Shown: piece after piece, positions 1 to 64,000 of the stretch
Position numbering within the stretch: position 1 is the first letter of the stretch
How the letters are laid out: the number at the start of each line of letters is the position of its first letter
Assembly (NCBI GenBank): GCA_944380285.1
Contig: CALWGZ010000001.1
Location: forward strand, 62,001 to 126,000
Direction of reading: 5' to 3'
DNA: 64,000 nt
Origin: an uncultured Christensenellaceae bacterium
Lineage (GTDB): Bacteria; Bacillota; Clostridia; Christensenellales; UBA3700
Notes under the pieces: model-generated
What the model was told of the DNA's origin: nothing
Databases searched by the model: none
Seen by the model: only the letters and a program-made list of their open reading frames with translations
Translations under genes and position numbers: made by a program

Positions 1-1346
1 TCCAAAGCATATATCGCCATAGAGAGCTCCATACGCTTGCGCATCATTTGACACGAGATGTCGTAGGGCTTGTCCATGCTCCCGGCGTAGTTGAGGTTGT
101 TGGCGACGCATCCGCCCGAGCAATAGTATTTGGCGATACAGTTCGCGCACTCGGGTTTGCGGGTGACGATGTTGCAGGCGAACTTTTCGCTGACAGACAT
201 GTCGTACTCGGTAGATTTGAGCACATTGCCCATGAGGTAGGGTTTGTTCTCGGCGAATTGGTGGCAGGGATAGATATCCCCTCTCGGCGTGACGGCGAGA
301 TACTCGCATCCGCTTCCGCAGCCGGTAAGCCTCTTGATGACGCACGGACCGCCTTCGAGGTCGATCATGAAGTGGAAGAAGTTGAACCACTTATCCGTGC
401 GGCGGCGCTCGATGTAGGCGCGCGCAAGGCGCTCGTACTCGGCGAGTATGGTCGGGATGTGCTCCTGTCTGATCGCAAGCTCGGGGATGTCGGTGACGAC
501 CGGTTCCATCGAGATCTGGTCAAAGCCGCAGTCGTTGAGGAAGAGCACGTCGTCGGCAAAGTCGAGATTTTGCGCGGTGAAAGTGCCGCGGACGTAGTAA
601 GACTTGTCGCCGCGGATCTTGCGGAACTCGAGCGCGTTGTTCAAAATGACGTCAAAGACGTCCTTGCCGCTCGGGGTCTTGCGGACGCGGTTGTGCACCT
701 CTCGCCTGCCGTCGATGGACAACACGACATTGTACATGTTGTCGTTGAGCCAGCGGCGGTTTTCCCCGTTGAGGAGCAGGCAGTTGGTGGTCATCGTGAA
801 ATTGAATGTCTTGCCCGTCTCTTTTTCGCGCGAGCGCGCGTACTCGACGACCGCCTTGACAGTCTCCATGTTCATCAACGGCTCTCCGCCGAAAAAGTCG
901 ATCTCGAGATTTTGCCTCTTGCCGCTGTTGGCGATGAGGAAGTCGACCGCCTTCAAGCCCACTTCGACGGGCATATGCGCCCTGTCCGAGGTGTGATAGG
1001 TGCCCTCGTCGGCGAAGCAATATTTGCAGCGCAGATTGCAGTCGTGGCAGATGTGCAGACACAGCGCCTTGACCTCGCCGATCCGCTTTTTGTTCATCGT
1101 CACGGTGCAGGGGCTGTCAAGCGCGCCCTCTGCGGCGAGCGAATCGAGCTCGGCGTTAATCTCATCCCTGTCTGTTTGAGAAACGCGCGCGTATTCATTC
1201 TTTTCTTGTTCGGTAAAATCGAGGCCGTACCGCTCTTTTGCGCATAAAAAAGTGACATGATCCACATTGTGGAGACTGCCACTTTCGGTGTCGTACAAAA
1301 AGCTATACGTCCTGTCCCCGAAACGGAAACAAAACGGATGCGTCAT
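1..1346 (-). CDS. scfB: SCIFF peptide radical SAM maturase (3' end outside the window)
   Basis: Radical SAM/SPASM enzyme that installs thioether cross-links in the SCIFF peptide encoded just upstream. Reading the minus strand from the ATG at 1346 gives an open frame to the window edge (448 codons, close to full length for the family). The radical SAM motif CNLRCKYC has its three cysteines at about residues 103, 107 and 110; a GGEP motif follows, and the C-terminal half is rich in cysteine (CGSGC, then CANC and YYCSGGC), as expected for SPASM-type auxiliary Fe-S clusters. The ATG lies one base after the SCIFF stop, so the two genes are co-transcribed and probably translationally coupled. Function is inferred from this pairing plus the motif pattern; the final residues are not visible. 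Confidence 0.93.
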   Translation of the reverse strand, partial: MTHPFCFRFGDRTYSFLYDTESGSLHNVDHVTFLCAKERYGLDFTEQEKNEYARVSQTDRDEINAELDSLAAEGALDSPCTVTMNKKRIGEVKALCLHICHDCNLRCKYCFADEGTYHTSDRAHMPVEVGLKAVDFLIANSGKRQNLEIDFFGGEPLMNMETVKAVVEYARSREKETGKTFNFTMTTNCLLLNGENRRWLNDNMYNVVLSIDGRREVHNRVRKTPSGKDVFDVILNNALEFRKIRGDKSYYVRGTFTAQNLDFADDVLFLNDCGFDQISMEPVVTDIPELAIRQEHIPTILAEYERLARAYIERRRTDKWFNFFHFMIDLEGGPCVIKRLTGCGSGCEYLAVTPRGDIYPCHQFAENKPYLMGNVLKSTEYDMSVSEKFACNIVTRKPECANCIAKYYCSGGCVANNLNYAGSMDKPYDISCQMMRKRMELSMAIYAL

Positions 1347-1347
1347 A

Positions 1348-1521
1348 TCAAAGCAACGGCTTTTTGACGGTGTTGACCTTTTCGTCGCGCTGCTTGCAGC
1401 TCTGGTTGCCGACCGTGCAGCTGGTCTTGCAAGCGGATTGGCAGCTGGATTGGCACTCGCCGCAGCCGATGTGACCGCTCTTCTTCATTCCGTCTTTGAC
1501 TATGCTGTTGATGTGTTTCAT
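1348..1521 (-). CDS. scfA: SCIFF ranthipeptide precursor (six cysteines in forty-five residues)
   Basis: A 57-residue peptide beginning MKHINSIVKDG. Its six cysteines (residues 20, 23, 27, 31, 35 and 42) lie in the family signature CGECQSSCQSACKTSC followed by TVGNQSC. It is the substrate of the adjacent radical SAM maturase, which forms Cys thioether cross-links; the biological role of SCIFF is not settled, though it is nearly universal in Clostridia. The start is fixed by a GGAGG 7 bases upstream. The tail after the last cysteine is long and lysine-rich (KQRDEKVNTVKKPLL). Confidence 0.96.
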   Translation of the reverse strand: MKHINSIVKDGMKKSGHIGCGECQSSCQSACKTSCTVGNQSCKQRDEKVNTVKKPLL

Positions 1522-1553
1522 TCTACACCTCCGATGTCTATTTTGGTAATACT

Positions 1554-1582
1554 ATTGTAATATATCGCAGCGGATAATGCAA
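1554..1582 (-). promoter_or_regulatory. Promoter of the SCIFF operon
   Basis: On the minus strand TTGCAT (1582-1577), a 17-base spacer and TACAAT (1559-1554), about 30 bases before the SCIFF start codon. Confidence 0.6.
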
Positions 1583-1612
1583 GCGATTGCGCAACTTTTC
1601 CTGATCGCGCCG

Positions 1613-1951
1613 TCAATCGCCGCGATCGAGGTCGCGCAACGCATGGACGAGATCTCGCCTGCCATAGATCATCGCAACTACATATAATGTCATGTCTGTC
1701 TCTGAAACTTTATAGTACAAGACATACTCGTCAATGAAGACTTTGCGCAGAGACTCATCGTTGATATACGGATTATCGACCTTTTTGCCTGAATTCGGGA
1801 ACATCCTCAGCCTGTCCAAACAATCGAAAACCTTGCGTCCGAGAGCTGCCGCAGCGTTCGGCGAACAGAGTTCTTCCGAAATATATTCCAAAATAGAATC
1901 AATATCTCTTTCCGCCCTCGCGGTAAAACGACACCCGAGTTTACAGTCCAT
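1613..1951 (-). CDS. RelE/ParE-family toxin of a type II toxin-antitoxin pair
   Basis: About 112 residues from the ATG at 1951 (MDCKLGCRFTARAERDI). The pattern of an N-terminal region with RAERDIDSILEYI, a central conserved region with FPNSGKKVDNP and a C-terminal YVVAMIYGRRDLV is the RelE/ParE plasmid-stabilisation fold, the family of ribosome-dependent mRNA interferases and gyrase poisons; which target applies cannot be told from sequence. The ATG overlaps the last codons of the antitoxin gene by 11 bases, the usual antitoxin-first arrangement. A longer reading from 1990 is possible but would overlap the antitoxin far more. Confidence 0.85.
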   Translation of the reverse strand: MDCKLGCRFTARAERDIDSILEYISEELCSPNAAAALGRKVFDCLDRLRMFPNSGKKVDNPYINDESLRKVFIDEYVLYYKVSETDMTLYVVAMIYGRRDLVHALRDLDRGD

Positions 1952-2198
1952 ACTTGTCAGAAATGCGCGTTTTGACCTCGTCTCCGTCAACGATGTTTCC
2001 GCTTGCGATATCCTTCAGCCCCTCGTTGACCGCCTTGGCTTCGCGCAATTCACCGATAAGCTTTTCATAATGATCGATGCTCATCACTACCAACTTGCCG
2101 TAACCGTTCTTTGTCACGAAAACAGGACCGTCTGCCTCGCGGCACTTGCGCTCGATCTCGACGGTATCTTTAAGATCTCTCATCGGAATGATGGTCAT
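1941..2198 (-). CDS. Phd/YefM-family antitoxin
   Basis: An 85-residue protein starting MTIIPMRDLKDTVEIERKC. The N-terminal half (DLKDT..I...C....PVFVTKNGYGKLVVMS) is the Phd/YefM DNA-binding fold; the C-terminal half (YEKLIGELREAKAVNEGL) is the helical toxin-neutralising tail. It should bind the toxin and repress its own promoter. It is the first gene of the pair and overlaps the toxin start. A GGTGAG lies close before the ATG. Confidence 0.88.
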   Translation of the reverse strand: MTIIPMRDLKDTVEIERKCREADGPVFVTKNGYGKLVVMSIDHYEKLIGELREAKAVNEGLKDIASGNIVDGDEVKTRISDKYGL

Positions 2199-2227
2199 AA
2201 CTCACCTCGCGATATTATTCTGTCTAA

Positions 2228-2256
2228 ATTATATACTAAATTATGTCACATGTCAA
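2228..2256 (-). promoter_or_regulatory. Toxin-antitoxin promoter
   Basis: Minus strand consensus promoter TTGACA (2256-2251), 17-base spacer, TATAAT (2233-2228). The spacer and -10 box sit in an AT-rich stretch with the repeated half-site TAAATTAT, a plausible place for autorepression by the antitoxin. Confidence 0.7.
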
Positions 2257-2327
2257 TATCTTATTTCATTGTCTTCAATGAGGCATTATGCTCTGTATAT
2301 CCGCATATGCTTTGTCGGAGGTGAAAT

Positions 2328-2714
2328 ATGACCAAGACGGACAAGCATGACATCGCCGACGTCGTCCTCGTGACGCTGCTGTCGGTGATATTTTCGGTGA
2401 TAGGCGTGGCGATCTTCGCCGCAGTGGTGGGCTTTGCGGAAGTGCCTGAGAAGTTCATCGAGCCGATCAACATCGCGATCAAGATCGTCGCTATCGCGCT
2501 CGCTTCGGTGATCGGAATGCGCAAAAAGAGCAACGGACTGCTCAAAGGTCTGATCGCGGGTCTGCTCTATGCCGGCGCGACCTATCTGATCTTTTCGTTG
2601 ACGAGCGGCTCGTTTGAGGGCAACGGCATGAGCGTATTCGACGCTCTGACCTGCGCGGCTTCCGGTGTGCTGAGCGGCATACTCGCTGTCAACATAGGCA
2701 AAGAAAAGGCATGA
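2328..2714 (+). CDS. TIGR04086-type small membrane protein
   Basis: 128 residues, four hydrophobic segments (about 12-37, 45-62, 70-88 and 100-122) separated by short polar loops, with basic residues RKK between segments two and three. Size, topology and position between the SCIFF genes and yajC match the uncharacterised TIGR04086 membrane family, which is frequent beside these genes in Clostridia. Start chosen from GGAGG at 2318-2322, six bases before the ATG. It faces yajC and shares a bidirectional terminator with it. Function unknown. Confidence 0.75.
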   Translation: MTKTDKHDIADVVLVTLLSVIFSVIGVAIFAAVVGFAEVPEKFIEPINIAIKIVAIALASVIGMRKKSNGLLKGLIAGLLYAGATYLIFSLTSGSFEGNGMSVFDALTCAASGVLSGILAVNIGKEKA

Positions 2715-2740
2715 AAAAAGCGGGCGCGTCGTGCGCCCGC
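2714..2740 (-). terminator. Terminator after yajC (also after the TIGR04086 gene)
   Basis: Stem GCGGGCGC / GCGCCCGC with a 5-base loop (2720-2740), followed on the minus strand by a run of six T (2719-2714). It lies between two converging genes. Confidence 0.85.
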
Positions 2741-2753
2741 TCTTCGGTCAAAC

Positions 2754-3332
2754 TCAGAATTTGAGATCGTTGTCTCCGTCGATGCCGGTGGTGTTGCTCT
2801 CGCTGTCGGAAGAGTCGTTGTCGACGACCTCGCCTTCTTCGAAGGTGTCCTCGGCGCTCTCGCCTTCCGCCGCCTCTCTGTACTTGCGACCGCGCTTTCT
2901 CGCCTTCTTCTCCGCGCTCTCGGCGTCGGCGACTTCATCGTCCGCCGCGACGGGAGCCTCTTTCTGAGCGGCGACAGCGGTCTCGTTGCTGACCGGTACG
3001 CCGTCGGGGGTCGCGATCACGTTGTAGACAGCGCCCTTGTCGATCGTGACGAGCATGGAGCCGTCGAGATTGGCGCTGATGTCGAGTACAAACACGTTCT
3101 GCTGATTGTCGATCGCCTTGATGATGCCGACGAAACCGCCGATGGTTCTGATCTTGGTGCCGGTCTTGATGCTGTTCATCATTTCCTGCGCCTTCTTTTG
3201 TCTCTTGCGTTGGGGGATGATGGACAAGAGCATCATGCCGATCATCAACGCGCCGAGCACGACGAGCATGATGATGGAAGATTTGTTGTTTCCGCCGTCC
3301 GCGTCTGCCGCCAATATGAGCAATTCTTTCAT
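2754..3332 (-). CDS. yajC: YajC-like Sec translocase accessory subunit with acidic tail
   Basis: 192 residues. A short N-terminal stretch, one membrane helix at about 19-40 (IIMLVVLGALMIGMMLLSIIP), the basic QRKRQKKAQEMMNSIKTGTKIRTIGGF motif typical of YajC, then a small beta domain to about residue 110. YajC associates with SecDF-type translocase components. The last 80 residues are an unusual low-complexity tail rich in Ala, Glu, Asp and Ser with a KKARKRGRKYRE patch; ordinary YajC proteins are about 90-110 residues. The preceding 166 bases carry its own promoter, so it need not depend on the tgt operon. Confidence 0.9.
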   Translation of the reverse strand: MKELLILAADADGGNNKSSIIMLVVLGALMIGMMLLSIIPQRKRQKKAQEMMNSIKTGTKIRTIGGFVGIIKAIDNQQNVFVLDISANLDGSMLVTIDKGAVYNVIATPDGVPVSNETAVAAQKEAPVAADDEVADAESAEKKARKRGRKYREAAEGESAEDTFEEGEVVDNDSSDSESNTTGIDGDNDLKF

Positions 3333-3376
3333 GGTAACTCCTTTTGTTTGCGCGCATACGCGGCGCGCTACATAAT

Positions 3377-3405
3377 ACTATATATAAATTTTTACAAAAT
3401 AGCAA
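3377..3405 (-). promoter_or_regulatory. yajC promoter
   Basis: Minus strand TTGCTA (3405-3400), 17-base spacer, TATAGT (3382-3377). Confidence 0.5.
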
Positions 3406-3497
3406 GCGACTTGACGGTCAAAATGCTGTTTTTTGTGTAAAATTTCTGTTAATCGAAGATGAACTGTGCAAAATCTGCGCATATCGCGCAAATTCGG

Positions 3498-5697
<2,200 letters not shown>

Positions 5698-5698
<1 letters not shown>

Positions 5699-6762
5699 CA
5701 GTCCTTTTTGTCAAAGACGTCGAGCATGCTCATTTGGCGTATCGCCGCCTGAGGCACCTCTCTGCCGAAATGTTTGTATGCGTCGGGAAGCACGACCCTG
5801 CCGCGCGGAGTGCGCGCGATGAAGGTGATCTGCATGAGATAGGGTTCGTAGACGTCCTCGATCGTGCCGCTGTCCTCGCCTATCGACGCGGCGAGCGTGT
5901 CCAGACCGACCGGTCCGCCGCCGAACTTGTCGATCATCGTCAAGATGATCTTGGCGTCGACCGAGTCGAGCCCCAGCTTGTCGATCTCCATCCTGCCGAG
6001 AGCATGGTCGGCGACCTCATAGTCTATCACGCCCTCGCCCTTGACCTCGGCAAAGTCGCGGACGCGCTTCAAGATGCGGTTGGCGATACGCGGAGTGCCG
6101 CGGCTGCGCCTTGCGATCTCGACCGCGCCGTCGTCGGTGATCTCGACGCCCAAAATGGCTGCCGAACGGCGGACGATCTTGGCGAGCTGCTCGGGGGTGT
6201 ACATCTCCAGCCTGCAATTGACGCCGAAGCGGTCGCGAAGCGGCGAGGTCAGCATACCCGCCTTTGTCGTCGCGCCGATCAACGTGAACTTGGGCAGCGC
6301 GAGACGAATGCTCTTCGCGGACGGTCCCTTGCCTACGACAAAGTCGAGCGCAAAGTCCTCCATCGCGGGATAGAGCACCTCTTCTACGTTGCGGTTGAGA
6401 CGGTGGATCTCGTCGATGAACAGCACGTCGTTCTCGCCTAAGTTTGTGAGGATCGCCGCAAGGTCCGCCGCCTTTTCGATCGCGGGGCCCGAGGTGATGC
6501 GGATCTGCGCGTTCATCTCGGACGCGATGATGTGCGCGAGCGTGGTCTTGCCCAGCCCCGGAGGACCGTACAGCAGCACATGGTCGAGAGGCTCGCCCCT
6601 TGCGACGGCTGCCTTGATGTAGATCTCGAGATTCTCTTTGATCTTGTCTTGACCGACATACTCGTCCATCGTACGCGGGCGCAGGGTGTTTTCGCTGTCG
6701 CTCTCCCCCGCGGTCTGCAACGATGACATAAATCTCGGTTCGCGTTCGTCGAAATCGCTCAT
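5698..6762 (-). CDS. ruvB: Holliday junction branch migration helicase RuvB
   Basis: 354 residues. AAA+ motor with Walker [10 protein letters not shown], Walker B FIDEIHR, sensor region [18 protein letters not shown] and a C-terminal winged helix ending with FGREVP. With RuvA it drives branch migration at recombination junctions. Start ATG at 6762 overlaps the ruvA stop by four bases (ATGA). Length and motif order are normal. Confidence 0.98.
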
Positions 6763-7361
6763 TTGTCAAAGCTCCTCAGCGCAAGCCCGATGATCTGTTC
6801 GAGCTTGTCCGTCTTTTTCATCGCCGCCGCGACTGCGGTGTATGCTTCCGTCTTGGAGATGCCCAGCGAAACGAGCGCGGCGATCGCGTCCTGCGCGGTC
6901 GCGTCCCCGACCGCGGAAGTCGGCATGATGTCCGTCGGGGCGATCGCGGTCGCGCTCGACGAGACCTGTTCGCGCAATTCGAGGATTATGCGCTCGGCGG
7001 TCTTTTTGCCAATGCCCTTGACCTTGGACAGAGTCGCCGCGTCTCCGCCGACGATCGCGATCGCAAGCGTCGAGACGTCCACGGACGACAGGATCTGCAA
7101 CGCCAGCTTTCCGCCGACGCCGCCGACCGAAGTCAAATTCTCGAACATCGCCTTCTCTTCTTTGGAATAGAAGCCGAACAGCCTGACGTCGTCCTGCGCG
7201 ACCGCAAGACGGCAATAAACGGTGACCGTCTCGCCCTGCCTGCCCAGCTTGGCGAGCGTGGCATTGCTGACCAGCAGCTCGTACGCGACCCCTCCCGGGG
7301 TGGCGACGGCAAGCCTGCCTTCTTCATAAAAAACTACTTTACCGGTGATCGAATAGAACAT
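6759..7361 (-). CDS. ruvA: Holliday junction DNA-binding protein RuvA
   Basis: 200 residues from [10 protein letters not shown]. Domain I is an OB fold (about 1-65), domain II has the helix-hairpin-helix repeats ([13 protein letters not shown] and [16 protein letters not shown]), domain III is the C-terminal UBA-like segment ([22 protein letters not shown]) that contacts RuvB. A longer frame runs upstream to 7619 but that part is the antisense of coaE and is not credible; the start at 7361 gives a normal length. It is separated from coaE by about 56 bases. Confidence 0.97.
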
Positions 7362-7417
7362 ATCGGATATATTATAGCTCAAACGCGCGCGCAAAGCAAC
7401 CGTTGCCGCGCATTGCG

Positions 7418-7975
7418 TCAAATCAATTTCGCTCTCTTCAACACGTCGTCGACTCGGCGGCGCAGCTCTTCGAGCGAACAGTCGGTGTCTATGACCTCGT
7501 CCGCCCTCGGCTCTTCCGTCTTGCGAAGCGCGAACATCGCGGCGATCTCCTCTTCGCCCCTGCCGTCCCTCGCGGCGACTCTCTTTGCCCTGACAGCCGC
7601 CGGCGCGGTGACCAGCCACAGTTCGTGTTCGACGCCGTCCAGCGCGTCGGGCACCTGGACTTCGGCAAACGCGACGTCTTTGCCGCGCGTGAGTTCGAGC
7701 AGCTTTGCGACCACTCGCGGATGAGCGGCGGCGTTGAGTCTGATCACGTCTTCGGGGTGTGCGGCAAGGTGCGCGGAGAGCGCCTTCTTGTCCACTTTGC
7801 CACCTTTGACCGCGCCGAACAGCCGCTCGATCTCTGCGACGTAATCGGGCGAATTTATCACGCCCGTGTTGAAAATACGGTCACAATCGTAGACGTCGAA
7901 GCCTCGGCTCGCGATATATGCGGCGACCGTCGACTTGCCGCTGCCCATGGGGCCCGTGATCGCGATCAGTCTCAT
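7418..7975 (-). CDS. coaE: Dephospho-CoA kinase
   Basis: 185 residues from MRLIAITGPMGSGKSTVAAY. The P-loop GPMGSGKS, the DCDR motif and the LID-like basic region (RAKRVAARDG) identify the last enzyme of coenzyme A synthesis. The start is the ATG that overlaps the polA stop (ATGA), five codons inside the longest frame. The polA-coaE pairing is common in Bacillota. Confidence 0.93.
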   Translation of the reverse strand: MRLIAITGPMGSGKSTVAAYIASRGFDVYDCDRIFNTGVINSPDYVAEIERLFGAVKGGKVDKKALSAHLAAHPEDVIRLNAAAHPRVVAKLLELTRGKDVAFAEVQVPDALDGVEHELWLVTAPAAVRAKRVAARDGRGEEEIAAMFALRKTEEPRADEVIDTDCSLEELRRRVDDVLKRAKLI

Positions 7976-10518
7976 TTCGCCTCCAACCAATTGTCGCCTA
8001 TCCCTATGTCCGCGATCAACGGCACCGCAAGCGTTGCCGCGCTCTCCATCTCGCGTTTGAGTATCTTGGCGACCGCTTCGGTCTCGCTCTCGGGCGCGTC
8101 GACGATGAGTTCGTCGTGTACCTGCATGATCAATCCCGCTTTGAGTCCTGCGTCTTTGAGCGCTCGGTCGACGGCGATCATAGCCTTTTTGATGATGTCC
8201 GACGCGGTGCCCTGCAATGGCATATTCATCGCGACGCGTTCGCCGAACGAGCGGGTGTTGTAGTTGGTCGATTTCAGCTCCGGAATATATCTCCTCCTGC
8301 CGTCGAGGGTGCGCACATAGCCGTGCTCCTTCGCGTATTCTACGCTGCTCTCCATATACTTCTTGACGTCGGGATAGGTCGCGAAATAGTTGTTCATATA
8401 TTCGCGCGCCTGCCAGACTGCGATGCCGAGATCTTCCGAAAGTCCGTAGTCGCTGATGCCGTAGATGATGCCGAAGTTGACCGCCTTTGCGCTGCGGCGC
8501 ATATCGGGGGTGACGAGTTCGGGCGGCACGCGGAACAGCTTTGCCGCGGTCGCGGCGTGGAAGTCGGCGCCGGCGTTGAACGCCTCGATCATATGTCTGT
8601 CGCCGCTGAAATGCGCCATAAGCCTCAATTCGATCTGCGAATAGTCGGCGCAGACCAGCTTACAGCCGGGCGAGGCGACGAACATGCGCCTGATCTCTTT
8701 GCCGCTCTCCTTGCGGATGGGGATGTTTTGCAGATTGGGCTCCGTCGACGACAGTCTGCCCGTCGCGGTGACCGCCTGTCGGAACACCGTGTGTATGCGC
8801 CCCTTGGCGTCTATCAGCGGCAGCATGCCGTCGAGATAGGTGGATTTGAGCTTGGACAGCTCGCGGTAGTACAATATCAGCGGCACGATCGGGTGCTCGT
8901 TTTTGAGCGCGGCGAGCACTTCGACGTTGGTCGAATAGCCGCTCTTGGTCTTTTTGCCCGTTTTCAATCCGAGTTTTTCGAACAAAATGTGCGCGAGCTG
9001 CTTGGTGGAGTTGAGGTTGAACGGTTCTCCTGCAAGCTCGGTGATCTTTGCGGCGAGTTCGTCCGCCTGCGCGCCGAACCTTGCGGCGAGCGATTCAAGC
9101 GTCCCTCTGTCGACGGTGAAGCCCCTGTCCTCCATGTCTTTGAGAACGGACACGAGCGGCTTTTCGAGATCGCGGTACATCGCGGTCTGTTCCTTTTCGG
9201 CGAGTTCCTTTTCGAGCATGCCGTCGACCGCGAGCAGCGCCGCGCCGACATTGCCGCCGGGCACGTCGTATGCGGCGAACAGATCGGACGCACTCTTGTA
9301 GCCGGCGTTGCTGTCGCAGAGATAGGCTTTGAGCATAACGTCGTCCCAGCCGCGCAGCGCAACGCCGTAGCCGTCCAAGCTGTGCATGATAGTCTTGGCG
9401 TCAAAGCACACCTTGACGACGGCCCCGTCTTCGAGCACGGGTTTGAGCGCGGCGAGCGCGCCGTCAAAGGTCACGCCCTCGTCAAAGAAGTTGTCGGTGA
9501 CCGCGATCGAATAGGAGGCGCCGTCGCAGGCGAAAAACATTCTCTCGCCCGACATGTCGAACGCCGCCCTTCCCTTTGCCGCAGCGGCGATCTCGCGCAG
9601 CCTCGCCTCGTCTTTGACCTCTTCTGCGTCGGGCAAAGTCAGCCCCACGCCTGCCGCCGCCGCGCCGTCGTCGTACTCGAACGAATCGGCGAGTTTGGAG
9701 AGGTTGTAATCGAGAAGTTCCTTTTTGAGCGCGACCGGGAACACAGGCTTGAAGTTCGCCTCGAGCACTCCGGCATCGACCGGACTGTCGGTGTCGATCG
9801 TCGCGAGTTTGTACGAGAGATAGGCAAGGTCCTTGTTCTGTTCCAGCTTTTCACGCAGCTTGCCCTTGACCTCGTCCAAGTGGGCGTACACCCCGTCCAA
9901 CGTGCCGTAGCTGTCCAGCAAGCCCTTCGCCGTCTTTTCGCCGACTCCGGGCACGCCGGGGATGTTGTCGGACGCGTCGCCCATCAACGCTTTGAGGTCG
10001 ATGACCTGCGAGGGCGTTAGCCCGTGATCCTCTTTGAGCTTTGCTTCGTCCATAAGCGCGATCTCGGTGATGCCCTTGATCGTGAACACGACCTTTGTGC
10101 GGCTGTCGATCAGCTGCCAGCTGTCGCGGTCGCCTGTGACGATGAGTACGTCGCCGTCAAACTTGCGCGCGAGCGTACCGATCAGATCGTCCGCCTCGTA
10201 GCCGTCCATTTCGCACACCGGAACGCCCATCAGCGCGAGTATGTCCTTGACGGGCTGCAACTGCGCGGCGAGGTCTTCGGGCATTGGCTTGCGCGTCGCC
10301 TTGTAGCCGTCGTACATCTCCTTGCGGAAAGTGGGCGCCTTGCGGTCGAACGCGGCAACGACCTTGTCCGGCTCAAATTGCGAGATCAGCTTGGCAAACA
10401 TCGTAAAGTAGCCGTGGATCGCCCCGGTGGGACGGCCCTTGCGGTCGGTGAGCGCGCTCATCGCGTAATATGCGCGGTTGAGCAGCGAGTTGGAATCGAG
10501 CAAGACGAGAGTCGACAT
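7972..10518 (-). CDS. polA: DNA polymerase I
   Basis: 848 residues from MSTLVLLDSNSLLNRAYYAMS. Order: 5'-3' exonuclease (about 1-290, with KALMGDASDNIPGVPGVGEKTA), a proofreading-like domain (about 300-470), and the polymerase domain with motif A DYSQIELR, O-helix region RRSAKAVNFGIIYG and motif C QVHDELIVD. In the middle domain the exonuclease D-x-E pair is missing (AFDMSGERMFF), so proofreading is probably lost, as in several Bacillota. The start is the ATG at 10518 with GGAG upstream rather than the longer frame to 10581. Confidence 0.96.
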   Translation of the reverse strand: MSTLVLLDSNSLLNRAYYAMSALTDRKGRPTGAIHGYFTMFAKLISQFEPDKVVAAFDRKAPTFRKEMYDGYKATRKPMPEDLAAQLQPVKDILALMGVPVCEMDGYEADDLIGTLARKFDGDVLIVTGDRDSWQLIDSRTKVVFTIKGITEIALMDEAKLKEDHGLTPSQVIDLKALMGDASDNIPGVPGVGEKTAKGLLDSYGTLDGVYAHLDEVKGKLREKLEQNKDLAYLSYKLATIDTDSPVDAGVLEANFKPVFPVALKKELLDYNLSKLADSFEYDDGAAAAGVGLTLPDAEEVKDEARLREIAAAAKGRAAFDMSGERMFFACDGASYSIAVTDNFFDEGVTFDGALAALKPVLEDGAVVKVCFDAKTIMHSLDGYGVALRGWDDVMLKAYLCDSNAGYKSASDLFAAYDVPGGNVGAALLAVDGMLEKELAEKEQTAMYRDLEKPLVSVLKDMEDRGFTVDRGTLESLAARFGAQADELAAKITELAGEPFNLNSTKQLAHILFEKLGLKTGKKTKSGYSTNVEVLAALKNEHPIVPLILYYRELSKLKSTYLDGMLPLIDAKGRIHTVFRQAVTATGRLSSTEPNLQNIPIRKESGKEIRRMFVASPGCKLVCADYSQIELRLMAHFSGDRHMIEAFNAGADFHAATAAKLFRVPPELVTPDMRRSAKAVNFGIIYGISDYGLSEDLGIAVWQAREYMNNYFATYPDVKKYMESSVEYAKEHGYVRTLDGRRRYIPELKSTNYNTRSFGERVAMNMPLQGTASDIIKKAMIAVDRALKDAGLKAGLIMQVHDELIVDAPESETEAVAKILKREMESAATLAVPLIADIGIGDNWLEAK

Positions 10519-10627
10519 GGCAATTCTCCGATATTTGATTTGAAAACGCGTCTTTGCGACAATAACGTCATCTGCGCGCACTTGCGCACTTCATATACCC
10601 CGATGTCGACGCGTTTTTCTTTCTTTA

Positions 10628-10656
10628 ATTATACATTATTTTCCCCTTTCTGTCTA
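10628..10656 (-). promoter_or_regulatory. polA operon promoter
   Basis: Minus strand TAGACA (10656-10651), 17-base spacer, TATAAT (10633-10628), giving a leader of roughly 100 bases before polA. Confidence 0.6.
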
Positions 10657-10663
10657 TATTTAT

Positions 10664-10693
10664 TTGACTTTGTGCGCCGTAATTTGTTATAAA
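10664..10693 (+). promoter_or_regulatory. Promoter of the Na/Pi cotransporter gene
   Basis: TTGACT (10664-10669), 18-base spacer, TATAAA (10688-10693), back to back with the polA promoter. Confidence 0.55.
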
Positions 10694-10726
10694 GGTCTTA
10701 CGGCGTCAAGCGCCGCAGGAGGACGA

Positions 10727-12409
10727 ATGCAGACACTTGAAATGATACTCACCCTGCTGGGCGGCTTGGGAGTCTTTTTGATCGCTCTCAAAATAATGAG
10801 CGAGACATTGGAATCCATTGCGGGCAACAAACTCAAAGACGTATTCAACAAGATCAGTTCAAACCGCTTTGCCGGCATCGCGGTCGGCGCGGGCGTGACC
10901 GCGGTCATCCAAAGCTCGTCGGCGACTACGGTCATGGTGGTCGGCTTTGTCAACGCGGGCGTTATGACTCTCCGTCAGGCGACGGCGATCATCATGGGCG
11001 CCAACATCGGTACGACGATCACCGCGCAGATCGTCGCGCTTCAATTCCTGCCCATCACCGCATTCTTCGGCGCGCTGTCTTGCGTGGGCGCGTTCATGAT
11101 GATGCTTTCCAAGAACGACAAGGTCGTCCGTGCGGGGCAATTGATGGGCAGCGTGGGTATGATCTTCGTCGGGCTTGAAGTGATGAGCGCGTCGATGCAA
11201 AGTTTCAGCGACTCCGAGGCGGTCCGCAACGCGATCGCCGCGGTGAGCAACCCCTTCCTTCTGCTGCTCATAGGACTTGTGATCACCGCGATCATTCAAA
11301 GTTCTTCGGCTACTACCAGCATTCTGATCACGATGGCGGGCGTCGGCTTGATCGACCTCAAAAGCTCCATCTTTCTCACCCTCGGCATCAACATCGGCAC
11401 CTGCGTGACCGCGGTGCTCGCGTCCATCGGCGCGACGACCAACGGCAAACGCGCGTCTGTGATCCACCTTATGTTCAATGTGTTCGGCTCCATCGTGTTC
11501 TTCATTCTCGCGCTATGTCTGCCGATCGACAAATGGCTCGCCGCAGCGTTCCCCGAGATCGAGACGCAGATAGCGATGTTCCATACGATATTCAACGTGA
11601 CGACTACGATTTTGCTGGTCGGCTTCATCAAATACATCACAAGGCTTTCCGAGCTTATCGTCCGCGACAAAAAGCAAAAGCCGGACGAAGACGGCATCGT
11701 CGCCGACAAGTTCGCGTACGTCGACGAAAGACTGCTCGCAACGCCTACCATCGCGCTTGCGCAGGTGCGCAAAGAAATAGAGCTGATGGCGCAGATCGCC
11801 AAGAAAAATTTGGACTGGGCGATCGGCGCGGTCCGCGACGGCAAATTCGAAAAACGCGAAAAGTTCCGCTCGCGCGAAAACCACCTCAACTTTTTACTCA
11901 AAGAGCTGACCGCCTACAACGTCAAGCTGTCCACCAACCCCCTGACCGCTGACAGCGAACGCGAATTGAGCAGCTATTACCGCGCGATCTCCGACCTCGA
12001 ACGCATAGGCGACTATGCCGAGAACATATGCGAATACGCCGACCTTCTCGCCAAGCAAAAGTCGTCCTTCTCCCCCGACGCGCTCAAAGAGCTGGACGAG
12101 ATGACCGCCGACATAAACGAACTGTACGCGCTGGTCATGCGCGCGTTCGAAAACCGCGATCTGTCGCTCCGCGCCGAGGTCGACGCGGCGGAACAGGCGG
12201 TCGACGACTGCAAGGACAAGTTTGAGGCGACGCACATCGAGCGTCTCGCCAAAGGACAATGTTCCGCCGACTCCGGCGCGGTGTGGCTGCACCTCGTCAA
12301 CGATCTCGAACGCGTCGGCGACCACATCCGCAACCTCTTCAACGGCATGAGCGGCTATGTGACCGAAAAGGCGCCGACCAAGGTCGCCGCGACCGCAAAG
12401 CAGGTCTGA
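10727..12409 (+). CDS. Na+/phosphate cotransporter with C-terminal PhoU-like domain
   Basis: 560 residues from MQTLEMILTLLGGLGVFL. The membrane half contains the paired QSSSATT signature (AVIQSSSATTVMVVGF near residue 66 and AIIQSSSATTSILITM near residue 193), the inverted repeat typical of the Na/Pi-II (NptA) family. After the last helix at about 320 comes a soluble helical PhoU-like domain (about 345-550). It likely imports or exports phosphate with sodium at the cell membrane, the PhoU domain modulating flux. Start at 10727 is chosen for GGAGG at 10718-10722. A single-gene unit with its own promoter and terminator. Confidence 0.92.
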   Translation: MQTLEMILTLLGGLGVFLIALKIMSETLESIAGNKLKDVFNKISSNRFAGIAVGAGVTAVIQSSSATTVMVVGFVNAGVMTLRQATAIIMGANIGTTITAQIVALQFLPITAFFGALSCVGAFMMMLSKNDKVVRAGQLMGSVGMIFVGLEVMSASMQSFSDSEAVRNAIAAVSNPFLLLLIGLVITAIIQSSSATTSILITMAGVGLIDLKSSIFLTLGINIGTCVTAVLASIGATTNGKRASVIHLMFNVFGSIVFFILALCLPIDKWLAAAFPEIETQIAMFHTIFNVTTTILLVGFIKYITRLSELIVRDKKQKPDEDGIVADKFAYVDERLLATPTIALAQVRKEIELMAQIAKKNLDWAIGAVRDGKFEKREKFRSRENHLNFLLKELTAYNVKLSTNPLTADSERELSSYYRAISDLERIGDYAENICEYADLLAKQKSSFSPDALKELDEMTADINELYALVMRAFENRDLSLRAEVDAAEQAVDDCKDKFEATHIERLAKGQCSADSGAVWLHLVNDLERVGDHIRNLFNGMSGYVTEKAPTKVAATAKQV

Positions 12410-12425
12410 CCGGCAAAATACCACT

Positions 12426-12460
12426 CGGGCGCGTCCGCAACTCGGACGCGCCCGTTTTTT
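12426..12460 (+). terminator. Terminator after the Na/Pi cotransporter
   Basis: Stem CGGGCGCGTCCG (12426-12437) with its complement (12443-12454), then TTTTTT (12455-12460). Confidence 0.9.
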
Positions 12461-13338
12461 ATCCGATTCATTATTTTCGGATCGACAAGGATCCGCATAG
12501 AATAATTCAAAATCAGTAAAGAAAAAACCGACAAACAGAACCAAGCAGCTTTAAGCGAGCGCGGAACAGAGATGCCTCGCGGAGGCGGCAGAGTGAAGCA
12601 TTCTTCCTCTACATTACAAGATAAAAACGCAACATCGCTTTTTGAGAATAAGGAGGCGATTACATCTCGCCCAACCGCGTTTGGGCGAGATACGGTAATG
12701 CGGCTGTCAAATGACCGCGCTCTTTGACAGCCGCCCCTTGCAGGGGCGTGAGCGGAGCGAACAAGTCCCCTGTCGGAGGGGGAGTCTTGAGGGAAACCAT
12801 TTTGCCGCTCATATGAAAATACCGCCTGCAAGCGATTTGCTTGCAAGCGGTATTGATTTGAGCGATTAGCGAAATGGTGGCCTCGTGGAGGCGGCAGCGT
12901 CGAGTATCATATCGTTATCCACATACCAAAAGTCAAAACGTGAAGTCACATTTTGTTGACAAGGTAGCGCTTCCTGTCGCGCGAAACCGCGCTTCTCGCG
13001 CGACTCGATAACGAAGTCCCCGAACGACCGCGCTCTTCGGGGACTTCCCCTTGCACGACCGCGAGCGGTGAGCGAGCGCTTGTCGTGTCGGAGGGGGAGT
13101 ATTGAGGGGGAACCATTTCGCCGCTACACCACTTAATTACAGATCGAAGCAGACTAATTTGTCAGATAGAACCAAGTAGCTTTGGGTGAGAGATTTTGCA
13201 AAGATTTTGCGCCGTGTGGAACGCCGCTTACCTGCCGGTATGCAAGCGACAGACGGCGTAAAAGATTGCAAAAGATCCGTCCAAAGCGGTGAAAAAGTCC
13301 GCGCCCCAAAGGGAGCGCGGAACTGAAAGGGTGCCCCC
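12461..13338. repeat. Non-coding block with two tandem, degenerate hairpin-rich modules
   Basis: No credible gene. Two copies of one module can be aligned. Copy 1 (about 12535-12809): GAACCAAGCAGCTTT, then GCCTCGCGGAGGCGGCAG, a 10-bp hairpin 12665-12690, an 11-bp hairpin 12701-12733, and a block from CCCCTTGCA to TTGCCGCT. Copy 2 (about 12885-13125): GCCTCGTGGAGGCGGCAG, a 9-bp hairpin 12976-13004, a 12-bp hairpin 13013-13047, and CCCCTTGCA to TCGCCGCT. A further GAACCAAGTAGCTTT begins at 13169. Loops are conserved (around ACCGCG) while stems differ between copies and still pair. A separate palindrome, ACCGC...GCGGT, sits at 12818-12853. Confidence 0.8.
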
Positions 13339-15279
13339 TCAAAGCAAACTTCTCGTCTCGATCTCTTCGACCGCCCTTTGAGCGAACTCGTCGAGCGTCA
13401 TCTCGCCGATCACGCCCTCTCCTCTCCTGCGGACGGAGACTTTGCCCTCTTGCGCCTCTTTGTCGCCGACGACGAGCATATACGGCACCTTTTCGAGCTG
13501 CGCGGAACGGATCTTGTAGCCGATAGTCTCGTTGCGCGAATCGACCTCGCAGCGGATGCCGCGTCTCGACAGCGCGTCGGAGAGGCTCTTTGCATACTCC
13601 TCGTTGCGCTCGGTGACGCTGAGGATCTTGACCTGCGTGGGGGCGATCCACATCGGGAACGCGCCGGCATACTTCTCGATGAGCAGTGCGATCGTGCGCT
13701 CAAAGCAGCCGATCGACGTGCGGTGGATGATGTAGGGACGGCGCTTTTCGCCGTTTTCGTCGACGTAGGTCATGTCGAAGTTCTCGGCGAGGAACATATC
13801 GACCTGAACGGTGATGATCGTATCCTCTTTGCCGTGGACGTTCTTGATCTGGATGTCGAGTTTGGGGCCGTAGAACGCCGCCTCGCCGACCGCTTCGGTA
13901 TACTCGATGCCGAGGTGGTCGAGGATCTTTTTCATCGTCGCCTCCGCCTTTGCCCAGACGTCGGGTTCGTAGATATACTTCTTTTTGTCGTTCGGGTCCC
14001 ACTTGGAGAAGCGGTAGGTGACGTCGTCCTGCAAGCCGACAGCTTTGAGCATGAACTTGATGAGGTCGACCGCGCCCTTGAACTCCTCTTCGAGCTGTTC
14101 GGGGGTGCAGACGATGTGCCCTTCGCTGATCGTAAATTGGCGGACGCGTATGAGTCCGTGCATCTCGCCGCTGCTCTCGTTGCGGAACAGAGTCGAGGTC
14201 TCGCCGTACCTGATCGGCAGGTCGCGGTAGCTCTTGAGCCCGTTGTTGTAGATCGTGTATTGGAAGGGGCAGGTCATCGGGCGCAGCGCAAAGACCTCGT
14301 CGTCCTTGCTCTCGTCGCCGATGACGAACATGCCGTCCTTGTAGTGATCCCAGTGCCCGGACACCTTGTAGAGGTCGGACTTCGCCATGTACGGCGTGCG
14401 GGTGCGGACGTAGCCGCGCCTGTCCTCTTCGTCCTCGACAAAGCGGACGAGTGTGCGGAAGATGCGCTCGCCCTTGGGCATGAGCAGCGGCAAGCCCTGC
14501 CCTATGCGCTCGTCGGTCATGAAGATGCCCAGCTCTCTTCCCAGCTTGTTGTGGTCGCGCTTTTTCGCCTCTTCGACAGCGGCGAGATACTTGGTCAATT
14601 CGCTCTTTTTGTCAAAGCAGGTGCCGTAGACGCGCGAGAGCATCTTGTTGTGCTCGTTGCCGCGCCAATACGCGCCCGTAAGCGAGGTCAGCTTGAAAGC
14701 CTTGATCATGCCCGTCGACGGCAGATGCGGACCTGCGCACAGGTCGACGAAATTGCCTTGACGATAGAAGGAGATCTCGGCGTCCTCGGGCAGATCGTTG
14801 ATCAGCTCGACCTTGTATGGCTCGTTGTAGCTCTGCATCAACTCGATCGCCTCTTTGCGCGGCAGCACGAATCTCTCGAGCTTGTAGTCCGCCTTGATGA
14901 TCTTCGCCATCTCGCGCTCGACCATCTCCAATTCTTCGAACGAGATGGGCGTCGCAAAGTCGAAATCGTAATAAAATCCCTCGTCGATCGCGGGACCGAT
15001 CGCGAGTTTGACCGTCGGATGCACGCTCTTCATCGCCTGCGCGAGAACATGCGAGCAGGTATGGCGGTAAATGCGCCTGCCCTCGGGGTCTTTGAATGTC
15101 AGGATCTGCAACGAGCAGTCCTTTTCGGGCACATAGCCCAACTCGACGACATTGCCGTCGACGATCGCGCCGAGCGCCGCACGCGCCAGCCCTTCCGAAA
15201 TGCGCGCCGCGATCTGCGCTACGCTCTCACCTTCCGCGCACTCGAGCGCGCTTCCGTCCTTCAAAGTGACTTTGATCAT
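13339..15279 (-). CDS. thrS: Threonyl-tRNA synthetase
   Basis: 646 residues from [13 protein letters not shown]. Order: TGS domain (1-60), editing domain with [12 protein letters not shown], class II catalytic core (motif 2 [18 protein letters not shown]; motif 3 region [22 protein letters not shown]), and the anticodon-binding domain from about 545. It charges tRNA-Thr and hydrolyses Ser-tRNA-Thr. Start chosen from GGAGG immediately before ATGATC; the longer frame to 15336 lies in the T-box terminator. Expression is controlled by the T-box leader directly upstream. Confidence 0.98.
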
Positions 15280-15289
15280 ATATTCCTCC

Positions 15290-15514
15290 AAAAAAGGCGC
15301 CCCTGCATATGCAAGGACGCCTTGGCGTGGTTCCACCTTACTTCACGGCTTTCGCCGCATCTCATTGAGCCGATTCGTTCGGCAAGACGTGCTTTTCGCC
15401 GGGTGGTACGTTTCCGCCGCCGCGTACCTCTCTTTCAGCCGAGGAGAGGCTCTCTGTGACGCTCGTCACGGAACGCTTGTCCCTGCGCGTGCCGACATCG
15501 GCACTGCAATCGTA
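15290..15514 (-). promoter_or_regulatory. T-box riboswitch of thrS
   Basis: On the minus strand the T-box sequence AAGGTGGAACCACG (15339-15326) is followed by a GC-rich hairpin and six T (15295-15290), an intrinsic terminator directly before the thrS ribosome binding site. Upstream are long stem-loop segments as in stem I of T-box leaders; ACC followed by A in GTACCACCC (around 15409-15401) is a plausible threonine specifier codon. Uncharged tRNA-Thr is expected to bind and favour the antiterminator. Confidence 0.93.
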
Positions 15515-15520
15515 TCTATC

Positions 15521-15549
15521 ATTTTATCCCCGAAAACATCGTTTGTCAA
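15521..15549 (-). promoter_or_regulatory. thrS promoter
   Basis: Minus strand TTGACA (15549-15544), 17-base spacer, TAAAAT (15526-15521), a few bases before the T-box leader. Confidence 0.75.
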
Positions 15550-15637
15550 CTGTTTTTCAGTGCCAAAAATCTTCATTTTCACCCATTCCGCCCTCTCGGC
15601 ATATACTGCCACGGAACTTCCGACAAGGAGAATGAAG

Positions 15638-16834
15638 ATGTTTGGAATGGGATGCAACTTTTGCAATTGCGGCAGACGCACGGGCTCTAGCGCGCCGCCG
15701 TATTATATCGTGACCGGTCCGACCGGACCTACGGGGCCTATGGGACCTCCCGGAGGTCCTTCCGGCGCGACAGGTCCGACAGGACCGACCGGACCGACCG
15801 GGCCTACGGGCGCGACCGGTCCGCAGGGCGTACAGGGTCTCCAAGGCGTACAGGGTTTGATCGGACCTACCGGACCGACAGGTCCTGCCGGCACGGGCGG
15901 AACGGGCGCGACAGGTCCGACAGGACCGACGGGACCTACGGGACCGACCGGTCCGACAGGTCCGCAAGGCGCACAAGGTGCCGCAGGGGCGGCAGGCGCG
16001 ACGGGCGCGACGGGCGCAACAGGTCCGACCGGACCGCAAGGGATGCAGGGTTTGACCGGAGCGACAGGCGCGACCGGCGCTACTGGACCGACCGGTCCGA
16101 CAGGTCCGCAAGGCGCACAAGGCGCCGCAGGGGCGGCAGGCGCGACGGGCGCGACGGGACCGACCGGTCCGACAGGTCCGCAAGGCGCACAAGGTGCCGC
16201 AGGGGCGGCAGGCGCGACGGGCGCGACCGGCGCAACGGGGCCGACGGGTCCGACCGGTCCGCAAGGGATACAGGGTTTGACCGGAGCGACAGGGGCGACC
16301 GGCGCAACGGGTCCGACCGGACCGACAGGTCCGCAAGGCGCTCAAGGCGCCGCAGGGGCGGCAGGCGCGACGGGCGCGACAGGTCCGACGGGACCGACGG
16401 GACCGGCGATCTCGACCGCATACGGTCTGCTCTATCAAAACGCGACGCAGACGCCGACGGTCAACGACACTACCACCCCGGTCGAGCTTGAGTTGAACAC
16501 CGCCGGCGCAAGTGCAAATATGGGCGCGGCGACGAACACACTGACGATACAGCAGCAGGGGACCTATCTCGTCTCCTACTCGCTCAACGTCTCGCCGAGC
16601 GCGGCGGGCAACGTGACCGCTCAAGTCCTCCAAAACGACGCTCCCGTGGCGTCGACTCAGCAGACCGTATATGCCGCGGCGAGCCAGGCGACCCCGATAT
16701 CGGGCAGCTATGTGCTTACGCTCAATCAAAGCGACGAACTCAACCTCGCGTTGACTTTCCCCTCCTACACCGGCGGTTACACCGCGACGGTAGGAGCAAA
16801 CGCGACGTTGTCGGCAGTCAAGCTGACCGCATAA
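15638..16834 (+). CDS. Collagen-like repeat protein with BclA-type C-terminal domain
   Basis: 398 residues from [16 protein letters not shown]. After a short Cys-rich leader, a collagen-like region (about 25-260) of Gly-X-Y triplets, mostly [12 protein letters not shown] and GAA, then a roughly 135-residue C-terminal beta domain ([19 protein letters not shown] to the end) resembling the trimeric C1q/TNF-like head of exosporium protein BclA. No classical signal peptide. Likely forms surface or spore filaments. Two in-frame ATGs (15632, 15638) sit behind AAGGAG; 15638 has the better spacing. The DNA encoding the triplets is itself a near-perfect repeat array, so length variation is expected. 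Confidence 0.85.
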
Positions 16835-16841
16835 GCATACG

Positions 16842-16875
16842 AAAAAACCGCTCCTCGCATGAGGGGCGGTTTTTA
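16842..16875. terminator. Bidirectional terminator
   Basis: Inverted repeat AAAAACCGCTCCTC / GAGGGGCGGTTTTT with loop GCAT, between the converging collagen-like and metallophosphoesterase genes; U-runs in both directions. Confidence 0.85.
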
Positions 16876-16882
16876 TCGGGCT

Positions 16883-18031
16883 TTACCAACCCGAATATTC
16901 GTTGTAGACGAAGCTCTCGGGCGGTTCGATGACGCTGATCTTGTATCTGCTCTCGGTCGTCGTCGCGTTGACATTGATGTCGATGACGCTCGCGCCGATC
17001 GGGATGCGTCTCTCCCACGCCTCGACGCCCGACGTCCTGCCGTAGTGCAGGATGACCGGAAAATCGCTGTCGCGGTCTTTGCCCTTATAGAGCACCGCAA
17101 AGTTGTGGTCGTGGTCGTGCCCCGCGGTGACGAAGTCGGTGCTTTTCAGCTCGACCATCTTGTCGTACATGCCGATGTTCGTCTCGGGCACATAGCAATG
17201 GTCTTGGATGCTGTATTGCGTAAAGCTGCCCCAGAGCGGATAGTTGTCCAGCGCGTCCTGATACTCATAGAGGGGGACGTGCATGAACAGCGCGGAATTG
17301 ACGAGCTTTCCGGCGCGCTCGCAAAGCGCGTTGACCTCGCGCTCGTACCACTGCACCTGATCGGCGGACAAGCCCATATATCCGGGGCCGCGGCTGCCGT
17401 CTTCATTGAAGACCTTGCCGTGCGTATCCATATTGATCAGCCCGTAGACGACGTTGCCGTCCTTGTCGACGACGTCGATCACATAGTTGCCTGTGCCGGT
17501 GGTGTCGCCCTTCTGCATCAGCGAATACTTGTAGCCCTGCAAGATCTCGAGCAGCTCTTCGTTGCCCTGTTCCTCGTTTTCTTGACCGACGAGCGCCTGG
17601 GTGTCCCAGCTCCACTCTCCGTCGTGGTTGCCGAGCGTGTACATCCAAGGAATGCCCGCCTCTTCAAAGATCTCGGCGATCGCGACGATGCCCTTTTCGC
17701 GCTGGCGGTACCAATAGATGCCCATGGCCGCGTCGCCAGTGACGGCGACGACGTCGGGATCGGCGATGCGGATCGCCGTCTTGACCCACTCGATGGTCTG
17801 TTGATCGTTGCCGTTCCAAGCCGGCGCGGTCAGGTGAAGATCGGTCAATTGCAGCACGCGCAATTTGCCGTCGTCGTCCACGGTTACGCTGGTCGCCTTT
17901 TGGACGGGGTCTTTGCGATAGTCAAACGCGTACAGCCAGCCGAAGACGGACAAGCCGACGACAAGCACGATGACCAAAACTGCTGCAACGGCGGTGATGA
18001 CTATCTTCTTCCGTTTGGAAATTGTGCTCAT
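16883..18031 (-). CDS. Membrane-anchored calcineurin-like metallophosphoesterase
   Basis: 382 residues. A basic N-terminus and one membrane helix (about 10-34) anchor an extracytoplasmic domain with the metallophosphoesterase motifs in order: LQLTDLHLT (D-x-H), VAVTGDAAM (GD), TLGNHDGEW (GNHD), ALFMHVPLYE (H) and TAGHDHDHNF (GHxH). These residues bind two metals and hydrolyse phosphoesters. Substrate unknown. It starts 34 bases after the MscS gene and is probably co-transcribed with it. Confidence 0.88.
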   Translation of the reverse strand: MSTISKRKKIVITAVAAVLVIVLVVGLSVFGWLYAFDYRKDPVQKATSVTVDDDGKLRVLQLTDLHLTAPAWNGNDQQTIEWVKTAIRIADPDVVAVTGDAAMGIYWYRQREKGIVAIAEIFEEAGIPWMYTLGNHDGEWSWDTQALVGQENEEQGNEELLEILQGYKYSLMQKGDTTGTGNYVIDVVDKDGNVVYGLINMDTHGKVFNEDGSRGPGYMGLSADQVQWYEREVNALCERAGKLVNSALFMHVPLYEYQDALDNYPLWGSFTQYSIQDHCYVPETNIGMYDKMVELKSTDFVTAGHDHDHNFAVLYKGKDRDSDFPVILHYGRTSGVEAWERRIPIGASVIDINVNATTTESRYKISVIEPPESFVYNEYSGW

Positions 18032-18064
18032 ATTTCCTCCATTTTGCGGCTTTCGCCGCGCATA

Positions 18065-18910
18065 TTATTTTTTCTTAGTCTCGGTTTTGCTCTCCTTGTC
18101 CGCGGCGGTGTGGATCTGCAATTGCGGATAGGGGATCTCTATGCCGTTGGCGTCGAACGCGAGCTTTACCGCCTCGCGCATCGCATACTTGGCGTCGTAA
18201 TACTTGTCCGTCGGCACCCAGAACTTGACCGCGATGTCCACGCTCGACGCGGCGTGCGCCTCCACGCCGACGAACGGCTCGGGATCTTCGAGCGCATAGT
18301 CAAGCCCCTTCACGCATTCGAGGATGATCGCCTTTGCGGTCTCGAAGTCGTTCTCGTACGCGACCGAAAAAATCAGCTCCACGCGGCGCGTCGGCTTGGT
18401 CGTATAGTTGATGATCTCATCGTTCGCGGCGGTGCTGTTGGGGATGACCACCAAGGTGTTGTCCGCTTTGCGGATATAGGTATAAAACAACTTTATGTCC
18501 TCGACGGTGCCCTTGTTGCCGTCCAGCTCGATCTCGTCGCCGACGCGGTAAGGATGCGTGACAAGCAGCACGATGCCGCCCGCGATATTGGACAGCGAGC
18601 CCTGCAACGCAAGGCCGATCGTCACGCCCAAAGACGCGATCGCAGCGGTGATGCTGGACGTCTCGAAGCCGAGATAGGCGACGAAGATGATCAACAGGAT
18701 GAACTTGATCGCGCGGCGCGACCACGTCTCGGTGACGCGGACGACCGCCTCGTCCAAATTCTTCTTGCGCATGAACTTCGCCAATTTTTTGGTGACGAAA
18801 TTGGTGACCTTGAACAGGATCAAAAGTACGATGATCGCAAAGACCGCTTTGATCCCCTGGGTGGTGAGCCACGAGCCCACGTCGTTGAGCATTTGAGTGA
18901 ACTTTTCCAT
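18065..18910 (-). CDS. Small-conductance mechanosensitive channel (MscS family)
   Basis: 281 residues from MEKFTQMLND. Three membrane helices (about 17-38, 60-78 and 88-112), the third containing the glycine/alanine-rich pore helix (IAAIASLGVTIGLALQGSLSNIAGGIVLL), then a beta domain with PYRVGDEIELDG and the C-terminal alpha-beta domain. It opens under membrane tension to release solutes during osmotic downshock. Start chosen from GGAGAG upstream; the tail ends in a charged KESKTETKKK. Confidence 0.93.
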   Translation of the reverse strand: MEKFTQMLNDVGSWLTTQGIKAVFAIIVLLILFKVTNFVTKKLAKFMRKKNLDEAVVRVTETWSRRAIKFILLIIFVAYLGFETSSITAAIASLGVTIGLALQGSLSNIAGGIVLLVTHPYRVGDEIELDGNKGTVEDIKLFYTYIRKADNTLVVIPNSTAANDEIINYTTKPTRRVELIFSVAYENDFETAKAIILECVKGLDYALEDPEPFVGVEAHAASSVDIAVKFWVPTDKYYDAKYAMREAVKLAFDANGIEIPYPQLQIHTAADKESKTETKKK

Positions 18911-18935
18911 AGATCTCTCCGAACTTTCTGGTAAC

Positions 18936-18964
18936 ATTATAACATCACACGCGCGCGATGACAA
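18936..18964 (-). promoter_or_regulatory. MscS operon promoter
   Basis: Minus strand TTGTCA (18964-18959), 17-base spacer, TATAAT (18941-18936). Confidence 0.65.
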
Positions 18965-19039
18965 GTCTTGCGGCGAAAAACATCGATATGTGCTTCAAAA
19001 CTGCGACCAAAACATTGCCAAACACAACCCGTATATTTT

Positions 19040-19227
19040 GTGAAATGAGCGTTCGCGGTGTTCACGCTCGTGAAATGACCGCGTTGCGGTCGTGAAATAG
19101 ACGCGCTGTGCGCGTCCGTGAAATAAAATTCGCCTCATCGTCGCGCAGCGACATTTCATGTTTGCGCACCGCGCAAACATTTCACTCCGCGCAGCGGAAT
19201 TTCACTCGCCGATAAGGCGAATTTCAC
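19040..19227. repeat. Mirrored array of micro-hairpins separated by GTGAAAT / ATTTCAC
   Basis: Non-coding. Four GTGAAAT boxes (19040, 19070, 19092, 19118) are followed by four inverse ATTTCAY boxes (19153, 19179, 19199, 19221). Between successive boxes lies a small hairpin with its own sequence: GAGCGT/ACGCTC, GACCGC/GCGGTC, GACGCG/CGCGTC, then GTCGC/GCGAC, TGTTTGCGC/GCGCAAACA, TCCGC/GCGGA and TCGCC/GGCGA. The boxes are constant, the stems all differ. The left and right halves can also pair through the boxes and through AAATTCGCC with its complement. Confidence 0.9.
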
Positions 19228-19229
19228 TG

Positions 19230-19261
19230 AGATGACGAGGTCAAATTTGACCTCGTCATCT
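19230..19261. repeat. Perfect 32-base palindrome
   Basis: Each half is 16 bases, AGATGACGAGGTCAAA followed by its exact complement with no loop. It directly abuts the micro-hairpin array on one side and the tRNA-Leu tail copies on the other. Confidence 0.9.
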
Positions 19262-19263
19262 CC

Positions 19264-19335
19264 CCCGGTAACCGCACCAAAGCGAAAGAACGAGCCCAAC
19301 CGGCTCGTTTTTCGCCATTCAATCTCCGGGACTTG
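19264..19335. repeat. Outer, decayed copy of the tRNA-Leu tail/terminator palindrome
   Basis: Holds CCCGGTAACCGCACCA (19264-19279), the tRNA-Leu 3' end on the plus strand, then a terminator arm pair CGAGCC/GGCTCG and a truncated opposite copy ending CCGGGACTTG (19326-19335), identical to 19507-19516 in the tRNA T-arm. Confidence 0.85.
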
Positions 19336-19439
19336 CCTTACAGCGAGCGCCGTTAGGATATGCCGCGCCACGGCAGTGGCGCGGCACGCGAGCGTGCACC
19401 GGATAAACGGCCGAATTTTGCGAGGCCGTTATCCGGTGC
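19336..19439. mobile_element. tRNA-tail element, core (tRNA-Leu copy)
   Basis: 104 bases between two copies of the tRNA-tail palindrome. Order on the plus strand: a 22-base imperfect palindrome (CCTTACAGCG...CGCCGTTAGG, 19336-19357), an 8-bp hairpin GCCGCGCC/GGCGCGGC (19362-19385), ACGCGAGCGTGCACC (19386-19400) and a long hairpin 19395-19440. The first and third blocks are identical to those at 39438-39501 beside tRNA-Ser. No coding capacity. Classed as a mobile or amplifying element by inference. Confidence 0.75.
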
Positions 19440-19514
19440 AGTCCCGGTAACCGCACCAAAGCGAAAAACGAGCCCAACCGGCTCGTTTTTCGCTTTGGTG
19501 CGGTTACCGGGACT
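19440..19514. repeat. Perfect 35-bp inverted repeat including the tRNA-Leu 3' end
   Basis: 19440-19474 is the exact complement of 19480-19514, with a 5-base loop. The right arm includes the last 19 bases of tRNA-Leu (19496-19514); the inner part, GCGAAAAACGAGCC with its complement, serves as the tRNA terminator. Confidence 0.95.
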
Positions 19515-19578
19515 TGAACCCGGATGGTTGCCCATACGCCCCTCAAACGTACGCGTCTGCCTATTCCGCCATAACCGC
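19496..19578 (-). tRNA. tRNA-Leu (anticodon GAG)
   Basis: 83 bases including encoded CCA. Acceptor arms GCGGTTA / TAACCGC, T-arm CCGGGTTCAAGTCCCGG, a long variable arm as in class II tRNAs, anticodon loop TTGAGGG giving GAG. Its 3' end forms one arm of the 35-bp inverted repeat downstream. Confidence 0.95.
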
Positions 19579-19595
19579 ATATTCGCAACAGCATT

Positions 19596-19640
19596 GACTA
19601 TGATAGCGTAAATCAAAGCAAATGTCAAACAATTTGACGC
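19596..19640 (-). promoter_or_regulatory. tRNA-Leu promoter
   Basis: Minus strand TTGACA, 17-base spacer and TATCAT, a short distance before the tRNA 5' end (boxes lie within 19596-19640). Confidence 0.6.
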
Positions 19641-19666
19641 ACTCTCGAAAATTTTTTGTTGCGCGC

Positions 19667-19858
19667 TCAAAACTTGAGATCGTCCTCTTGTTTGCCGGTG
19701 ACGATGGGCTTGCCGTCTCTGTCAAGCAGCGGCGTCAGTCCGCCCGCGTTGCCGCCGAAACAGAACATGTAATTGACCCCCGTCTCTGTATCGACCCAGA
19801 TCTCGACGCCCTGCATCGCGCCTTGGGTATAGACCTTTTCAAACCTCTTCTCTTTCAT
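19667..19858 (-). CDS. Small DUF6440-type protein
   Basis: 63 residues: MKEKRFEKVYTQGAMQGVEI, then WVDTETGVNYMFCFGG, NAGGLTPLLDRDGKP. The block WVDTETGVNYMF...GGLTPLLDRDGKP is characteristic of a small uncharacterised Bacillota family (DUF6440). The ATG overlaps the stop of the preceding O-antigen-ligase-like gene by four bases, so the two are coupled. Function unknown. Confidence 0.7.
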   Translation of the reverse strand: MKEKRFEKVYTQGAMQGVEIWVDTETGVNYMFCFGGNAGGLTPLLDRDGKPIVTGKQEDDLKF

Positions 19859-21306
19859 CGCTCCATCCCTTTCAAGATGTTTTCTTTTCGTTCGCTTTTC
19901 ATAAACTCTGCGTCGTCGTTGCACTTCTCCAAGATCAGGAAGACATACACCGCAAAGAACGCGAACGGCAGCGGCGTAAAGTCGCCGGTGTTCACGCACG
20001 AATAGCCCTCGAAGCCGAGGAAGCCGAGCAGCGTGCAGATGTGGAACGCGCTGTTTTTCAACCCTATGCGCATGCGGACGACGAACTGATAGATATACGC
20101 CATCGCGCCGAAAATGCCCATTGAGGCGATGATCTGGATCGGCGTGCTGTGGTACCAGAAGATCGCCATGTCGTTGAGCGGATAGACGACGTCGTTGCGG
20201 TAGCCCAAACCCGTGCCGAAAATCGGATATTCGAAAAAGTTTTTCAAGCCCTCGGCATAGAGATTGTCTCTGCCGCTGCTGTCGTTGATGTCGAAGTCCT
20301 CGATATATTTGAGCAGATTTTCTGCTCCGTTGGGCAAGAAATAGGCGAGCATCGCGACAGCCGCAATGATGAACGGGAGCATGTCGACGAGCCTGCGCCA
20401 CCCCTTGACATTGATGAGATAGACGATCAGCGAAAGCGGAAAGACGACCGCCATCATCAACGTCGAGCCGCGCGAGCCCGACATCGCGACGGACAACGCC
20501 TGGAAGGTCGCGAAGCCGACAAACACCACTCCCCACTTCTTCTTGATGCCGTACCACACGGTGAGCGGCGCGGCGAGGAGCATGAAGTTGCCCGCGTTGT
20601 TCTTCCATTGGCGGTACGGCAAATGTATGCCGAATCCCTCTTTGAGGCAGCACGCCAGCCACATCAGCAGCAACAGCAATGCCGCCGCCATCATCGTCTT
20701 GGCGAGATATTTGGAGATATATTCGCCCTTTTTGGGTATGTCGCTCTGCATCAGCGTCATCATGCCGAGCAGCACCGGTCCCAAAAACAGCACATAGTAA
20801 AGCGGCGCGAGGCGGAAATACATCGCCGCGCTTATGCTGCCCGCTCCGCCCATCATCAACATGACCGTCACCGCGACCTGCGGCAAAAACGTCTTACTCG
20901 GGCGATATTTTTCTCTGAGCGGCATATATCGAATGATATGGAAGATGAAAGCCGGGGCGACAGGAATTAGCACCCACGCATAGCCGAAGATCTCTTCGGT
21001 CGTGATCTTATATTGCTCGATGACTGCGAGAGTGCACATCATGAATGCGCTGAACGCCGGCATCGTATTGCGTGTGAAGATCAACGCAACTGCGAGCGCG
21101 ACCGCACAAAAGCCGAACGCTATCGCATATTGCGAGAACCAATACGGGATCGCGCAGCCGAGCACGAGGAGACCGAACCAAACGGGCGAGTCAAAGAACT
21201 TGTCCGAACTGTCGAAGTATTTGTCTTTTGTGTAGGCCGCCTCCTCTTGCAGCACACTCGTTGTCACCATGTTTACAAGTTTATTACTTTGCCGCGAAAT
21301 TGTCAA
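19855..21306 (-). CDS. O-antigen ligase / Wzy-like polytopic membrane protein
   Basis: Up to 483 residues with about ten to twelve membrane helices. The segment SGSRGSTLM, a long loop with SSGRDNLYAEGLKNFFEYPIFGTGLGYR (family signature region) and HSTPIQIIASMGIFG match the Wzy_C/O-antigen ligase superfamily, which polymerises or transfers surface glycans on lipid carriers. In a Gram-positive the likely product is a capsule-like or teichoic-type polymer. No clear ribosome binding site precedes either candidate start: TTG at 21306, or ATG at 21270, whose upstream sequence TTGACA-17-TAAACT could be a promoter leaving almost no leader. Confidence 0.75.
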   Translation of the reverse strand: MTISRQSNKLVNMVTTSVLQEEAAYTKDKYFDSSDKFFDSPVWFGLLVLGCAIPYWFSQYAIAFGFCAVALAVALIFTRNTMPAFSAFMMCTLAVIEQYKITTEEIFGYAWVLIPVAPAFIFHIIRYMPLREKYRPSKTFLPQVAVTVMLMMGGAGSISAAMYFRLAPLYYVLFLGPVLLGMMTLMQSDIPKKGEYISKYLAKTMMAAALLLLLMWLACCLKEGFGIHLPYRQWKNNAGNFMLLAAPLTVWYGIKKKWGVVFVGFATFQALSVAMSGSRGSTLMMAVVFPLSLIVYLINVKGWRRLVDMLPFIIAAVAMLAYFLPNGAENLLKYIEDFDINDSSGRDNLYAEGLKNFFEYPIFGTGLGYRNDVVYPLNDMAIFWYHSTPIQIIASMGIFGAMAYIYQFVVRMRIGLKNSAFHICTLLGFLGFEGYSCVNTGDFTPLPFAFFAVYVFLILEKCNDDAEFMKSERKENILKGMER

Positions 21307-21336
21307 CGATATGCGCGCAATTATCCAAGCGGCATG

Positions 21337-22653
21337 TCATCTTTCGCCCTTGACGATTTTGTTCAATTTTCTCTCCCAAGCGTCGACGGCAGCGGCGTCG
21401 AACTCTTTTGGGATGTTCTCGGCGACCGAGATCGCCTTTTTCGCCCTGCGCAGTATCGCGGCGATGGGAAGCAGTTTGAACGCGTGTCTGCCGGCTTTGA
21501 TCGCCTTCGAGAGCAAATCGCCGACGCCAAAGGAGAGCGTCCTGCCCTTTGCAAGCGCGCACACCTCTTCGTTAGTCAAGACGTCGGACGTCAAGATCAG
21601 GTCGAGTGTCGCGTCGTCGAGCGACAGCACGCCCCTCTTCATCACGTCGACTCCGCAATGTTCGGCAAAGGTCTTGTACAAGAGTACTTGATATTTCCAA
21701 AGATTTTCAATCGAAGTCATACCAAGCGCGTCGTCGCCGCATGTGTGATTTGGCGCCACGCACTCGGCAAGCAGATGTGCCGAGATCAGCGCAGACGCTA
21801 TCCCGCTGCCGAGCATTGGGATGGTCAAATACGCCGCGTCGCCTAACGCCGCATATCCGGGAGCGATCGCCCTGGTCGCCGGGAAGCGCACCGGGATGTT
21901 AAAAAATGTCTGCCCGTGTTCGTATTTCGCACCGATACCCGCGTCGTCCGCCCTCAGCGCTTCAAGTCTTTTGTTCATGTCGCCGATGTTCAAACCCCCG
22001 ACCGCTCCGATCAAGACGTCGTCGGCATCTCCTCGCCGTATCACCCAAGAGATCCCCTTTTCCCCGAGATGTTTGAGATAGACTTTGTCGCTGTATCGCG
22101 GCTCTTCCGCGCCTTCGTTCCTCTTCAAATAAGCGCGAAAAACCGCAAATTTTTCATCGTCATCGTGCATGGTGATCTTCATCTCGCCCGGGAGGCTCGC
22201 CTTGAGTGCGGAGTTCATCCCCGCGCTGTCGATCACGAGGTCGGCATACGCCTCTTCGCCGTCGACCTTGACTCCGACGACGCGCCCGTCCTCTACGATC
22301 GCGCCCTCGCACTCCACTCCCCAAACGATCTCCGCGCCGGCTTTTTCCGCGCCGATGATCAGCATTCTGTCCAGCTCGCGCCTGTTCACCGAGATATCGG
22401 GCGCCGCCTCGTGCATTTCGCGCACTCCGCCGCCGGGCGCGACAAACGTCCAATCTCTTTTGGGGAAGCTGCCGTGCGGCACGGGAAGTCCGCACCTGTC
22501 GAAGATAGAGGGATCGACGTCGTCCGTCACGTCGTAGCGCATATGCGCCGCGTCCGCCGCCCTTTCGACGACGAACACCTCCGCCCCGGCGTACGCCAAC
22601 AGCCTCGCCGCCTCAAGTCCGCCAATACCTGCTCCTACGATGATGATCTTCAT
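21337..22653 (-). CDS. FAD-dependent oxidoreductase, geranylgeranyl-reductase-like
   Basis: 438 residues from MKIIIVGAGIGGLEAARLLA. The N-terminal GxGxxG Rossmann motif binds FAD; VVERAADAAHMRYDV follows, VDGEEAYADLVIDSAGMNS is the second nucleotide-contact region, and YAALGDAAYLTIPMLGSGI is the GD motif near the flavin. The overall pattern is the group of flavin monooxygenases and geranylgeranyl-type reductases. Substrate unknown. Start set by AAGG upstream of the ATG at 22653. It is followed by the O-antigen-ligase-like gene after about 60 bases. Confidence 0.8.
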   Translation of the reverse strand: MKIIIVGAGIGGLEAARLLAYAGAEVFVVERAADAAHMRYDVTDDVDPSIFDRCGLPVPHGSFPKRDWTFVAPGGGVREMHEAAPDISVNRRELDRMLIIGAEKAGAEIVWGVECEGAIVEDGRVVGVKVDGEEAYADLVIDSAGMNSALKASLPGEMKITMHDDDEKFAVFRAYLKRNEGAEEPRYSDKVYLKHLGEKGISWVIRRGDADDVLIGAVGGLNIGDMNKRLEALRADDAGIGAKYEHGQTFFNIPVRFPATRAIAPGYAALGDAAYLTIPMLGSGIASALISAHLLAECVAPNHTCGDDALGMTSIENLWKYQVLLYKTFAEHCGVDVMKRGVLSLDDATLDLILTSDVLTNEEVCALAKGRTLSFGVGDLLSKAIKAGRHAFKLLPIAAILRRAKKAISVAENIPKEFDAAAVDAWERKLNKIVKGER

Positions 22654-22679
22654 GGTCAACCTTCTTTGGTAGAAAAATG

Positions 22680-23930
22680 TTACTTGTCGAGCAACCAATC
22701 GACAAGGTTTTTGACTTGTATTCCGCCGTAATTCCCCTGCGAAAACCTGTCCAAAGTCAACACCGTCTTCGCGAAATTATCATCGATCTTTCCAAAAGGC
22801 GACATCTCTCGATCGAACGTAGTTTTATCCGTCATCGAAGCCGTGACTTGAAAATATTCAAAAACTCCGCTCTTTTGCGCGACGAAGTCGACTTCAAGCG
22901 TTCCGAGCTTGCCTACCCACACGGAATACCCGCGGCGGACCAATTCAAAATACACGATGTTTTCAAGCAAAAAGCCGAGATCGAATTCTTTTTTTGCGAT
23001 CAGGTGCCTGCGAAGACCGAGGTCGACGATATAATATTTTGAATTGTTTTTGAGCAGTTGTTTGCCGCTCAGATCGAATCTCTCCGCCCTATAAAACACA
23101 TATGCGTCGACCAGCGCGTCGACATAGCCGGCGACGGTGTTTTGCGAGATTTTTCTTCCCGAAGAGGTGATATAGTCTGCGATCTTTTTGACCGATACAT
23201 AGTTGCCGACATTCGCCGCCATAAATCGCGCGATGTTTTTCAAAAGCGTCAAGTCCGAAACACTCCTTTTGTCATCGACCGAAGCCTTTCTCGACTGTCT
23301 CTCCTCGATATCCTTGACAATGACGGTATTATATATGCCCTCAAGATAGGCGTCCGCGATCTCGGCATCGACGGCATTCGACGCAACATAAGGGAACCCG
23401 CCCGTCGTGAGATATTTTGCAAACATCTCGTCTCTTTCCCCTTTCGAAACCTCACAAAACTCACCGAAACCGAGCGGCAGCATCTTGATTTCTACATATC
23501 TGCCCGTCAAATAGGTCGCAAGCTCTCCTGAAAGAAGGTAAGAATTCGAGCCTGTGACATATATGTCGACATTGTCCTTCAAAAACAAGCTGTCGACCGC
23601 CTTTTCAAAACCATCCACCTTCTGCACCTCATCGAGGAAGACATAGGTCGTCTCGCCCTCGCTTAAACGCGCTATCAAATGATCGTAAAGCGCGTGATAA
23701 TCGGTGAGGTTCTCAAAGGCAAGGTCCTCAAAATTCACCGAGACAATACGCTCATCTTTGACGCCGCACTCTTTCAAACGATCTTTGTACAACTCGAAAA
23801 GCGTCGATTTTCCGCAGCGTCTTATGCCGGTCACTACCTTGATGACCTTTTTGTCCTTCCATGCAAGGAGCTTGTTCAAATATTCGTCTCTGGATATCAT
23901 ACCGTTCTTCATGATTTCACTATACATCAT
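22680..23930 (-). CDS. AAA ATPase of the DUF4143 (AAA_14) family
   Basis: About 416 residues. P-loop VTGIRRCGKSTLFELY, Walker B-like TYVFLDEVQKVDGFEKAV, VTGSNSYLLSGELATYLTGRY (sensor region), then the C-terminal DUF4143 restriction-endonuclease-like half (LRRHLIAKKEFDLGFLLENIVYFELVRRGYSVWVGKL). Members occur widely in anaerobes, often in accessory contexts; role unknown. Several in-frame ATGs (23930, 23912, 23900) are possible. Codons are more AT-rich than in the flanking genes, consistent with transfer. Confidence 0.85.
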   Translation of the reverse strand: MMYSEIMKNGMISRDEYLNKLLAWKDKKVIKVVTGIRRCGKSTLFELYKDRLKECGVKDERIVSVNFEDLAFENLTDYHALYDHLIARLSEGETTYVFLDEVQKVDGFEKAVDSLFLKDNVDIYVTGSNSYLLSGELATYLTGRYVEIKMLPLGFGEFCEVSKGERDEMFAKYLTTGGFPYVASNAVDAEIADAYLEGIYNTVIVKDIEERQSRKASVDDKRSVSDLTLLKNIARFMAANVGNYVSVKKIADYITSSGRKISQNTVAGYVDALVDAYVFYRAERFDLSGKQLLKNNSKYYIVDLGLRRHLIAKKEFDLGFLLENIVYFELVRRGYSVWVGKLGTLEVDFVAQKSGVFEYFQVTASMTDKTTFDREMSPFGKIDDNFAKTVLTLDRFSQGNYGGIQVKNLVDWLLDK

Positions 23931-24111
23931 TTTTGACCCCTTGTCAATAAAAATTCCCATTTCGGAAACTTTCTATGATTTTTTGCAAAAATATTCCGAT
24001 TTAGGAAACTTTTACGAATTTTAGAGCAAAATATTCCGATTTCGGAACTTTTCAAAACCGGCGACGTTGCAACGAATGCGTACGGAGTTGCAGCGACAGA
24101 CCGATTTCGCA

Positions 24112-24140
24112 TTGACAAACTCGCACGCGCATGTTACATT
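24112..24140 (+). promoter_or_regulatory. GH29 gene promoter
   Basis: TTGACA (24112-24117), 17-base spacer, TACATT (24135-24140). The ATG at 24131 lies inside the spacer, so it cannot be the start of the protein made from this promoter. Confidence 0.65.
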
Positions 24141-24178
24141 GTATTTGCGGACAACCGCAGGGAGAAAATATAATCACA

Positions 24179-25162
24179 TTGACGCCTTCGACATTGCCCA
24201 ACGCCGCGCAGCGCGCTCAAATGGAGCGCAAGTACGGCATGTTCATTCATTTCGGGATCAACACCTTTTACGACACCGAGTGGTCGGACGGGCGCCTGCC
24301 CGTGTCCGGCTATCGCCCGACCGCGATCGACGCAGACGGCTGGGTGCGCAACGCCTATGAGGCGGGGATGAACTATGTCATCCTGATCACAAAGCATCAC
24401 GACGGATTTTGCCTTTGGGACACCACGACGACCGACTATTGCGTCAACAAGTCGCCCTGCCCGACCGACGTCGTCGCCGAAGTTGCGAAGGCGTGCAAGA
24501 AGTACGGCGTCGGGCTGGGGCTGTACTATTCGCTCTGGGACCGTCACGAGCCGTGTTACAAGGACAACGCCGCCTATCACGACCTGATGTGCGCGCATTT
24601 GACCGAGCTTTTGGGCGGCAAATACGGCGAGATATGCGAGCTGTGGCTGGACGGCGCGTGGGACAAGCATCCTTGGCAGTGGGACGTGGCGCGGCTGTAC
24701 GACCTCGCGCACAGGTTGCAGCCGAACATAGCGTTTGCGGTCAACAACACGATAGGCAAGGCGGGGCTGTTCAAATTGACGTCGCGCCGCTATCTGCCGC
24801 ACAGATACCGCGAGGGGATGCCGATACGCTATTTCCCGACAGATTTTCGCCTTTGGGACCCCTTCTTCCCGCCCGAAGACGACCCCAAGCTGTACTCTCA
24901 CGGCGGCAAGAGTTACTATCTGCCGTTCGAGGCGACGATCTGCATGCGTCCGCCGAACAATTGGTTTTGGGACCCCAAGTACGAAAAGGACAAGCTCGCC
25001 GGTGCGGACTACATCGCCGAAAAATACCGCTCGCTGACCGCGCAGGGCAACGTGCTCGTCGTCAACGTCGCGCCCGATACGAACGGCAGGCAGACGGCGG
25101 GCGACGTCGAGTGTCTGCTCGCCGCCGCCGACATTTTGGGGATACGCCGCAGCGCCGATTGA
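24179..25162 (+). CDS. GH29-type alpha-L-fucosidase-like glycoside hydrolase
   Basis: About 327 residues. The N-terminal KYGMFIHFGINTFYDTEW, the ILITKHHDGFCLWDT block, GLGLYYSLWDRHE and ICELWLDGAWD (Asp in WLDG as nucleophile) are GH29 hallmarks; the protein is a catalytic barrel without an added carbohydrate-binding domain. No signal peptide, so it probably acts on imported oligosaccharides. Translation start is uncertain: the only upstream ATG is inside the promoter; GGGAG at 24160-24164 is followed by ATA, ATC, ACA and then TTG at 24179. TTG is used here. Confidence 0.85.
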   Translation: MTPSTLPNAAQRAQMERKYGMFIHFGINTFYDTEWSDGRLPVSGYRPTAIDADGWVRNAYEAGMNYVILITKHHDGFCLWDTTTTDYCVNKSPCPTDVVAEVAKACKKYGVGLGLYYSLWDRHEPCYKDNAAYHDLMCAHLTELLGGKYGEICELWLDGAWDKHPWQWDVARLYDLAHRLQPNIAFAVNNTIGKAGLFKLTSRRYLPHRYREGMPIRYFPTDFRLWDPFFPPEDDPKLYSHGGKSYYLPFEATICMRPPNNWFWDPKYEKDKLAGADYIAEKYRSLTAQGNVLVVNVAPDTNGRQTAGDVECLLAAADILGIRRSAD

Positions 25163-25169
25163 ATTTACA

Positions 25170-25197
25170 AAAAGGGCTCTCTCGAGGGTCCTTTTTT
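25170..25197 (+). terminator. Terminator after the GH29 gene
   Basis: Imperfect stem AAAGGGCTCT / AGGGTCCTTT with loop CTCG, then a T run. Confidence 0.7.
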
Positions 25198-25215
25198 ATG
25201 CGTTTTGCGACTCTG

Positions 25216-26550
25216 CTATTCCTCGTCGATCTCAAAGCCTTCGGCGGTGAGCGTCGGCGCCTTGAACTTTTCGAAAAACACGCTTATCCTTCGTGAGCCG
25301 ACTTCGCCGAAAACGGAGCCGTACCCTTTCTTTTCCGACTGCGACACGCCGATCAGCTCGCCGTCGACGGTCACATGTCCGCGCCCGTCGTCCACATACG
25401 CTATCACGCGGTGTCCGTCGATCGTCCAACCTGCGACGGGATTCTTTTTCATATAGTAAAGCGCGACGAGCGCTAACAGTAAAAATGCCGTGCCCAGCGC
25501 GCCGGGCAGGGTGAGGTCGATCTCCGCCTCGGGGGAATAGCCGGCAAGGACAAGTTTTCCTTGCGTTTTGCTGCCTATGCGCGCCTCTCCCACGCCGCTG
25601 TCGCCGATCTCAAAATGCGACCGAAAGCTGTCGACGACCTCGCCTTCCGTGTCGAGCTCGTCGACCGAGATCGAGCCCTCTTTCACGGGCGTCGTGCCTG
25701 TCGGCAGAAAATAGGCATAGTAGTCCGAGCCGCCGTATCGTATGCCGTAGAGAAAATTGCCGTCTTTGACGGTCGAGTCGATCGGCATCACATAGGGCAG
25801 CACGACGCAGACGATCAGAGCGATCGCGAGGACGACCACTACGGCGATGTCGATCTTGAGCGCGAATTTGTAGCGCTTTGCGCGATCCGAGACAGGTCTT
25901 GAGATGACGTTGCCGTCGACATAGATCGAAGGTCTTGTGGGTCTTGCGAACGTCGCCGAATAGCTCACGCCGTCCACCTTGGCGCGCAAGGTTTCGACGC
26001 TGCCGCCCTTCTCTTTGGCGATGACCTTTCCGTCCAATTTCAATTTGCTTGAAGTGAATCCTTGGCAGGCGGAGACGATGTGTCCGCCGTATTTGACCGA
26101 CGCGACGGGACGGTAGATCAGTATCGAAGCCGCAAAAAAGCACACAAACCCAAGCACCATCGGCGCAATGTACAGATCCTTGAACCCGCTGTTCCCCGAC
26201 GTTACGAAAAAGCCAACGACTTCATATCTGTCGCACGCGTAATTGCAGAACAAATTTGCATAGCAGACGCCGTTTTCGCCGTCAAATTCGCCGACAATCG
26301 AACATCTGTAATCGGGATCGTCGTCGCGAAAGCCGTCGACCTGCACAATTCCCGACTCCACGCTCGCGTCGTCAAATGTGAGGTAGACGTCAAACCCGAT
26401 CATGCCCTCACGGACTTGCGCCTCGACGAGCGACGCGTCGCTGCCCGTCTCGAACGAGACTTGCGACAGCACCGACATCAAAAGAAACAGCACGATCGCC
26501 GCGGTACTGAGTGCGAACAAGATCGCATAATGTCTCTTTGTTTCGTTCAC
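25216..26550 (-). CDS. Uncharacterised membrane protein with four helices
   Basis: 444 residues, not recognised. Helices at about 9-28, 125-146, 232-258 and 349-368. The first loop (about 30-122) and the third loop (about 260-345) are acidic, likely exposed outside; the segments between helices two and three and after helix four carry short beta-rich stretches with similar wording (SIYVDGNVISRP and AYVDDGRGHVTVDGELIG), suggesting a duplicated helix-beta unit. GTG start at 26550 with AAGGAG upstream. It follows the DUF368 gene by 23 bases and may share its transcript. Confidence 0.7.
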   Translation of the reverse strand: MNETKRHYAILFALSTAAIVLFLLMSVLSQVSFETGSDASLVEAQVREGMIGFDVYLTFDDASVESGIVQVDGFRDDDPDYRCSIVGEFDGENGVCYANLFCNYACDRYEVVGFFVTSGNSGFKDLYIAPMVLGFVCFFAASILIYRPVASVKYGGHIVSACQGFTSSKLKLDGKVIAKEKGGSVETLRAKVDGVSYSATFARPTRPSIYVDGNVISRPVSDRAKRYKFALKIDIAVVVVLAIALIVCVVLPYVMPIDSTVKDGNFLYGIRYGGSDYYAYFLPTGTTPVKEGSISVDELDTEGEVVDSFRSHFEIGDSGVGEARIGSKTQGKLVLAGYSPEAEIDLTLPGALGTAFLLLALVALYYMKKNPVAGWTIDGHRVIAYVDDGRGHVTVDGELIGVSQSEKKGYGSVFGEVGSRRISVFFEKFKAPTLTAEGFEIDEE

Positions 26551-26573
26551 CGCCTGCTCCTTCTCCGTTTTGT

Positions 26574-27566
26574 TTACAATTGTTTGGGGAGTTCGTTGAG
26601 ATGTTTTTTACGTTCGTAGCGGACGAACAGATAGGCGACGGCGAGACCGACAGCAAACAGCACGATCCCGAGCACGAGGTCGAGCACGTCGACTCCGTTT
26701 TGCGCCCAATCGGTATAGACCGCATAGACGTCCGAATTGAAGAATATCGTGACGACTGACCCCAGCGACAGCCCGACGATCGCGAAGAAAGCGGTCGTCC
26801 TCGCCCTTGCGAAGATGACGTCGAGCAGCTTGGAGAACGAGACCAGCCCGATCGCAAAGCCGAGCACCATACAGACATAGACGAGCAAGATCATGGGATT
26901 TTGTTTCCAATAGCTGAGGTGGACGGAGTTCATGATGGACGAAAAGTAGCCGAACGCCATCAAGATCGCGGTCGCGCTCAGTCCGGGCACGACCTGGGTG
27001 ATCGCGACGACGTAGCCGATCAATACGAAGATGAGGTAGTGGTACCATTGCAATCCCTCGATGGGGCGCGCGCCCTCGGACGCGAACGTCGTGGCGACGC
27101 TGATCGCGATGGGCACCGCAAGTCCGATCAAAAACAACGCTATACGCGGCGCGCTCTTTTTCGCACCCTTGATCTCGTCGGCGACCGCGGGGAACGCGCC
27201 GATCATCATGCCGCCGAACAGCCCTATGACCGCGAACGGCGCGACTTCCATCAATTTTTGGATCGCGAAAAATCCCAGCAAAAATCCCGCCAGCGCGCCG
27301 ATGACGATGGGCAGCAAGAACTTGACGCACGCGACAAAGCGTTTGAGCACATTGCCGAACGCGTAGATGAGCTTGTCGTAAAGTTTGAAGATGATCGCGA
27401 CGGTAGAGCCGCTGACGCCGGGTGCGATGATCGCGAGCCCTATGAACAGCCCCAAAAGACCGCCCTTGGCGACCTCTTTGCCGTCTTTGTATTTGAGGTC
27501 GGGCTCATGCCCTTCCGTTTGAGGCGCGCCCGTATCGGGCGACTCGTTGAAATCTTTTTCTTCCAT
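26574..27566 (-). CDS. DUF368 (PopT-type) polyprenyl-phosphate transporter
   Basis: 330 residues with about nine membrane helices. GLFIGLAIIAPGVSGSTVAIIF near the N-terminus and VVPGLSATAILMAFGYF in the second half are the paired P-G-x-S-x-T/A motifs of the DUF368 family. Members (PopT) return undecaprenyl phosphate across the membrane for cell wall synthesis. The N-terminal 35 residues are a charged, Lys/Glu/Asp-rich extension. No strong ribosome binding site is evident. Confidence 0.88.
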   Translation of the reverse strand: MEEKDFNESPDTGAPQTEGHEPDLKYKDGKEVAKGGLLGLFIGLAIIAPGVSGSTVAIIFKLYDKLIYAFGNVLKRFVACVKFLLPIVIGALAGFLLGFFAIQKLMEVAPFAVIGLFGGMMIGAFPAVADEIKGAKKSAPRIALFLIGLAVPIAISVATTFASEGARPIEGLQWYHYLIFVLIGYVVAITQVVPGLSATAILMAFGYFSSIMNSVHLSYWKQNPMILLVYVCMVLGFAIGLVSFSKLLDVIFARARTTAFFAIVGLSLGSVVTIFFNSDVYAVYTDWAQNGVDVLDLVLGIVLFAVGLAVAYLFVRYERKKHLNELPKQL

Positions 27567-27586
27567 GACAACACAAGTATATCACG

Positions 27587-27954
27587 CGGCGCGCGTCATG
27601 GCAAGCCCTTGACGCGATGTGGGCGCAAAGCTGCGCGATATAACCTCGGGCTGAGCGCAACTTGTCAATATCTGTCGCCGTACGCCCTTTGCGCCTCTAA
27701 GGTGACTGAACTCACGAATCGCGGCTTTGCGTCCGCAAGCGCGGCTTGGAGTTTATACTCTTCGCGATATTGCGCCTTCGCTTTCCGTCGTGAGGCGCAA
27801 GAGCGATCGGGGGCAGTTCCCGCAGCTCTTGCAAAGTCATCTCGGACAATTTTTCGGCGCTTTTTTCATCTCGTACAAATGCGTTTAGCGCACACGGGCG
27901 CCTAAAAGCGCGGCATTGTCGACAAGCGCGCCTCGTCAACCTTCGCGTTGCACA
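27587..27954. other. Intergenic stretch without a recognisable feature
   Basis: A 75-codon frame on the minus strand (27712-27939) contains EKLSEMTLQELRELPPIAL but has an Arg-rich, shifting composition and no family resemblance I can name. It could be the worn tail of a former gene. No RNA gene, repeat or clear promoter was seen. Confidence 0.4.
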
Positions 27955-28713
27955 TCATTGCCGATCTTTGTCGGCGTTTGAGCCGTCTTCGCTCGCATTC
28001 TCTTCCTGCGTCTCGGCGTCGCTCGCCGCGTCGCCCACGACGACCTCTGTTTCGGTCGCGGTTTTGTCTGCGGCGCCGCCTCTCACGCGTTTGAGGATCG
28101 CCGCATAGGCGAGCGCGATGCCGGAGACCAGCGCGATCATCACGAGGATCCACCAAAACGTCCCCATGAAGTATTCCCCGCCGCCTCCGAAGCCGAACAC
28201 GCCGGCGGGCGACGTCCAATTGAGGAAGAAATAGGGGTAATTCCGCCCGTTGCCGAAGTCCCAATTGAGGACGAAGCCGATCGTCGCGAACGCGAGATAG
28301 TAGATCAGCGGCACGAGCGCCCAGACAACGATGCCGAAGTCGGGCGCGTCGTGTTTGGCGACAAAGAGGTCGGCGATCGCGCACACGGGCACGACGACGT
28401 GAGTGAGCACGCTTGCGGCGTCGCCGAACGCGCCGGGCGTCGTCGGCGCGAGCACCGCGCAGAACACACCGCCCGTCAGCGTAATGGACACGGTGAACAC
28501 GAATTTGAGCCGCCACATCGCCTCGGGGATATCCTTCGCGGACGGCTTGAACATCTTGACGATTTGCCACACCGCGAACGCGGCAAGCGTCGCCGCGATC
28601 CAAAGGTTGGATTGGATGGTGAAATAGAGGAAGCATGGGCTCAGCGCGACGCCTGCGACCGCGCACACCGCGACCACGGTCTCGAGAACTATCGACATCC
28701 ACTTTCTTATCAT
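27955..28713 (-). CDS. Six- to seven-helix membrane protein, Pr6Pr-like
   Basis: 252 residues from MIRKWMSIVLETVVAVCAVAG. Helices near 7-28, 35-51, 70-92, 100-118, 130-150 and 185-205, with FLYFTIQSNLWIA early and conserved-looking GRNYPYFFLNW before the last helix. The layout resembles the Pr6Pr family of uncharacterised membrane proteins. The C-terminal 50 residues are acidic and disordered. The ATG overlaps the preceding oxidase-like gene as ATGA. Confidence 0.55.
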   Translation of the reverse strand: MIRKWMSIVLETVVAVCAVAGVALSPCFLYFTIQSNLWIAATLAAFAVWQIVKMFKPSAKDIPEAMWRLKFVFTVSITLTGGVFCAVLAPTTPGAFGDAASVLTHVVVPVCAIADLFVAKHDAPDFGIVVWALVPLIYYLAFATIGFVLNWDFGNGRNYPYFFLNWTSPAGVFGFGGGGEYFMGTFWWILVMIALVSGIALAYAAILKRVRGGAADKTATETEVVVGDAASDAETQEENASEDGSNADKDRQ

Positions 28714-29183
28714 TTTTCGTGCACCTGTTTTGCCGTCATATGTTCGATCTCGATCTCGAGCAATTGCACGCGATGACCGTCGCGCGCGATCTCGTCGTCG
28801 ATCTCCTGTTGCGAGGGGTAGTATTTTTGGGCGAGAAGTCTCACCTTTTTCAGCACCTCGTCTCTGTCTTCGATCCACTTCGCCCTGCCGAACGCGACGA
28901 CGGACGTCGCATACCACGCCCAATCGCCCTCTTTGCGGAAGTCGTCGCGCGTCGCGGTGAAGCACACTTTGTCGCAAGCGGCGATCGCGTCCGCCTTATG
29001 CCCTTGGGCGGCGCCGTGGATGTATATGCGCCCGTCCTCATAGACGAAGTTGACGGGCACGCAATAGGGGTATCCGCCGTCGCCGATGACGGCGAGCACT
29101 CCGCGCTTTGTCTCGCAAAGCACCTTTTCGCACTCTTCGGGGCGCGAAGCCTTAAAGCGTCTCATCTGTCTGAACTCTTTCAT
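28710..29183 (-). CDS. Pyridoxamine 5'-phosphate oxidase-like (NimA-type) flavoprotein
   Basis: 157 residues. The split beta-barrel pattern is clear: MRRFKASRPEECEKVL, TKRGVLAVIGDGGYPYCVPVNFVYEDGRIYIHGA, VCFTATRDDF and WAWYATSVVAFGRAKWI. Related proteins bind FMN and include NimA-type nitroimidazole reductases common in anaerobes. Co-transcribed with the overlapping membrane protein gene. Confidence 0.82.
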   Translation of the reverse strand: MKEFRQMRRFKASRPEECEKVLCETKRGVLAVIGDGGYPYCVPVNFVYEDGRIYIHGAAQGHKADAIAACDKVCFTATRDDFRKEGDWAWYATSVVAFGRAKWIEDRDEVLKKVRLLAQKYYPSQQEIDDEIARDGHRVQLLEIEIEHMTAKQVHEK

Positions 29184-29363
29184 ACCACCATTTTAGCACA
29201 TTTTCGCAATCAGCGCAACAGCCGCTTTGCCCCACATCAAAAAACCCGCCCTGAGGCGAGCTTCGCGCGGTTTTCAATAGCGTTATCGATCACTCGACTG
29301 CTCGAACATGTTGTTTCCAAAAGATATCGAGCCGAATGTCGGCAGATTTAATCGGCAAAATTT

Positions 29364-30254
29364 TTATATCTCTACCCTAAACACGGGCAGCGACGGCAAC
29401 TTGATGACAAAGGCTTTGACCTCTTCCGCCGGCTCTGCGCCGAGCACAATGCTCAAGACGCCCTTGTCGTATTGCACTTCGTCAAGCGTGGTAGCGTTCG
29501 TTCTTACGCAACATACGACAAGCATATCTTCGGCAAAGTCAATCTCTTTGTCGAATTGCGTCAACATCTTTTCAAGTGTCTTTTGCGGGGCGATCTTTTC
29601 GGCGTATGCCGTCTCCGTCTCGAGCGCCTGCGCCGCCATTGCGGCAAAGTCGTCCGTCAACTCATCCGTATATTCGCCGACTATCTCGCACTCTTCGATC
29701 AACTCGCCCTGCCAACTCTTCTCGTAGTTTTTGTGATCGATCTTCAATTCCACTTGCTCGACGTCCGACCTCGGAACGACGAACGCGAGACATTCTTGTG
29801 TCGGCACGGAAGCGTCGGGCATCGTCTCTCCCGGCGGCAGCAACGTCGTCTTGTGCTTGACGACCTCGGCAGTCAACACCTTGCCCTCTTGCGTTGCGCC
29901 AACCGACTCGTAAAAGAACCGACGACCGCCGTCCTCGTATTTGAGCGCGTCTCCCGTAAAAAATTTCAAAACAAGCATGTCTTCGTCAAAGTCGATCCCG
30001 ATCGGGAAATCTTTGAATGCCGCCTCAAAGTCGCTTTCGCTCTTGATAACGTATGTGATCTCTTTGGGACTGTCGCTCGGCGCGCCGTATGCGCGCTCCG
30101 TCATATGCTCGGCTTTGAAGTCTTCATTCATGTGATCGAGCGCGTCGTCGACAAGCGTCGCTTGAACCGCGCGAGCCTCGTCGTCGGTCTCACATGCCGC
30201 AAAAGTAGTTACTGCAAGTAAAATACAAAAAATACAAACCGCAATCTTTCTCAT
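29364..30254 (-). CDS. Secreted lipoprotein of unknown function
   Basis: 296 residues. Signal peptide with lipobox TTFAAC, cysteine at residue 20. The mature part has two similar halves: SESDFEAAFKDFPIGIDFDEDMLVLKFFTG (about 73-102) and LEKMLTQFDKEIDFAEDMLVVCCVRTN (about 226-252), each ending in a strand-turn-strand, so an internal duplication is likely. GGAGG lies 7 bases before the ATG. No function can be assigned. Confidence 0.75.
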   Translation of the reverse strand: MRKIAVCIFCILLAVTTFAACETDDEARAVQATLVDDALDHMNEDFKAEHMTERAYGAPSDSPKEITYVIKSESDFEAAFKDFPIGIDFDEDMLVLKFFTGDALKYEDGGRRFFYESVGATQEGKVLTAEVVKHKTTLLPPGETMPDASVPTQECLAFVVPRSDVEQVELKIDHKNYEKSWQGELIEECEIVGEYTDELTDDFAAMAAQALETETAYAEKIAPQKTLEKMLTQFDKEIDFAEDMLVVCCVRTNATTLDEVQYDKGVLSIVLGAEPAEEVKAFVIKLPSLPVFRVEI

Positions 30255-30396
30255 AAAGTCCTCCTTTCGTTTGGAAATACTCTCCCTATGTCATTATCAT
30301 ACAATAAAAATTACATTTTGTCAATTTGTATAAATTTTGTAATTTTTTGATACATTCTTAATCGTAATGACCGCTCGCACGTCGCCGTGCTTCTGA

Positions 30397-30960
30397 TCAA
30401 ATCGTTTTGACGACCCGCGCCGGGACCCCGGCTGCTATAGTGTTTGGCGGCACGTCCCTTGTCACGACCGCGCCGGCGGCGACGATCGCGCCGTCCCCGA
30501 TCGTCACCCCTTTCAAGATGGTCGCATGCGCGCCGATCCATACATCTTTTCCGACGACGATGGGCGCGGCGGTCATGTCCCCTCTCCTGCCCGGATGCTT
30601 GTCGTGGTCGAGCGTCGCAAAGACGACGTTGTGCCCGACGAGGCAGCCGTCGCCGAGCGTGACGCCGCCTTGGTCTTGGAAGCAGCACCCCGAGTTGACA
30701 AAGACATCCTTGCCGATCTTGATGTTTTTGCCGAAGTCGGTGTAGACGGGCGGAAAGAGGCGGAAGCCGTCGTCCACCCGATATCCGACCAGCCGCGACA
30801 TCAATGCCCTCAATTCCTCGTCTGTATGGTATGCGCCGTTGATCAAAGCGGTCGTTTTGCGCGCCTCGTCGGCGGCTTTGTGCATGAACTCGTGCGCCGG
30901 CGAACCGGCGGCGATATGGTTGTCTCTCTGCAATTGCGCGTTGAATTCCTGCGTTGTCAT
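30397..30960 (-). CDS. Sugar O-acetyltransferase (maltose/galactoside acetyltransferase family)
   Basis: 187 residues from MTTQEFNAQLQRDNHIAAG. The C-terminal two thirds is a left-handed beta helix of hexapeptide repeats (IGKDVFVNSGCCF, GVTLGDGCLVGHNVVFATLDHDKHP, IVVGKDVWIGAHATILKGVTIGDGAIVAAGAVVTRDVPPNTIAAG), with the conserved catalytic His in TLDHD. It acetylates sugars using acetyl-CoA. Divergent from a LysR regulator, which probably controls it. Start chosen from AGAGGTGG upstream. Confidence 0.92.
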   Translation of the reverse strand: MTTQEFNAQLQRDNHIAAGSPAHEFMHKAADEARKTTALINGAYHTDEELRALMSRLVGYRVDDGFRLFPPVYTDFGKNIKIGKDVFVNSGCCFQDQGGVTLGDGCLVGHNVVFATLDHDKHPGRRGDMTAAPIVVGKDVWIGAHATILKGVTIGDGAIVAAGAVVTRDVPPNTIAAGVPARVVKTI

Positions 30961-30987
30961 GTCCACCTCTCGTCTGCTTGCAAATTC

Positions 30988-31016
30988 ATTATAGCGCAAC
31001 GCGCGCGTCATAGCAA
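30988..31016 (-). promoter_or_regulatory. Acetyltransferase promoter
   Basis: Minus strand TTGCTA (31016-31011), 17-base spacer, TATAAT (30993-30988). Confidence 0.7.
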
Positions 31017-31027
31017 ATACCTAAAAT

Positions 31028-31043
31028 TTATGACTTATCATAA
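31028..31043. promoter_or_regulatory. Probable LysR operator between divergent promoters
   Basis: Inverted repeat TTATGA-CTTA-TCATAA exactly between the -35 boxes of the acetyltransferase and regulator genes, the usual position and symmetry for a LysR-type binding site. Confidence 0.5.
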
Positions 31044-31072
31044 TTGAAATCTATGTCAAGATATGCTAAAAT
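31044..31072 (+). promoter_or_regulatory. LysR gene promoter
   Basis: TTGAAA (31044-31049), 17-base spacer, TAAAAT (31067-31072). Confidence 0.7.
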
Positions 31073-31089
31073 AAATTTGGGAGGCGTCT

Positions 31090-31965
31090 ATGGAATTGAG
31101 AGTATTGCGCTACTTCATCGAGGTGGCGCGCACGCAGAACATCACCGCCGCCGCCGAGCGGCTGCACATCACCCAGCCCACGCTGTCCAAGCAATTGATG
31201 GATCTTGAGGACGAACTCGGCGCAAAGCTGTTCGAGCGCGGCAAGCGGCGCACGACTTTGACCGAGGACGGCATATTGCTGTTCCAGCGCGCGAAGGAGA
31301 TCGTCGCGCTCGCCGACCTGACCGAGAGCGCGTTCCGCTCCACCGACGAGAGGATCGCCGGCGACATCGCGATAGGTTGCGGCGAGACCGAGGGCATGCG
31401 GCTGCTTGTCGACGCGATGAAGGAGATGCGCGCCGCGCACCCCGGCGTGACCTTCCGACTTTCGAGCGGCAACTTCGAGGACATCTCGGACAGGCTCGAC
31501 GGCGGGCTCGTCGACTTCGGGCTGTTCGTCGGCGACGCGGCGGTCGCCAAATACGACTACATCAAGCTGCCCCACTCGGACGCATGGGGGCTGCTGATGC
31601 GCGCCGACGACGCTCTTGCCGAGCGTGCGACCGTGCGCCCGCAAGACCTTGACGGACTTGCTCTGCTCTGCTCGCGCCAAGCGGTGGCAGGCAACGAACT
31701 TTCGGGGTGGCTGGGGCGCGAGTTCGGCGAGCTCGACATCGTGGCGACCTACAATCTCATCCACAACGCGACCTATATGGTCGAAGCCGGTATGGGGTGC
31801 GCGGTGTCGATAGAGGGGCTTGTCAACACCTCGGGGACGGGGCTCGTCTTCCGCCCGTTCGAGCCGGCGTTGACCGCGCGGCTTTCGTTTGCGTGGAAGC
31901 GCGGCAGACAGCTGTCGCGTGCCGCGGCGGAGTTTTTGAAGTTGTTGCAAAGCAAGATCGGCTGA
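31090..31965 (+). CDS. LysR-family transcriptional regulator
   Basis: 291 residues. Winged helix-turn-helix at the N-terminus (MELRVLRYFIEVARTQNITA, AAERLHITQPTLSKQLMDLEDELG), then a linker helix and the two-lobed periplasmic-binding-like effector domain. GGAGG lies 7 bases before the ATG. It faces the acetyltransferase gene with a palindrome between the promoters, so it likely regulates that gene and itself. The effector is unknown. Confidence 0.95.
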   Translation: MELRVLRYFIEVARTQNITAAAERLHITQPTLSKQLMDLEDELGAKLFERGKRRTTLTEDGILLFQRAKEIVALADLTESAFRSTDERIAGDIAIGCGETEGMRLLVDAMKEMRAAHPGVTFRLSSGNFEDISDRLDGGLVDFGLFVGDAAVAKYDYIKLPHSDAWGLLMRADDALAERATVRPQDLDGLALLCSRQAVAGNELSGWLGREFGELDIVATYNLIHNATYMVEAGMGCAVSIEGLVNTSGTGLVFRPFEPALTARLSFAWKRGRQLSRAAAEFLKLLQSKIG

Positions 31966-31992
31966 GCTTTCAAAGCAAAACTTTAACACAAA

Positions 31993-32029
31993 AAAAGCGG
32001 TTTCGAGCCTGTCGAAACCGCTTTTGTTT
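31993..32029. terminator. Bidirectional terminator
   Basis: AAAAGCGGTTTCGA (31993-32006) and its complement (32012-32025) with loop GCCTG, between converging genes. Confidence 0.88.
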
Positions 32030-32045
32030 TCCTATGCTCCGCCCC

Positions 32046-34748
32046 TCAGCGGTCGCCCTCTTTGCCTTTTTTGCCGTACAGCAGCGCGGCGAGCAGCACG
32101 TTGATCGTGTCATTTGCGTGCACTCTGCCGTAGTGCGGACCTTTCCCCGCAGGCTTTTTGACCGCGTCTTTGTCCGTCTCGCCTTTTGCGATCGCCACGC
32201 GCGACTTTGTGACGCTATCGTCGATCGGCAGCATTTCGAATGGGCAGAGGTTGTCGTGTTCTTTGATCTCCTTGTCCTTTTTGCCGCTGTATATCCAGCC
32301 GTACGCCATCATCAGTCTCATCCAACGGATATGTTCGATCTCGGACAGACGCATCAGCAATTTGTCGTCCACGGGCTTCGCGTCTATGATAAGGGCGAGC
32401 AATCTGCCGAAGCGTCTCGCGCCGTAGTTGGATTCTCTGTCCATCATCGAGCACTCCATCCACTTTTGCTCCGACTCATCGGGATCGGCGCCGATGCGCT
32501 CGGCAAGCAGCGCGACGACGTCTTTGACTTTTTTCTCAAAGTCCTCGCCGGCAGCGTTAGGCTTGCCGAAATCCGCGAATATCTTCGCGATATCGGCTTC
32601 GAACTTGTTGTGAACCGTCACTTCGCCTATCTTCTTGTCCTTGCCGTCGTACTTGGTGTAGCCTCCCAGCAATTGATATGCATAGTTGAACTTTTTGTCG
32701 TCCTCTATGTCGACGATGTTGCGATAGGTGTACATATCCGACGCGTCGCCGAACAGGACGACGTTGATATGGCCGCCGCTGCGCGCGACGTCGTCTTCGC
32801 TCCAACCGATACGGCAGCGGTTGCGTCTGTCGCGGACATTGACATAGACGATCACGTTTCCGCTGCCGCCGTCGGCATTCTTTTCGTGTTTGAAGTCGTC
32901 GAGCAGCGCGTTCGCCATCGCGATGTTGGACTCGTCGTCTCCGAGTGCGATCACATACGCGTTGTATTCGAGTTTGCGCGCCACATTTTTACCCGATTTC
33001 TCCGTCTGTCTGTCGAGTTCGTCAAAGAATCCCGGCTCGAAACAGGACACTTCGTGGAAGACGAGCCTCGGCAGACGCGTCTTTTTGACGATCTCATTCA
33101 AGTCGTATCCTTCCGCGGCTATGGGCGCGAATGCCTTCTCGATCTTTTTCAATTGGCATTCTGTATTGTCGGCGAATTCCTTTTCGTCCATAGTCGCATA
33201 TCTTTCGTTCGCGGACGCGCAAAGATACATCGGGTGTTCGCTCGAAAACAGCCCCGCCCTTGCGTCGACGTCATAGATATCCGCGACGAACCGCGGCTGG
33301 ACGCCGTCCTCGTCGAGATAGGCGGTGTCCGAAAAGAGCGCGTTGAGCGCGAGCTGACCCGTCTTGCCGAAGCCGAGGACCATCACGCGGTATTTCCCGC
33401 CGTTGCCTACAAAATCCGCGAGCGGCAGTCTGTCTGCGGCGAGCGCGTCCTTGCCGTTCGCCTTTGCGCTCGCGATCGCCTTTTCGAACAATTTTGTCCT
33501 GCCCTCGATCAACGTCTTGACCGCAAGTTTAGCCTCGCTGAACGCATACAGCGCGCAATATTTTTGAATGACTTTTGCGCATTTTTTACAAAACAGTTCG
33601 CGTTTTGTCCTTTCGATCTTGACGCTGTCGCGCGTCTTTGCGGCTTCTTTGTCAAGTTCGCAATAATACTCCGCCGCAAGCGCGCCGTCCAGCCTGTTCG
33701 TGTCGATGTCCGAGCGGATGAGGTGGTCTTGGACGACGTCATTCATCCTGCGCTTGTACGCCTCGAAGTTGATCTCGCTCGCGACCATGAAGTAGAAGGA
33801 CGCCTTGACAAAGGGCGCTTTCCCGGCGGTCGCCTCGTCGGTCATTGCGGCGACCTCGTCGTAGACGCGGTCGGCGTTGGTGGCTTCGGAGCCTTTGAGG
33901 TCGGCGTTCAACGCGAGCGCGAAGAATTTGTATTCGACGTCTCTCTCGCGGCTCCTTCCGCAGCCGGCGTTGTCCTTGTAGAGGTGCAGCCTTTTGAGCA
34001 GCGACTTTTCTCTGCCGTACTTGACCTTGTCGAAGTTCCAATAGTAGTACCCTCTCGCCATGATCTCGCGGTGGAGGGGGTCTTTGCGGTCGAACACGCC
34101 TATGCCGTCGCCCGAAAAGACGATGATACATCTGCGTTTCTTTTCGCCGCTCGCGAGCTTTTTGCCACCGAACATCGCCTTGATACGCAACGGAACTCTC
34201 GCGACGCGGGAGCGCAGGTCGAGTTTTTCGTCGTCATCTTTTGCATAGATCTCTCTTGCGGCAATGTCGTCGGCGAGCGTGAGCGCGTCCTCTGTCGCTG
34301 TCATGAAGATGTAGATATCGGTGCCGTCCTTCATCGTCGAGCCGAGCAGCCGCAGCGCGAAATAGCTGTAAGTCTCATAGCTCGCCTTTGCGGAGATGAC
34401 GCTGAAGAAGACGAGCACCGCATACAGTGACACGCCCGAATAGAGGCAATTGACCAAACCGCCCAATTGAGAGACGGAGTCGATGCCGTCGAGGGCGAGA
34501 CCCGCGACCGCCTTATAGACGGCGAAGAACAGCGCCGCCGCGCCGTCCTCGATGTTGTCGCCCTCTTGGAGCATATAGACCGTCAGCTTTACGCAAAAAC
34601 TGAACGCGGTCGCGACGCCCATGATGACGATCTCGACAAAGAACTTTGCGCCGGGCATCTTGCGGCGGAGCGCGAAATATCCGCACATCGTCACGGCGTA
34701 AGCCGCGGCGAGCACGACTACGCCGATCAAAATTCCCAAAAACGTCAT
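32046..34748 (-). CDS. Large membrane protein with Rossmann-like core and C-terminal RyR-like domain (second gene of pair)
   Basis: 900 residues. Three or four N-terminal helices (about 3-25, 38-58, 70-88 and 100-122), then a soluble body. YRVMVLGFGKTGQLALNALF (about 480-500) is a G-x-G-x-x-G nucleotide-binding motif like that of RCK/TrkA-N domains; GHINVVLFGDASDMYTYRNIVDIED follows near 670. Near 825-870, EIEHIRWMRLMMAYGWIYSG...KEHDNLCPFEMLP fits the RyR repeat found in ryanodine receptors and some bacterial proteins. Function is unknown; a membrane sensor or channel responding to a nucleotide ligand is one reading. The ATG overlaps the stop of the previous gene (ATGA) with AAGGAG before it. 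Confidence 0.7.
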   Translation of the reverse strand: MTFLGILIGVVVLAAAYAVTMCGYFALRRKMPGAKFFVEIVIMGVATAFSFCVKLTVYMLQEGDNIEDGAAALFFAVYKAVAGLALDGIDSVSQLGGLVNCLYSGVSLYAVLVFFSVISAKASYETYSYFALRLLGSTMKDGTDIYIFMTATEDALTLADDIAAREIYAKDDDEKLDLRSRVARVPLRIKAMFGGKKLASGEKKRRCIIVFSGDGIGVFDRKDPLHREIMARGYYYWNFDKVKYGREKSLLKRLHLYKDNAGCGRSRERDVEYKFFALALNADLKGSEATNADRVYDEVAAMTDEATAGKAPFVKASFYFMVASEINFEAYKRRMNDVVQDHLIRSDIDTNRLDGALAAEYYCELDKEAAKTRDSVKIERTKRELFCKKCAKVIQKYCALYAFSEAKLAVKTLIEGRTKLFEKAIASAKANGKDALAADRLPLADFVGNGGKYRVMVLGFGKTGQLALNALFSDTAYLDEDGVQPRFVADIYDVDARAGLFSSEHPMYLCASANERYATMDEKEFADNTECQLKKIEKAFAPIAAEGYDLNEIVKKTRLPRLVFHEVSCFEPGFFDELDRQTEKSGKNVARKLEYNAYVIALGDDESNIAMANALLDDFKHEKNADGGSGNVIVYVNVRDRRNRCRIGWSEDDVARSGGHINVVLFGDASDMYTYRNIVDIEDDKKFNYAYQLLGGYTKYDGKDKKIGEVTVHNKFEADIAKIFADFGKPNAAGEDFEKKVKDVVALLAERIGADPDESEQKWMECSMMDRESNYGARRFGRLLALIIDAKPVDDKLLMRLSEIEHIRWMRLMMAYGWIYSGKKDKEIKEHDNLCPFEMLPIDDSVTKSRVAIAKGETDKDAVKKPAGKGPHYGRVHANDTINVLLAALLYGKKGKEGDR

Positions 34749-37054
34749 ACTTTCTCCTTGACGGCAGCGCCCTTTTGCGCGTCGTTCTCTTTTTTTGATC
34801 CTTCGGGCTTGACGAGACCGCGGGCGACCTTTTCATTGAGGACAGCCTTGTCGATGTCGTATTGCGTCTTGAACTTTTTGTCTATCACCTTGAAGCCGTT
34901 GACGTCGAACATCCACAGCAAGTCGTCGAGGATCTGATAGTCATAGCGTATCACGTCCGTATTCTCTTCGCTCTTCCCTTTTGCCTGCGCGACGATCTTG
35001 CGGAACTCGATCAACCCCTCGAACGTGGTGATATTTCCGTGGCGGCGCAATTTGAGATTTTTGCTGTCGCCGTTTTCGATCTGCTTGCGCGTGGAGGGGA
35101 CGATGCCGCACGCGATCATGCTCGCATTCCAGCGCTGGTGCTCCTGCACGGCGAACGTCTTGCGCACGCTGTCGCGGTCAAAGTCCGCGTTGCGGTATTC
35201 GACCATCTTTTTCCCTGCGAACGTCTCTCCGGTATACCTCACCGGATCGCCTTCGGTATAAGCCTTGACAAAACGCTCGGACGCGTCCTTTTGCGGCGAG
35301 TCGCCGGGCGCGTAATCGAAGCCGATCAGATTGAGCTTAGTGCGTATGTTGCGGCACGCGGCGATATTGGAATCGCGCTGCGATTGCGAAAAGTCGCCGT
35401 ACCACTTGTCGAGCGCTTCTCTCATGACGACGTCTTCCTTTTTCACGCCGTTCTCGTCGATTTCGGCGTCGTTCCTGTGCCATTCGGCGGTATAGGCGAG
35501 GTGGCGGCGCCACGCCATGCGCTCCTCGGGTTCGGAGCCGATGACGCCGACGTTGTAGACGTTGACGTCCTCCTCTCCGAAGGTGTAAAATTCGGTCGCC
35601 GCGCAATATTCTTTTGCGACGACTTCGCGCGACAATTTTCCGTCGCGGATCTTGACGAACAGTCTCGTATATTCCGCGACGCCCCACTCGCGGATCTTGG
35701 CATAGATCTTATCGGCGAGGTCGAGGTTTTCGAGGTCGGATCCGAAGCCGATGACGATATAGTTGTACGCCGCTCTTCCCTCTTTTGCGAGCAGCGCCTC
35801 GCGCAGGCGGAAGTAGAACTCGCCCTCGTTGATGTCGAGCTTGAAAAAGTTCGTGACCGCGGGCTCGGGCGGCAGCGGCAGATACTCGTCCTCCTTCCCC
35901 TTAGCGAGCGTGAGCGTGTTGCGATAGCGGAAGTAGGAGTGGTTGAGATTTTTGTCGTTTTGGGAGTCGACGCGGTCAAAGACGGTATAGGTGACCCTCT
36001 TTTGTTCAAGTCCCTTGTCCGTATGCATGAGGAATTGGTTGTCGGTGACCGCGTTGAGGAAGATGCGCCTGTTCGTCCTGCCGAAGCCGATCATCACAAA
36101 GCCGAGGTCGACTTCGGGGCGTATCGTCGCGCGGTCGAACTCGATCTCTCTGTCCGTCATGAACTCCGTCATCGGGTGTTGCAGCGCGAAGCGGTCGGCG
36201 ACCAGCTTATATTTGTCGACATAGCGCAATCTGCCGTGAGTTTTTTCGGCGAAGTGAGTGAATGTCGAGCGATTTTCGGTCAGCCCGAGCACATACGCAA
36301 AAAAGCCTGTTTCGATGTCCGGTCTTTGGTAATTGAGCTTGACGATCAGCTCGGACAGCTGCTCGCACAAAATGACGTTGCGCGTATCGTCGCCGGTATT
36401 GATGATGACATAGACCTTTTTGTCGGTCATGTCGCCCACTCGCGACTCGATGAGCCGCGCAAGATCTTCGTCGTCATCCAACGCGACCGCCGCCCTCTTG
36501 ACAAAATATGCGGCGTCGCGCGCCTCCTTGGAGCCGTCCGCCACCAACACAGCTCCGGCGTCGCGCCCGACCGACGCGAGCAGCTCGATGTTGTGATTGT
36601 TGAGCCCGACGATGACATACAGCTTTTTCGCTCTCCACGCACAGCGCGCGCGGACAAAGTTATACACTCTCTGCCCGAACAGCGCCGCGGCGAAAAGAGC
36701 CGCGTTAACGACGACCAGCACAAAACAGATCTCGATGACCACGGTATAAAAGACGTTTTCCGCCATCAGCGCCGCCGCGCTCGAATAGTCGAACTTGAGG
36801 ATGACCGTGTCGACGCACGACTTGATAGACATCCACAACGCCCCCGCGGCAGCCTCGCCGTTGAACACATGCGCGACCAAATAGAGAGGGATCGCCGCAA
36901 AATAGATCAAGACGAATTTGCCTTTCTTGAAACCGCTCAACAATTTGAGCCTTTCGCCCCTATTCTTAGCATTGACGATCGGCACGGCGGCATAGACCAC
37001 CACTCCGACCATATAGATCAAACACAACGCCGAAACGATATTGACAGCTGTCAC
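34745..37054 (-). CDS. Large membrane protein with Rossmann-like modules and RyR-like C-terminus (first gene of pair)
   Basis: 769 residues. Helices at about 3-23, 41-61, 70-88 and 94-121. The soluble part has three repeated Rossmann-like units: KLYVIVGLNNHNIELLASVG (about 138), LGFVMIGFGRTNRRIFLNAV (about 310) and YNYIVIGFGSDLENLDLADK (about 430). Around 645-700, VQEHQRWNASMIACGIVP and a following TFEGL resemble the H-x-R-W helical repeat of RyR domains. It shares architecture but little sequence with the overlapping second gene, suggesting a hetero-complex. The start is GTG at 37054, with GGGAG 6 bases upstream, in preference to the GTG at 37069 that lacks a binding site. Confidence 0.7.
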   Translation of the reverse strand: MTAVNIVSALCLIYMVGVVVYAAVPIVNAKNRGERLKLLSGFKKGKFVLIYFAAIPLYLVAHVFNGEAAAGALWMSIKSCVDTVILKFDYSSAAALMAENVFYTVVIEICFVLVVVNAALFAAALFGQRVYNFVRARCAWRAKKLYVIVGLNNHNIELLASVGRDAGAVLVADGSKEARDAAYFVKRAAVALDDDEDLARLIESRVGDMTDKKVYVIINTGDDTRNVILCEQLSELIVKLNYQRPDIETGFFAYVLGLTENRSTFTHFAEKTHGRLRYVDKYKLVADRFALQHPMTEFMTDREIEFDRATIRPEVDLGFVMIGFGRTNRRIFLNAVTDNQFLMHTDKGLEQKRVTYTVFDRVDSQNDKNLNHSYFRYRNTLTLAKGKEDEYLPLPPEPAVTNFFKLDINEGEFYFRLREALLAKEGRAAYNYIVIGFGSDLENLDLADKIYAKIREWGVAEYTRLFVKIRDGKLSREVVAKEYCAATEFYTFGEEDVNVYNVGVIGSEPEERMAWRRHLAYTAEWHRNDAEIDENGVKKEDVVMREALDKWYGDFSQSQRDSNIAACRNIRTKLNLIGFDYAPGDSPQKDASERFVKAYTEGDPVRYTGETFAGKKMVEYRNADFDRDSVRKTFAVQEHQRWNASMIACGIVPSTRKQIENGDSKNLKLRRHGNITTFEGLIEFRKIVAQAKGKSEENTDVIRYDYQILDDLLWMFDVNGFKVIDKKFKTQYDIDKAVLNEKVARGLVKPEGSKKENDAQKGAAVKEKV

Positions 37055-37072
37055 AATATTCTCCCTCACACA

Positions 37073-37198
37073 CCGCGCTCCCCGCGCGTTATTTTCATTT
37101 GCCCCGTCCGCACCTCACGGACGATCCGCGCTCCCCGCGCGTTATTTTCATTGCCCCGCCCGCATCTCACGGACGATCCGCGCTCCCCGCGCATATTT
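37073..37198. repeat. Tandem 52-53 base repeats in the leader of the RyR pair
   Basis: Units begin with CCGCGCTCCCCGCGC at 37073, 37126 and 37178; the first two are complete and include GTTATTTTCATT and a hairpin CGTCCG...CGGACG, the third is cut short. In the transcript (minus strand) each junction reads GGGGCAATGAAAATAACGCG, a short start-like site opening tiny frames. Confidence 0.88.
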
Positions 37199-37204
37199 TT
37201 CTTA

Positions 37205-37233
37205 ATTATACCATATGTCTCCCCTTATATCAA
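37205..37233 (-). promoter_or_regulatory. Promoter of the RyR pair
   Basis: Minus strand TTGATA (37233-37228), 17-base spacer, TATAAT (37210-37205), so the tandem repeats are transcribed as leader. Confidence 0.75.
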
Positions 37234-37579
37234 CTTTTCCGCACATTTTCCCCTCCCCGACTTTTTTCGCGCGGTTTTTGCTCTTCCCGTCGCAAAACAC
37301 CGCTTGGCAAGCCGCTTTTGCTCGTCCGACAACGCGGACAGCGCAATATGTTCGATTTTCGTCCTTCCGCTGCATGAGAACGGAAAGAAGATCGGCGGCA
37401 GGACTTGCAAAGTCTATCCCGTTTTCGTTCGGACAGTCTGATAAGATATGCCGCCGCTTTTCTTTCCAATGGTTACGCTTTTCCTGTTGCACCGGTTCGG
37501 CGTATAGCGTGTAAAATTCGTCCGTAACCTCGATTTCGCTTGCCGTACCGTCCGCAAATATGTATCTGATTGTCTGCAA
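37225..37579 (-). pseudogene. Frameshifted sigma-70-like/HTH regulator of a mobile element
   Basis: TTG start behind GGGAGGAC gives MQTIRYIFADGTASEIEVTD and RRHILSDCPNENGIDF, the N-terminus of a small sigma-like protein common on clostridial conjugative elements. Near 37360 the reading continues in another frame (KIEHIALSALSDEQKRLAKR), which is the family's expected DNA-binding C-terminus. One indel therefore separates the halves, and the end is truncated before the recognition helix. Remnant of an integrated element. It overlaps the promoter of the RyR pair at its distal end. Confidence 0.65.
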
Positions 37580-37679
37580 AAAAATTGTCCTCCCGATTGA
37601 ATTTTGAAAACGATAAAATTTCCAAAATTCGCACGGGAGGACTGCGGGCTTTTATAATGCGACTTTTTTCGCAGGGTAT

Positions 37680-37711
37680 AAAAAAGCGCTCACGCTTTTG
37701 TGCGTGAACGC
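37680..37711 (-). terminator. Terminator after the lipoprotein gene
   Basis: Stem of ten pairs with one mismatch (GCGTTCACGC / GCGTGAGCGC on the minus strand) followed by TTTTTT. Confidence 0.75.
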
Positions 37712-37772
37712 CTTAATTTTGCTATTTAGTTGTTTTCGTTTTTCTCTTTGTCTTTTGCCTGCTTGCGGCGGC

Positions 37773-39038
37773 TCAATCCGTTGTTACCGTGCCGCCATTT
37801 TCGGACATATCGGCTTTTAGAAGCGCGCCTGTAAATTTCCCGCTTGTTGCAGTACCTATAACTTTATAATAGCCCGCGTTTAAGTTTTCTATCATTTTTG
37901 TATCATCATTGTCGGTTTGCGCTTCTTTAATTATTATGGCAATTTCTTCATAGCCGTTCTCCGTTAAATTCGTAACTTTTATGTGTCTTGCCTTCCCTAG
38001 TTCTGTATCTTCCGTTGTTCCGTAATCATTTATAAACGAGCGGCTATTCCCGCCAACCGCAGAGATAATGCCGTCATTCGCAAGTTTCTCATTGACCGCA
38101 TTCAACAATCTCTTCCTCATCTCCTGTATTGTAGGGTTATAACCAAAAGCATATTCAGCAGAATATTTGGCGCCGTCGACTTCATAAGGAGTCCCTCTGT
38201 CGAATGCTTCGTCAAGTTTTGCGGCGTCAGGGTTTTCGGTTAACAAATCCTGTAAAGTTATTTCCGTTTTAGGTTCAACGCAAGATATTCTGTAAAGCGT
38301 CGAAATTATTGCGTTATCGTAGAAGAAATGTAGTTTTATGCAATCGATAATACCGTTTTTATCGCTATCAACGACTTCCCATTGTTCGATTTGAACGCAA
38401 TTTACATCGTAATTCTTACTAAATGTATTATATAGCATATCTTCGAGCAAATGGTCGTTCAATGTTTTAACGACGACTGCCCGATACTTTTCGTTTCCCT
38501 CTTGCATAAGTTCATTCAACGTAGTAGGGAGAGTCTCTTCGGGTATAGCCCTATAACCGCACACGCAAACGCCGTCCGCATTATACGAATGTTCCGCTTT
38601 GCCGCTTATCTCGTCGCAGTTGATACACTTGTGCCAATGGTGAGTGTCGTCGCTTTTCCATTTGTCAGAAAAGGTGTGTTCGGTTGTTGCAATTTCTTCC
38701 GTTTTTGTCGCCTTACATACGGTGCAGGTATAAGTCTTTTCGCCCTTTGCCGTGCAGGTCGGCTCTTTCGTTATATTGCCGTTATCCCAAGTATGCGCGG
38801 CTTCGTCGATTACCTCGTCGCAGTCCGCGCCCGTGCAGGCGCGCCAATGCTCGCTATCGTTATGCGACCATTGCTCCGAATAAGTATGCGTATGCGACGG
38901 CTTATTATCGCCGCCGTTACTGCCGTTGTTTCCTGTACCGCCGTTATCGTTGTTGCCGTTGTCGCAAGCAACAAGCCCGAACGCGCAGGTTAAGGCACAA
39001 ACCAACACAAGAGCAACAAGTAACATTTTTCTTTTCAT
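37773..39038 (-). CDS. Lipoprotein with His/Trp/Cys repeat units
   Basis: 421 residues. Signal peptide with lipobox FGLVAC (Cys25), then a Gly/Asn/Asp linker and three cysteine-containing units of about 37 residues: HTYSEQWSHNDSEHWRACTG, HTWDNGNITKEPTCTAKGEK and HTFSDKWKSDDTHHWHKC, a pattern frequent in surface proteins of gut Clostridia. The remaining 230 residues form a globular domain (EETLPTTLNELMQEGNEKYR onward) I do not recognise. AGGGG lies before the ATG. The codons are more AT-rich than upstream, in keeping with the accessory region. Confidence 0.8.
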   Translation of the reverse strand: MKRKMLLVALVLVCALTCAFGLVACDNGNNDNGGTGNNGSNGGDNKPSHTHTYSEQWSHNDSEHWRACTGADCDEVIDEAAHTWDNGNITKEPTCTAKGEKTYTCTVCKATKTEEIATTEHTFSDKWKSDDTHHWHKCINCDEISGKAEHSYNADGVCVCGYRAIPEETLPTTLNELMQEGNEKYRAVVVKTLNDHLLEDMLYNTFSKNYDVNCVQIEQWEVVDSDKNGIIDCIKLHFFYDNAIISTLYRISCVEPKTEITLQDLLTENPDAAKLDEAFDRGTPYEVDGAKYSAEYAFGYNPTIQEMRKRLLNAVNEKLANDGIISAVGGNSRSFINDYGTTEDTELGKARHIKVTNLTENGYEEIAIIIKEAQTDNDDTKMIENLNAGYYKVIGTATSGKFTGALLKADMSENGGTVTTD

Positions 39039-39282
39039 AGATATTCCCCTTTACGACCTTGCAGTTTATGTATTCTTTTACTGCAACGTCGAAAAAATAT
39101 GATTTTACCCCGCAAACAGACACTATTTGCCTATTTATTATAGCATACCCGCCGCAAAACACGCAAGCCCCTGAATGTAGAGTACACTTTTACTGCAATT
39201 ATTTTTTGTTTTTGGCTTTTTCGGGTAGTCTTTTCACCGTTTATCCGCTATGCTTATATAAAAACGGAAGGAGCACAAACCA

Positions 39283-39394
39283 ATGAATTACGCATATGCG
39301 CGGGTATCGGCAAAAGATAGAACTTGCAGCGGCAGATTGCCGCGTTTAGTGAGTTTGGCATTGAAAAAAAGCCGCATTTTCTCCGAGAAGAAAA
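39283..39394 (+). pseudogene. Truncated, frameshifted serine resolvase remnant
   Basis: Behind GGAAGGAG, MNYAYARVSAKD is the N-terminus of a resolvase/invertase (YARVS holding the catalytic Ser). A frame change then gives LQRQIAAFSEFGIEKK, and another returns to RIFSEKKSG, so at least two indels are present. The gene stops where the decayed tRNA-Ser terminator copy begins (39395), after roughly 45 of an expected 180-200 residues. Confidence 0.75.
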
Positions 39395-39437
39395 GCGGCA
39401 CAAGTCAGTGCCGCGTCAACAGATACGGAAGGATTCG
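39395..39437. repeat. Outer, decayed copy of the tRNA-Ser tail/terminator palindrome
   Basis: GCGGCAC-AAGTCA-GTGCCGC (39395-39414) is the tRNA-Ser terminator hairpin without its A/T tracts; GGAAGGATTCG (39427-39437) matches the tRNA T-arm GGAGGGATTCG at 39591-39601 with one change. Confidence 0.8.
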
Positions 39438-39533
39438 CCTTACAGCGAGCGCCGTTAGGGAATGGAGCGGAACTTCGTTACGCTCCACGCGAGCGTGCAC
39501 CCCGTGCATGATGTAATCATGACGGGTGTGCAC
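39438..39533. mobile_element. tRNA-tail element, core (tRNA-Ser copy)
   Basis: 96 bases with the same order as the tRNA-Leu copy: the identical 22-base block (39438-39459), a hairpin GGAGCG/CGCTCC (39464-39486), the identical ACGCGAGCGTGCACC (39487-39501) and a long hairpin 39495-39533 starting and ending GTGCAC. Hairpin stems differ from the Leu copy but occupy the same places. Non-coding; mobility is inferred. Confidence 0.75.
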
Positions 39534-39597
39534 TCCCTCCGCTTCCGCCAAAAAAGCGGCACAAGTCAGTGCCGCTTTTTTGGCGGAAGCGGAGGGA
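39534..39597. repeat. Perfect 29-bp inverted repeat including the tRNA-Ser 3' end
   Basis: 39534-39562 is the exact complement of 39569-39597, loop AAGTCA. The right arm contains the last 17 bases of tRNA-Ser (39581-39597); the inner AAAAAAGCGGCAC with its complement is the tRNA terminator. Confidence 0.95.
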
Positions 39598-39669
39598 TTC
39601 GAACCCCCGTGGGCTTTCACCCAAACGGTTTTCAAGACCGCCGCGTTATGACCACTTCGCTACGCTTCC
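39581..39669 (-). tRNA. tRNA-Ser (anticodon UGA)
   Basis: 89 bases including encoded CCA. Acceptor GGAAGCG / CGCTTCC, G discriminator, long variable arm (TTGGGTGAAAGCCCACG), T-arm GGGGGTTCGAATCCCTC, anticodon loop CTTGAAA giving TGA. Confidence 0.95.
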
Positions 39670-39952
39670 ACAATGTATTAAGTTTTTCTATGATTTCGTC
39701 GGTCTTTCGACCGTTTACGGTTTGACCCTCGCCGCGCAAAGCGCGCCTCGCTATTCCGTCGCTGCGCTCCTTACAAGACCGCCGCGTTATGACCACTTCG
39801 CTACGCTTCCAATTTTTATATTAAGTTTTTGTTTATATCCGGCGGTCTCTCAACCGTTTACGGTTTGACCCTCGCCGCGCAAAGCGCGCCTCGCTATTCC
39901 GTCACTGCGCTCCTTACAAGACTGCCGCGCAAGACCTGTTCGCTACGCTTCC
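39670..39952 (-). repeat. Two tandem 141-bp units carrying tRNA-Ser 5' halves
   Basis: On the minus strand, unit 1 begins at 39952 and unit 2 at 39810; the true tRNA begins at 39669, so the period is 141-142. Unit 2 repeats the first 37 tRNA bases exactly (39810-39774, ending GGCGGTCTTG in the anticodon loop); unit 1 repeats them with several changes. Each then runs into TAAGGAGCGCAG, GGAATAGCGAGGCGCG and the hairpin AACCGTAAACGGT in place of the tRNA 3' half, and a linker with AAAAACTTAAT. Confidence 0.9.
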
Positions 39953-39971
39953 GTATTGAGTTTGCTTTACG

Positions 39972-40000
39972 ATTATATCACAGCAACCGCGCCGTTGCAA
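39972..40000 (-). promoter_or_regulatory. tRNA-Ser promoter, upstream of the tandem half-tRNA units
   Basis: Minus strand TTGCAA (40000-39995), 17-base spacer, TATAAT (39977-39972). No comparable promoter was found between the units and the tRNA, so all appear to be transcribed together. Confidence 0.7.
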
Positions 40001-40060
40001 GGGAATATCAGAAGAACATCGAAGCCTTTGCAAAAATTTCGGATAATCGCGTAAAATTCG

Positions 40061-40089
40061 TTGCATTTTCAATTCGCGCATGCTATAAT
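40061..40089 (+). promoter_or_regulatory. tRNA-Ala promoter
   Basis: TTGCAT (40061-40066), 17-base spacer, TATAAT (40084-40089). Confidence 0.75.
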
Positions 40090-40102
40090 AGCTTTCGCAC
40101 AT

Positions 40103-40180
<78 letters not shown>

Positions 40181-40183
40181 CAA

Positions 40184-40234
40184 GACCCAGTCGAACTTAT
40201 TTGTTTCGGACAAAGAGTTTTGGCTGGGCTTTTT
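40184..40234 (+). terminator. Terminator after tRNA-Ala
   Basis: Imperfect long stem GACCCAGTCGAAC / GTTTTGGCTGGGC followed by TTTTT. The remaining bases up to 40542 show no further gene or repeat. Confidence 0.55.
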
Positions 40235-40542
40235 GTTGCCTTATTAAAGGTTTTCATTGCACTGATCGCTCTCCCGAAATTTTGCCTTTTCGTCTTGGTC
40301 AGCGTAGCACGGCTCTCGCGGAAGTAAACGCGAAAAAATATCACAGAAAACAAGACTTTTTGTCGTTACACTGCCGGAAGCATCGCCTTCTCGGCTTTTC
40401 TTTTGCCATTTTTCAAACTTTTACGCAATATTTTTTCGTTCCCGTTGACTTCCGCTTGCTTACTTGAAGCTTACTGTCTGCCAATCGATCCGCGCTCCGT
40501 TTCCCGTGCCGAAAGGCGGAATAAATTTCGGAGGCAATCAAA

Positions 40543-41211
40543 ATGGAAATGTTGGTAACAAAGTTCTCAAAAGGAAAGTATCGCAACGAAGGCGAATTAT
40601 TCGCCGAACCTATTTCTGCCGAGAATGTCAAACTGATGGGCGAAATGATAGCGTTGCAGGCGCTTCGTACCGTCAAAAAGTTCGATATGAAAGTAGCGGA
40701 CAGACTGTATATCGGCTTAATAAAAGATTTGCACCATATGGGCGAGATAGACTATATCGTATCGGACGGCTACGACGTGGCGCAGACCGCAATATGCTTT
40801 CTCTATCAATTCGCAGGCAGAAAAGCATATGAAATTTATGGCAAAGACCGCAAAGGGAAAGAAATCTCCATCAAACTTGCCTGCTATCGTGAAGTTGATC
40901 GGTTCGTCGACAGCTTGCGCAATCGCTCAAACAGACGCGGCGCAATCGAATACATAGATTTTACGGACTACAAGGCGCTGCCAATGGATCCCGTAAACTG
41001 CTTTGAACAGGAACAAACGGATTACACGAAATACGATGAGCTTGTAGAAGCCTTGCAGCTCTCATCTTTGGAGCTTGCCATACTTGATTGCTATATGAAC
41101 GGCATGAAACAAGCCGAAGTCTGCGCCGAGCTTGGCATCAATAGAGGTACGATAAACCATCGCAAGGCAAGTATTCGGAAGAGGTATTACAATCTTTACG
41201 GTGTGTTATGA
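40543..41211 (+). CDS. Sigma-70 region 4-like HTH regulator of a mobile element
   Basis: 222 residues. Central LYIGLIKDLHHMGEIDYIVSDGYDVAQTAICFLYQFAG is shared in pattern with the 215-residue protein at 52130-52777 (LRYDIYHPHNDPDHIFSDGYDIVQSVAMFLCPHIG). The C-terminus LELAILDCYMNGMKQAEVCAELGINRGTINHRKASIRKRY is a sigma region 4-type helix-turn-helix. GGAGG precedes the ATG. Such proteins are typical cargo of clostridial integrative elements and probably regulate their transfer genes, none of which remain here. Confidence 0.7.
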   Translation: MEMLVTKFSKGKYRNEGELFAEPISAENVKLMGEMIALQALRTVKKFDMKVADRLYIGLIKDLHHMGEIDYIVSDGYDVAQTAICFLYQFAGRKAYEIYGKDRKGKEISIKLACYREVDRFVDSLRNRSNRRGAIEYIDFTDYKALPMDPVNCFEQEQTDYTKYDELVEALQLSSLELAILDCYMNGMKQAEVCAELGINRGTINHRKASIRKRYYNLYGVL

Positions 41212-41288
41212 TATGACATTGAATTTCATACAAACGTAAAGGCAGACACCTTAACGGAGTCTGCCTTTTCTCATGTTTCATCTTAAGT

Positions 41289-42089
41289 TTAATATCTGTT
41301 CTGCATGACCTTTCCGATAATTGCCGAAATGATCAATAATACTACGGCTATCAGAAAGAACAGGCAAAAGAAGAATAATAGGAATGTTCCGAACGTCAAT
41401 ATTGCGTTGGTAAAAGATACCAACAGGCTCTTTTTAATGAGCAGCAATACGAGGTCGACGATGAGAAATAGCAACAGAAATACGATAATACCCGAAAGCG
41501 CGCCTTGCATATCGGCTTTGCTGAGCGTCATATGCAGCCCGATAAAGCTGCCGACAAGCAAAAACACCCACCACTGCCAATTCCCGATATAGGAAAACAT
41601 ATCGAGGAACGCTTTTCCGATATACACGAACGACTGCCCGAAATCGGAAATAAAATCGACCTGATCGAGTTCATGCAACACATCTCCGAACATTTCCGGC
41701 AACAGCAAGTATAACAGCCCGCCCAAAATCAGAAATCCGATCAGAATGGGTGCGATACCGATAAACAGATTGCCGACTTTCTGATATAGGTTTTTCGGAT
41801 TATAGGAGTGACTGACATATCCGAGCGTTCCGTCAGAAGAATTTGGCTGAAAGAACTTGATCTCCGTGATTTTGTGTCCGAAAATCAAACACATAAGGGC
41901 GTGGGACGCCTCATGAACGGGCGTCCCGATAAACCCCGTGGCGATACATACAGCTTGCCCGCGCGAACCGAAGTTTTTATAGAACCTCGCGTTGCAGAGC
42001 GCGATCATTTTTCCGAAGAGAAAGATAAAACCCAAAGAAAAAAGCATCTGCAACGCAAAGTTCACGATAAGTTCTACAACAAAATCCAT
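41289..42089 (-). CDS. Polytopic membrane protein with HExxH motif (M50-like metalloprotease)
   Basis: 266 residues with about six helices. IATGFIGTPVHEASHALMCLIFGHKI contains HEASH, the zinc-binding HExxH of membrane-embedded peptidases, followed by KFFQPNSSDGTLGYVSHSYN, the soluble loop usual after that motif in M50/DUF3267-like proteins. The third zinc ligand is not obvious. It begins 10 bases after the Fn3-like lipoprotein gene and lies last in a three-gene operon, so it may act on the co-encoded lipoproteins or their signals. Confidence 0.65.
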   Translation of the reverse strand: MDFVVELIVNFALQMLFSLGFIFLFGKMIALCNARFYKNFGSRGQAVCIATGFIGTPVHEASHALMCLIFGHKITEIKFFQPNSSDGTLGYVSHSYNPKNLYQKVGNLFIGIAPILIGFLILGGLLYLLLPEMFGDVLHELDQVDFISDFGQSFVYIGKAFLDMFSYIGNWQWWVFLLVGSFIGLHMTLSKADMQGALSGIIVFLLLFLIVDLVLLLIKKSLLVSFTNAILTFGTFLLFFFCLFFLIAVVLLIISAIIGKVMQNRY

Positions 42090-42099
42090 TGACTAACGA

Positions 42100-45000
42100 T
42101 TAAATCTGCGAGTTCGTCCACGTCCATTCAACCCAATCGGAGGTAATTACCGTTCCTGTGGCATTGCCCTTGGCGCGGACGCGAATGGTGATCGTATGAT
42201 ACTGCCTGTAATTTGCGATAGGATCAAGGGTATTATATCCGGTGCTTGTGATATCTTCAAACGCTCCGCCGTCGAACGAGATCTGATACTCATATCCGTA
42301 GGCGTTCTGAACGTTGTTCCACTTGATGACGCCATCGGAATTGATGGAGAAACCGCCTGGACGCGCCAGCAGCGTTATTTGGTACCCGGAATTTCCGCCC
42401 GCATACGCAGAATCGACGTAATACACTCCGTTGCTGTCGAATGCGCCGCCGAGCGCTTTTACGCGGACAATGTATGTTCCCGTATTTTCAATGACCTTTT
42501 CGGCACTTGTCGCCTGAGAGGTGGTCGTCTGTCCTGCGATCTCATACTGATACCCGGCACAGTTGGGGGATTGCTTTGTGACGGTCACAGTGATCTTGCC
42601 GCCGCTCACAACGGTATCCGCCGAATACTCGTAATCGATTTCGGGCGCGGTAAGGATCTCTGCCCTCTGCGTAAAGGTGAACACCGCGCTGTCGAGATTG
42701 TTCCTTGCGTCGCCGATTGCCTGCAGCGTGACCTGATGATCGCCGGCCTGCGTGAATCTGGGCGTATATGCGTATGTACTGCCCGATACATGGAAGTCCG
42801 CCGTTACCATTACGCCGTCTATTTCCATATAATAAGAGCTTGCATTGGCAACACCCTGCCATACATACTGTCCGTTCTGAATGGTAAATTCGGGTTTTGC
42901 CAACTTATACACGGTAATTGCAACGGAATAATCGCTGTCAAGATACTGCGTATCGTTTCCGATCGCTTTGACAAGGAAGGTATAACTCTTTCCGCCCTCC
43001 AAAGCAGAAATATCGTAGCGTGTACCGTTCAGATCCCCGCCGCCGATCTGCTCGTCAATTGCCGAGTAGACGCGATATGTCGGCGTGTATTCAGCGGTAT
43101 TGATGTTGGAAGGAGCATTCCAAACCATCAGGTTGCTGTCCGCAAACACGCCTTCGGGGAATTCAGGTGCGGTAAGGCGGATAAACTGCTTCGTAGGCGA
43201 TGATTGCGACGTCATGTAATAGAGCGTATGGTTATCGTTCCAATAGTTGGCGACCGCGATCATGTGCAGCGTCGTGCCGTCCGTCTCGATAAACTGATAC
43301 ATATTGTCCCACGAAGTTTCGTCCAGCGCCTGTTCGGACAGGTCGATAAACGCCTGATAGCTTTCTGCATTCGCCACCTGATCGTGTGTCAGCGTTCCGT
43401 TCTCTGCCGAAGTGATCTTGATATTTGTCGGTGCTTGCAGGCGTTCGATCTCGACTGGTGAGGAGAAGTTGGACGCGAGCACGTTGGAGCCGTTGCCCCT
43501 TGCGCATACAGTCACGGAATACGAGCCGGCGTTGAGAATGGAAAGGTCATACGTTTCCGCCTGCGCCGTGAAGGTCTGCCCCGCATAGGCCACCGAATAG
43601 CCGTTGGAATTGGAAACGGACGCCCACGAAAGCATAAACCCGTTCATCGCCAAAGATTGCGGCGCGGCAAGCACCGTGATATCGAATGAGAGCGCTTCTG
43701 TACTCAGGCAAGGAAGTTTAACTTCGCGGCGGGAAGCGTTAAAGCTGCCCATACTGCGCACCGAATAAGTAAAGTGTTGTTCTGCAATGGCAGAAGAATC
43801 GACGATACCCGTTTCCGTAATTGCCGCGCCCGTCGTAGTCTTACCGTCACGAAGCGCGCCGTCGCGGTAGAGCTGATAACTGCTTGCTCCGCTCACGGGC
43901 ACGAAATTGACGGTAAATCCCTGTGCGAGCGAATCGCGGTTGCTGACGATAAAATTCTGCGCGGCGGCCTTAGGCGCGGCAAGGCGCTCGATGGTATATG
44001 CTTCGCTGTATTTGGAATCATAGAAGTCGGCGCTTCCGACAGCAGCGGTCGCTTTTACTTCCACTTTGTAAACGCCGACGTCCGTATAAGCGTGCGCAAA
44101 CGCCATCTGCGCGGAAGAGAATGTTTCCGTCTCCGTTGCTCCGTCCGGCAAAGTGATGCGCACCATGTAACCGTTCGCCGAATTGACAGCATTCCAGGTG
44201 AGGTTGTTGTTTGCTTCGCCGTCCAGCTCAAGGTCGTTGTTCCAGCTTACGGTGGGAGTATCGAGAATGTAAATCGTCTTTTCGGCAGACCATGACGAGA
44301 AATAATTGCCTGATTCATTCACGGGCATCACTTGAACATCGTTGGAACGGCCCGAAAGCAATTTATCGTACTGCGTATCCGTAAGAACGGCGCTCTGAAC
44401 TACGCCGTTGATGCGGATGCGATAGCTTTCGGCGCGGTCGACGGCGTCCCACTTGACAATGCCGTCCTCCACGATAAGTTCTTTGACTGTATCGAGGTAA
44501 TAAAAATCTTCCGACACAGTTTTGGAATCGTATGTGGACGAATAGTTTCCGAGCGCCTTGACCGTGACGTTGAAGTCGCGGTTTTCGGAATTGTAGTCCA
44601 TCGAATTACCTGTAACGGTGGAAACTTTTCCGTTTACATTGACTTCGTAAGAAGCGGCATTGCCCTGCCATGTAAGCGTTGTGCCGTCGTAGCGCACATT
44701 GGCGGGAACGGAATAGATATACACATCCTTTTCTTCGCTCCAGAAGGAATAAAAGGTATTATCCCCCGAAACAACCGGCTTAACCTTGACGCGGTTGCTG
44801 CCTTCGGGCAGGTCGGAATAGCGGGTATCAGTTACGTTATTTGTAAGCACATTGCCGTTTATGCTGATTTGATAGGCGTTTGCCCCGCTGACGGCGTCCC
44901 ACGAAATGGAGCCGTCATTTCCGATATATACTGTTTCAATGGTCGCAAGCGGTTTGAACGTAACGGAAGCAGATTCCTGCGTTTCACCCAAAACCGAGCT

Positions 45001-45261
45001 GACGGTTACGTCAAAAGATTCACCGTTTGCCTCGTAATAGTAGGTGGTGGAATTGGAACGTGCCGCTTCGGCATTTCCTATCTGCACCATATAATATTCC
45101 GCGTCGTCCACCTTGTCCCACGTGATATATGTACCGTCGTAAGTGATATTTTCAGGTGCTTTGAGCAGGATTTCCTGTACCTTGCTGCAGGCAGAAAATC
45201 CTATCGCGCAGGCAATCACCATAACAAGGGTACAAAGTACCAATAACAACTTGCGTTTCAT
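42100..45261 (-). CDS. Very large lipoprotein with repeated fibronectin III-like modules
   Basis: 1053 residues. Signal peptide with lipobox IGFSAC (Cys25). The rest is about ten modules of 90-100 residues, each with the wording L..P..I....I.W..V..A..Y.V.I.G...., e.g. APENITYDGTYITWDKVDDA, ETVYIGNDGSISWDAVSGA, LIVEDGIVKWDAVDRAESY and GFSINSDGVIKWNNVQNAYG, which is the fibronectin type III strand pattern. No enzyme motif. A surface protein displayed on the cell, perhaps for adhesion or polymer contact. It follows the InlB-repeat lipoprotein gene by 25 bases. Confidence 0.85.
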   Translation of the reverse strand: MKRKLLLVLCTLVMVIACAIGFSACSKVQEILLKAPENITYDGTYITWDKVDDAEYYMVQIGNAEAARSNSTTYYYEANGESFDVTVSSVLGETQESASVTFKPLATIETVYIGNDGSISWDAVSGANAYQISINGNVLTNNVTDTRYSDLPEGSNRVKVKPVVSGDNTFYSFWSEEKDVYIYSVPANVRYDGTTLTWQGNAASYEVNVNGKVSTVTGNSMDYNSENRDFNVTVKALGNYSSTYDSKTVSEDFYYLDTVKELIVEDGIVKWDAVDRAESYRIRINGVVQSAVLTDTQYDKLLSGRSNDVQVMPVNESGNYFSSWSAEKTIYILDTPTVSWNNDLELDGEANNNLTWNAVNSANGYMVRITLPDGATETETFSSAQMAFAHAYTDVGVYKVEVKATAAVGSADFYDSKYSEAYTIERLAAPKAAAQNFIVSNRDSLAQGFTVNFVPVSGASSYQLYRDGALRDGKTTTGAAITETGIVDSSAIAEQHFTYSVRSMGSFNASRREVKLPCLSTEALSFDITVLAAPQSLAMNGFMLSWASVSNSNGYSVAYAGQTFTAQAETYDLSILNAGSYSVTVCARGNGSNVLASNFSSPVEIERLQAPTNIKITSAENGTLTHDQVANAESYQAFIDLSEQALDETSWDNMYQFIETDGTTLHMIAVANYWNDNHTLYYMTSQSSPTKQFIRLTAPEFPEGVFADSNLMVWNAPSNINTAEYTPTYRVYSAIDEQIGGGDLNGTRYDISALEGGKSYTFLVKAIGNDTQYLDSDYSVAITVYKLAKPEFTIQNGQYVWQGVANASSYYMEIDGVMVTADFHVSGSTYAYTPRFTQAGDHQVTLQAIGDARNNLDSAVFTFTQRAEILTAPEIDYEYSADTVVSGGKITVTVTKQSPNCAGYQYEIAGQTTTSQATSAEKVIENTGTYIVRVKALGGAFDSNGVYYVDSAYAGGNSGYQITLLARPGGFSINSDGVIKWNNVQNAYGYEYQISFDGGAFEDITSTGYNTLDPIANYRQYHTITIRVRAKGNATGTVITSDWVEWTWTNSQI

Positions 45262-45286
45262 GATAACTTCTCCTTTTTATATTCTC

Positions 45287-46975
45287 TCAAAGATAGAGGT
45301 TTGTTGTGTCGGGATATGTGAGCTCAAGCCAAACATCTGTCCAATAACAATACATCCTTCCACTTTCCCCACTTGTTTTCTTTACATAATAGCATAAATA
45401 TAATATATCACTACGCATATTTAATGTAGTAGAAAACGTATATGAAGTAAATGTCTCTTTTGTCACAGAGTCCGTTTTACTTGTTAAAAAGTTTGCCTCG
45501 CTGACATTCGATCCATCATAGAGATAATAGCCAGCCTCGCAAATATATTTGGAGTTATTAATTTTCATTTGATAGTGTAAAGTAATATTTATTGTAGCTC
45601 CATTTGATGGAATATAATTTGATAGGTCGAGATCATATCTCCAATCAGCAGTTGGCCCATAAGTATCGCCAGTATTGGAAACTCGGCCATAAGCCCAGTC
45701 ATCTTCGTCTGTACTATATTTTTTTATAACAATTGACTCTGTTTTCGCTTGAAACCATCCCGCTTTCAACTTTAAACTTGCCGACGGCATGGAAGTCGAA
45801 GTGTACTTTTCCTCGTCGGCAGTATACCAGCCTGCAAAGATAAAGCCTTCCTTTTCGGGCATGGGCAATACAACTGCGTTTCCAGCCGACAGCGAAATAT
45901 CTTGTACTTCCGTGCCGCCGTTTTCATCGAACACGAGCATTGCCTGCCATACCGCTTTGAGCTGTGCGCCGTTTGCGGGCATATTGGTAATGTTTGCTTC
46001 TTCGCCGCTCATCGTTTCCCAATGCAGGAACTTGTAATTTTCCCTTACGGGCGTAGGCAACGCGACCGTAGCGCCTTCGCGCACGATAACGGCATTCTTG
46101 CCTTCGCCGCCGTTCAGATCAAGCTCGATGACGGGCGCCCATTCAACGGCATACAGCACCGTATCGTCCGTTATGTTGCCCGTAAAGATTTGGTCGCCGC
46201 TTGAAGTCTTAGACCAGCTGAGCACAGCCTGCCCTTTGCTGTTGCGTGTTTCGGGAACGACTTCGGAGATAGGTGTGTTATATGTCACCTCAACCTCTTC
46301 GGAAGGGATACCGCTGCCGAAATTGAATGTAACAGTAAAAGTTTCTACATCGAATCCGGCATAGAGGTACAGATACTCTCCGGTGCCTTTGATGTCGAAC
46401 AAGCTTTCATTCAATGTAGACTTGTCAGGAATAAGGCCGTAAGCATCCGCGACCTGCGTACCGCCGCAATTTTCTTCCGTGTACCAGCCTGCAAATACGC
46501 TGTGCTCCTTGGAGAGATTTTTCGGAAGTTCGGGCAGCTTTTCATTGTATTTCACGGTCAGAGAACGCTGCCCCGTGACCGTCGCACCCTGATAGTCCAA
46601 AACTACAGTGTACTCCTTTGCCGCAAACTGCGGGAAGAGCACCATATTCTTTTTATCGGTAAACGGCGCAAGGGACGAACCGTTTGCCGTGACATACTGT
46701 GTGCCGCCAACTTCGGCGTCGAACAAACCGAGGAAGTCATAACCCGTGCGTTCCGGAATAACTTCCAGCGAATAAGTCGCACCGTCCGTCACCGTAAGGG
46801 TGTGCGTGCCGACGTCGTCGGTATACTGAATGGTGTATTCCGTCGGCGTAGTGTTATTGTTGTCGTCATTGTTGTTGTCGCCGCCGAATAGTCCGCAACC
46901 GCTCAGGAACACCGCGCAAAGCATCACCATTGCCAAAGCAATGCTGATCAAGCCTACATAACTTCTTTTCTCCAT
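45287..46975 (-). CDS. Lipoprotein with InlB/Flg_new-type beta repeats
   Basis: 562 residues from MEKRSYVGLISIALAMVMLC. Lipobox FLSGC, then an Asn/Asp/Thr linker and four to five repeats with the Listeria-Bacteroides pattern (PERTGYDFLGLFDAEVGGTQ, KEHSVFAGWYTEENCGGTQV, RENYKFLHWETMSGEEANIT, PEKEGFIFAGWYTADEEKYT). A C-terminal domain of about 160 residues, rich in Tyr and Thr, is unassigned. GGAG precedes the ATG. First gene of the operon with the Fn3-like lipoprotein and HExxH protein. Confidence 0.85.
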   Translation of the reverse strand: MEKRSYVGLISIALAMVMLCAVFLSGCGLFGGDNNNDDNNNTTPTEYTIQYTDDVGTHTLTVTDGATYSLEVIPERTGYDFLGLFDAEVGGTQYVTANGSSLAPFTDKKNMVLFPQFAAKEYTVVLDYQGATVTGQRSLTVKYNEKLPELPKNLSKEHSVFAGWYTEENCGGTQVADAYGLIPDKSTLNESLFDIKGTGEYLYLYAGFDVETFTVTFNFGSGIPSEEVEVTYNTPISEVVPETRNSKGQAVLSWSKTSSGDQIFTGNITDDTVLYAVEWAPVIELDLNGGEGKNAVIVREGATVALPTPVRENYKFLHWETMSGEEANITNMPANGAQLKAVWQAMLVFDENGGTEVQDISLSAGNAVVLPMPEKEGFIFAGWYTADEEKYTSTSMPSASLKLKAGWFQAKTESIVIKKYSTDEDDWAYGRVSNTGDTYGPTADWRYDLDLSNYIPSNGATINITLHYQMKINNSKYICEAGYYLYDGSNVSEANFLTSKTDSVTKETFTSYTFSTTLNMRSDILYLCYYVKKTSGESGRMYCYWTDVWLELTYPDTTNLYL

Positions 46976-46995
46976 AATGCTTCTCCTTTCATTCA

Positions 46996-47086
46996 ATGAA
47001 CATCTTCTCGTAAAAATGTTCATCGAATATCTTATTCAATGAACAAATCGAAGTGAGAAATACATAAAATACGTTGTTCATGAACA
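46996..47086. promoter_or_regulatory. Cluster of TGTTCAT half-sites upstream of the lipoprotein operon
   Basis: ATGAACA at 46996 and 47039, TGTTCAT at 47017, and the complete palindrome TGTTCATGAACA at 47075-47086. Five half-sites within 91 bases in front of the first gene suggest an operator for a dimeric repressor or activator. Confidence 0.5.
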
Positions 47087-47124
47087 TTTCCAAGAGCTAT
47101 TTCCCTAAATATCAGTCCAAATAC

Positions 47125-47203
47125 TTGCAGTTTTGGGCGCAGTTTGCTATAATATGGATTAAGGAAGTACATTGAATAAGATAATTTATGTACTTCCTTT
47201 TTT
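47125..47203 (+). ncRNA. Compact promoter-hairpin-terminator unit (candidate small RNA)
   Basis: TTGCAG (47125-47130), 17-base spacer, TATAAT (47148-47153), then a 12-bp stem AAGGAAGTACAT (47161-47172) with its complement (47188-47199), 15-base loop, and TTTT (47200-47203). The predicted transcript would be only about 45 bases and ends 3 bases from the convergent integrase gene's stop. Confidence 0.45.
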
Positions 47204-47205
47204 CG

Positions 47206-48120
47206 TTACAATAACTTCCCGAGCCTATTCATCATATCGGCTTTATGCTCCATCAGAGAATGAGCATAACGATTGAGCGTAATGGTCGGGTTTTTGTGTC
47301 CGAGGATCTCGGAAAGCGTTTTTACATCCATACCACACTCAATGGCACGGGTGGCGAAAGTATGCCGCAGGGAATGAAATCCTTTGTGCGGTATCTTCAG
47401 TTTTTTCAGGAGTAATTCAAAACTCCGCTGGTAGGAACGGACGGAAACGGGATTACCGCTCGCCGACACTACAAAGGGCGAAACGCTTCTCCTTTTCAAC
47501 GCTTTCATCATGGGCAGCAACTGTTTTGGCAATGGTATCATGCGTCGGGAAGTGGCGGTTTTCGGCTCGTCAATGATAAGTCCGTCTTTGCCGTCATGGC
47601 AGGACTTGGACACTGTCAGAACACCTTTCACGAAATCAATATCGCTCCATTGCAGGGCAATGAGTTCGCCAATACGCAAGCCGCTGTACAGACAGAGAAG
47701 AATGCCGTACAGTTTGTCTTTCTTGCCACTCAAAATGGCTTGCTCTATCCTCTTTTGTTCGGTGAGCGAAAAGCACTCCACCCGCTTTTCCATTAGTTTC
47801 GGGCGTTTGAGTTTGTCCGCCGTGTATTCTTTCGTCAGTCCCAAAAGGTGCGCTGTTTTGAGCGAACTTTGAATGACGGATATCACGGAGTTGACGCTGT
47901 TTGCAGCAAGTCCTTTACCCGTCTTTTTGTTGCCGCATTGCAAAAGCTCCGTTATGAACGATTGCAGGACAAGCGGGGATAAATCGTTCAACTCTATGCC
48001 GCCGACCTTGTCTTTGATGTGCTGCTCGACGATGAGCTTGTACCGCTCATAAGTCCGCACTTTCACGGACGGGCGGATATAGTTTTCTATCCATTGAACC
48101 AGCCAATCTATGTACTTCAT
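47206..48120 (-). CDS. Tyrosine recombinase/integrase
   Basis: 304 residues. N-terminal SAM-like core-binding domain (1-100) and catalytic domain with Arg in YSGLRIGELIAL, Lys in the beta turn (DEPKTATSRRMI), HSLRHTFAT (His-x-x-Arg), GHKNPTITLNRYAH (His and nucleophile Tyr). Mediates integration and excision of the element that carries the HUH protein upstream of it. No tRNA lies at its end, and an attachment site could not be recognised by eye. Confidence 0.95.
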   Translation of the reverse strand: MKYIDWLVQWIENYIRPSVKVRTYERYKLIVEQHIKDKVGGIELNDLSPLVLQSFITELLQCGNKKTGKGLAANSVNSVISVIQSSLKTAHLLGLTKEYTADKLKRPKLMEKRVECFSLTEQKRIEQAILSGKKDKLYGILLCLYSGLRIGELIALQWSDIDFVKGVLTVSKSCHDGKDGLIIDEPKTATSRRMIPLPKQLLPMMKALKRRSVSPFVVSASGNPVSVRSYQRSFELLLKKLKIPHKGFHSLRHTFATRAIECGMDVKTLSEILGHKNPTITLNRYAHSLMEHKADMMNRLGKLL

Positions 48121-48161
48121 ATTTCCTCCTGTGCAGTTGTTTTGTCAAATGGCAGTTAGGC

Positions 48162-48217
48162 ATGCGCTTGGCTATATACAAGTCGGCGGCGCACGGCGCC
48201 GCCGAAGCCAAGCGCAT
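48162..48217 (-). other. Origin-like hairpin with one-sided loop (copy 1)
   Basis: Outer 11-bp stem ATGCGCTTGGC/GCCAAGCGCAT, inner GC-rich stem CGGCGGC/GCCGCCG, and on one side an unpaired ACTTGTATATA (minus strand). It lies between the HUH protein and integrase genes. The same design occurs at 55273-55330. Confidence 0.6.
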
Positions 48218-48337
48218 CCTCGCAGATCGGAACGGGCGGAAGCATCTGCGGCGAACGGAGCGGAGTGTCGCCGCTTGACCGCTTGGCGAACACTTCCGCT
48301 AAACCGTTCCGCCGCATACGATGTCTTTCCGTCTCCG

Positions 48338-49387
48338 TCACCGATTGCTTTTCGGAAGTTGCGCTATGACTTCCAGTGCGACCTGCCCTATATATTCGCC
48401 GTCCATCCAACATCCGAAATCGTCCGCAAGGATGAATTTTCTGTCTTCAAGTCCATACGGGCATATAATATCATCGTCCATTACGTCCGTCACGAAATAT
48501 TGATACAAACCGCGGGAGTAGACGAGTTTTTCGCCCGTCTTTTCTATGTATTTGGTCAAATATTTTACCGCATGCGGCAGGTCGTCGGCTTGCACAGGCT
48601 TAAAGTCATTGCGTCCGAATTTCTTGCCGAAAAAGTCATTTTGCAAAGTGATCCTCATCTCCTTTGCTCGCGTATCATAATCGCGCACCTCGACATTATT
48701 GCCCGGCAATGCTCCATCGGGGATATGAAAGATGCCGTGAAAATGCAGCCGCTTCTTTTCGGGCGAGCGTTCCCATACGCCTATATATCTCCAACCTTTG
48801 CGCGAACTGAAATGCTGCAAGCATGTTTTGAGGGTTTTGCGAAAACTCTCTTCCGTATGCAACGCGTCCGAGTATGTAAACGTCACGAAGAAGTTGAACT
48901 GCTGTTGGTTTATCTTGCGCCACAATCTGACTTTGCGACAGATCATGTTCCTTTTCTTCCTTTCAAGGTTGCGTCCGACATATTCATCGCACTCGTTTTC
49001 CGTCTTAAAATACCGCCTCATCTCTCGAACGATATGCCTTCTGCGGTCTTCCGCACGCATCTTTGCGGTTGCGGCATAAAGGTCCTCGAACATTCCTTTA
49101 CGCGTCATGCGTCTCGGCTCTTGCGGCTTTTGCTCTTGCGAAAGAGTCTCCGCATCCTCGCAAGCGACCTCTTTTGCAATATTCTCTCCTTTACTTTCTT
49201 CGAGAACGGAGATCTCTTCCTCGGGGACTTGTCTTCGCTTTGCCGCAGCCGCATTCGTTGTGTGCGGTATCCCTATGTAATGACTTCCGTCCGAATATAC
49301 TTTTACTTTTTTGTATGGCATTTTTACCTCCTTAGAATCACTTTGCTTTTTCGCCTCTTCTTGGGCGATGAACTCCCTTGCCGACAT
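48338..49387 (-). CDS. HUH-type replication initiation protein
   Basis: 349 residues from MSAREFIAQEEAKKQ, after GGAGGAG. Residues 1-110 are charged and low in structure. The core has FFVTFTYSD (motif 1, about 167-174), the metal-binding KRLHFHGIFHI (His-Phe-His at about 215-217, motif 2) and DDLPHAVKYLTKYIEKTG with Tyr276 and Tyr280 (motif 3). This order is that of rolling-circle Rep/HUH endonucleases, which nick one strand at an origin hairpin. It probably drives replication or transfer of the integrative element. Confidence 0.8.
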   Translation of the reverse strand: MSAREFIAQEEAKKQSDSKEVKMPYKKVKVYSDGSHYIGIPHTTNAAAAKRRQVPEEEISVLEESKGENIAKEVACEDAETLSQEQKPQEPRRMTRKGMFEDLYAATAKMRAEDRRRHIVREMRRYFKTENECDEYVGRNLERKKRNMICRKVRLWRKINQQQFNFFVTFTYSDALHTEESFRKTLKTCLQHFSSRKGWRYIGVWERSPEKKRLHFHGIFHIPDGALPGNNVEVRDYDTRAKEMRITLQNDFFGKKFGRNDFKPVQADDLPHAVKYLTKYIEKTGEKLVYSRGLYQYFVTDVMDDDIICPYGLEDRKFILADDFGCWMDGEYIGQVALEVIAQLPKSNR

Positions 49388-49426
49388 ATCCGTCTCCTCC
49401 GTCCTGGCAAAAGACAATGCCACGCC

Positions 49427-49579
49427 TTACTTTCCTTTCTCAAAATATTCGTTCATCCTTTGAGCCAAAGAAGAGATGAAGATGTCATATTCCTCATCGG
49501 TCATATTGTCCGCATCGGGTTTCCCGTTGACATAGACCTTTATTCCGAGAGGAGCGTCTTTGACCTCTATCTCTTCCAA
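49427..49579 (-). CDS. Small acidic protein next to the HUH gene
   Basis: 50 residues from a TTG start at 49579 with GGAGG 6 bases before it: MEEIEVKDAPLGIKVYVNGK, PDADNMTDEEYDIFISSLAQ, RMNEYFEKGK. Start-stop spacing fits between the regulator and the HUH gene. Similar 40-60 residue acidic proteins often accompany integrative element genes; no function known. Confidence 0.6.
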   Translation of the reverse strand: MEEIEVKDAPLGIKVYVNGKPDADNMTDEEYDIFISSLAQRMNEYFEKGK

Positions 49580-49635
49580 TCCTGCCACCTCCTTGTTTTG
49601 ATTTTTGGGTATCTGTGTCTATTAAAACGCATCTG

Positions 49636-49941
49636 TCACTCTTTTCCGCACGTCTGGAATCTCTCTAACAAATACTCGATGAGCTGTCTGTTCTTGCTGC
49701 GGATATACTCCGTGCTGAACCCCATTTCCTCCGCACACACCTCTTGCGTTAGACCGCATACATGCAGCTTGTAATAGATCCGATACAGATCGAGCGGCGC
49801 TCCGCTTATCGCTTCCGCATACAGCTTTGCTAACCTCTCCGCCATATGCGGCAATAATTTGAACGCCTCATCGAATCGCTTCTTGTCCGAGTAATAAAGA
49901 CGTATCGTTTTGAGTTCGTTTCTCACTTCTTTGAGAGTCAT
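49636..49941 (-). CDS. HTH regulator of the integrative element (DUF1492-like)
   Basis: 101 residues from MTLKEVRNELKTIRLYYSDK, chosen from GGAGGTGA before the ATG. It ends IYYKLHVCGLTQEVCAEEMG, FSTEYIRSKNRQLIEYLLER, a sigma region 4-like helix-turn-helix. First gene of the run leading to the HUH protein and integrase. Confidence 0.65.
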   Translation of the reverse strand: MTLKEVRNELKTIRLYYSDKKRFDEAFKLLPHMAERLAKLYAEAISGAPLDLYRIYYKLHVCGLTQEVCAEEMGFSTEYIRSKNRQLIEYLLERFQTCGKE

Positions 49942-49995
49942 ATTGTTCACCTCCGGTTTGTTTTTTGCAAAACAAAACCGCGGCACGGACGACAA

Positions 49996-50573
49996 AAGAC
50001 TTTCATCCTCGTCGCCCGATAGCCACGGTCACCCGGTTTTTCGTCTTTGACTACTTCCGCTGGATTATTTCAACTATCGGCAAGCATTTCACCGTGTATA
50101 GGCGCCTTTCGGCTTACTTTGCCCTTTTATCATAGCCGCATGACAGACTTTTGTCCAATGGGTCTATAGTGGGCGCACGGTGGTAAAAAGCAAGATTACA
50201 ATGGGTACAGGGTGGTTGCAGAATGGGTATGCGGTGGATAAAGAGCGAAAATACCAAAACTTTGAGCCTTTCTCTTGATAAGGTCGAACGGGCTTTGAGT
50301 TCCGTCAAAAACACGTGATCGCTTTGCCGAAATTTTTAACAAACAACCGCCCCGTGCTCGCGTGCCCCTGTCTAAGGGAATACCTCTGACATATCTCGTC
50401 CGCCCGTCCCCGAGAATGTCGCTGAAAGGCACAAAGACCGTTTCGGTTCTCTCACTCTCCGCTACGCTCGGAGTTGGGGGTAGTTGGAATATTTTAACCC
50501 TTTTCCCTCTCTTCCGTTCCTGTCTTTTCCCCCTTTCGATTTGCTATACTCATCCAAAAACAAGGAGGTGCTT
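49996..50573. other. Regulatory stretch between divergent mobile-element genes
   Basis: No gene. It holds three direct repeats of AATGGGT followed by GGTGG: 50157-50183 (long spacer), 50200-50215 and 50222-50237, iteron-like. Further along are a short CTCCG/CGGAG hairpin near 50457 and a TATACT box about 30 bases before the recombinase start. Confidence 0.5.
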
Positions 50574-52136
50574 ATGAAAACAGCAATCATTTATGCAAGA
50601 TATTCAAGCGAACGTCAATCGGAGCAATCGATAGACGGACAATTGCGCGTTTGCAACGATTTCGCTCAACGCAATGGTCTGAAGATCGTCGGCACTTATA
50701 TCGATCGCGCCATGACCGGAACCAATGACCACAGAGCGGAATTCCAACGCATGCTATCCGACAGCGATACAACCAAAGAATGGGATATCGTTTTGGTCTA
50801 CGCTCTCGATAGATTCGGAAGAAATTCCATCGAGATCGCCATCAATAAGCAACGATTGAAGAAAAACGGCAAAATCCTGATCTCTGCCACACAGCGCACG
50901 TCTCAAAATATAGACGGTTCGCAAAATCTGGACGGCATAATCCTCGAAAACGTCATGATCGGCATTGCCGAATATTACTCTGCGGAATTATCTCAAAAAA
51001 TCAAACGCGGCCAGCACGAAAGCAGAGAAAAAGGCAACTTTGTCGGCGGTGGAATCGCTTATGGCTTCAAAGTCATAGACAAAAAAGTAGTCATAGAAGA
51101 AAACGAGGCGGGAGCGGTAAAACTCATCTTCGATCAATATGTCTCGGGAAAAATTGCGCGAGAGATAATAGATATGCTGCATCATAAAGGGCTCAGCCAT
51201 CGCGGTAAACCTTTCACTATGAATACGATATACCACATCTTGCGAAACACACGATACATCGGAATCTATTTTCACAACGGCACAATGTATACTAACACAT
51301 TCCCGCCATTCATTCCGGAATCGACATTCTATGCCGTCCAAACAATGCTCGCTAAAAACAAAATCGGTTCTCACAGCCGAAACACGACATATCTTTTGAA
51401 AGGAAAACTGTTTTGTGGAAATTGCGGCGCAAAGATGAATGGTGAAAGCGGCACTTCGTCTACGGGAAATGTCAATTACTATTATAAATGCGCAAGTCGA
51501 AAGAAAGACCGCAACGGCTGTCGCAAAAAATCCGTTCGAAAAGACGATATCGAAAACTTGGTGATACGCGCCTCGAAAGACCTATTCCACTCTTCAGAAC
51601 AAATAGATCGTATAGCAAGTTCGGTCTTTGAGATCCTACGCAAACAAATGCGGGATAAATCTATTATCAATCTCCTCAAAGATGATAGAACCCAAAAACA
51701 AAAAGCCCTTGCAAACTTGCTAAAAGCCGTAGAAGAAGGGCTGGCAACTTCCACCACGAAAAATCGTATGCTTGAACTCGAAGACGCCATCGACGAACTC
51801 GACAGAAAAATTCTCGAAGAAGAGTCAAAGGAAGATAACTTGATAACCAAAGACGCTATAGTCGACTTCCTGTCCGCTCTTCCCGAAAAAGACCCGCAAT
51901 TCATTATCGACACCGCAATCCGTAAAGTCGTGCTGTTCGACAACAAAATCGAAATCCACTACAACTTCATCACCCAGACAAACCCATCCGATCCCGACGG
52001 CTCTTCCCCCGAAGACTGCCGGGATAATTCTTTATCCGCAAAATCGAGTTTTTTATGTGTTGTTCCACCAATCGTAACCAAAATTGAACAAGTCAATTTT
52101 GGTTACTTTTTTATTGCGCGTTTTTGTGGTCAATGA
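50574..52136 (+). CDS. Large serine recombinase A
   Basis: 520 residues from MKTAIIYARYSSERQSEQS behind AAGGAGG. Resolvase catalytic domain (Ser in YARYSS, DRAMTGTNDHRAEFQRML, VYALDRFGRNS), recombinase domain (FVGGGIAYGFKVIDK, RNTRYIGIY) and zinc-ribbon domain (FCGNCGAKM...YYYKC, DRNGCRK), then coiled coil to about 450. It integrates and excises DNA without tRNA-type targets. The last 25 codons pass through a terminator-like hairpin (52075-52105), so the natural end was probably earlier. It meets the regulator gene of element B head-on, overlapping 7 bases. Confidence 0.93.
   Translation: MKTAIIYARYSSERQSEQSIDGQLRVCNDFAQRNGLKIVGTYIDRAMTGTNDHRAEFQRMLSDSDTTKEWDIVLVYALDRFGRNSIEIAINKQRLKKNGKILISATQRTSQNIDGSQNLDGIILENVMIGIAEYYSAELSQKIKRGQHESREKGNFVGGGIAYGFKVIDKKVVIEENEAGAVKLIFDQYVSGKIAREIIDMLHHKGLSHRGKPFTMNTIYHILRNTRYIGIYFHNGTMYTNTFPPFIPESTFYAVQTMLAKNKIGSHSRNTTYLLKGKLFCGNCGAKMNGESGTSSTGNVNYYYKCASRKKDRNGCRKKSVRKDDIENLVIRASKDLFHSSEQIDRIASSVFEILRKQMRDKSIINLLKDDRTQKQKALANLLKAVEEGLATSTTKNRMLELEDAIDELDRKILEEESKEDNLITKDAIVDFLSALPEKDPQFIIDTAIRKVVLFDNKIEIHYNFITQTNPSDPDGSSPEDCRDNSLSAKSSFLCVVPPIVTKIEQVNFGYFFIARFCGQ
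52075..52112 (+). terminator. Terminator-like hairpin at the end of recombinase A
   Basis: TAACCAAAATTGA / TCAATTTTGGTTA, loop ACAAG, then a T run. Preceded by TCCACCA. Located inside the last codons of the recombinase frame. Confidence 0.7.
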
Positions 52137-52777
52137 GACGCTATGGCAAGATATTTCTTTTGCATGTTTTGCCGTCTGCGCCACACCGTTGTATTGTCAA
52201 CGCACAAATTACGCGCTATACTGCAATAGGTCATTCCGGCAAGATAGCAGTCGAGCACTTGCTTTTCGCCTTTTGTGAGCCGCATTTGGCGCGTTATATC
52301 CTCTGCCTTGGCCTGTTTAGCGTCCATGTCGTCGATTGCTTCGATATGATATTCGTATTTTACGCAATCATCGAGCCTTGCTATATAGCTGTTTTCCGTT
52401 CGGAAATGTTTGAGGATATATCTGTCTGCGCACCTGAAACCTGCCTTTCCGAGGCTTATCTCATTTCCGTATTTATCCTTGCAAAGCGGACTTGCCAATG
52501 TTTTGCCTATATGCGGGCATAAGAACATCGCTACCGATTGCACGATATCGTAGCCGTCCGAGAAGATATGATCGGGATCGTTGTGGGGATGGTAGATATC
52601 GTATCGCAGACAATTGAACAATTTGTCCAATTTACCGCAAGAATATGCTCTTGCCGTTTTTAACGCCCTCAAAGCTATCTTTTCGCTGATAAGCAAGAGG
52701 TTTTTCTCGGTTATCGTGACATCGAAGAATTCTACGTCACCGAGAGTGTGCTTTTTGCTGCATTTCATCTTTTTCAT
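52130..52777 (-). CDS. Sigma-70 region 4-like HTH regulator (paralogue of 40543-41211)
   Basis: 215 residues from MKKMKCSKKHTLGDVEFFDV, start chosen from GGAGG. Shares the SDGYDIVQSVAMFL centre with the earlier regulator. The C-terminus LTKGEKQVLDCYLAGMTYCSIARNLCVDNTTVWRRRQNMQKKY is a helix-turn-helix. Downstream gene of element B, probably controlling its genes. Confidence 0.7.
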   Translation of the reverse strand: MKKMKCSKKHTLGDVEFFDVTITEKNLLLISEKIALRALKTARAYSCGKLDKLFNCLRYDIYHPHNDPDHIFSDGYDIVQSVAMFLCPHIGKTLASPLCKDKYGNEISLGKAGFRCADRYILKHFRTENSYIARLDDCVKYEYHIEAIDDMDAKQAKAEDITRQMRLTKGEKQVLDCYLAGMTYCSIARNLCVDNTTVWRRRQNMQKKYLAIASH

Positions 52778-52992
52778 TTGGTCAACCTCCGAAATTGTAT
52801 TTTGCCTTTTCGGCGCAGGCAACTTTGCACAGGCGGAATAAATCGCCACCGCCTTGATGTCTTTGCCGGAAGTCAACGGGCTCAAAAAATATTTGCATCA
52901 TAGTTGCTAAATGCGTATCGTAAGCAAATGTTTTTCCGTTTACTTCCGCAACGCCTGTGCGAAAATGCCAAAGCGAAAGGGCAAATTTCGGA

Positions 52993-54510
52993 TCATACGC
53001 TCATCTTGACAAGGATAGCTCTTTTGTCTGTCTGATATTGGGCAAACGCCGTAACGGAGATATATCGAAACTGTTCATAAAAACAATGATCCCGATTTTC
53101 GTCGGGACCATTCAAAGGGCTGTTGAATATTATTTCTATTTTGTCTTTGAAGACTATTATCTCTTTTACGAGGAAGTTGATCGCCAAAGCGATTTCCTGC
53201 TTGAGCGCCAAAGCGTAATATCGTCGTATTTCGTATTCGGTAAGCTTTATCTTTTCTCGGCTTTTCTCTATCGCTATCATTTCTTCACATTCACGTAGCT
53301 TGGTTTCGAGTTCGTGCAACCGTTTATTGGTCGTTTCGGATATTATTCCGCGCTCTATGGCGGATACTATATTGTCGAGCGCTGTTTGCGTTTTCTTTCT
53401 CTCCTTGATAAGCAAGCTCAACGCCGTGTTTTCTTTGGTCTGCCTGTCCTGCACTTGAAGCAACGTTTTTACAAGTCTGTCCAGCACTTCCGGCTTGCTC
53501 ATTTCGGATATAACGCATTCGGTGACGATATTTTCGAGATAATCTTTTCTCAAAGGGACGCTCGGACAACCGTTATGATCTTTCTTGACTCCGAGGCACT
53601 TGTAATATCTCATCACATTTCCTTTGCACGACGTGCCGGTCTCCGCGCTTATGGGTCTTCCGCAATATCCGCACTTCACTTTGTTTCGAAGCAGGTATAC
53701 TGCCTGAACGCTGCGCGAGCCGAGACTGTTTTTCTCTATCTTGGCGCGAGCTGCCTCGAACAGTTTTGCGTCGACTATCTTCGGGAAGATATTGTCGTAT
53801 CTTTCTCCCGCGATCTCACAGCTGCCGGTATATCTTTCGTTTCGCAAGATCCCGTATACCATATTGCTCGTAAACTTCTTGCCTCGATTGGTCAAGCCCT
53901 TGTCGTTGAGCGTCTTTACGATATCCGACACATACACCCCGGCATGATAGCGTTCGAAGATATACTTGACTACTTCCGCGTCGTCTTTGTCTATCCGAAA
54001 TCGTCTGTCCACGACTTTGTATCCGAACGGAACTTTACCTCCGCAAAACAATCCCTTGCTGCGACTCTCTTTCAAGCCTCTGCGTATCTTTTGCGAAAGC
54101 TCCGCCGAATAATATTCCGCAATTCCGATATAAACGTTTTCGAGCAAGATGCCGTCCAAGTTTTTCGTGCCGTCCAAGTTTTCGGACGTCCTTTGGGTGG
54201 CGGATATCAAGATCTTATTGTTGCTCTTCAATCTCTGCTTGTTGAGCGCAACTTCCACGGAATTCCTGCCGAATCTGTCTATCGCGTAGACAAGCACCAC
54301 TTCCCAAGTCGCGCTCGCGCTATCCGCAAGCATTCGTTGAAAAGCCGCGCGATTGTCGTTTGTCCCCGTCATTGCGCGGTCTATGTATGTGTCCACCACG
54401 ATGAGATCGTTGGCTTTGGCAAATTGATTGCACACATGCAGCTGTCCTTCGATGGACTGTTCTGTTTGACTTGCGCTGGAATATCTCGCATATATCACAG
54501 CAGTTTTCAT
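52993..54510 (-). CDS. Large serine recombinase B
   Basis: 505 residues from MKTAVIYARYSSASQTEQS. Same order as recombinase A: catalytic Ser in YARYSS, DRAMTGTNDNRAAFQRML, VYAIDRFGRNS; recombinase domain FCGGKVPFGYKVVDR and LRNERYTGS; zinc ribbon KCGYCGRPISAETGTSCKGN with YYKC and DHNGCPS; coiled coil 370-450. The two proteins are alike through the catalytic domain but differ in the DNA-recognition half, so they should use different sites. The small protein gene 54696-54827 lies upstream. Confidence 0.94.
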   Translation of the reverse strand: MKTAVIYARYSSASQTEQSIEGQLHVCNQFAKANDLIVVDTYIDRAMTGTNDNRAAFQRMLADSASATWEVVLVYAIDRFGRNSVEVALNKQRLKSNNKILISATQRTSENLDGTKNLDGILLENVYIGIAEYYSAELSQKIRRGLKESRSKGLFCGGKVPFGYKVVDRRFRIDKDDAEVVKYIFERYHAGVYVSDIVKTLNDKGLTNRGKKFTSNMVYGILRNERYTGSCEIAGERYDNIFPKIVDAKLFEAARAKIEKNSLGSRSVQAVYLLRNKVKCGYCGRPISAETGTSCKGNVMRYYKCLGVKKDHNGCPSVPLRKDYLENIVTECVISEMSKPEVLDRLVKTLLQVQDRQTKENTALSLLIKERKKTQTALDNIVSAIERGIISETTNKRLHELETKLRECEEMIAIEKSREKIKLTEYEIRRYYALALKQEIALAINFLVKEIIVFKDKIEIIFNSPLNGPDENRDHCFYEQFRYISVTAFAQYQTDKRAILVKMSV

Positions 54511-54606
54511 TGATATTACCTCCTTTTCGGTTTGTTTTCTGTCTTTCGACGGGAGCGGACCAAACGGAAACGCAATGTTTTCTTATTCCCTGTCCGTCTT
54601 CCCGAG

Positions 54607-54648
54607 CCCGTCAAGGGTTGCCAGGCAATGCACTTTACCCTTGACGGG
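54607..54648. repeat. 12-bp hairpin upstream of recombinase B
   Basis: CCCGTCAAGGGT (54607-54618) pairs with ACCCTTGACGGG (54637-54648) across an 18-base loop. It lies between the small protein gene and the recombinase. Confidence 0.75.
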
Positions 54649-54695
54649 AGAGGCGTTTTCGTTTACGCTCTCCGCGCGAAAGACAAAACATCTTG

Positions 54696-54827
54696 TCATT
54701 CGTTTTCTTCCGCCGCCAATTTTACGATTCTCTCCAGTAAAATTCCGAAAAACGCCTGCGCTTCGTCTTGAGCCAAAGCGTCTTTCGGCGTTCCTCGAAT
54801 TATGACTTCAAGATCGATGTTCTTCAT
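54696..54827 (-). CDS. Small protein preceding recombinase B
   Basis: 43 residues: MKNIDLEVIIRGTPKDALAQ, DEAQAFFGILLERIVKLAAE, ENE. ATG at 54827 with GGAGACAC before it. Comparable in size, acidity and position to the 50-residue protein at 49427-49579. Function unknown. Confidence 0.6.
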   Translation of the reverse strand: MKNIDLEVIIRGTPKDALAQDEAQAFFGILLERIVKLAAEENE

Positions 54828-54951
54828 TGTGTCTCCTTTTTGCGGCGGTTGCCCTCTCAATAAAAGGCGGTGGATAAATTTATTTCCCCACTAAAACTTC
54901 TTTGAGATTTTACCTTTCTTGCCGCTTGGTTTTCCACATCATATAAAAAAT

Positions 54952-54972
54952 TGGGGCAGGATTCTTGCCCCA
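54952..54972. terminator. Short GC hairpin
   Basis: TGGGGCA / TGCCCCA with loop GGATTCT, preceded by six A; on the minus strand this would be a terminator with a U-run. Confidence 0.5.
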
Positions 54973-55560
54973 TTTCCGTAAAACGCAAAAAATTTTTACA
55001 ACGTCAAACCAAAAAAGCGATCCTCATAAAAATCGCTTGACTACTTGTATCAAAGACAAGCGCACGTCTAATCGCCAAATAACAAAAATCGGCACGCTTT
55101 TAAACCTCTGCCGACAGTCAAACAAATCACGCCATGGACCTGCCGCAAACGCGACAAGTAACAGAATAAGAAAGTCCGCAAGGCGGCATGCGGCAGCCGA
55201 TCCTTAGGCGGTCAAGCCGGGGCGGCTCCGCTCCGCCGCGCCTTTCTTTTGTTGCGCCGCTTGCGGCGCATACGTGTGCTTGGCTGCGGCGGAGCGCAGC
55301 GACGCCGCACTTGTCTATGCCAAGCACACGCCACGGTGCCAAATTTGTAAAGGTGTATTATAAAAAATAATTCTAATGCCATGCTTTGTTTTACAGAATT
55401 TAATTATTTTATAAGCTTTTTATTCGACAAATACCAGGCAGCAGGATGTATGCCTGTCGTATACGGAATTGACAAAGAATTATTTTTTAAAACATTTTTT
55501 ATAGAAATTTCCACCAAATTTTACAAATCTGTAGATTGACTTCCATATTGAAAGTTAACG
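54973..55560. other. Non-coding junction of element B and AT-rich insertion
   Basis: No gene recognised. Up to about 55340 the sequence is GC-rich with nested inverted repeats (GGCGGCTCCGCTCCGCC; GTTGCGCCGCTTGCGGCGCA) and the second origin-like hairpin; from about 55360 composition changes abruptly to very AT-rich. Confidence 0.6.
55273..55330 (+). other. Origin-like hairpin with one-sided loop (copy 2)
   Basis: Outer 12-bp stem CGTGTGCTTGGC/GCCAAGCACACG, inner TGCGGCG/CGCCGCA, and an unpaired CTTGTCTAT on one side. Orientation is opposite to copy 1 at 48162-48217. Shared unpaired text: CTTGTNTAT next to GCCAAGC. Confidence 0.6.
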
Positions 55561-56235
55561 TCAAGCTTTTTCATAAATTTTTTCACACTTAATTCCCATA
55601 CCATCTATACTGTTTTTATGATAATTATAAATTTTTGTGCATTTCGAATGTTTTCCTTTTGTGCACAAATTAATTATTGCTATAGTATTTTTGTTCAATA
55701 AATTAATTAAGCGTCTCTCAAAATCTAAATACTTAGTTTCCCAATAATATAAAAATATTTAATCTCGGTAGTATTCGGTAGGCAAGCCTAAACTACATTG
55801 ATATTGAATCGCATTTATTAAATAAACTGAGTAGGATTGAGTTGTATTTAATGTGTTTGCTGTACTCAAATTTTTGCTCGTTGAAAATGCCTGATAGAAT
55901 TTATTTATAAAAAACTTATCGTTTTGCAATGGCAACAACCCTTTACCTTTAGAATCAAATTCGTCAATATGTGGGCTTTCAAGTACAACTATGATATTAG
56001 ACTGATTATTTGGCATTGTATTTGTTATTAATCTCTTATTTCCTAATTGCCATTTTGAATTTATGTACTTTAAATCATAAATAGCATCATCTACATGTGC
56101 ATAATATATTGGACTAGATAAATTCGTATTATGATTTTCTTTAATTTGAGCAGAGCTTTTCAATCTCCTTATAGGTTGTTTATTTTGTCTTAGCGATGAA
56201 ATGTACGCTTTACAATCCACTTCAACTTCACCCAT
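55561..56235 (-). pseudogene. AT-rich gene interrupted by one in-frame TAA
   Basis: The first frame (158 residues, MGEVEVDCKAYISSLRQNKQ...) ends at TAA (55761-55759), but the same frame continues open to 55561 for about 65 more codons with coherent composition (DFERRLINLLNKN, INLCTKGKHSKCTKIYN). The simplest reading is a single 224-codon gene broken by a nonsense change. IIVVLESPHIDEFDSKGKG and YLINAIQYQCSLG look like conserved core strands, but I cannot name the family. Base composition is far more AT-rich than anything nearby, marking it as acquired. Confidence 0.6.
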
Positions 56236-56573
56236 TAATACTTGATATTTTGCGCTTCAGCATAATTACTTAATATAATAAGTTTTGCATAGACAATTTA
56301 TTGCCAAACAAATTAAAATTACGATCTAAACTATTCGACTTTGTGTAAATACGCTCCACCAAAAGAAACCAAAATCGAAACTGTCGGTTTTGGTTTCTTT
56401 TTTTGTGGGATAAGTGGTCGTCGACCCCGTTATTTATAACGGGGTCGGCGCGGCGGTACCGATACCGTTGCGATGCCGCGGTTTTCGTCGCATGGCGAAA
56501 CTCCCGTGGCAAGCCAGCCGGCTCCGTCAGATTTTTATAATCGTCATGTGAATGACGCATTGCATTTAAGTGC
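56236..56573. other. Non-coding stretch with hairpins
   Basis: Contains the second recombinase-end-type hairpin (56365-56397), a palindrome CGACCCCGTTAT/ATAACGGGGTCG (56418-56442) and an inverted repeat TGCGATGCC...CGTCGCA. No gene recognised. Confidence 0.6.
56365..56405 (+). terminator. Terminator-like hairpin matching the end of recombinase A
   Basis: GAAACCAAAATCG / CGGTTTTGGTTTC, then a T run, preceded by TCCACCA. Same design as 52075-52112 but with no recombinase beside it, suggesting the remnant of another element end. Confidence 0.6.
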
Positions 56574-56609
56574 AAAAAGCCCGCGAAAATGCGTTCCCAC
56601 GGGCTTTTT
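56574..56609 (-). terminator. Terminator of the fructan operon
   Basis: AAAAAGCCCG / CGGGCTTTTT across a 16-base loop, just after the last gene of the operon. Confidence 0.85.
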
Positions 56610-56626
56610 TATTTTGGGTTGGTATG

Positions 56627-57859
56627 TTACTTTTTAAATCTGCTTTTTATGGCGTCTGTCAGTTTTGACAAAAATCCTTTGGGTTCGGTTTTGACGATCA
56701 CAACCTTTTCCTCGTCGGGAGATACAGCTACCGGGGCTTCCTCATAGGCATTGTGCCCGGGTGTGATCGCATTTGTAGTGCTTTCGTTGAAGAAGCGCGC
56801 ATATGCGCTGTCGGCGGCGACTCTTATCTCGGTTTTTCCGTCAACACCGAATTTGCTGTTCATTTTTATAATCACATCGTTGTCTTTTACCGTTCCGTGC
56901 ACGTTGACGGTATCGCCGAGTCTTTCGACTATATTGCATTTCATTGAAAAAGACATATCCTTGAAATCTGCAAATCTCTCGTCCTCTTCGTATATAAGAT
57001 TTTCCGGACGGATACCATAAACTATCCTCTTGTTTTCGTAGGCGGCGAGAAGTTTTTGCTGTTCCTCGGTCAGTCTGATTTTTTCGTCAGTACCGTCAAT
57101 ACAGAAAAACCCTTTTTCCGATTTACCGTGCAGAAAATTCATTGCGGGAGTGCCTATGAATCCCGCCACGAACATATTTGCCGGATGGCTGTATACCTCG
57201 TTCGGCTCGCCGATCTGCTGGATAAACCCGTTTTTCATGACGACAATGCGTGACGCCATCGTCATTGCCTCGATCTGGTCGTGCGTGACGTAAATTGTCG
57301 TCGCTTCCACTTCTTTGTGGATTCTGACGATCTCACTTCTCATCGCTACTCTGAGTTTTGCGTCGAGGTTGGAAAGGGGCTCGTCCATAAGGAACACCTT
57401 GGGACGGCGCACGATCGCTCTGCCAAGCGCGACTCTCTGTCTCTGACCGCCCGACAATGCGCGCGGCTTCCTGTTGAGATACGGGGTGAGTTTAAGTATG
57501 TCAGCCGCCGCTCTAACCCTCGAATCTATCTCCTGTTTGGGAACTTTCCTGAGTTTCAGCGCATACGCCATATTGTCGTAAACCGTCATCTGCGGATATA
57601 GCGCGTAAGACTGGAACACCATCGCTATGTCTCTGTCTTTTGGCGCAGCGCTGTTCATCAGTTTGCCGTCGATATACAACTCCCCGTAAGATATCTCCTC
57701 GAGACCTGCTATCATTCGCAGCGTCGTGGACTTGCCGCATCCGGACGGACCGACGAAAACGATGAACTCTTTGTCCTCGATGTCGATCGAAAAATCGTGT
57801 ACGGCGTGAACGCCGCCGTCGTATACTTTATTTACGTTTACAAGTTGAACAGTTGCCAT
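56627..57859 (-). CDS. ABC transporter ATPase, UgpC/MsmX type (carbohydrate importers)
   Basis: 410 residues. Walker A GPSGCGKSTT, Q-loop FQSYALYP, signature LSGGQRQRVALGRA, Walker B VFLMDEPLSNLD and H-loop VTHDQ; after 240 the TOBE-type regulatory domain (GIRPENLIYEEDERF, VHGTVKDNDVIIKM). It powers sugar ABC importers and can serve several. An added C-terminal tail of about 50 residues ends with a basic KLTDAIKSRFKK. Last gene of the operon; the start follows the kinase stop by one base. Confidence 0.95.
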   Translation of the reverse strand: MATVQLVNVNKVYDGGVHAVHDFSIDIEDKEFIVFVGPSGCGKSTTLRMIAGLEEISYGELYIDGKLMNSAAPKDRDIAMVFQSYALYPQMTVYDNMAYALKLRKVPKQEIDSRVRAAADILKLTPYLNRKPRALSGGQRQRVALGRAIVRRPKVFLMDEPLSNLDAKLRVAMRSEIVRIHKEVEATTIYVTHDQIEAMTMASRIVVMKNGFIQQIGEPNEVYSHPANMFVAGFIGTPAMNFLHGKSEKGFFCIDGTDEKIRLTEEQQKLLAAYENKRIVYGIRPENLIYEEDERFADFKDMSFSMKCNIVERLGDTVNVHGTVKDNDVIIKMNSKFGVDGKTEIRVAADSAYARFFNESTTNAITPGHNAYEEAPVAVSPDEEKVVIVKTEPKGFLSKLTDAIKSRFKK

Positions 57860-57860
57860 A

Positions 57861-58817
57861 TCATCTTACCGCCTTATCTACAGTTTCTCTGTTTCCCATC
57901 GAGGGGATCGCGCCGTAACCGGTAGTGGTATACGCACCGCATTTGCAGGCAAAATCGAGTATTTTGCCATAATCAATCGTATCTTCAAGCAGATTTTCGG
58001 GTTTCGCACCCGCCTTGAAAAGTCCGGCTATCAGCGCGCCGAAGAACGAGTCTCCCGCACCCGTCGTATCCACGGCTTTGACCTTGTATCCCGTGCATTC
58101 AAACCTGCGCCCGTCTGCAAGTATCACCTCTGCTCCCTTGCTCCCGTCCGTTACGGCAAGCACCTTGAGACGACCGCCAAAAAGCGCTTTTTCGCAGTCG
58201 GTTGAATCTCCGACAATAAATTCAAGCTCATCTTTGCCCACCTTGATAACGTCGGCATACCCGGCAAATTCTTTGACGATCTTTTTCAGCTCCTCGGGAT
58301 CCTTCCAGAGGTTGAATCTGAGATTGGGATCGAAACAGATCAGCGCTCCTACCCTTGCTGCCTTTTCTATCAGACATCTGTGAGTCTCTCTCGCAGTATC
58401 CGTAGCGAGCGCTACGCTGCCGAACTCCAGCACGTCGCCTTCTGAAAACTCAACGTCGGCGAAGTCGGCGGGCTCTATGTAAAGATCGGCGGTCATAGTG
58501 CGGTAAAAGCTGAAATCCCTCTCGCCGTTCTCACATATACTTACGAACGCGAGAGAAGTGTTGAGATCTGCGCTTCTTCCGATATAAGAGACGTCGACGC
58601 CCTCTTTTTCGAGAGTTTCAACGAGGAAGTCGCCGAATCCGTCGGCTCCGACCTTGGTCAGGTAAACTGCGTCGCAACCCAGTTTTTTAGCCTGAGCGCA
58701 GACGTTGGCGGGAGCGCCGCCCGCTTTTTTTACAAACCTTTCGGTTTCTTTCAGCGAGCCGTTGCCCTCGGACTGAAAATCTATCAGCAATTCTCCTATG
58801 CAATAAATTTTACTCAT
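57861..58817 (-). CDS. Fructokinase (PfkB family)
   Basis: 318 residues. MSKIYCIGELLIDFQSEGNG, the substrate-loop GGAPANVCAQAKKLG and the catalytic signature VDTTGAGDSFFGALIAGL are PfkB/ribokinase motifs, closest in wording to ScrK-type fructokinases. It should phosphorylate fructose released by the two GH32 enzymes. Overlaps the preceding GH32 lipoprotein gene by 8 bases. Confidence 0.92.
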   Translation of the reverse strand: MSKIYCIGELLIDFQSEGNGSLKETERFVKKAGGAPANVCAQAKKLGCDAVYLTKVGADGFGDFLVETLEKEGVDVSYIGRSADLNTSLAFVSICENGERDFSFYRTMTADLYIEPADFADVEFSEGDVLEFGSVALATDTARETHRCLIEKAARVGALICFDPNLRFNLWKDPEELKKIVKEFAGYADVIKVGKDELEFIVGDSTDCEKALFGGRLKVLAVTDGSKGAEVILADGRRFECTGYKVKAVDTTGAGDSFFGALIAGLFKAGAKPENLLEDTIDYGKILDFACKCGAYTTTGYGAIPSMGNRETVDKAVR

Positions 58818-60315
58818 AAAACATTATACCTCCGAATTTTACGTTTACGCCGTTGGAGTAGAACGCGAAATAATTGTCTTCCATATTCACGAAACGAGCC
58901 GTGACGGCGACGGTGTCGTCAAAGTAAACCGTCAGCACCTCTCCGTCTATCAGCACGTCGACAGAGTATGTTTTGCCTTTCATATAAATGAAATCCACGT
59001 TGGCGAGTTGATCGCCGTAGCGGACAATGCTTGAGACGTCGTTGTAACACGTCAGGCTGTTATTTGCGGGATCGAACGCCACCACAGCTTCTCCCAGCCT
59101 GTCGTTGAGACCTTTTCTCAGACCGAAAGTCAACCCGAAATTGCCGTCGTAGCCGTTCGGTGTAACTTCAAAACTCATTCTGCTTACGCCTTCAGGGATC
59201 TCGAAAACCGCTTTTGAAGCGAAGCCCGAACCGTCGAACACCACGTCGCCCGCCTCGTCGCCGTCCGCAAACGCATACTCTTTCTCAGTGTTCACGTCTT
59301 CTTCTATGCCGGAAACGAGCACGGCGCAAAGTTCTCCGTTCGATTTCTGCAATATCCGATGCGTTACGAGATTGCCGCCCCAGTCGAACTCGCCGACCGC
59401 TCCGCCGGTCAACGTCGCGCACCATGCGAACGCGTACAGCTCATTTCCCGCCTTTTCAAGCCTGCCTGCATAAAAACCGCTGGCGTCTATGCTGTCGCGT
59501 TCGAATTTTTTCCAATCTCCGTTCCTCTCGGTGCGGTATCTGTAATGAGTTACTCTGTTCTCACCCTGTTCGCTGTAAGCAAGATACCAATAGCCGTTGT
59601 ACTCAACATATGACGGACACTCCATATTGTACGAGCCTTCGTCGTTTGCGAAGAATACCCCGCGGTCTGTCCACTCCTCGTCGGTCGCGTCGAGAGTAAC
59701 AGACGAATATCTCTTGATCACGCCCCTGCCTCCCTCGTTGGTCGTAACGAGCATATAATAGCACCCGTCGTACGAGTCGTAATAAACGTAAGGATCTCTG
59801 AAGTCGTTGCTGTAACCGTAAAGATTGAAATCTTCGATCTTGGTCCACACTTTCTGATCATTGCTGACCGCGTGCCTTACCACTTCGAAATAAGGAAGTC
59901 CCGTGTTCTGCTCTGCGTTATGCCCGGTATAGAAGCAATGATATACTCCCTTTTCGTCCTTGATAAAAGATCCCGTACCTATCGCCGCGTCGGGAGAATT
60001 GTATTTTTCTTCGAACGGGATCGCTATCCCTTCATCGGTATAATGCAGAAAATCCGTAGTCGTCAGCCTCGATATCGGATGATAATAAGTGCTGAGAGAA
60101 CCCCTGCTGTTCTGCAGATGGTAGATGTTCATGACGCCGTCGTCGTAAAACGGCATAACGTCGCCCATCGTCACCTCGACCGTATCGTTATACGACGAGA
60201 CGGGAAATGCCGATGCAGTCATGTCCTTCCCGGTTTCCTTGTCGTCGCACGCGACGAACGTCATGCAGAGCGCCAGAGCCGCCAATGCGACCGCGATTAA
60301 TTTTCTGATCCTCAT
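58810..60315 (-). CDS. GH32-family lipoprotein (fructan hydrolase)
   Basis: 501 residues. Signal peptide and lipobox TFVAC (Cys23). Five-bladed propeller: DVMPFYDDGVMNIYHLQ carries the nucleophile position (the usual NDPNG reads YDDG), FRDPYVYY is the RDP motif and NMECPSYVEY the E-C acid/base. The last 150 residues form the C-terminal beta sandwich (SRMSFEVTPNGYDGNFGLTF...). Anchored outside, it would trim fructans or sucrose before uptake. Overlaps its neighbours by 4 and 8 bases. Confidence 0.85.
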   Translation of the reverse strand: MRIRKLIAVALAALALCMTFVACDDKETGKDMTASAFPVSSYNDTVEVTMGDVMPFYDDGVMNIYHLQNSRGSLSTYYHPISRLTTTDFLHYTDEGIAIPFEEKYNSPDAAIGTGSFIKDEKGVYHCFYTGHNAEQNTGLPYFEVVRHAVSNDQKVWTKIEDFNLYGYSNDFRDPYVYYDSYDGCYYMLVTTNEGGRGVIKRYSSVTLDATDEEWTDRGVFFANDEGSYNMECPSYVEYNGYWYLAYSEQGENRVTHYRYRTERNGDWKKFERDSIDASGFYAGRLEKAGNELYAFAWCATLTGGAVGEFDWGGNLVTHRILQKSNGELCAVLVSGIEEDVNTEKEYAFADGDEAGDVVFDGSGFASKAVFEIPEGVSRMSFEVTPNGYDGNFGLTFGLRKGLNDRLGEAVVAFDPANNSLTCYNDVSSIVRYGDQLANVDFIYMKGKTYSVDVLIDGEVLTVYFDDTVAVTARFVNMEDNYFAFYSNGVNVKFGGIMFYE

Positions 60316-61667
60316 ACGCCCACCTTTTCTACGACGGATATATCCGCTTTGCCGACAGTTTCAAGCGACAATCCGCCGTCTATGTAAATTCTGCTGCTGA
60401 CGGTTTCTCTTCCACCGTCAACGAATATTTCGACACCGGATACGTCGATGAGCGCAAGTACTTCGCAATCGCCGTATCTGCCGTTTGTTTTTCTTACGCA
60501 TCCGTTCATATTGTTGGAAAGCGTGGTGTCGAGATATATGTGACCGGCCGCACTGCCGATCGAAAACTCTCCGTCCTTTCCTCTGAACGTAACTTTCCCG
60601 TCTCCCGTCAGCCTGAGCTTTAGACGCGCGCAACACGGCGCTCCGTCTCCGACGTAAGGAGAACAGTATCTGTCAAGCTCGCTCACGGGAGCCTGGAACA
60701 CGTCTCCGTCTCTCATCGAGAGCTCGCGCGGTATCGTGAACGCGCCCACCCAGCCGTCTCTGTCGTTCTGCGTGGGATATGGTTTTCCCCACATCTCCTG
60801 CCAGCCGATCATCACGGGTTTTACCGCGCCGTTTACGAACTGCGGCGCATAGAAGCAGTCGCCTTTGTCTATCTCTTTTATCAGATCGACCTTCATTTCA
60901 CCCATTTCGAAATCGACGTTGCCCACAATAAAAACGCTTGAATTGACGTTTTTAAAATCGTTGCCGCGCTCTTTTACGTTGCAACCCGACACTACGAAAA
61001 CGTCCTTGTCGCCCACTCTGCACAGAGAAGGACACTCGCCCATATCTCCAAGCTCGTAAAACGGTCCTATCGTGAACCTGTACTCAAGTTGAGAAAGGTC
61101 TTTGCCTCCGAGCACGATTATCACGCCGCTATCGCTCCTCTTGTCCTTGCCGCCGAGGAACACGAAATATTCGCCGTTTCTCTTTACCGGATAGGGGTCG
61201 CGGAAATCTGTGCGGCTTATATATCCCGGAAGCTTCGCGTTGTCGAAAGCCTTATTCTTTTCACCGAACGTCACGCCGTCCTGCGAATACGCGACGTACG
61301 TTTCCTCTCTTTTGACGAACGCACTCTCGTGATGCAGAGTAAACACAGCGCACAGTCCGTTATCGGTTTCTATCGCTCCGCCCGAGAATATGCTGTCGTG
61401 TTCTGCGTCGGGAACGATCGCGACGTCCTCGTCGACGTATTTTATCAGGTCTTCTGACGTAAAGTGTCCCCACAGCATCACGCCGGGCTTTACGTCATAA
61501 GGATTGTACTGATAAAAAAGATGATATTTCCCGCCGTAAACACACAGCCCGTTGGGGTCGTTCATCCAGCCGATCGGCGGCATCATGTGATATCTTTGTC
61601 TGAAACGGGGATCGATGCCCGCCTTGTTTTCTTTGATATACGCGTTTATCTCTTTCAATGTCTTCAT
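60312..61667 (-). CDS. GH32 sucrose-6-phosphate hydrolase / fructosidase
   Basis: 451 residues with no signal peptide. WMNDPNG (nucleophile Asp37), SRTDFRDPYPV (RDP) and GDMGECPSLCRV (acid/base Glu in ECP) are all intact, followed by the C-terminal sandwich module. A cytoplasmic enzyme for imported sucrose or short fructans. Upstream gene of the GH32 lipoprotein pair. Confidence 0.94.
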   Translation of the reverse strand: MKTLKEINAYIKENKAGIDPRFRQRYHMMPPIGWMNDPNGLCVYGGKYHLFYQYNPYDVKPGVMLWGHFTSEDLIKYVDEDVAIVPDAEHDSIFSGGAIETDNGLCAVFTLHHESAFVKREETYVAYSQDGVTFGEKNKAFDNAKLPGYISRTDFRDPYPVKRNGEYFVFLGGKDKRSDSGVIIVLGGKDLSQLEYRFTIGPFYELGDMGECPSLCRVGDKDVFVVSGCNVKERGNDFKNVNSSVFIVGNVDFEMGEMKVDLIKEIDKGDCFYAPQFVNGAVKPVMIGWQEMWGKPYPTQNDRDGWVGAFTIPRELSMRDGDVFQAPVSELDRYCSPYVGDGAPCCARLKLRLTGDGKVTFRGKDGEFSIGSAAGHIYLDTTLSNNMNGCVRKTNGRYGDCEVLALIDVSGVEIFVDGGRETVSSRIYIDGGLSLETVGKADISVVEKVGV

Positions 61668-61672
61668 AGTTG

Positions 61673-63331
61673 TCAGTCCAAAGTTGCGTCCTTATATGAA
61701 ATTTTTACGTCGCTTATTTCTATCTTTACGTCGTTATACGCCTGGTTCGCCTGAGAACCGAATTGCCAGACGAAATTGTTGAGTCTGTTGCCGCCCACGG
61801 AATTGCAGAAGAAAGTGTACACCTGCTCGTCTTCCGTGATAGTAAATCTCGACCATACCCATGTGGGATCCCAGCCGCCGTATAAGACTGCAGCGAAAAT
61901 GGTGACGACGGGTTTGCTCGCCTTGGCTTTGAACGTAACGACGTAATTTTCGCCGCTGCCGCCGACGTAAAACTCGGGTCCGATCACCTGCTGCTGCCAG
62001 TCGGTCGGAGCGAACGACGGGATCGTGTACGTAAAGCTTCCGCCGAACGTATGCAATTCCCCCTGATAGCCGTCTGCCTGCTTGGATACGAAATCCTTGA
62101 GCGTGATGACTTCCGTCTTGTTGCCGTCCGATTTCGCGACCACGCTGAGATCGGAAATCGTTATGTTGTTGACTTCATTGCCCGACTGCACGTATATCCA
62201 GAAAGCGCCCGCATTGTCGGCATCGGGAATAAACGTGCGCGACACGCGGCTTGCTGTAGTCGCGTCGCTTATAGCGAAAGTGTCATACCTGTTCTCACCC
62301 CATTGATCTCTTTTCAGGATAACCTCGAACGGCTTTGCCTCGCTGCTGACGATCGTGTACGACACGGTATATTCTACGCCCGCGGAAACCGTGAGACCCG
62401 TATCGATGAACATACCTCCGCGCCATATATCGACGTCGTGAGCCGAAGTGACTTCGAGAGTCGCCGCCTTTCCGTCTTCGGAAACCCACGCGTTGCCGTT
62501 CGTCCCGTCGAATCTGCCGTGAACTCTGCCCGCCAGAGAAAAGTTCTGCAAAATCTCTCCGTCTATGTTCTGCGCAAACGTATACTCCGCGCCGAGCAGA
62601 TAGAACTCGAATTCTTCAAGCGCGCCGAGAAGCACGGATATTTCGACCTCCGCGCTCTCACCTTTGTTTAAGGGCACGTATGAGAATTCGAGGACGTTTT
62701 CACCCTTGAATATCTCTTTTACCGCAAACGCGACACCGTCGGCAAGTATGTTGACCCTGCCGGCCTTGTTGCTGTAATAGCGGTAAGAAAATCTGTATTC
62801 TTCACCGCCGGTGAGCGTAAAATCTCTGCTGAGACTGACGTCCTCGGCAATCTCCGCTCCGCTCGCCTTTATGCGGTAAACGCCGTCGTACATACCGTTA
62901 TCTGTCAGAGCCGCGCCGCCCGACGTCGTGCATTTAAACCCGCTGACCTCGCTGAAATCCATATAGAGTTCTCTTTCGACAGCGCTTACGATAACGCTTT
63001 CGCTCGTACTTCTGCCCGTGCTGTCCGTTGCGGTATAGGTAACGCGGTAATTGCCTTCTTCGGGGAAAACGGCATATCCGTTGTCCCTTAACTCCGCCTC
63101 GGGGGTAATCGTGATCGCCATGTCGGGAGTGATGTCTCCGTCCTCGTCGTCGAGCGCAGCTACTCCGTCGAGAATATCCACGGGGGTATCGACGATGCAG
63201 TCGAAATCGTGCGCTCCGTCCACTTGCGGCGCAGCGTTTACCGTCTCCTCGTCGCAACCGATCAATACGAACGCGAGCAACAATGCCACAACCGTGATAA
63301 CTATCACGATTTTAATTGTGTTTTTCTTCAT
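61673..63331 (-). CDS. Surface lipoprotein with Ig-like and carbohydrate-binding modules
   Basis: 552 residues. Lipobox VLIGC (Cys26). An Ig-like domain (about 30-115) with the phrase NYRVTYTATDSTGRSTSESV (DUF5011/HYR-like), then two beta sandwiches, about 150-390 and 405-550, with NAWVSEDGKAATLEVTSAHDV, YTVSYTIVSS and FWIYVQSGNE, resembling CBM4/9-type modules that bind sugars. In this operon it most likely captures fructan at the cell surface; it has no catalytic motif. Starts six bases upstream of the GH32 gene's reading end. Confidence 0.75.
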   Translation of the reverse strand: MKKNTIKIVIVITVVALLLAFVLIGCDEETVNAAPQVDGAHDFDCIVDTPVDILDGVAALDDEDGDITPDMAITITPEAELRDNGYAVFPEEGNYRVTYTATDSTGRSTSESVIVSAVERELYMDFSEVSGFKCTTSGGAALTDNGMYDGVYRIKASGAEIAEDVSLSRDFTLTGGEEYRFSYRYYSNKAGRVNILADGVAFAVKEIFKGENVLEFSYVPLNKGESAEVEISVLLGALEEFEFYLLGAEYTFAQNIDGEILQNFSLAGRVHGRFDGTNGNAWVSEDGKAATLEVTSAHDVDIWRGGMFIDTGLTVSAGVEYTVSYTIVSSEAKPFEVILKRDQWGENRYDTFAISDATTASRVSRTFIPDADNAGAFWIYVQSGNEVNNITISDLSVVAKSDGNKTEVITLKDFVSKQADGYQGELHTFGGSFTYTIPSFAPTDWQQQVIGPEFYVGGSGENYVVTFKAKASKPVVTIFAAVLYGGWDPTWVWSRFTITEDEQVYTFFCNSVGGNRLNNFVWQFGSQANQAYNDVKIEISDVKISYKDATLD

Positions 63332-64000
63332 TGTCGTCTTCTCCGTTCCGCCCGTTCTGCGGATTTCTTTTTATTTTACCGTATTCGTCGAGATAATCGT
63401 CTCTTTTCTCTCTTTGTTTCAATTCGTACACCGACGTGCCGAGAGCTTTTGCTTTGAGTCTGAGAAAGTTTTCTCTCATGAGTTTGGTCACCGTAAGAGG
63501 CAGTGCGTACAGCGTCAACACCACGACATAGGGATAGAAGATCACCAGAGCTGCAACGCCGGCGACGCATATCGCCGCAAGTATCCCGTTTGCCCAGCCG
63601 CCCGAAAAAAGTATAAGACAATTTTTGAGAAGCTGAAAAAACGTAACGTTCATATTGGCTATCACCGTCGGCGCCGTTATCGCGAACAGACAGCCTATCG
63701 CGAGCACCGCATAGCTTATTCCGAGCACTATCGCGTTGGACGCTTCGGAGTGCGTATTGAAAAAGAACACGTTCAATGCCGGGAAAACTATGGCGACGAG
63801 CTGAAAAAGCGTATATGCCGCTATAATTTTCGCGTTTTTGGCAATGGCGGAAAAAATATCCTTGAAGGCGCGCGTCTCAAAGTCTTTGCCGAAATAATCG
63901 GCAAGCCCGACCGTCACGGGGAAAAACGGCAATACCGTCACCGCCGACACCGCCGCGATCGCGGTAACGACGAAAAATTCCCACAGATATTCTCCCAGCC
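63312..64000 (-). CDS. DUF624 (YesL)-like membrane protein, 5' end outside the window
   Basis: The frame is open through the right edge (LGEYLWEFFVVTAIAAVSAV... continues from outside), so the apparent start at 63950 is internal. About five helices remain, then a cytoplasmic Lys/Arg/Asp tail ending EDDNEEKHN. Layout and context (first visible gene of a sugar operon) fit DUF624/YesL proteins that accompany carbohydrate ABC transporters. It overlaps the next lipoprotein gene by about 20 bases. Confidence 0.6.
   Translation of the reverse strand, partial: LGEYLWEFFVVTAIAAVSAVTVLPFFPVTVGLADYFGKDFETRAFKDIFSAIAKNAKIIAAYTLFQLVAIVFPALNVFFFNTHSEASNAIVLGISYAVLAIGCLFAITAPTVIANMNVTFFQLLKNCLILFSGGWANGILAAICVAGVAALVIFYPYVVVLTLYALPLTVTKLMRENFLRLKAKALGTSVYELKQREKRDDYLDEYGKIKRNPQNGRNGEDDNEEKHN

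Follow-up and report, generated by a model that had tools for sequence, protein, structure and literature searches.

Many tRNA genes of an uncultured Christensenellaceae bacterium, and its tmRNA gene, harbour short, gene-free units that are joined to the T-loop of the RNA gene and followed by a second copy of its last 20 nt (the tail). We consider it roughly an even bet (probability about 0.5) that these units are miniature, protein-free integrative elements that enter the T-loops of tRNA and tmRNA genes, are moved in trans, and have their inverted copy of the tail matched to the local gene by copying within a hairpin. This reading starts from the observed anatomy of the units, their junction, a pair of empty and filled sites, their spread over RNA genes and the identity of tail and inverted tail with the local gene.

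The window, i.e. the whole stretch of 64,000 nt analysed here (positions 62,001 to 126,000 of contig CALWGZ010000001.1, assembly GCA_944380285.1), contains one such array beside tRNA-Ser(UGA). On the minus strand its order is tRNA, terminator, inverted tail, core, right end, second tail and second terminator:

39581..39669 (minus): host RNA gene tRNA-Ser(UGA), called by ARAGORN and Rfam RF00005
39581..39600 (minus): functional 20-nt tail, from T-loop nt 57 to CCA, GAATCCCTCCGCTTCCGCCA
39550..39580 (minus): tRNA-proximal terminator hairpin GCGGCAC-TGACTT-GTGCCGC with A and T tracts (from inverted repeat and sequence)
39534..39550 (minus): inverted tail (S'), complementary to the final 17 nt of tRNA-Ser
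39502..39533 (minus): hairpin in which the T-stem 5' strand is present in inverted and in direct copy, CACACCCGTCATGAT..ATCATGCACGGGG (from sequence)
39486..39501 (minus): left conserved block of the core, GGTGCACGCTCGCGTG
39460..39485 (minus): core hairpin, in which compensatory changes in other copies keep the pairing
39437..39459 (minus): right end, short form, CCTAACGGCGCTCGCTGTAAGGC, abutting tail nt 57
39417..39436 (minus): second, decayed tail copy, GAATCCTTCCGTATCTGTTG, 13/20 identical and starting in the T-loop (nt 57)
39391..39414 (minus): second copy of the terminator hairpin, the distal end of the array (from direct repeat)

A first-pass annotation of this sequence had described a perfect 29-bp palindrome containing the last 17 bases of the tRNA, and it is indeed formed by terminator and inverted tail together (39534-39597; arms 39534-39562 and 39569-39597). 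What the same annotation took for a decayed palindrome on the far side of the core is real, but consists of a second copy of the tRNA 3' part followed by the terminator copy (39417-39436 and 39391-39414). The 20-nt tail unit is likewise duplicated in other arrays, and the hairpin layout of the T-stem 5' strand recurs in loci L224/L226 and at the tmRNA gene. Where the Ser array ends, there is the start of a small serine recombinase gene (39283-39400, plus strand; MNYAYARVSAKD..; Pfam Resolvase, E 0.005), which is frameshifted and truncated. On the other side of the tRNA (39670-39960), as in L227-L232, tandem extra tRNA-Ser 5' halves with a promoter are found, their anticodon loop interrupted by an antisense element with the long form of the right end (CTATTCCGTCGCTNCGCTCCTTAC); such 5'-half remnants stand upstream of tRNA-Ser throughout the genus. 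Those of the window are:

39775..39811 (minus): extra tRNA-Ser 5' half, nt 1 to the anticodon loop, where it joins a long-form right end (39751-39774, plus)
39917..39952 (minus): another 5'-half copy in a more decayed state, joined to a long-form right end (39894-39917, plus)

The second host gene in the window is a leucine tRNA, with the following features:

19496..19578 (minus): tRNA-Leu(GAG)
19440..19458 (minus): inverted tail of tRNA-Leu, within its perfect palindrome
19335..19400 (minus): core of the Leu copy, GGTGCACGCTCGCGTG..hairpin..CCTAACGGCGCTCGCTGTAAGGC
19262..19334 (minus): second Leu tail (AAGTCCCGG), terminator copy and decayed inverted tail

Two blocks had been said to be common to the Ser and Leu cores without a mismatch, and this is correct at lengths of 16 nt (GGTGCACGCTCGCGTG; 39486-39501 = 19385-19400) and 23 nt (CCTAACGGCGCTCGCTGTAAGGC; 39437-39459 = 19335-19357). 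The hairpins between them differ in sequence and keep their pairing, as had also been proposed: when six copies from this genome are compared, two-sided changes are seen at 6 of 11 pairs, a result reached in none of 500 shuffles. The sharing exceeds chance, since TAACGGCGCTCGCTGTAAGG, with up to 3 mismatches, has 4 matches in the 1.85-Mb genome, every one of them beside a tRNA, and the reversed control has 0; an exact 20-nt right-end block likewise occurs four times, at Leu-GAG, at Ser-UGA and twice beside Glu-CUC. When the core was compared with the curated Rfam 15 models, tRNA alone reached the gathering threshold in the window stretch. Directly past the Leu array (19038-19229) lie two convergent matches to Rfam Gut-1 (RF01706), made of TGAAAT-linked hairpins, and four further, weaker copies of this Gut-1-like repeat are present in the genome; Gut-1 RNA was rejected as a part of the Leu array, being a separate repeat.

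Placing the element at Ser and Leu tRNAs was right as far as it went, but the list was incomplete. The same core is found in this genome at Ser-UGA, Leu-GAG, Glu-CUC (units in tandem, 164 nt apart), Leu-CAG and the tmRNA gene, the last two with variants of the short-form right end and the tmRNA gene reading GACTCCCCTCAGCTCCACCA, insert, AACTCCCCTCAGCTCCACCA. The flanks of 46 tRNA matches in this genome were read for units, and related ones were identified at about ten further genes, namely those for Cys (three or more units in tandem), Trp, Arg-CCG, Leu-UAA, Leu-CAA and Ser-GGA, and also Gly-GCC, Lys-CUU, Tyr and probably Ser-CGA, where the core is of a different kind. Most of these related units end in the long-form right end, and tandem arrays occur beside Glu, Cys, Tyr, Lys, Trp and Leu-UAA. 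At the Val-CAC and Ser-GGA units of this genome (L022, L058) a homologous terminator stands directly after CCA. Other cores (..GGCTGTCCGC..GCAGCTTTCGCGAAG..GGAAGCGAA) are present in L015, L017, L021 and L233; their hosts are Gly, Lys, Tyr and Ser tRNAs, and the T-loop junction is unchanged.

In total, we collected 44 non-redundant units at 22 tRNA species, all gene-free and about 80-240 nt in size. In these units the tail copy starts at nt 57, with full 20/20 identity in 26 of the 44. The segment from CCA to the right end always contains a terminator-like hairpin and mostly the TGACGC.. hairpin core. The first-pass idea that the palindromes are specific to each tRNA holds where there is a match, but not throughout: the inverted tail beats 95% of foreign tails for the local match in 21 of 44 units (about 2 expected), and it is absent or unrecognisable in about a third. 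An independent test on 67 T-loop copies placed flank complementarity above the 95th percentile of re-dealt flanks in 18 (3 expected); the signal is significant at T-loops and weak at other targets. Inverted-tail regions at Ser-GGA and others are unmatched, so that matching is not universal, and the constant feature is the direct 20-nt tail copy from T-loop nt 57 rather than the palindrome.

The long-form right end, with one mismatch allowed, is present in 45 of 297 genomes of the order, at up to 37 copies per genome, and is identical in sequence across families, the reversed control giving no match in any of these genomes. Scanning of species genomes returned at least 118 stretches with this end, nearly all labelled as Clostridia-type assemblies (one listed stretch, L151, is labelled Corallococcus and is possibly a misnamed bin). 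None was found in 2.9 million viral contigs, and there was no copy in phage and plasmid records. Among 138 long-form copies (MAG assemblies break at arrays, and copies at contig ends were left out), 34 precede sequence that agrees with the tail of the tRNA immediately upstream at 13 or more of its 20 bases, 18 tRNA species being represented. About 23 more precede T-loop-like tails for which no tRNA gene was called at a distance of up to 1.2 kb, and about a dozen precede an antisense tRNA 5' half from the anticodon loop, the remainder lying inside other repeats. The nucleotide next after the right end is a purine in 167 of 169 copies. In L101, L113, L102, L144 and others the long-form right end lies inside intergenic palindromic repeats of the GTCATTCTGA.. 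and CCGTAGGG.. types, which carry no tail duplication and have lost TTC.

Copies outside T-loops would be expected if the mobile piece were the 50-100-nt core with its right end, a MITE targeting hairpin loops (T-loop, anticodon loop and the loops of intergenic repeats) and entering them at TTC^R, the tRNA being rescued by separate duplications of tail, terminator and inverted tail. This alternative is possible, if on the unlikely side. It would explain why core and long right end occur in the antisense tRNA-Ser anticodon loop and in other repeats, always before R, and it agrees with the core forming a hairpin in 71 of 169 copies (16 expected) and with the direct T-stem 5' strand that precedes the core in several units. 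However, complementarity of the flanks is weak outside T-loops, no transposase was found (Y1 is absent here, and its occurrence does not follow that of the copies), and terminator and core arrive together in the comparison that follows.

In eight relatives, tRNA-Ser-UGA is followed by a plain terminator and has no inverted tail; we refer to these as empty sites. Alignment within one genus pairs an empty Ser-UGA (L223) with a filled one (L221). In L221 the native terminator (CTCGCTACCCGA..AAAGGTAG) is displaced behind the second tail, where another insert interrupts it, and a different, new terminator directly follows CCA. The insert thus brings terminator and core together, with tail on both sides, which corrects the earlier notion that the element is a copied tail plus core alone. 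Across the terminator, inserts L128 (Ser-UGA) and L169 (Ser-CGA) have the same base at 83 of 84 positions, and nearly all of the core agrees as well; the differences fall mainly in the short inverted-tail region between terminator and core and in the tail. Leu-UAA and Leu-CAA of this genome form a like mosaic at lower similarity. These comparisons provide the strongest support for the first-pass claim of a local tail and inverted tail. The L128/L169 pair is also the clearest case for the first-pass argument that the element sits at unrelated RNA genes, always with their own tail, and that duplication of one locus is insufficient.

We further surveyed 450 nt downstream of each of 154 distinct tRNA genes for inverted tails of at least 11 exact nt and found them at 21 genes, counts that do not represent a random sample, many of the loci having been fetched for carrying the motif. 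A tail repeat was called at 11 of the 21; by eye, the other 10 (with L183 and L196 as no more than probable cases) carry units with a second tail that is decayed or belongs to another class, and 87 of the 154 have neither inverted tail nor tail repeat. Inverted tails without a core, which the first-pass annotation had named as evidence against its own proposal, were not encountered: all 21 genes have an insert as far as seen, and 0 of 8 empty tRNA-Ser sites has an inverted tail. A purely local rearrangement, with hairpin template switching yielding tail, inverted tail and tail and with cores spread by gene conversion, is quite improbable. Double template switching does predict the order tail-terminator-inverted tail-tail and the T-loop junction, and quasipalindrome correction is already known (PMC7202029), but the empty/filled comparison disfavours it, foreign terminators coming with the inserts; moreover, the same end recurs, identical across the families of the order, in 45 of 297 genomes, and uninserted tRNAs have no inverted tails.

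In the integrative reading that we favour, a unit would enter a tRNA or tmRNA gene within the T-loop, between C56 and R57, and deliver a hairpin core and right end along with a new terminator. Before this terminator the RNA gene would keep an intact 20-nt tail, so that the RNA would stay functional, the other tail copy coming to lie after the right end. Later units would enter on the RNA side and displace older ones outward, whose tail and terminator would decay. Integration would occur in trans, through a large serine recombinase specific for T-loops, such as same-site islands carry, and the inverted tail would be matched after entry by copying within the hairpin of the new terminator; template switching of this quasipalindrome type has been described for E. 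coli and yeast (PMC7202029, PMC3820800). That copying follows insertion is suggested by the empty sites, which have no inverted tail, and by the existence of all grades of match. Against this reading, the long-form end in tail-less repeats with loss of TTC is unpredicted by conservative recombination, and a recombinase by itself leaves the change of tail on moving between tRNAs unexplained; in addition, recombinase co-occurrence is weak and about a third of the units have no recognisable inverted tail. We think it unlikely that direct tail and matching inverted tail, the latter a guide-like segment between the element's own terminator and core, are instead acquired at entry, by a dedicated re-templating mechanism and not by later repair.

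By general analogy, the inverted tail is also reminiscent of a primer-binding site: it is 17-20 nt long and starts with TGG, its boundaries lie at CCA and the T-loop, and it is rewritten on a change of tRNA. A tRNA-primed, retroelement-like cycle, in which the primer-binding site would be rewritten from the tRNA 3' end and copying would stop at the T-loop, is nevertheless highly improbable. No reverse transcriptase (PF00078) is present in this 97%-complete genome and just 6 of 38 genomes have one, while units without an inverted tail and the anticodon-loop copies misfit such a cycle. Reverse transcriptase and Y1 transposase were both rejected as drivers, being absent here; for the same want of a Y1 transposase in this genome, an IS200/IS605 or REP-RAYT (Y1) element was set aside. 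Likeness to integron attC sites was rejected by eye, the junction having no GTTRRRY-type site.

Two genes of the window belong to one recombinase family that bears on movement in trans:

52993..54510 (minus): large serine recombinase (Pfam PF00239, PF07508, PF13408)
50574..52136 (plus): second large serine recombinase of the same family (Pfam domains)

The family of 52993..54510 is a candidate mobiliser, as its relatives end beside tRNA or tmRNA genes or units elsewhere. Both genes lie in a mobile region (47206-54510) that also encodes a tyrosine integrase and a Rep-like protein bearing an HFHG motif. Close relatives of these last two adjoin tRNA-tail arrays in L166/L296 and L190/L295. In L109, L118/L090/L293, L166/L296 and L284/L294, the end of a large serine recombinase gene is directly followed by core, right end and tail. 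The L294 locus contains an island of about 13.6 kb that carries type I restriction cargo and the serine recombinase gene; tRNA-Leu-CAG flanks it on one side and core, right end and tail on the other, and a small unit separates the recombinase from the last tail. Of 20 loci found via the recombinase alone, about 8 have a tRNA, tmRNA or right end no more than 700 nt from the 3' end, as against 0 of about 18 at the 5' end, and the tRNAs are convergent without exception. The first pass had proposed looking for a recombinase gene that co-occurs with the units; no strict co-occurrence was found. Relatives of the window serine recombinase occur in 12 of 18 copy-rich genomes and in 9 of 20 without copies (for the tyrosine integrase, 10 of 18 and 6 of 20), and the richest genome, with 37 copies, has no recombinase relative at E<1e-50. 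A search for a shared gene in the flanks of the 118 listed motif loci gave no recurrent gene other than common host genes, and serine recombinases in 3. The proposed link between serine recombinase and mini-units draws on shared site, shared junction and adjacency, genome co-occurrence being weak.

The closest parallel is provided by Dehalococcoides islands, which enter the T-loop of the tmRNA gene (ssrA), are bounded by 20-bp repeats of its 3' end, stand in tandem, have a 15-bp motif before each repeat and are integrated by the serine recombinase DsiB (PMC3146451). The present units share the T-loop site, the approximately 20-bp 3'-end repeat, the tandem order and a conserved motif immediately before the repeat (here the right ends CTATTCCGTCGCTNCGCTCCTTAC or CGCTGTAAGGC). 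Whereas DsiB islands are protein-coding and use one gene, the units are gene-free, about 80-240 nt long and found at 22 tRNA species and tmRNA; they additionally have a terminator and often an inverted tail, and do not encode the recombinase, although larger same-site islands with the gene exist. By this analogy the units may work like DsiB-type T-loop islands, a comparison that makes no claim as to the identity of the moving enzyme. No description of such mini-elements was found in the literature consulted.

Bacterial MITEs and other non-autonomous mini-elements are short, hairpin-rich, gene-free and multicopy, and presumably moved in trans. The units resemble them in all these respects, but differ in their fixed RNA-gene target, the lack of simple terminal inverted repeats, the preservation of the target part with its own terminator, and the tail-specific inner sequence. 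CRISPR-like polarised arrays grow at the leader side with repeat duplication; here, growth would be at the tRNA side and the tail is duplicated, but the arrays consist of related elements and not of sampled spacers.

Genes for tRNAs are classic landing sites of islands and phages, but entry into an essential tRNA of which there is a single copy requires that its 3' end be restored. The family illustrates how little may suffice, namely a gene-free unit that has a tail and a terminator and has spread over a large part of one genome's tRNA set and through an order of gut bacteria. If confirmed, matched, half-matched and unmatched inverted tails would offer a natural series for testing how a new target sequence is adopted; the units would break assemblies and mislead the annotation of tRNA flanks, and their insertion would drive the evolution of tRNA 3' ends and terminators in these bacteria.
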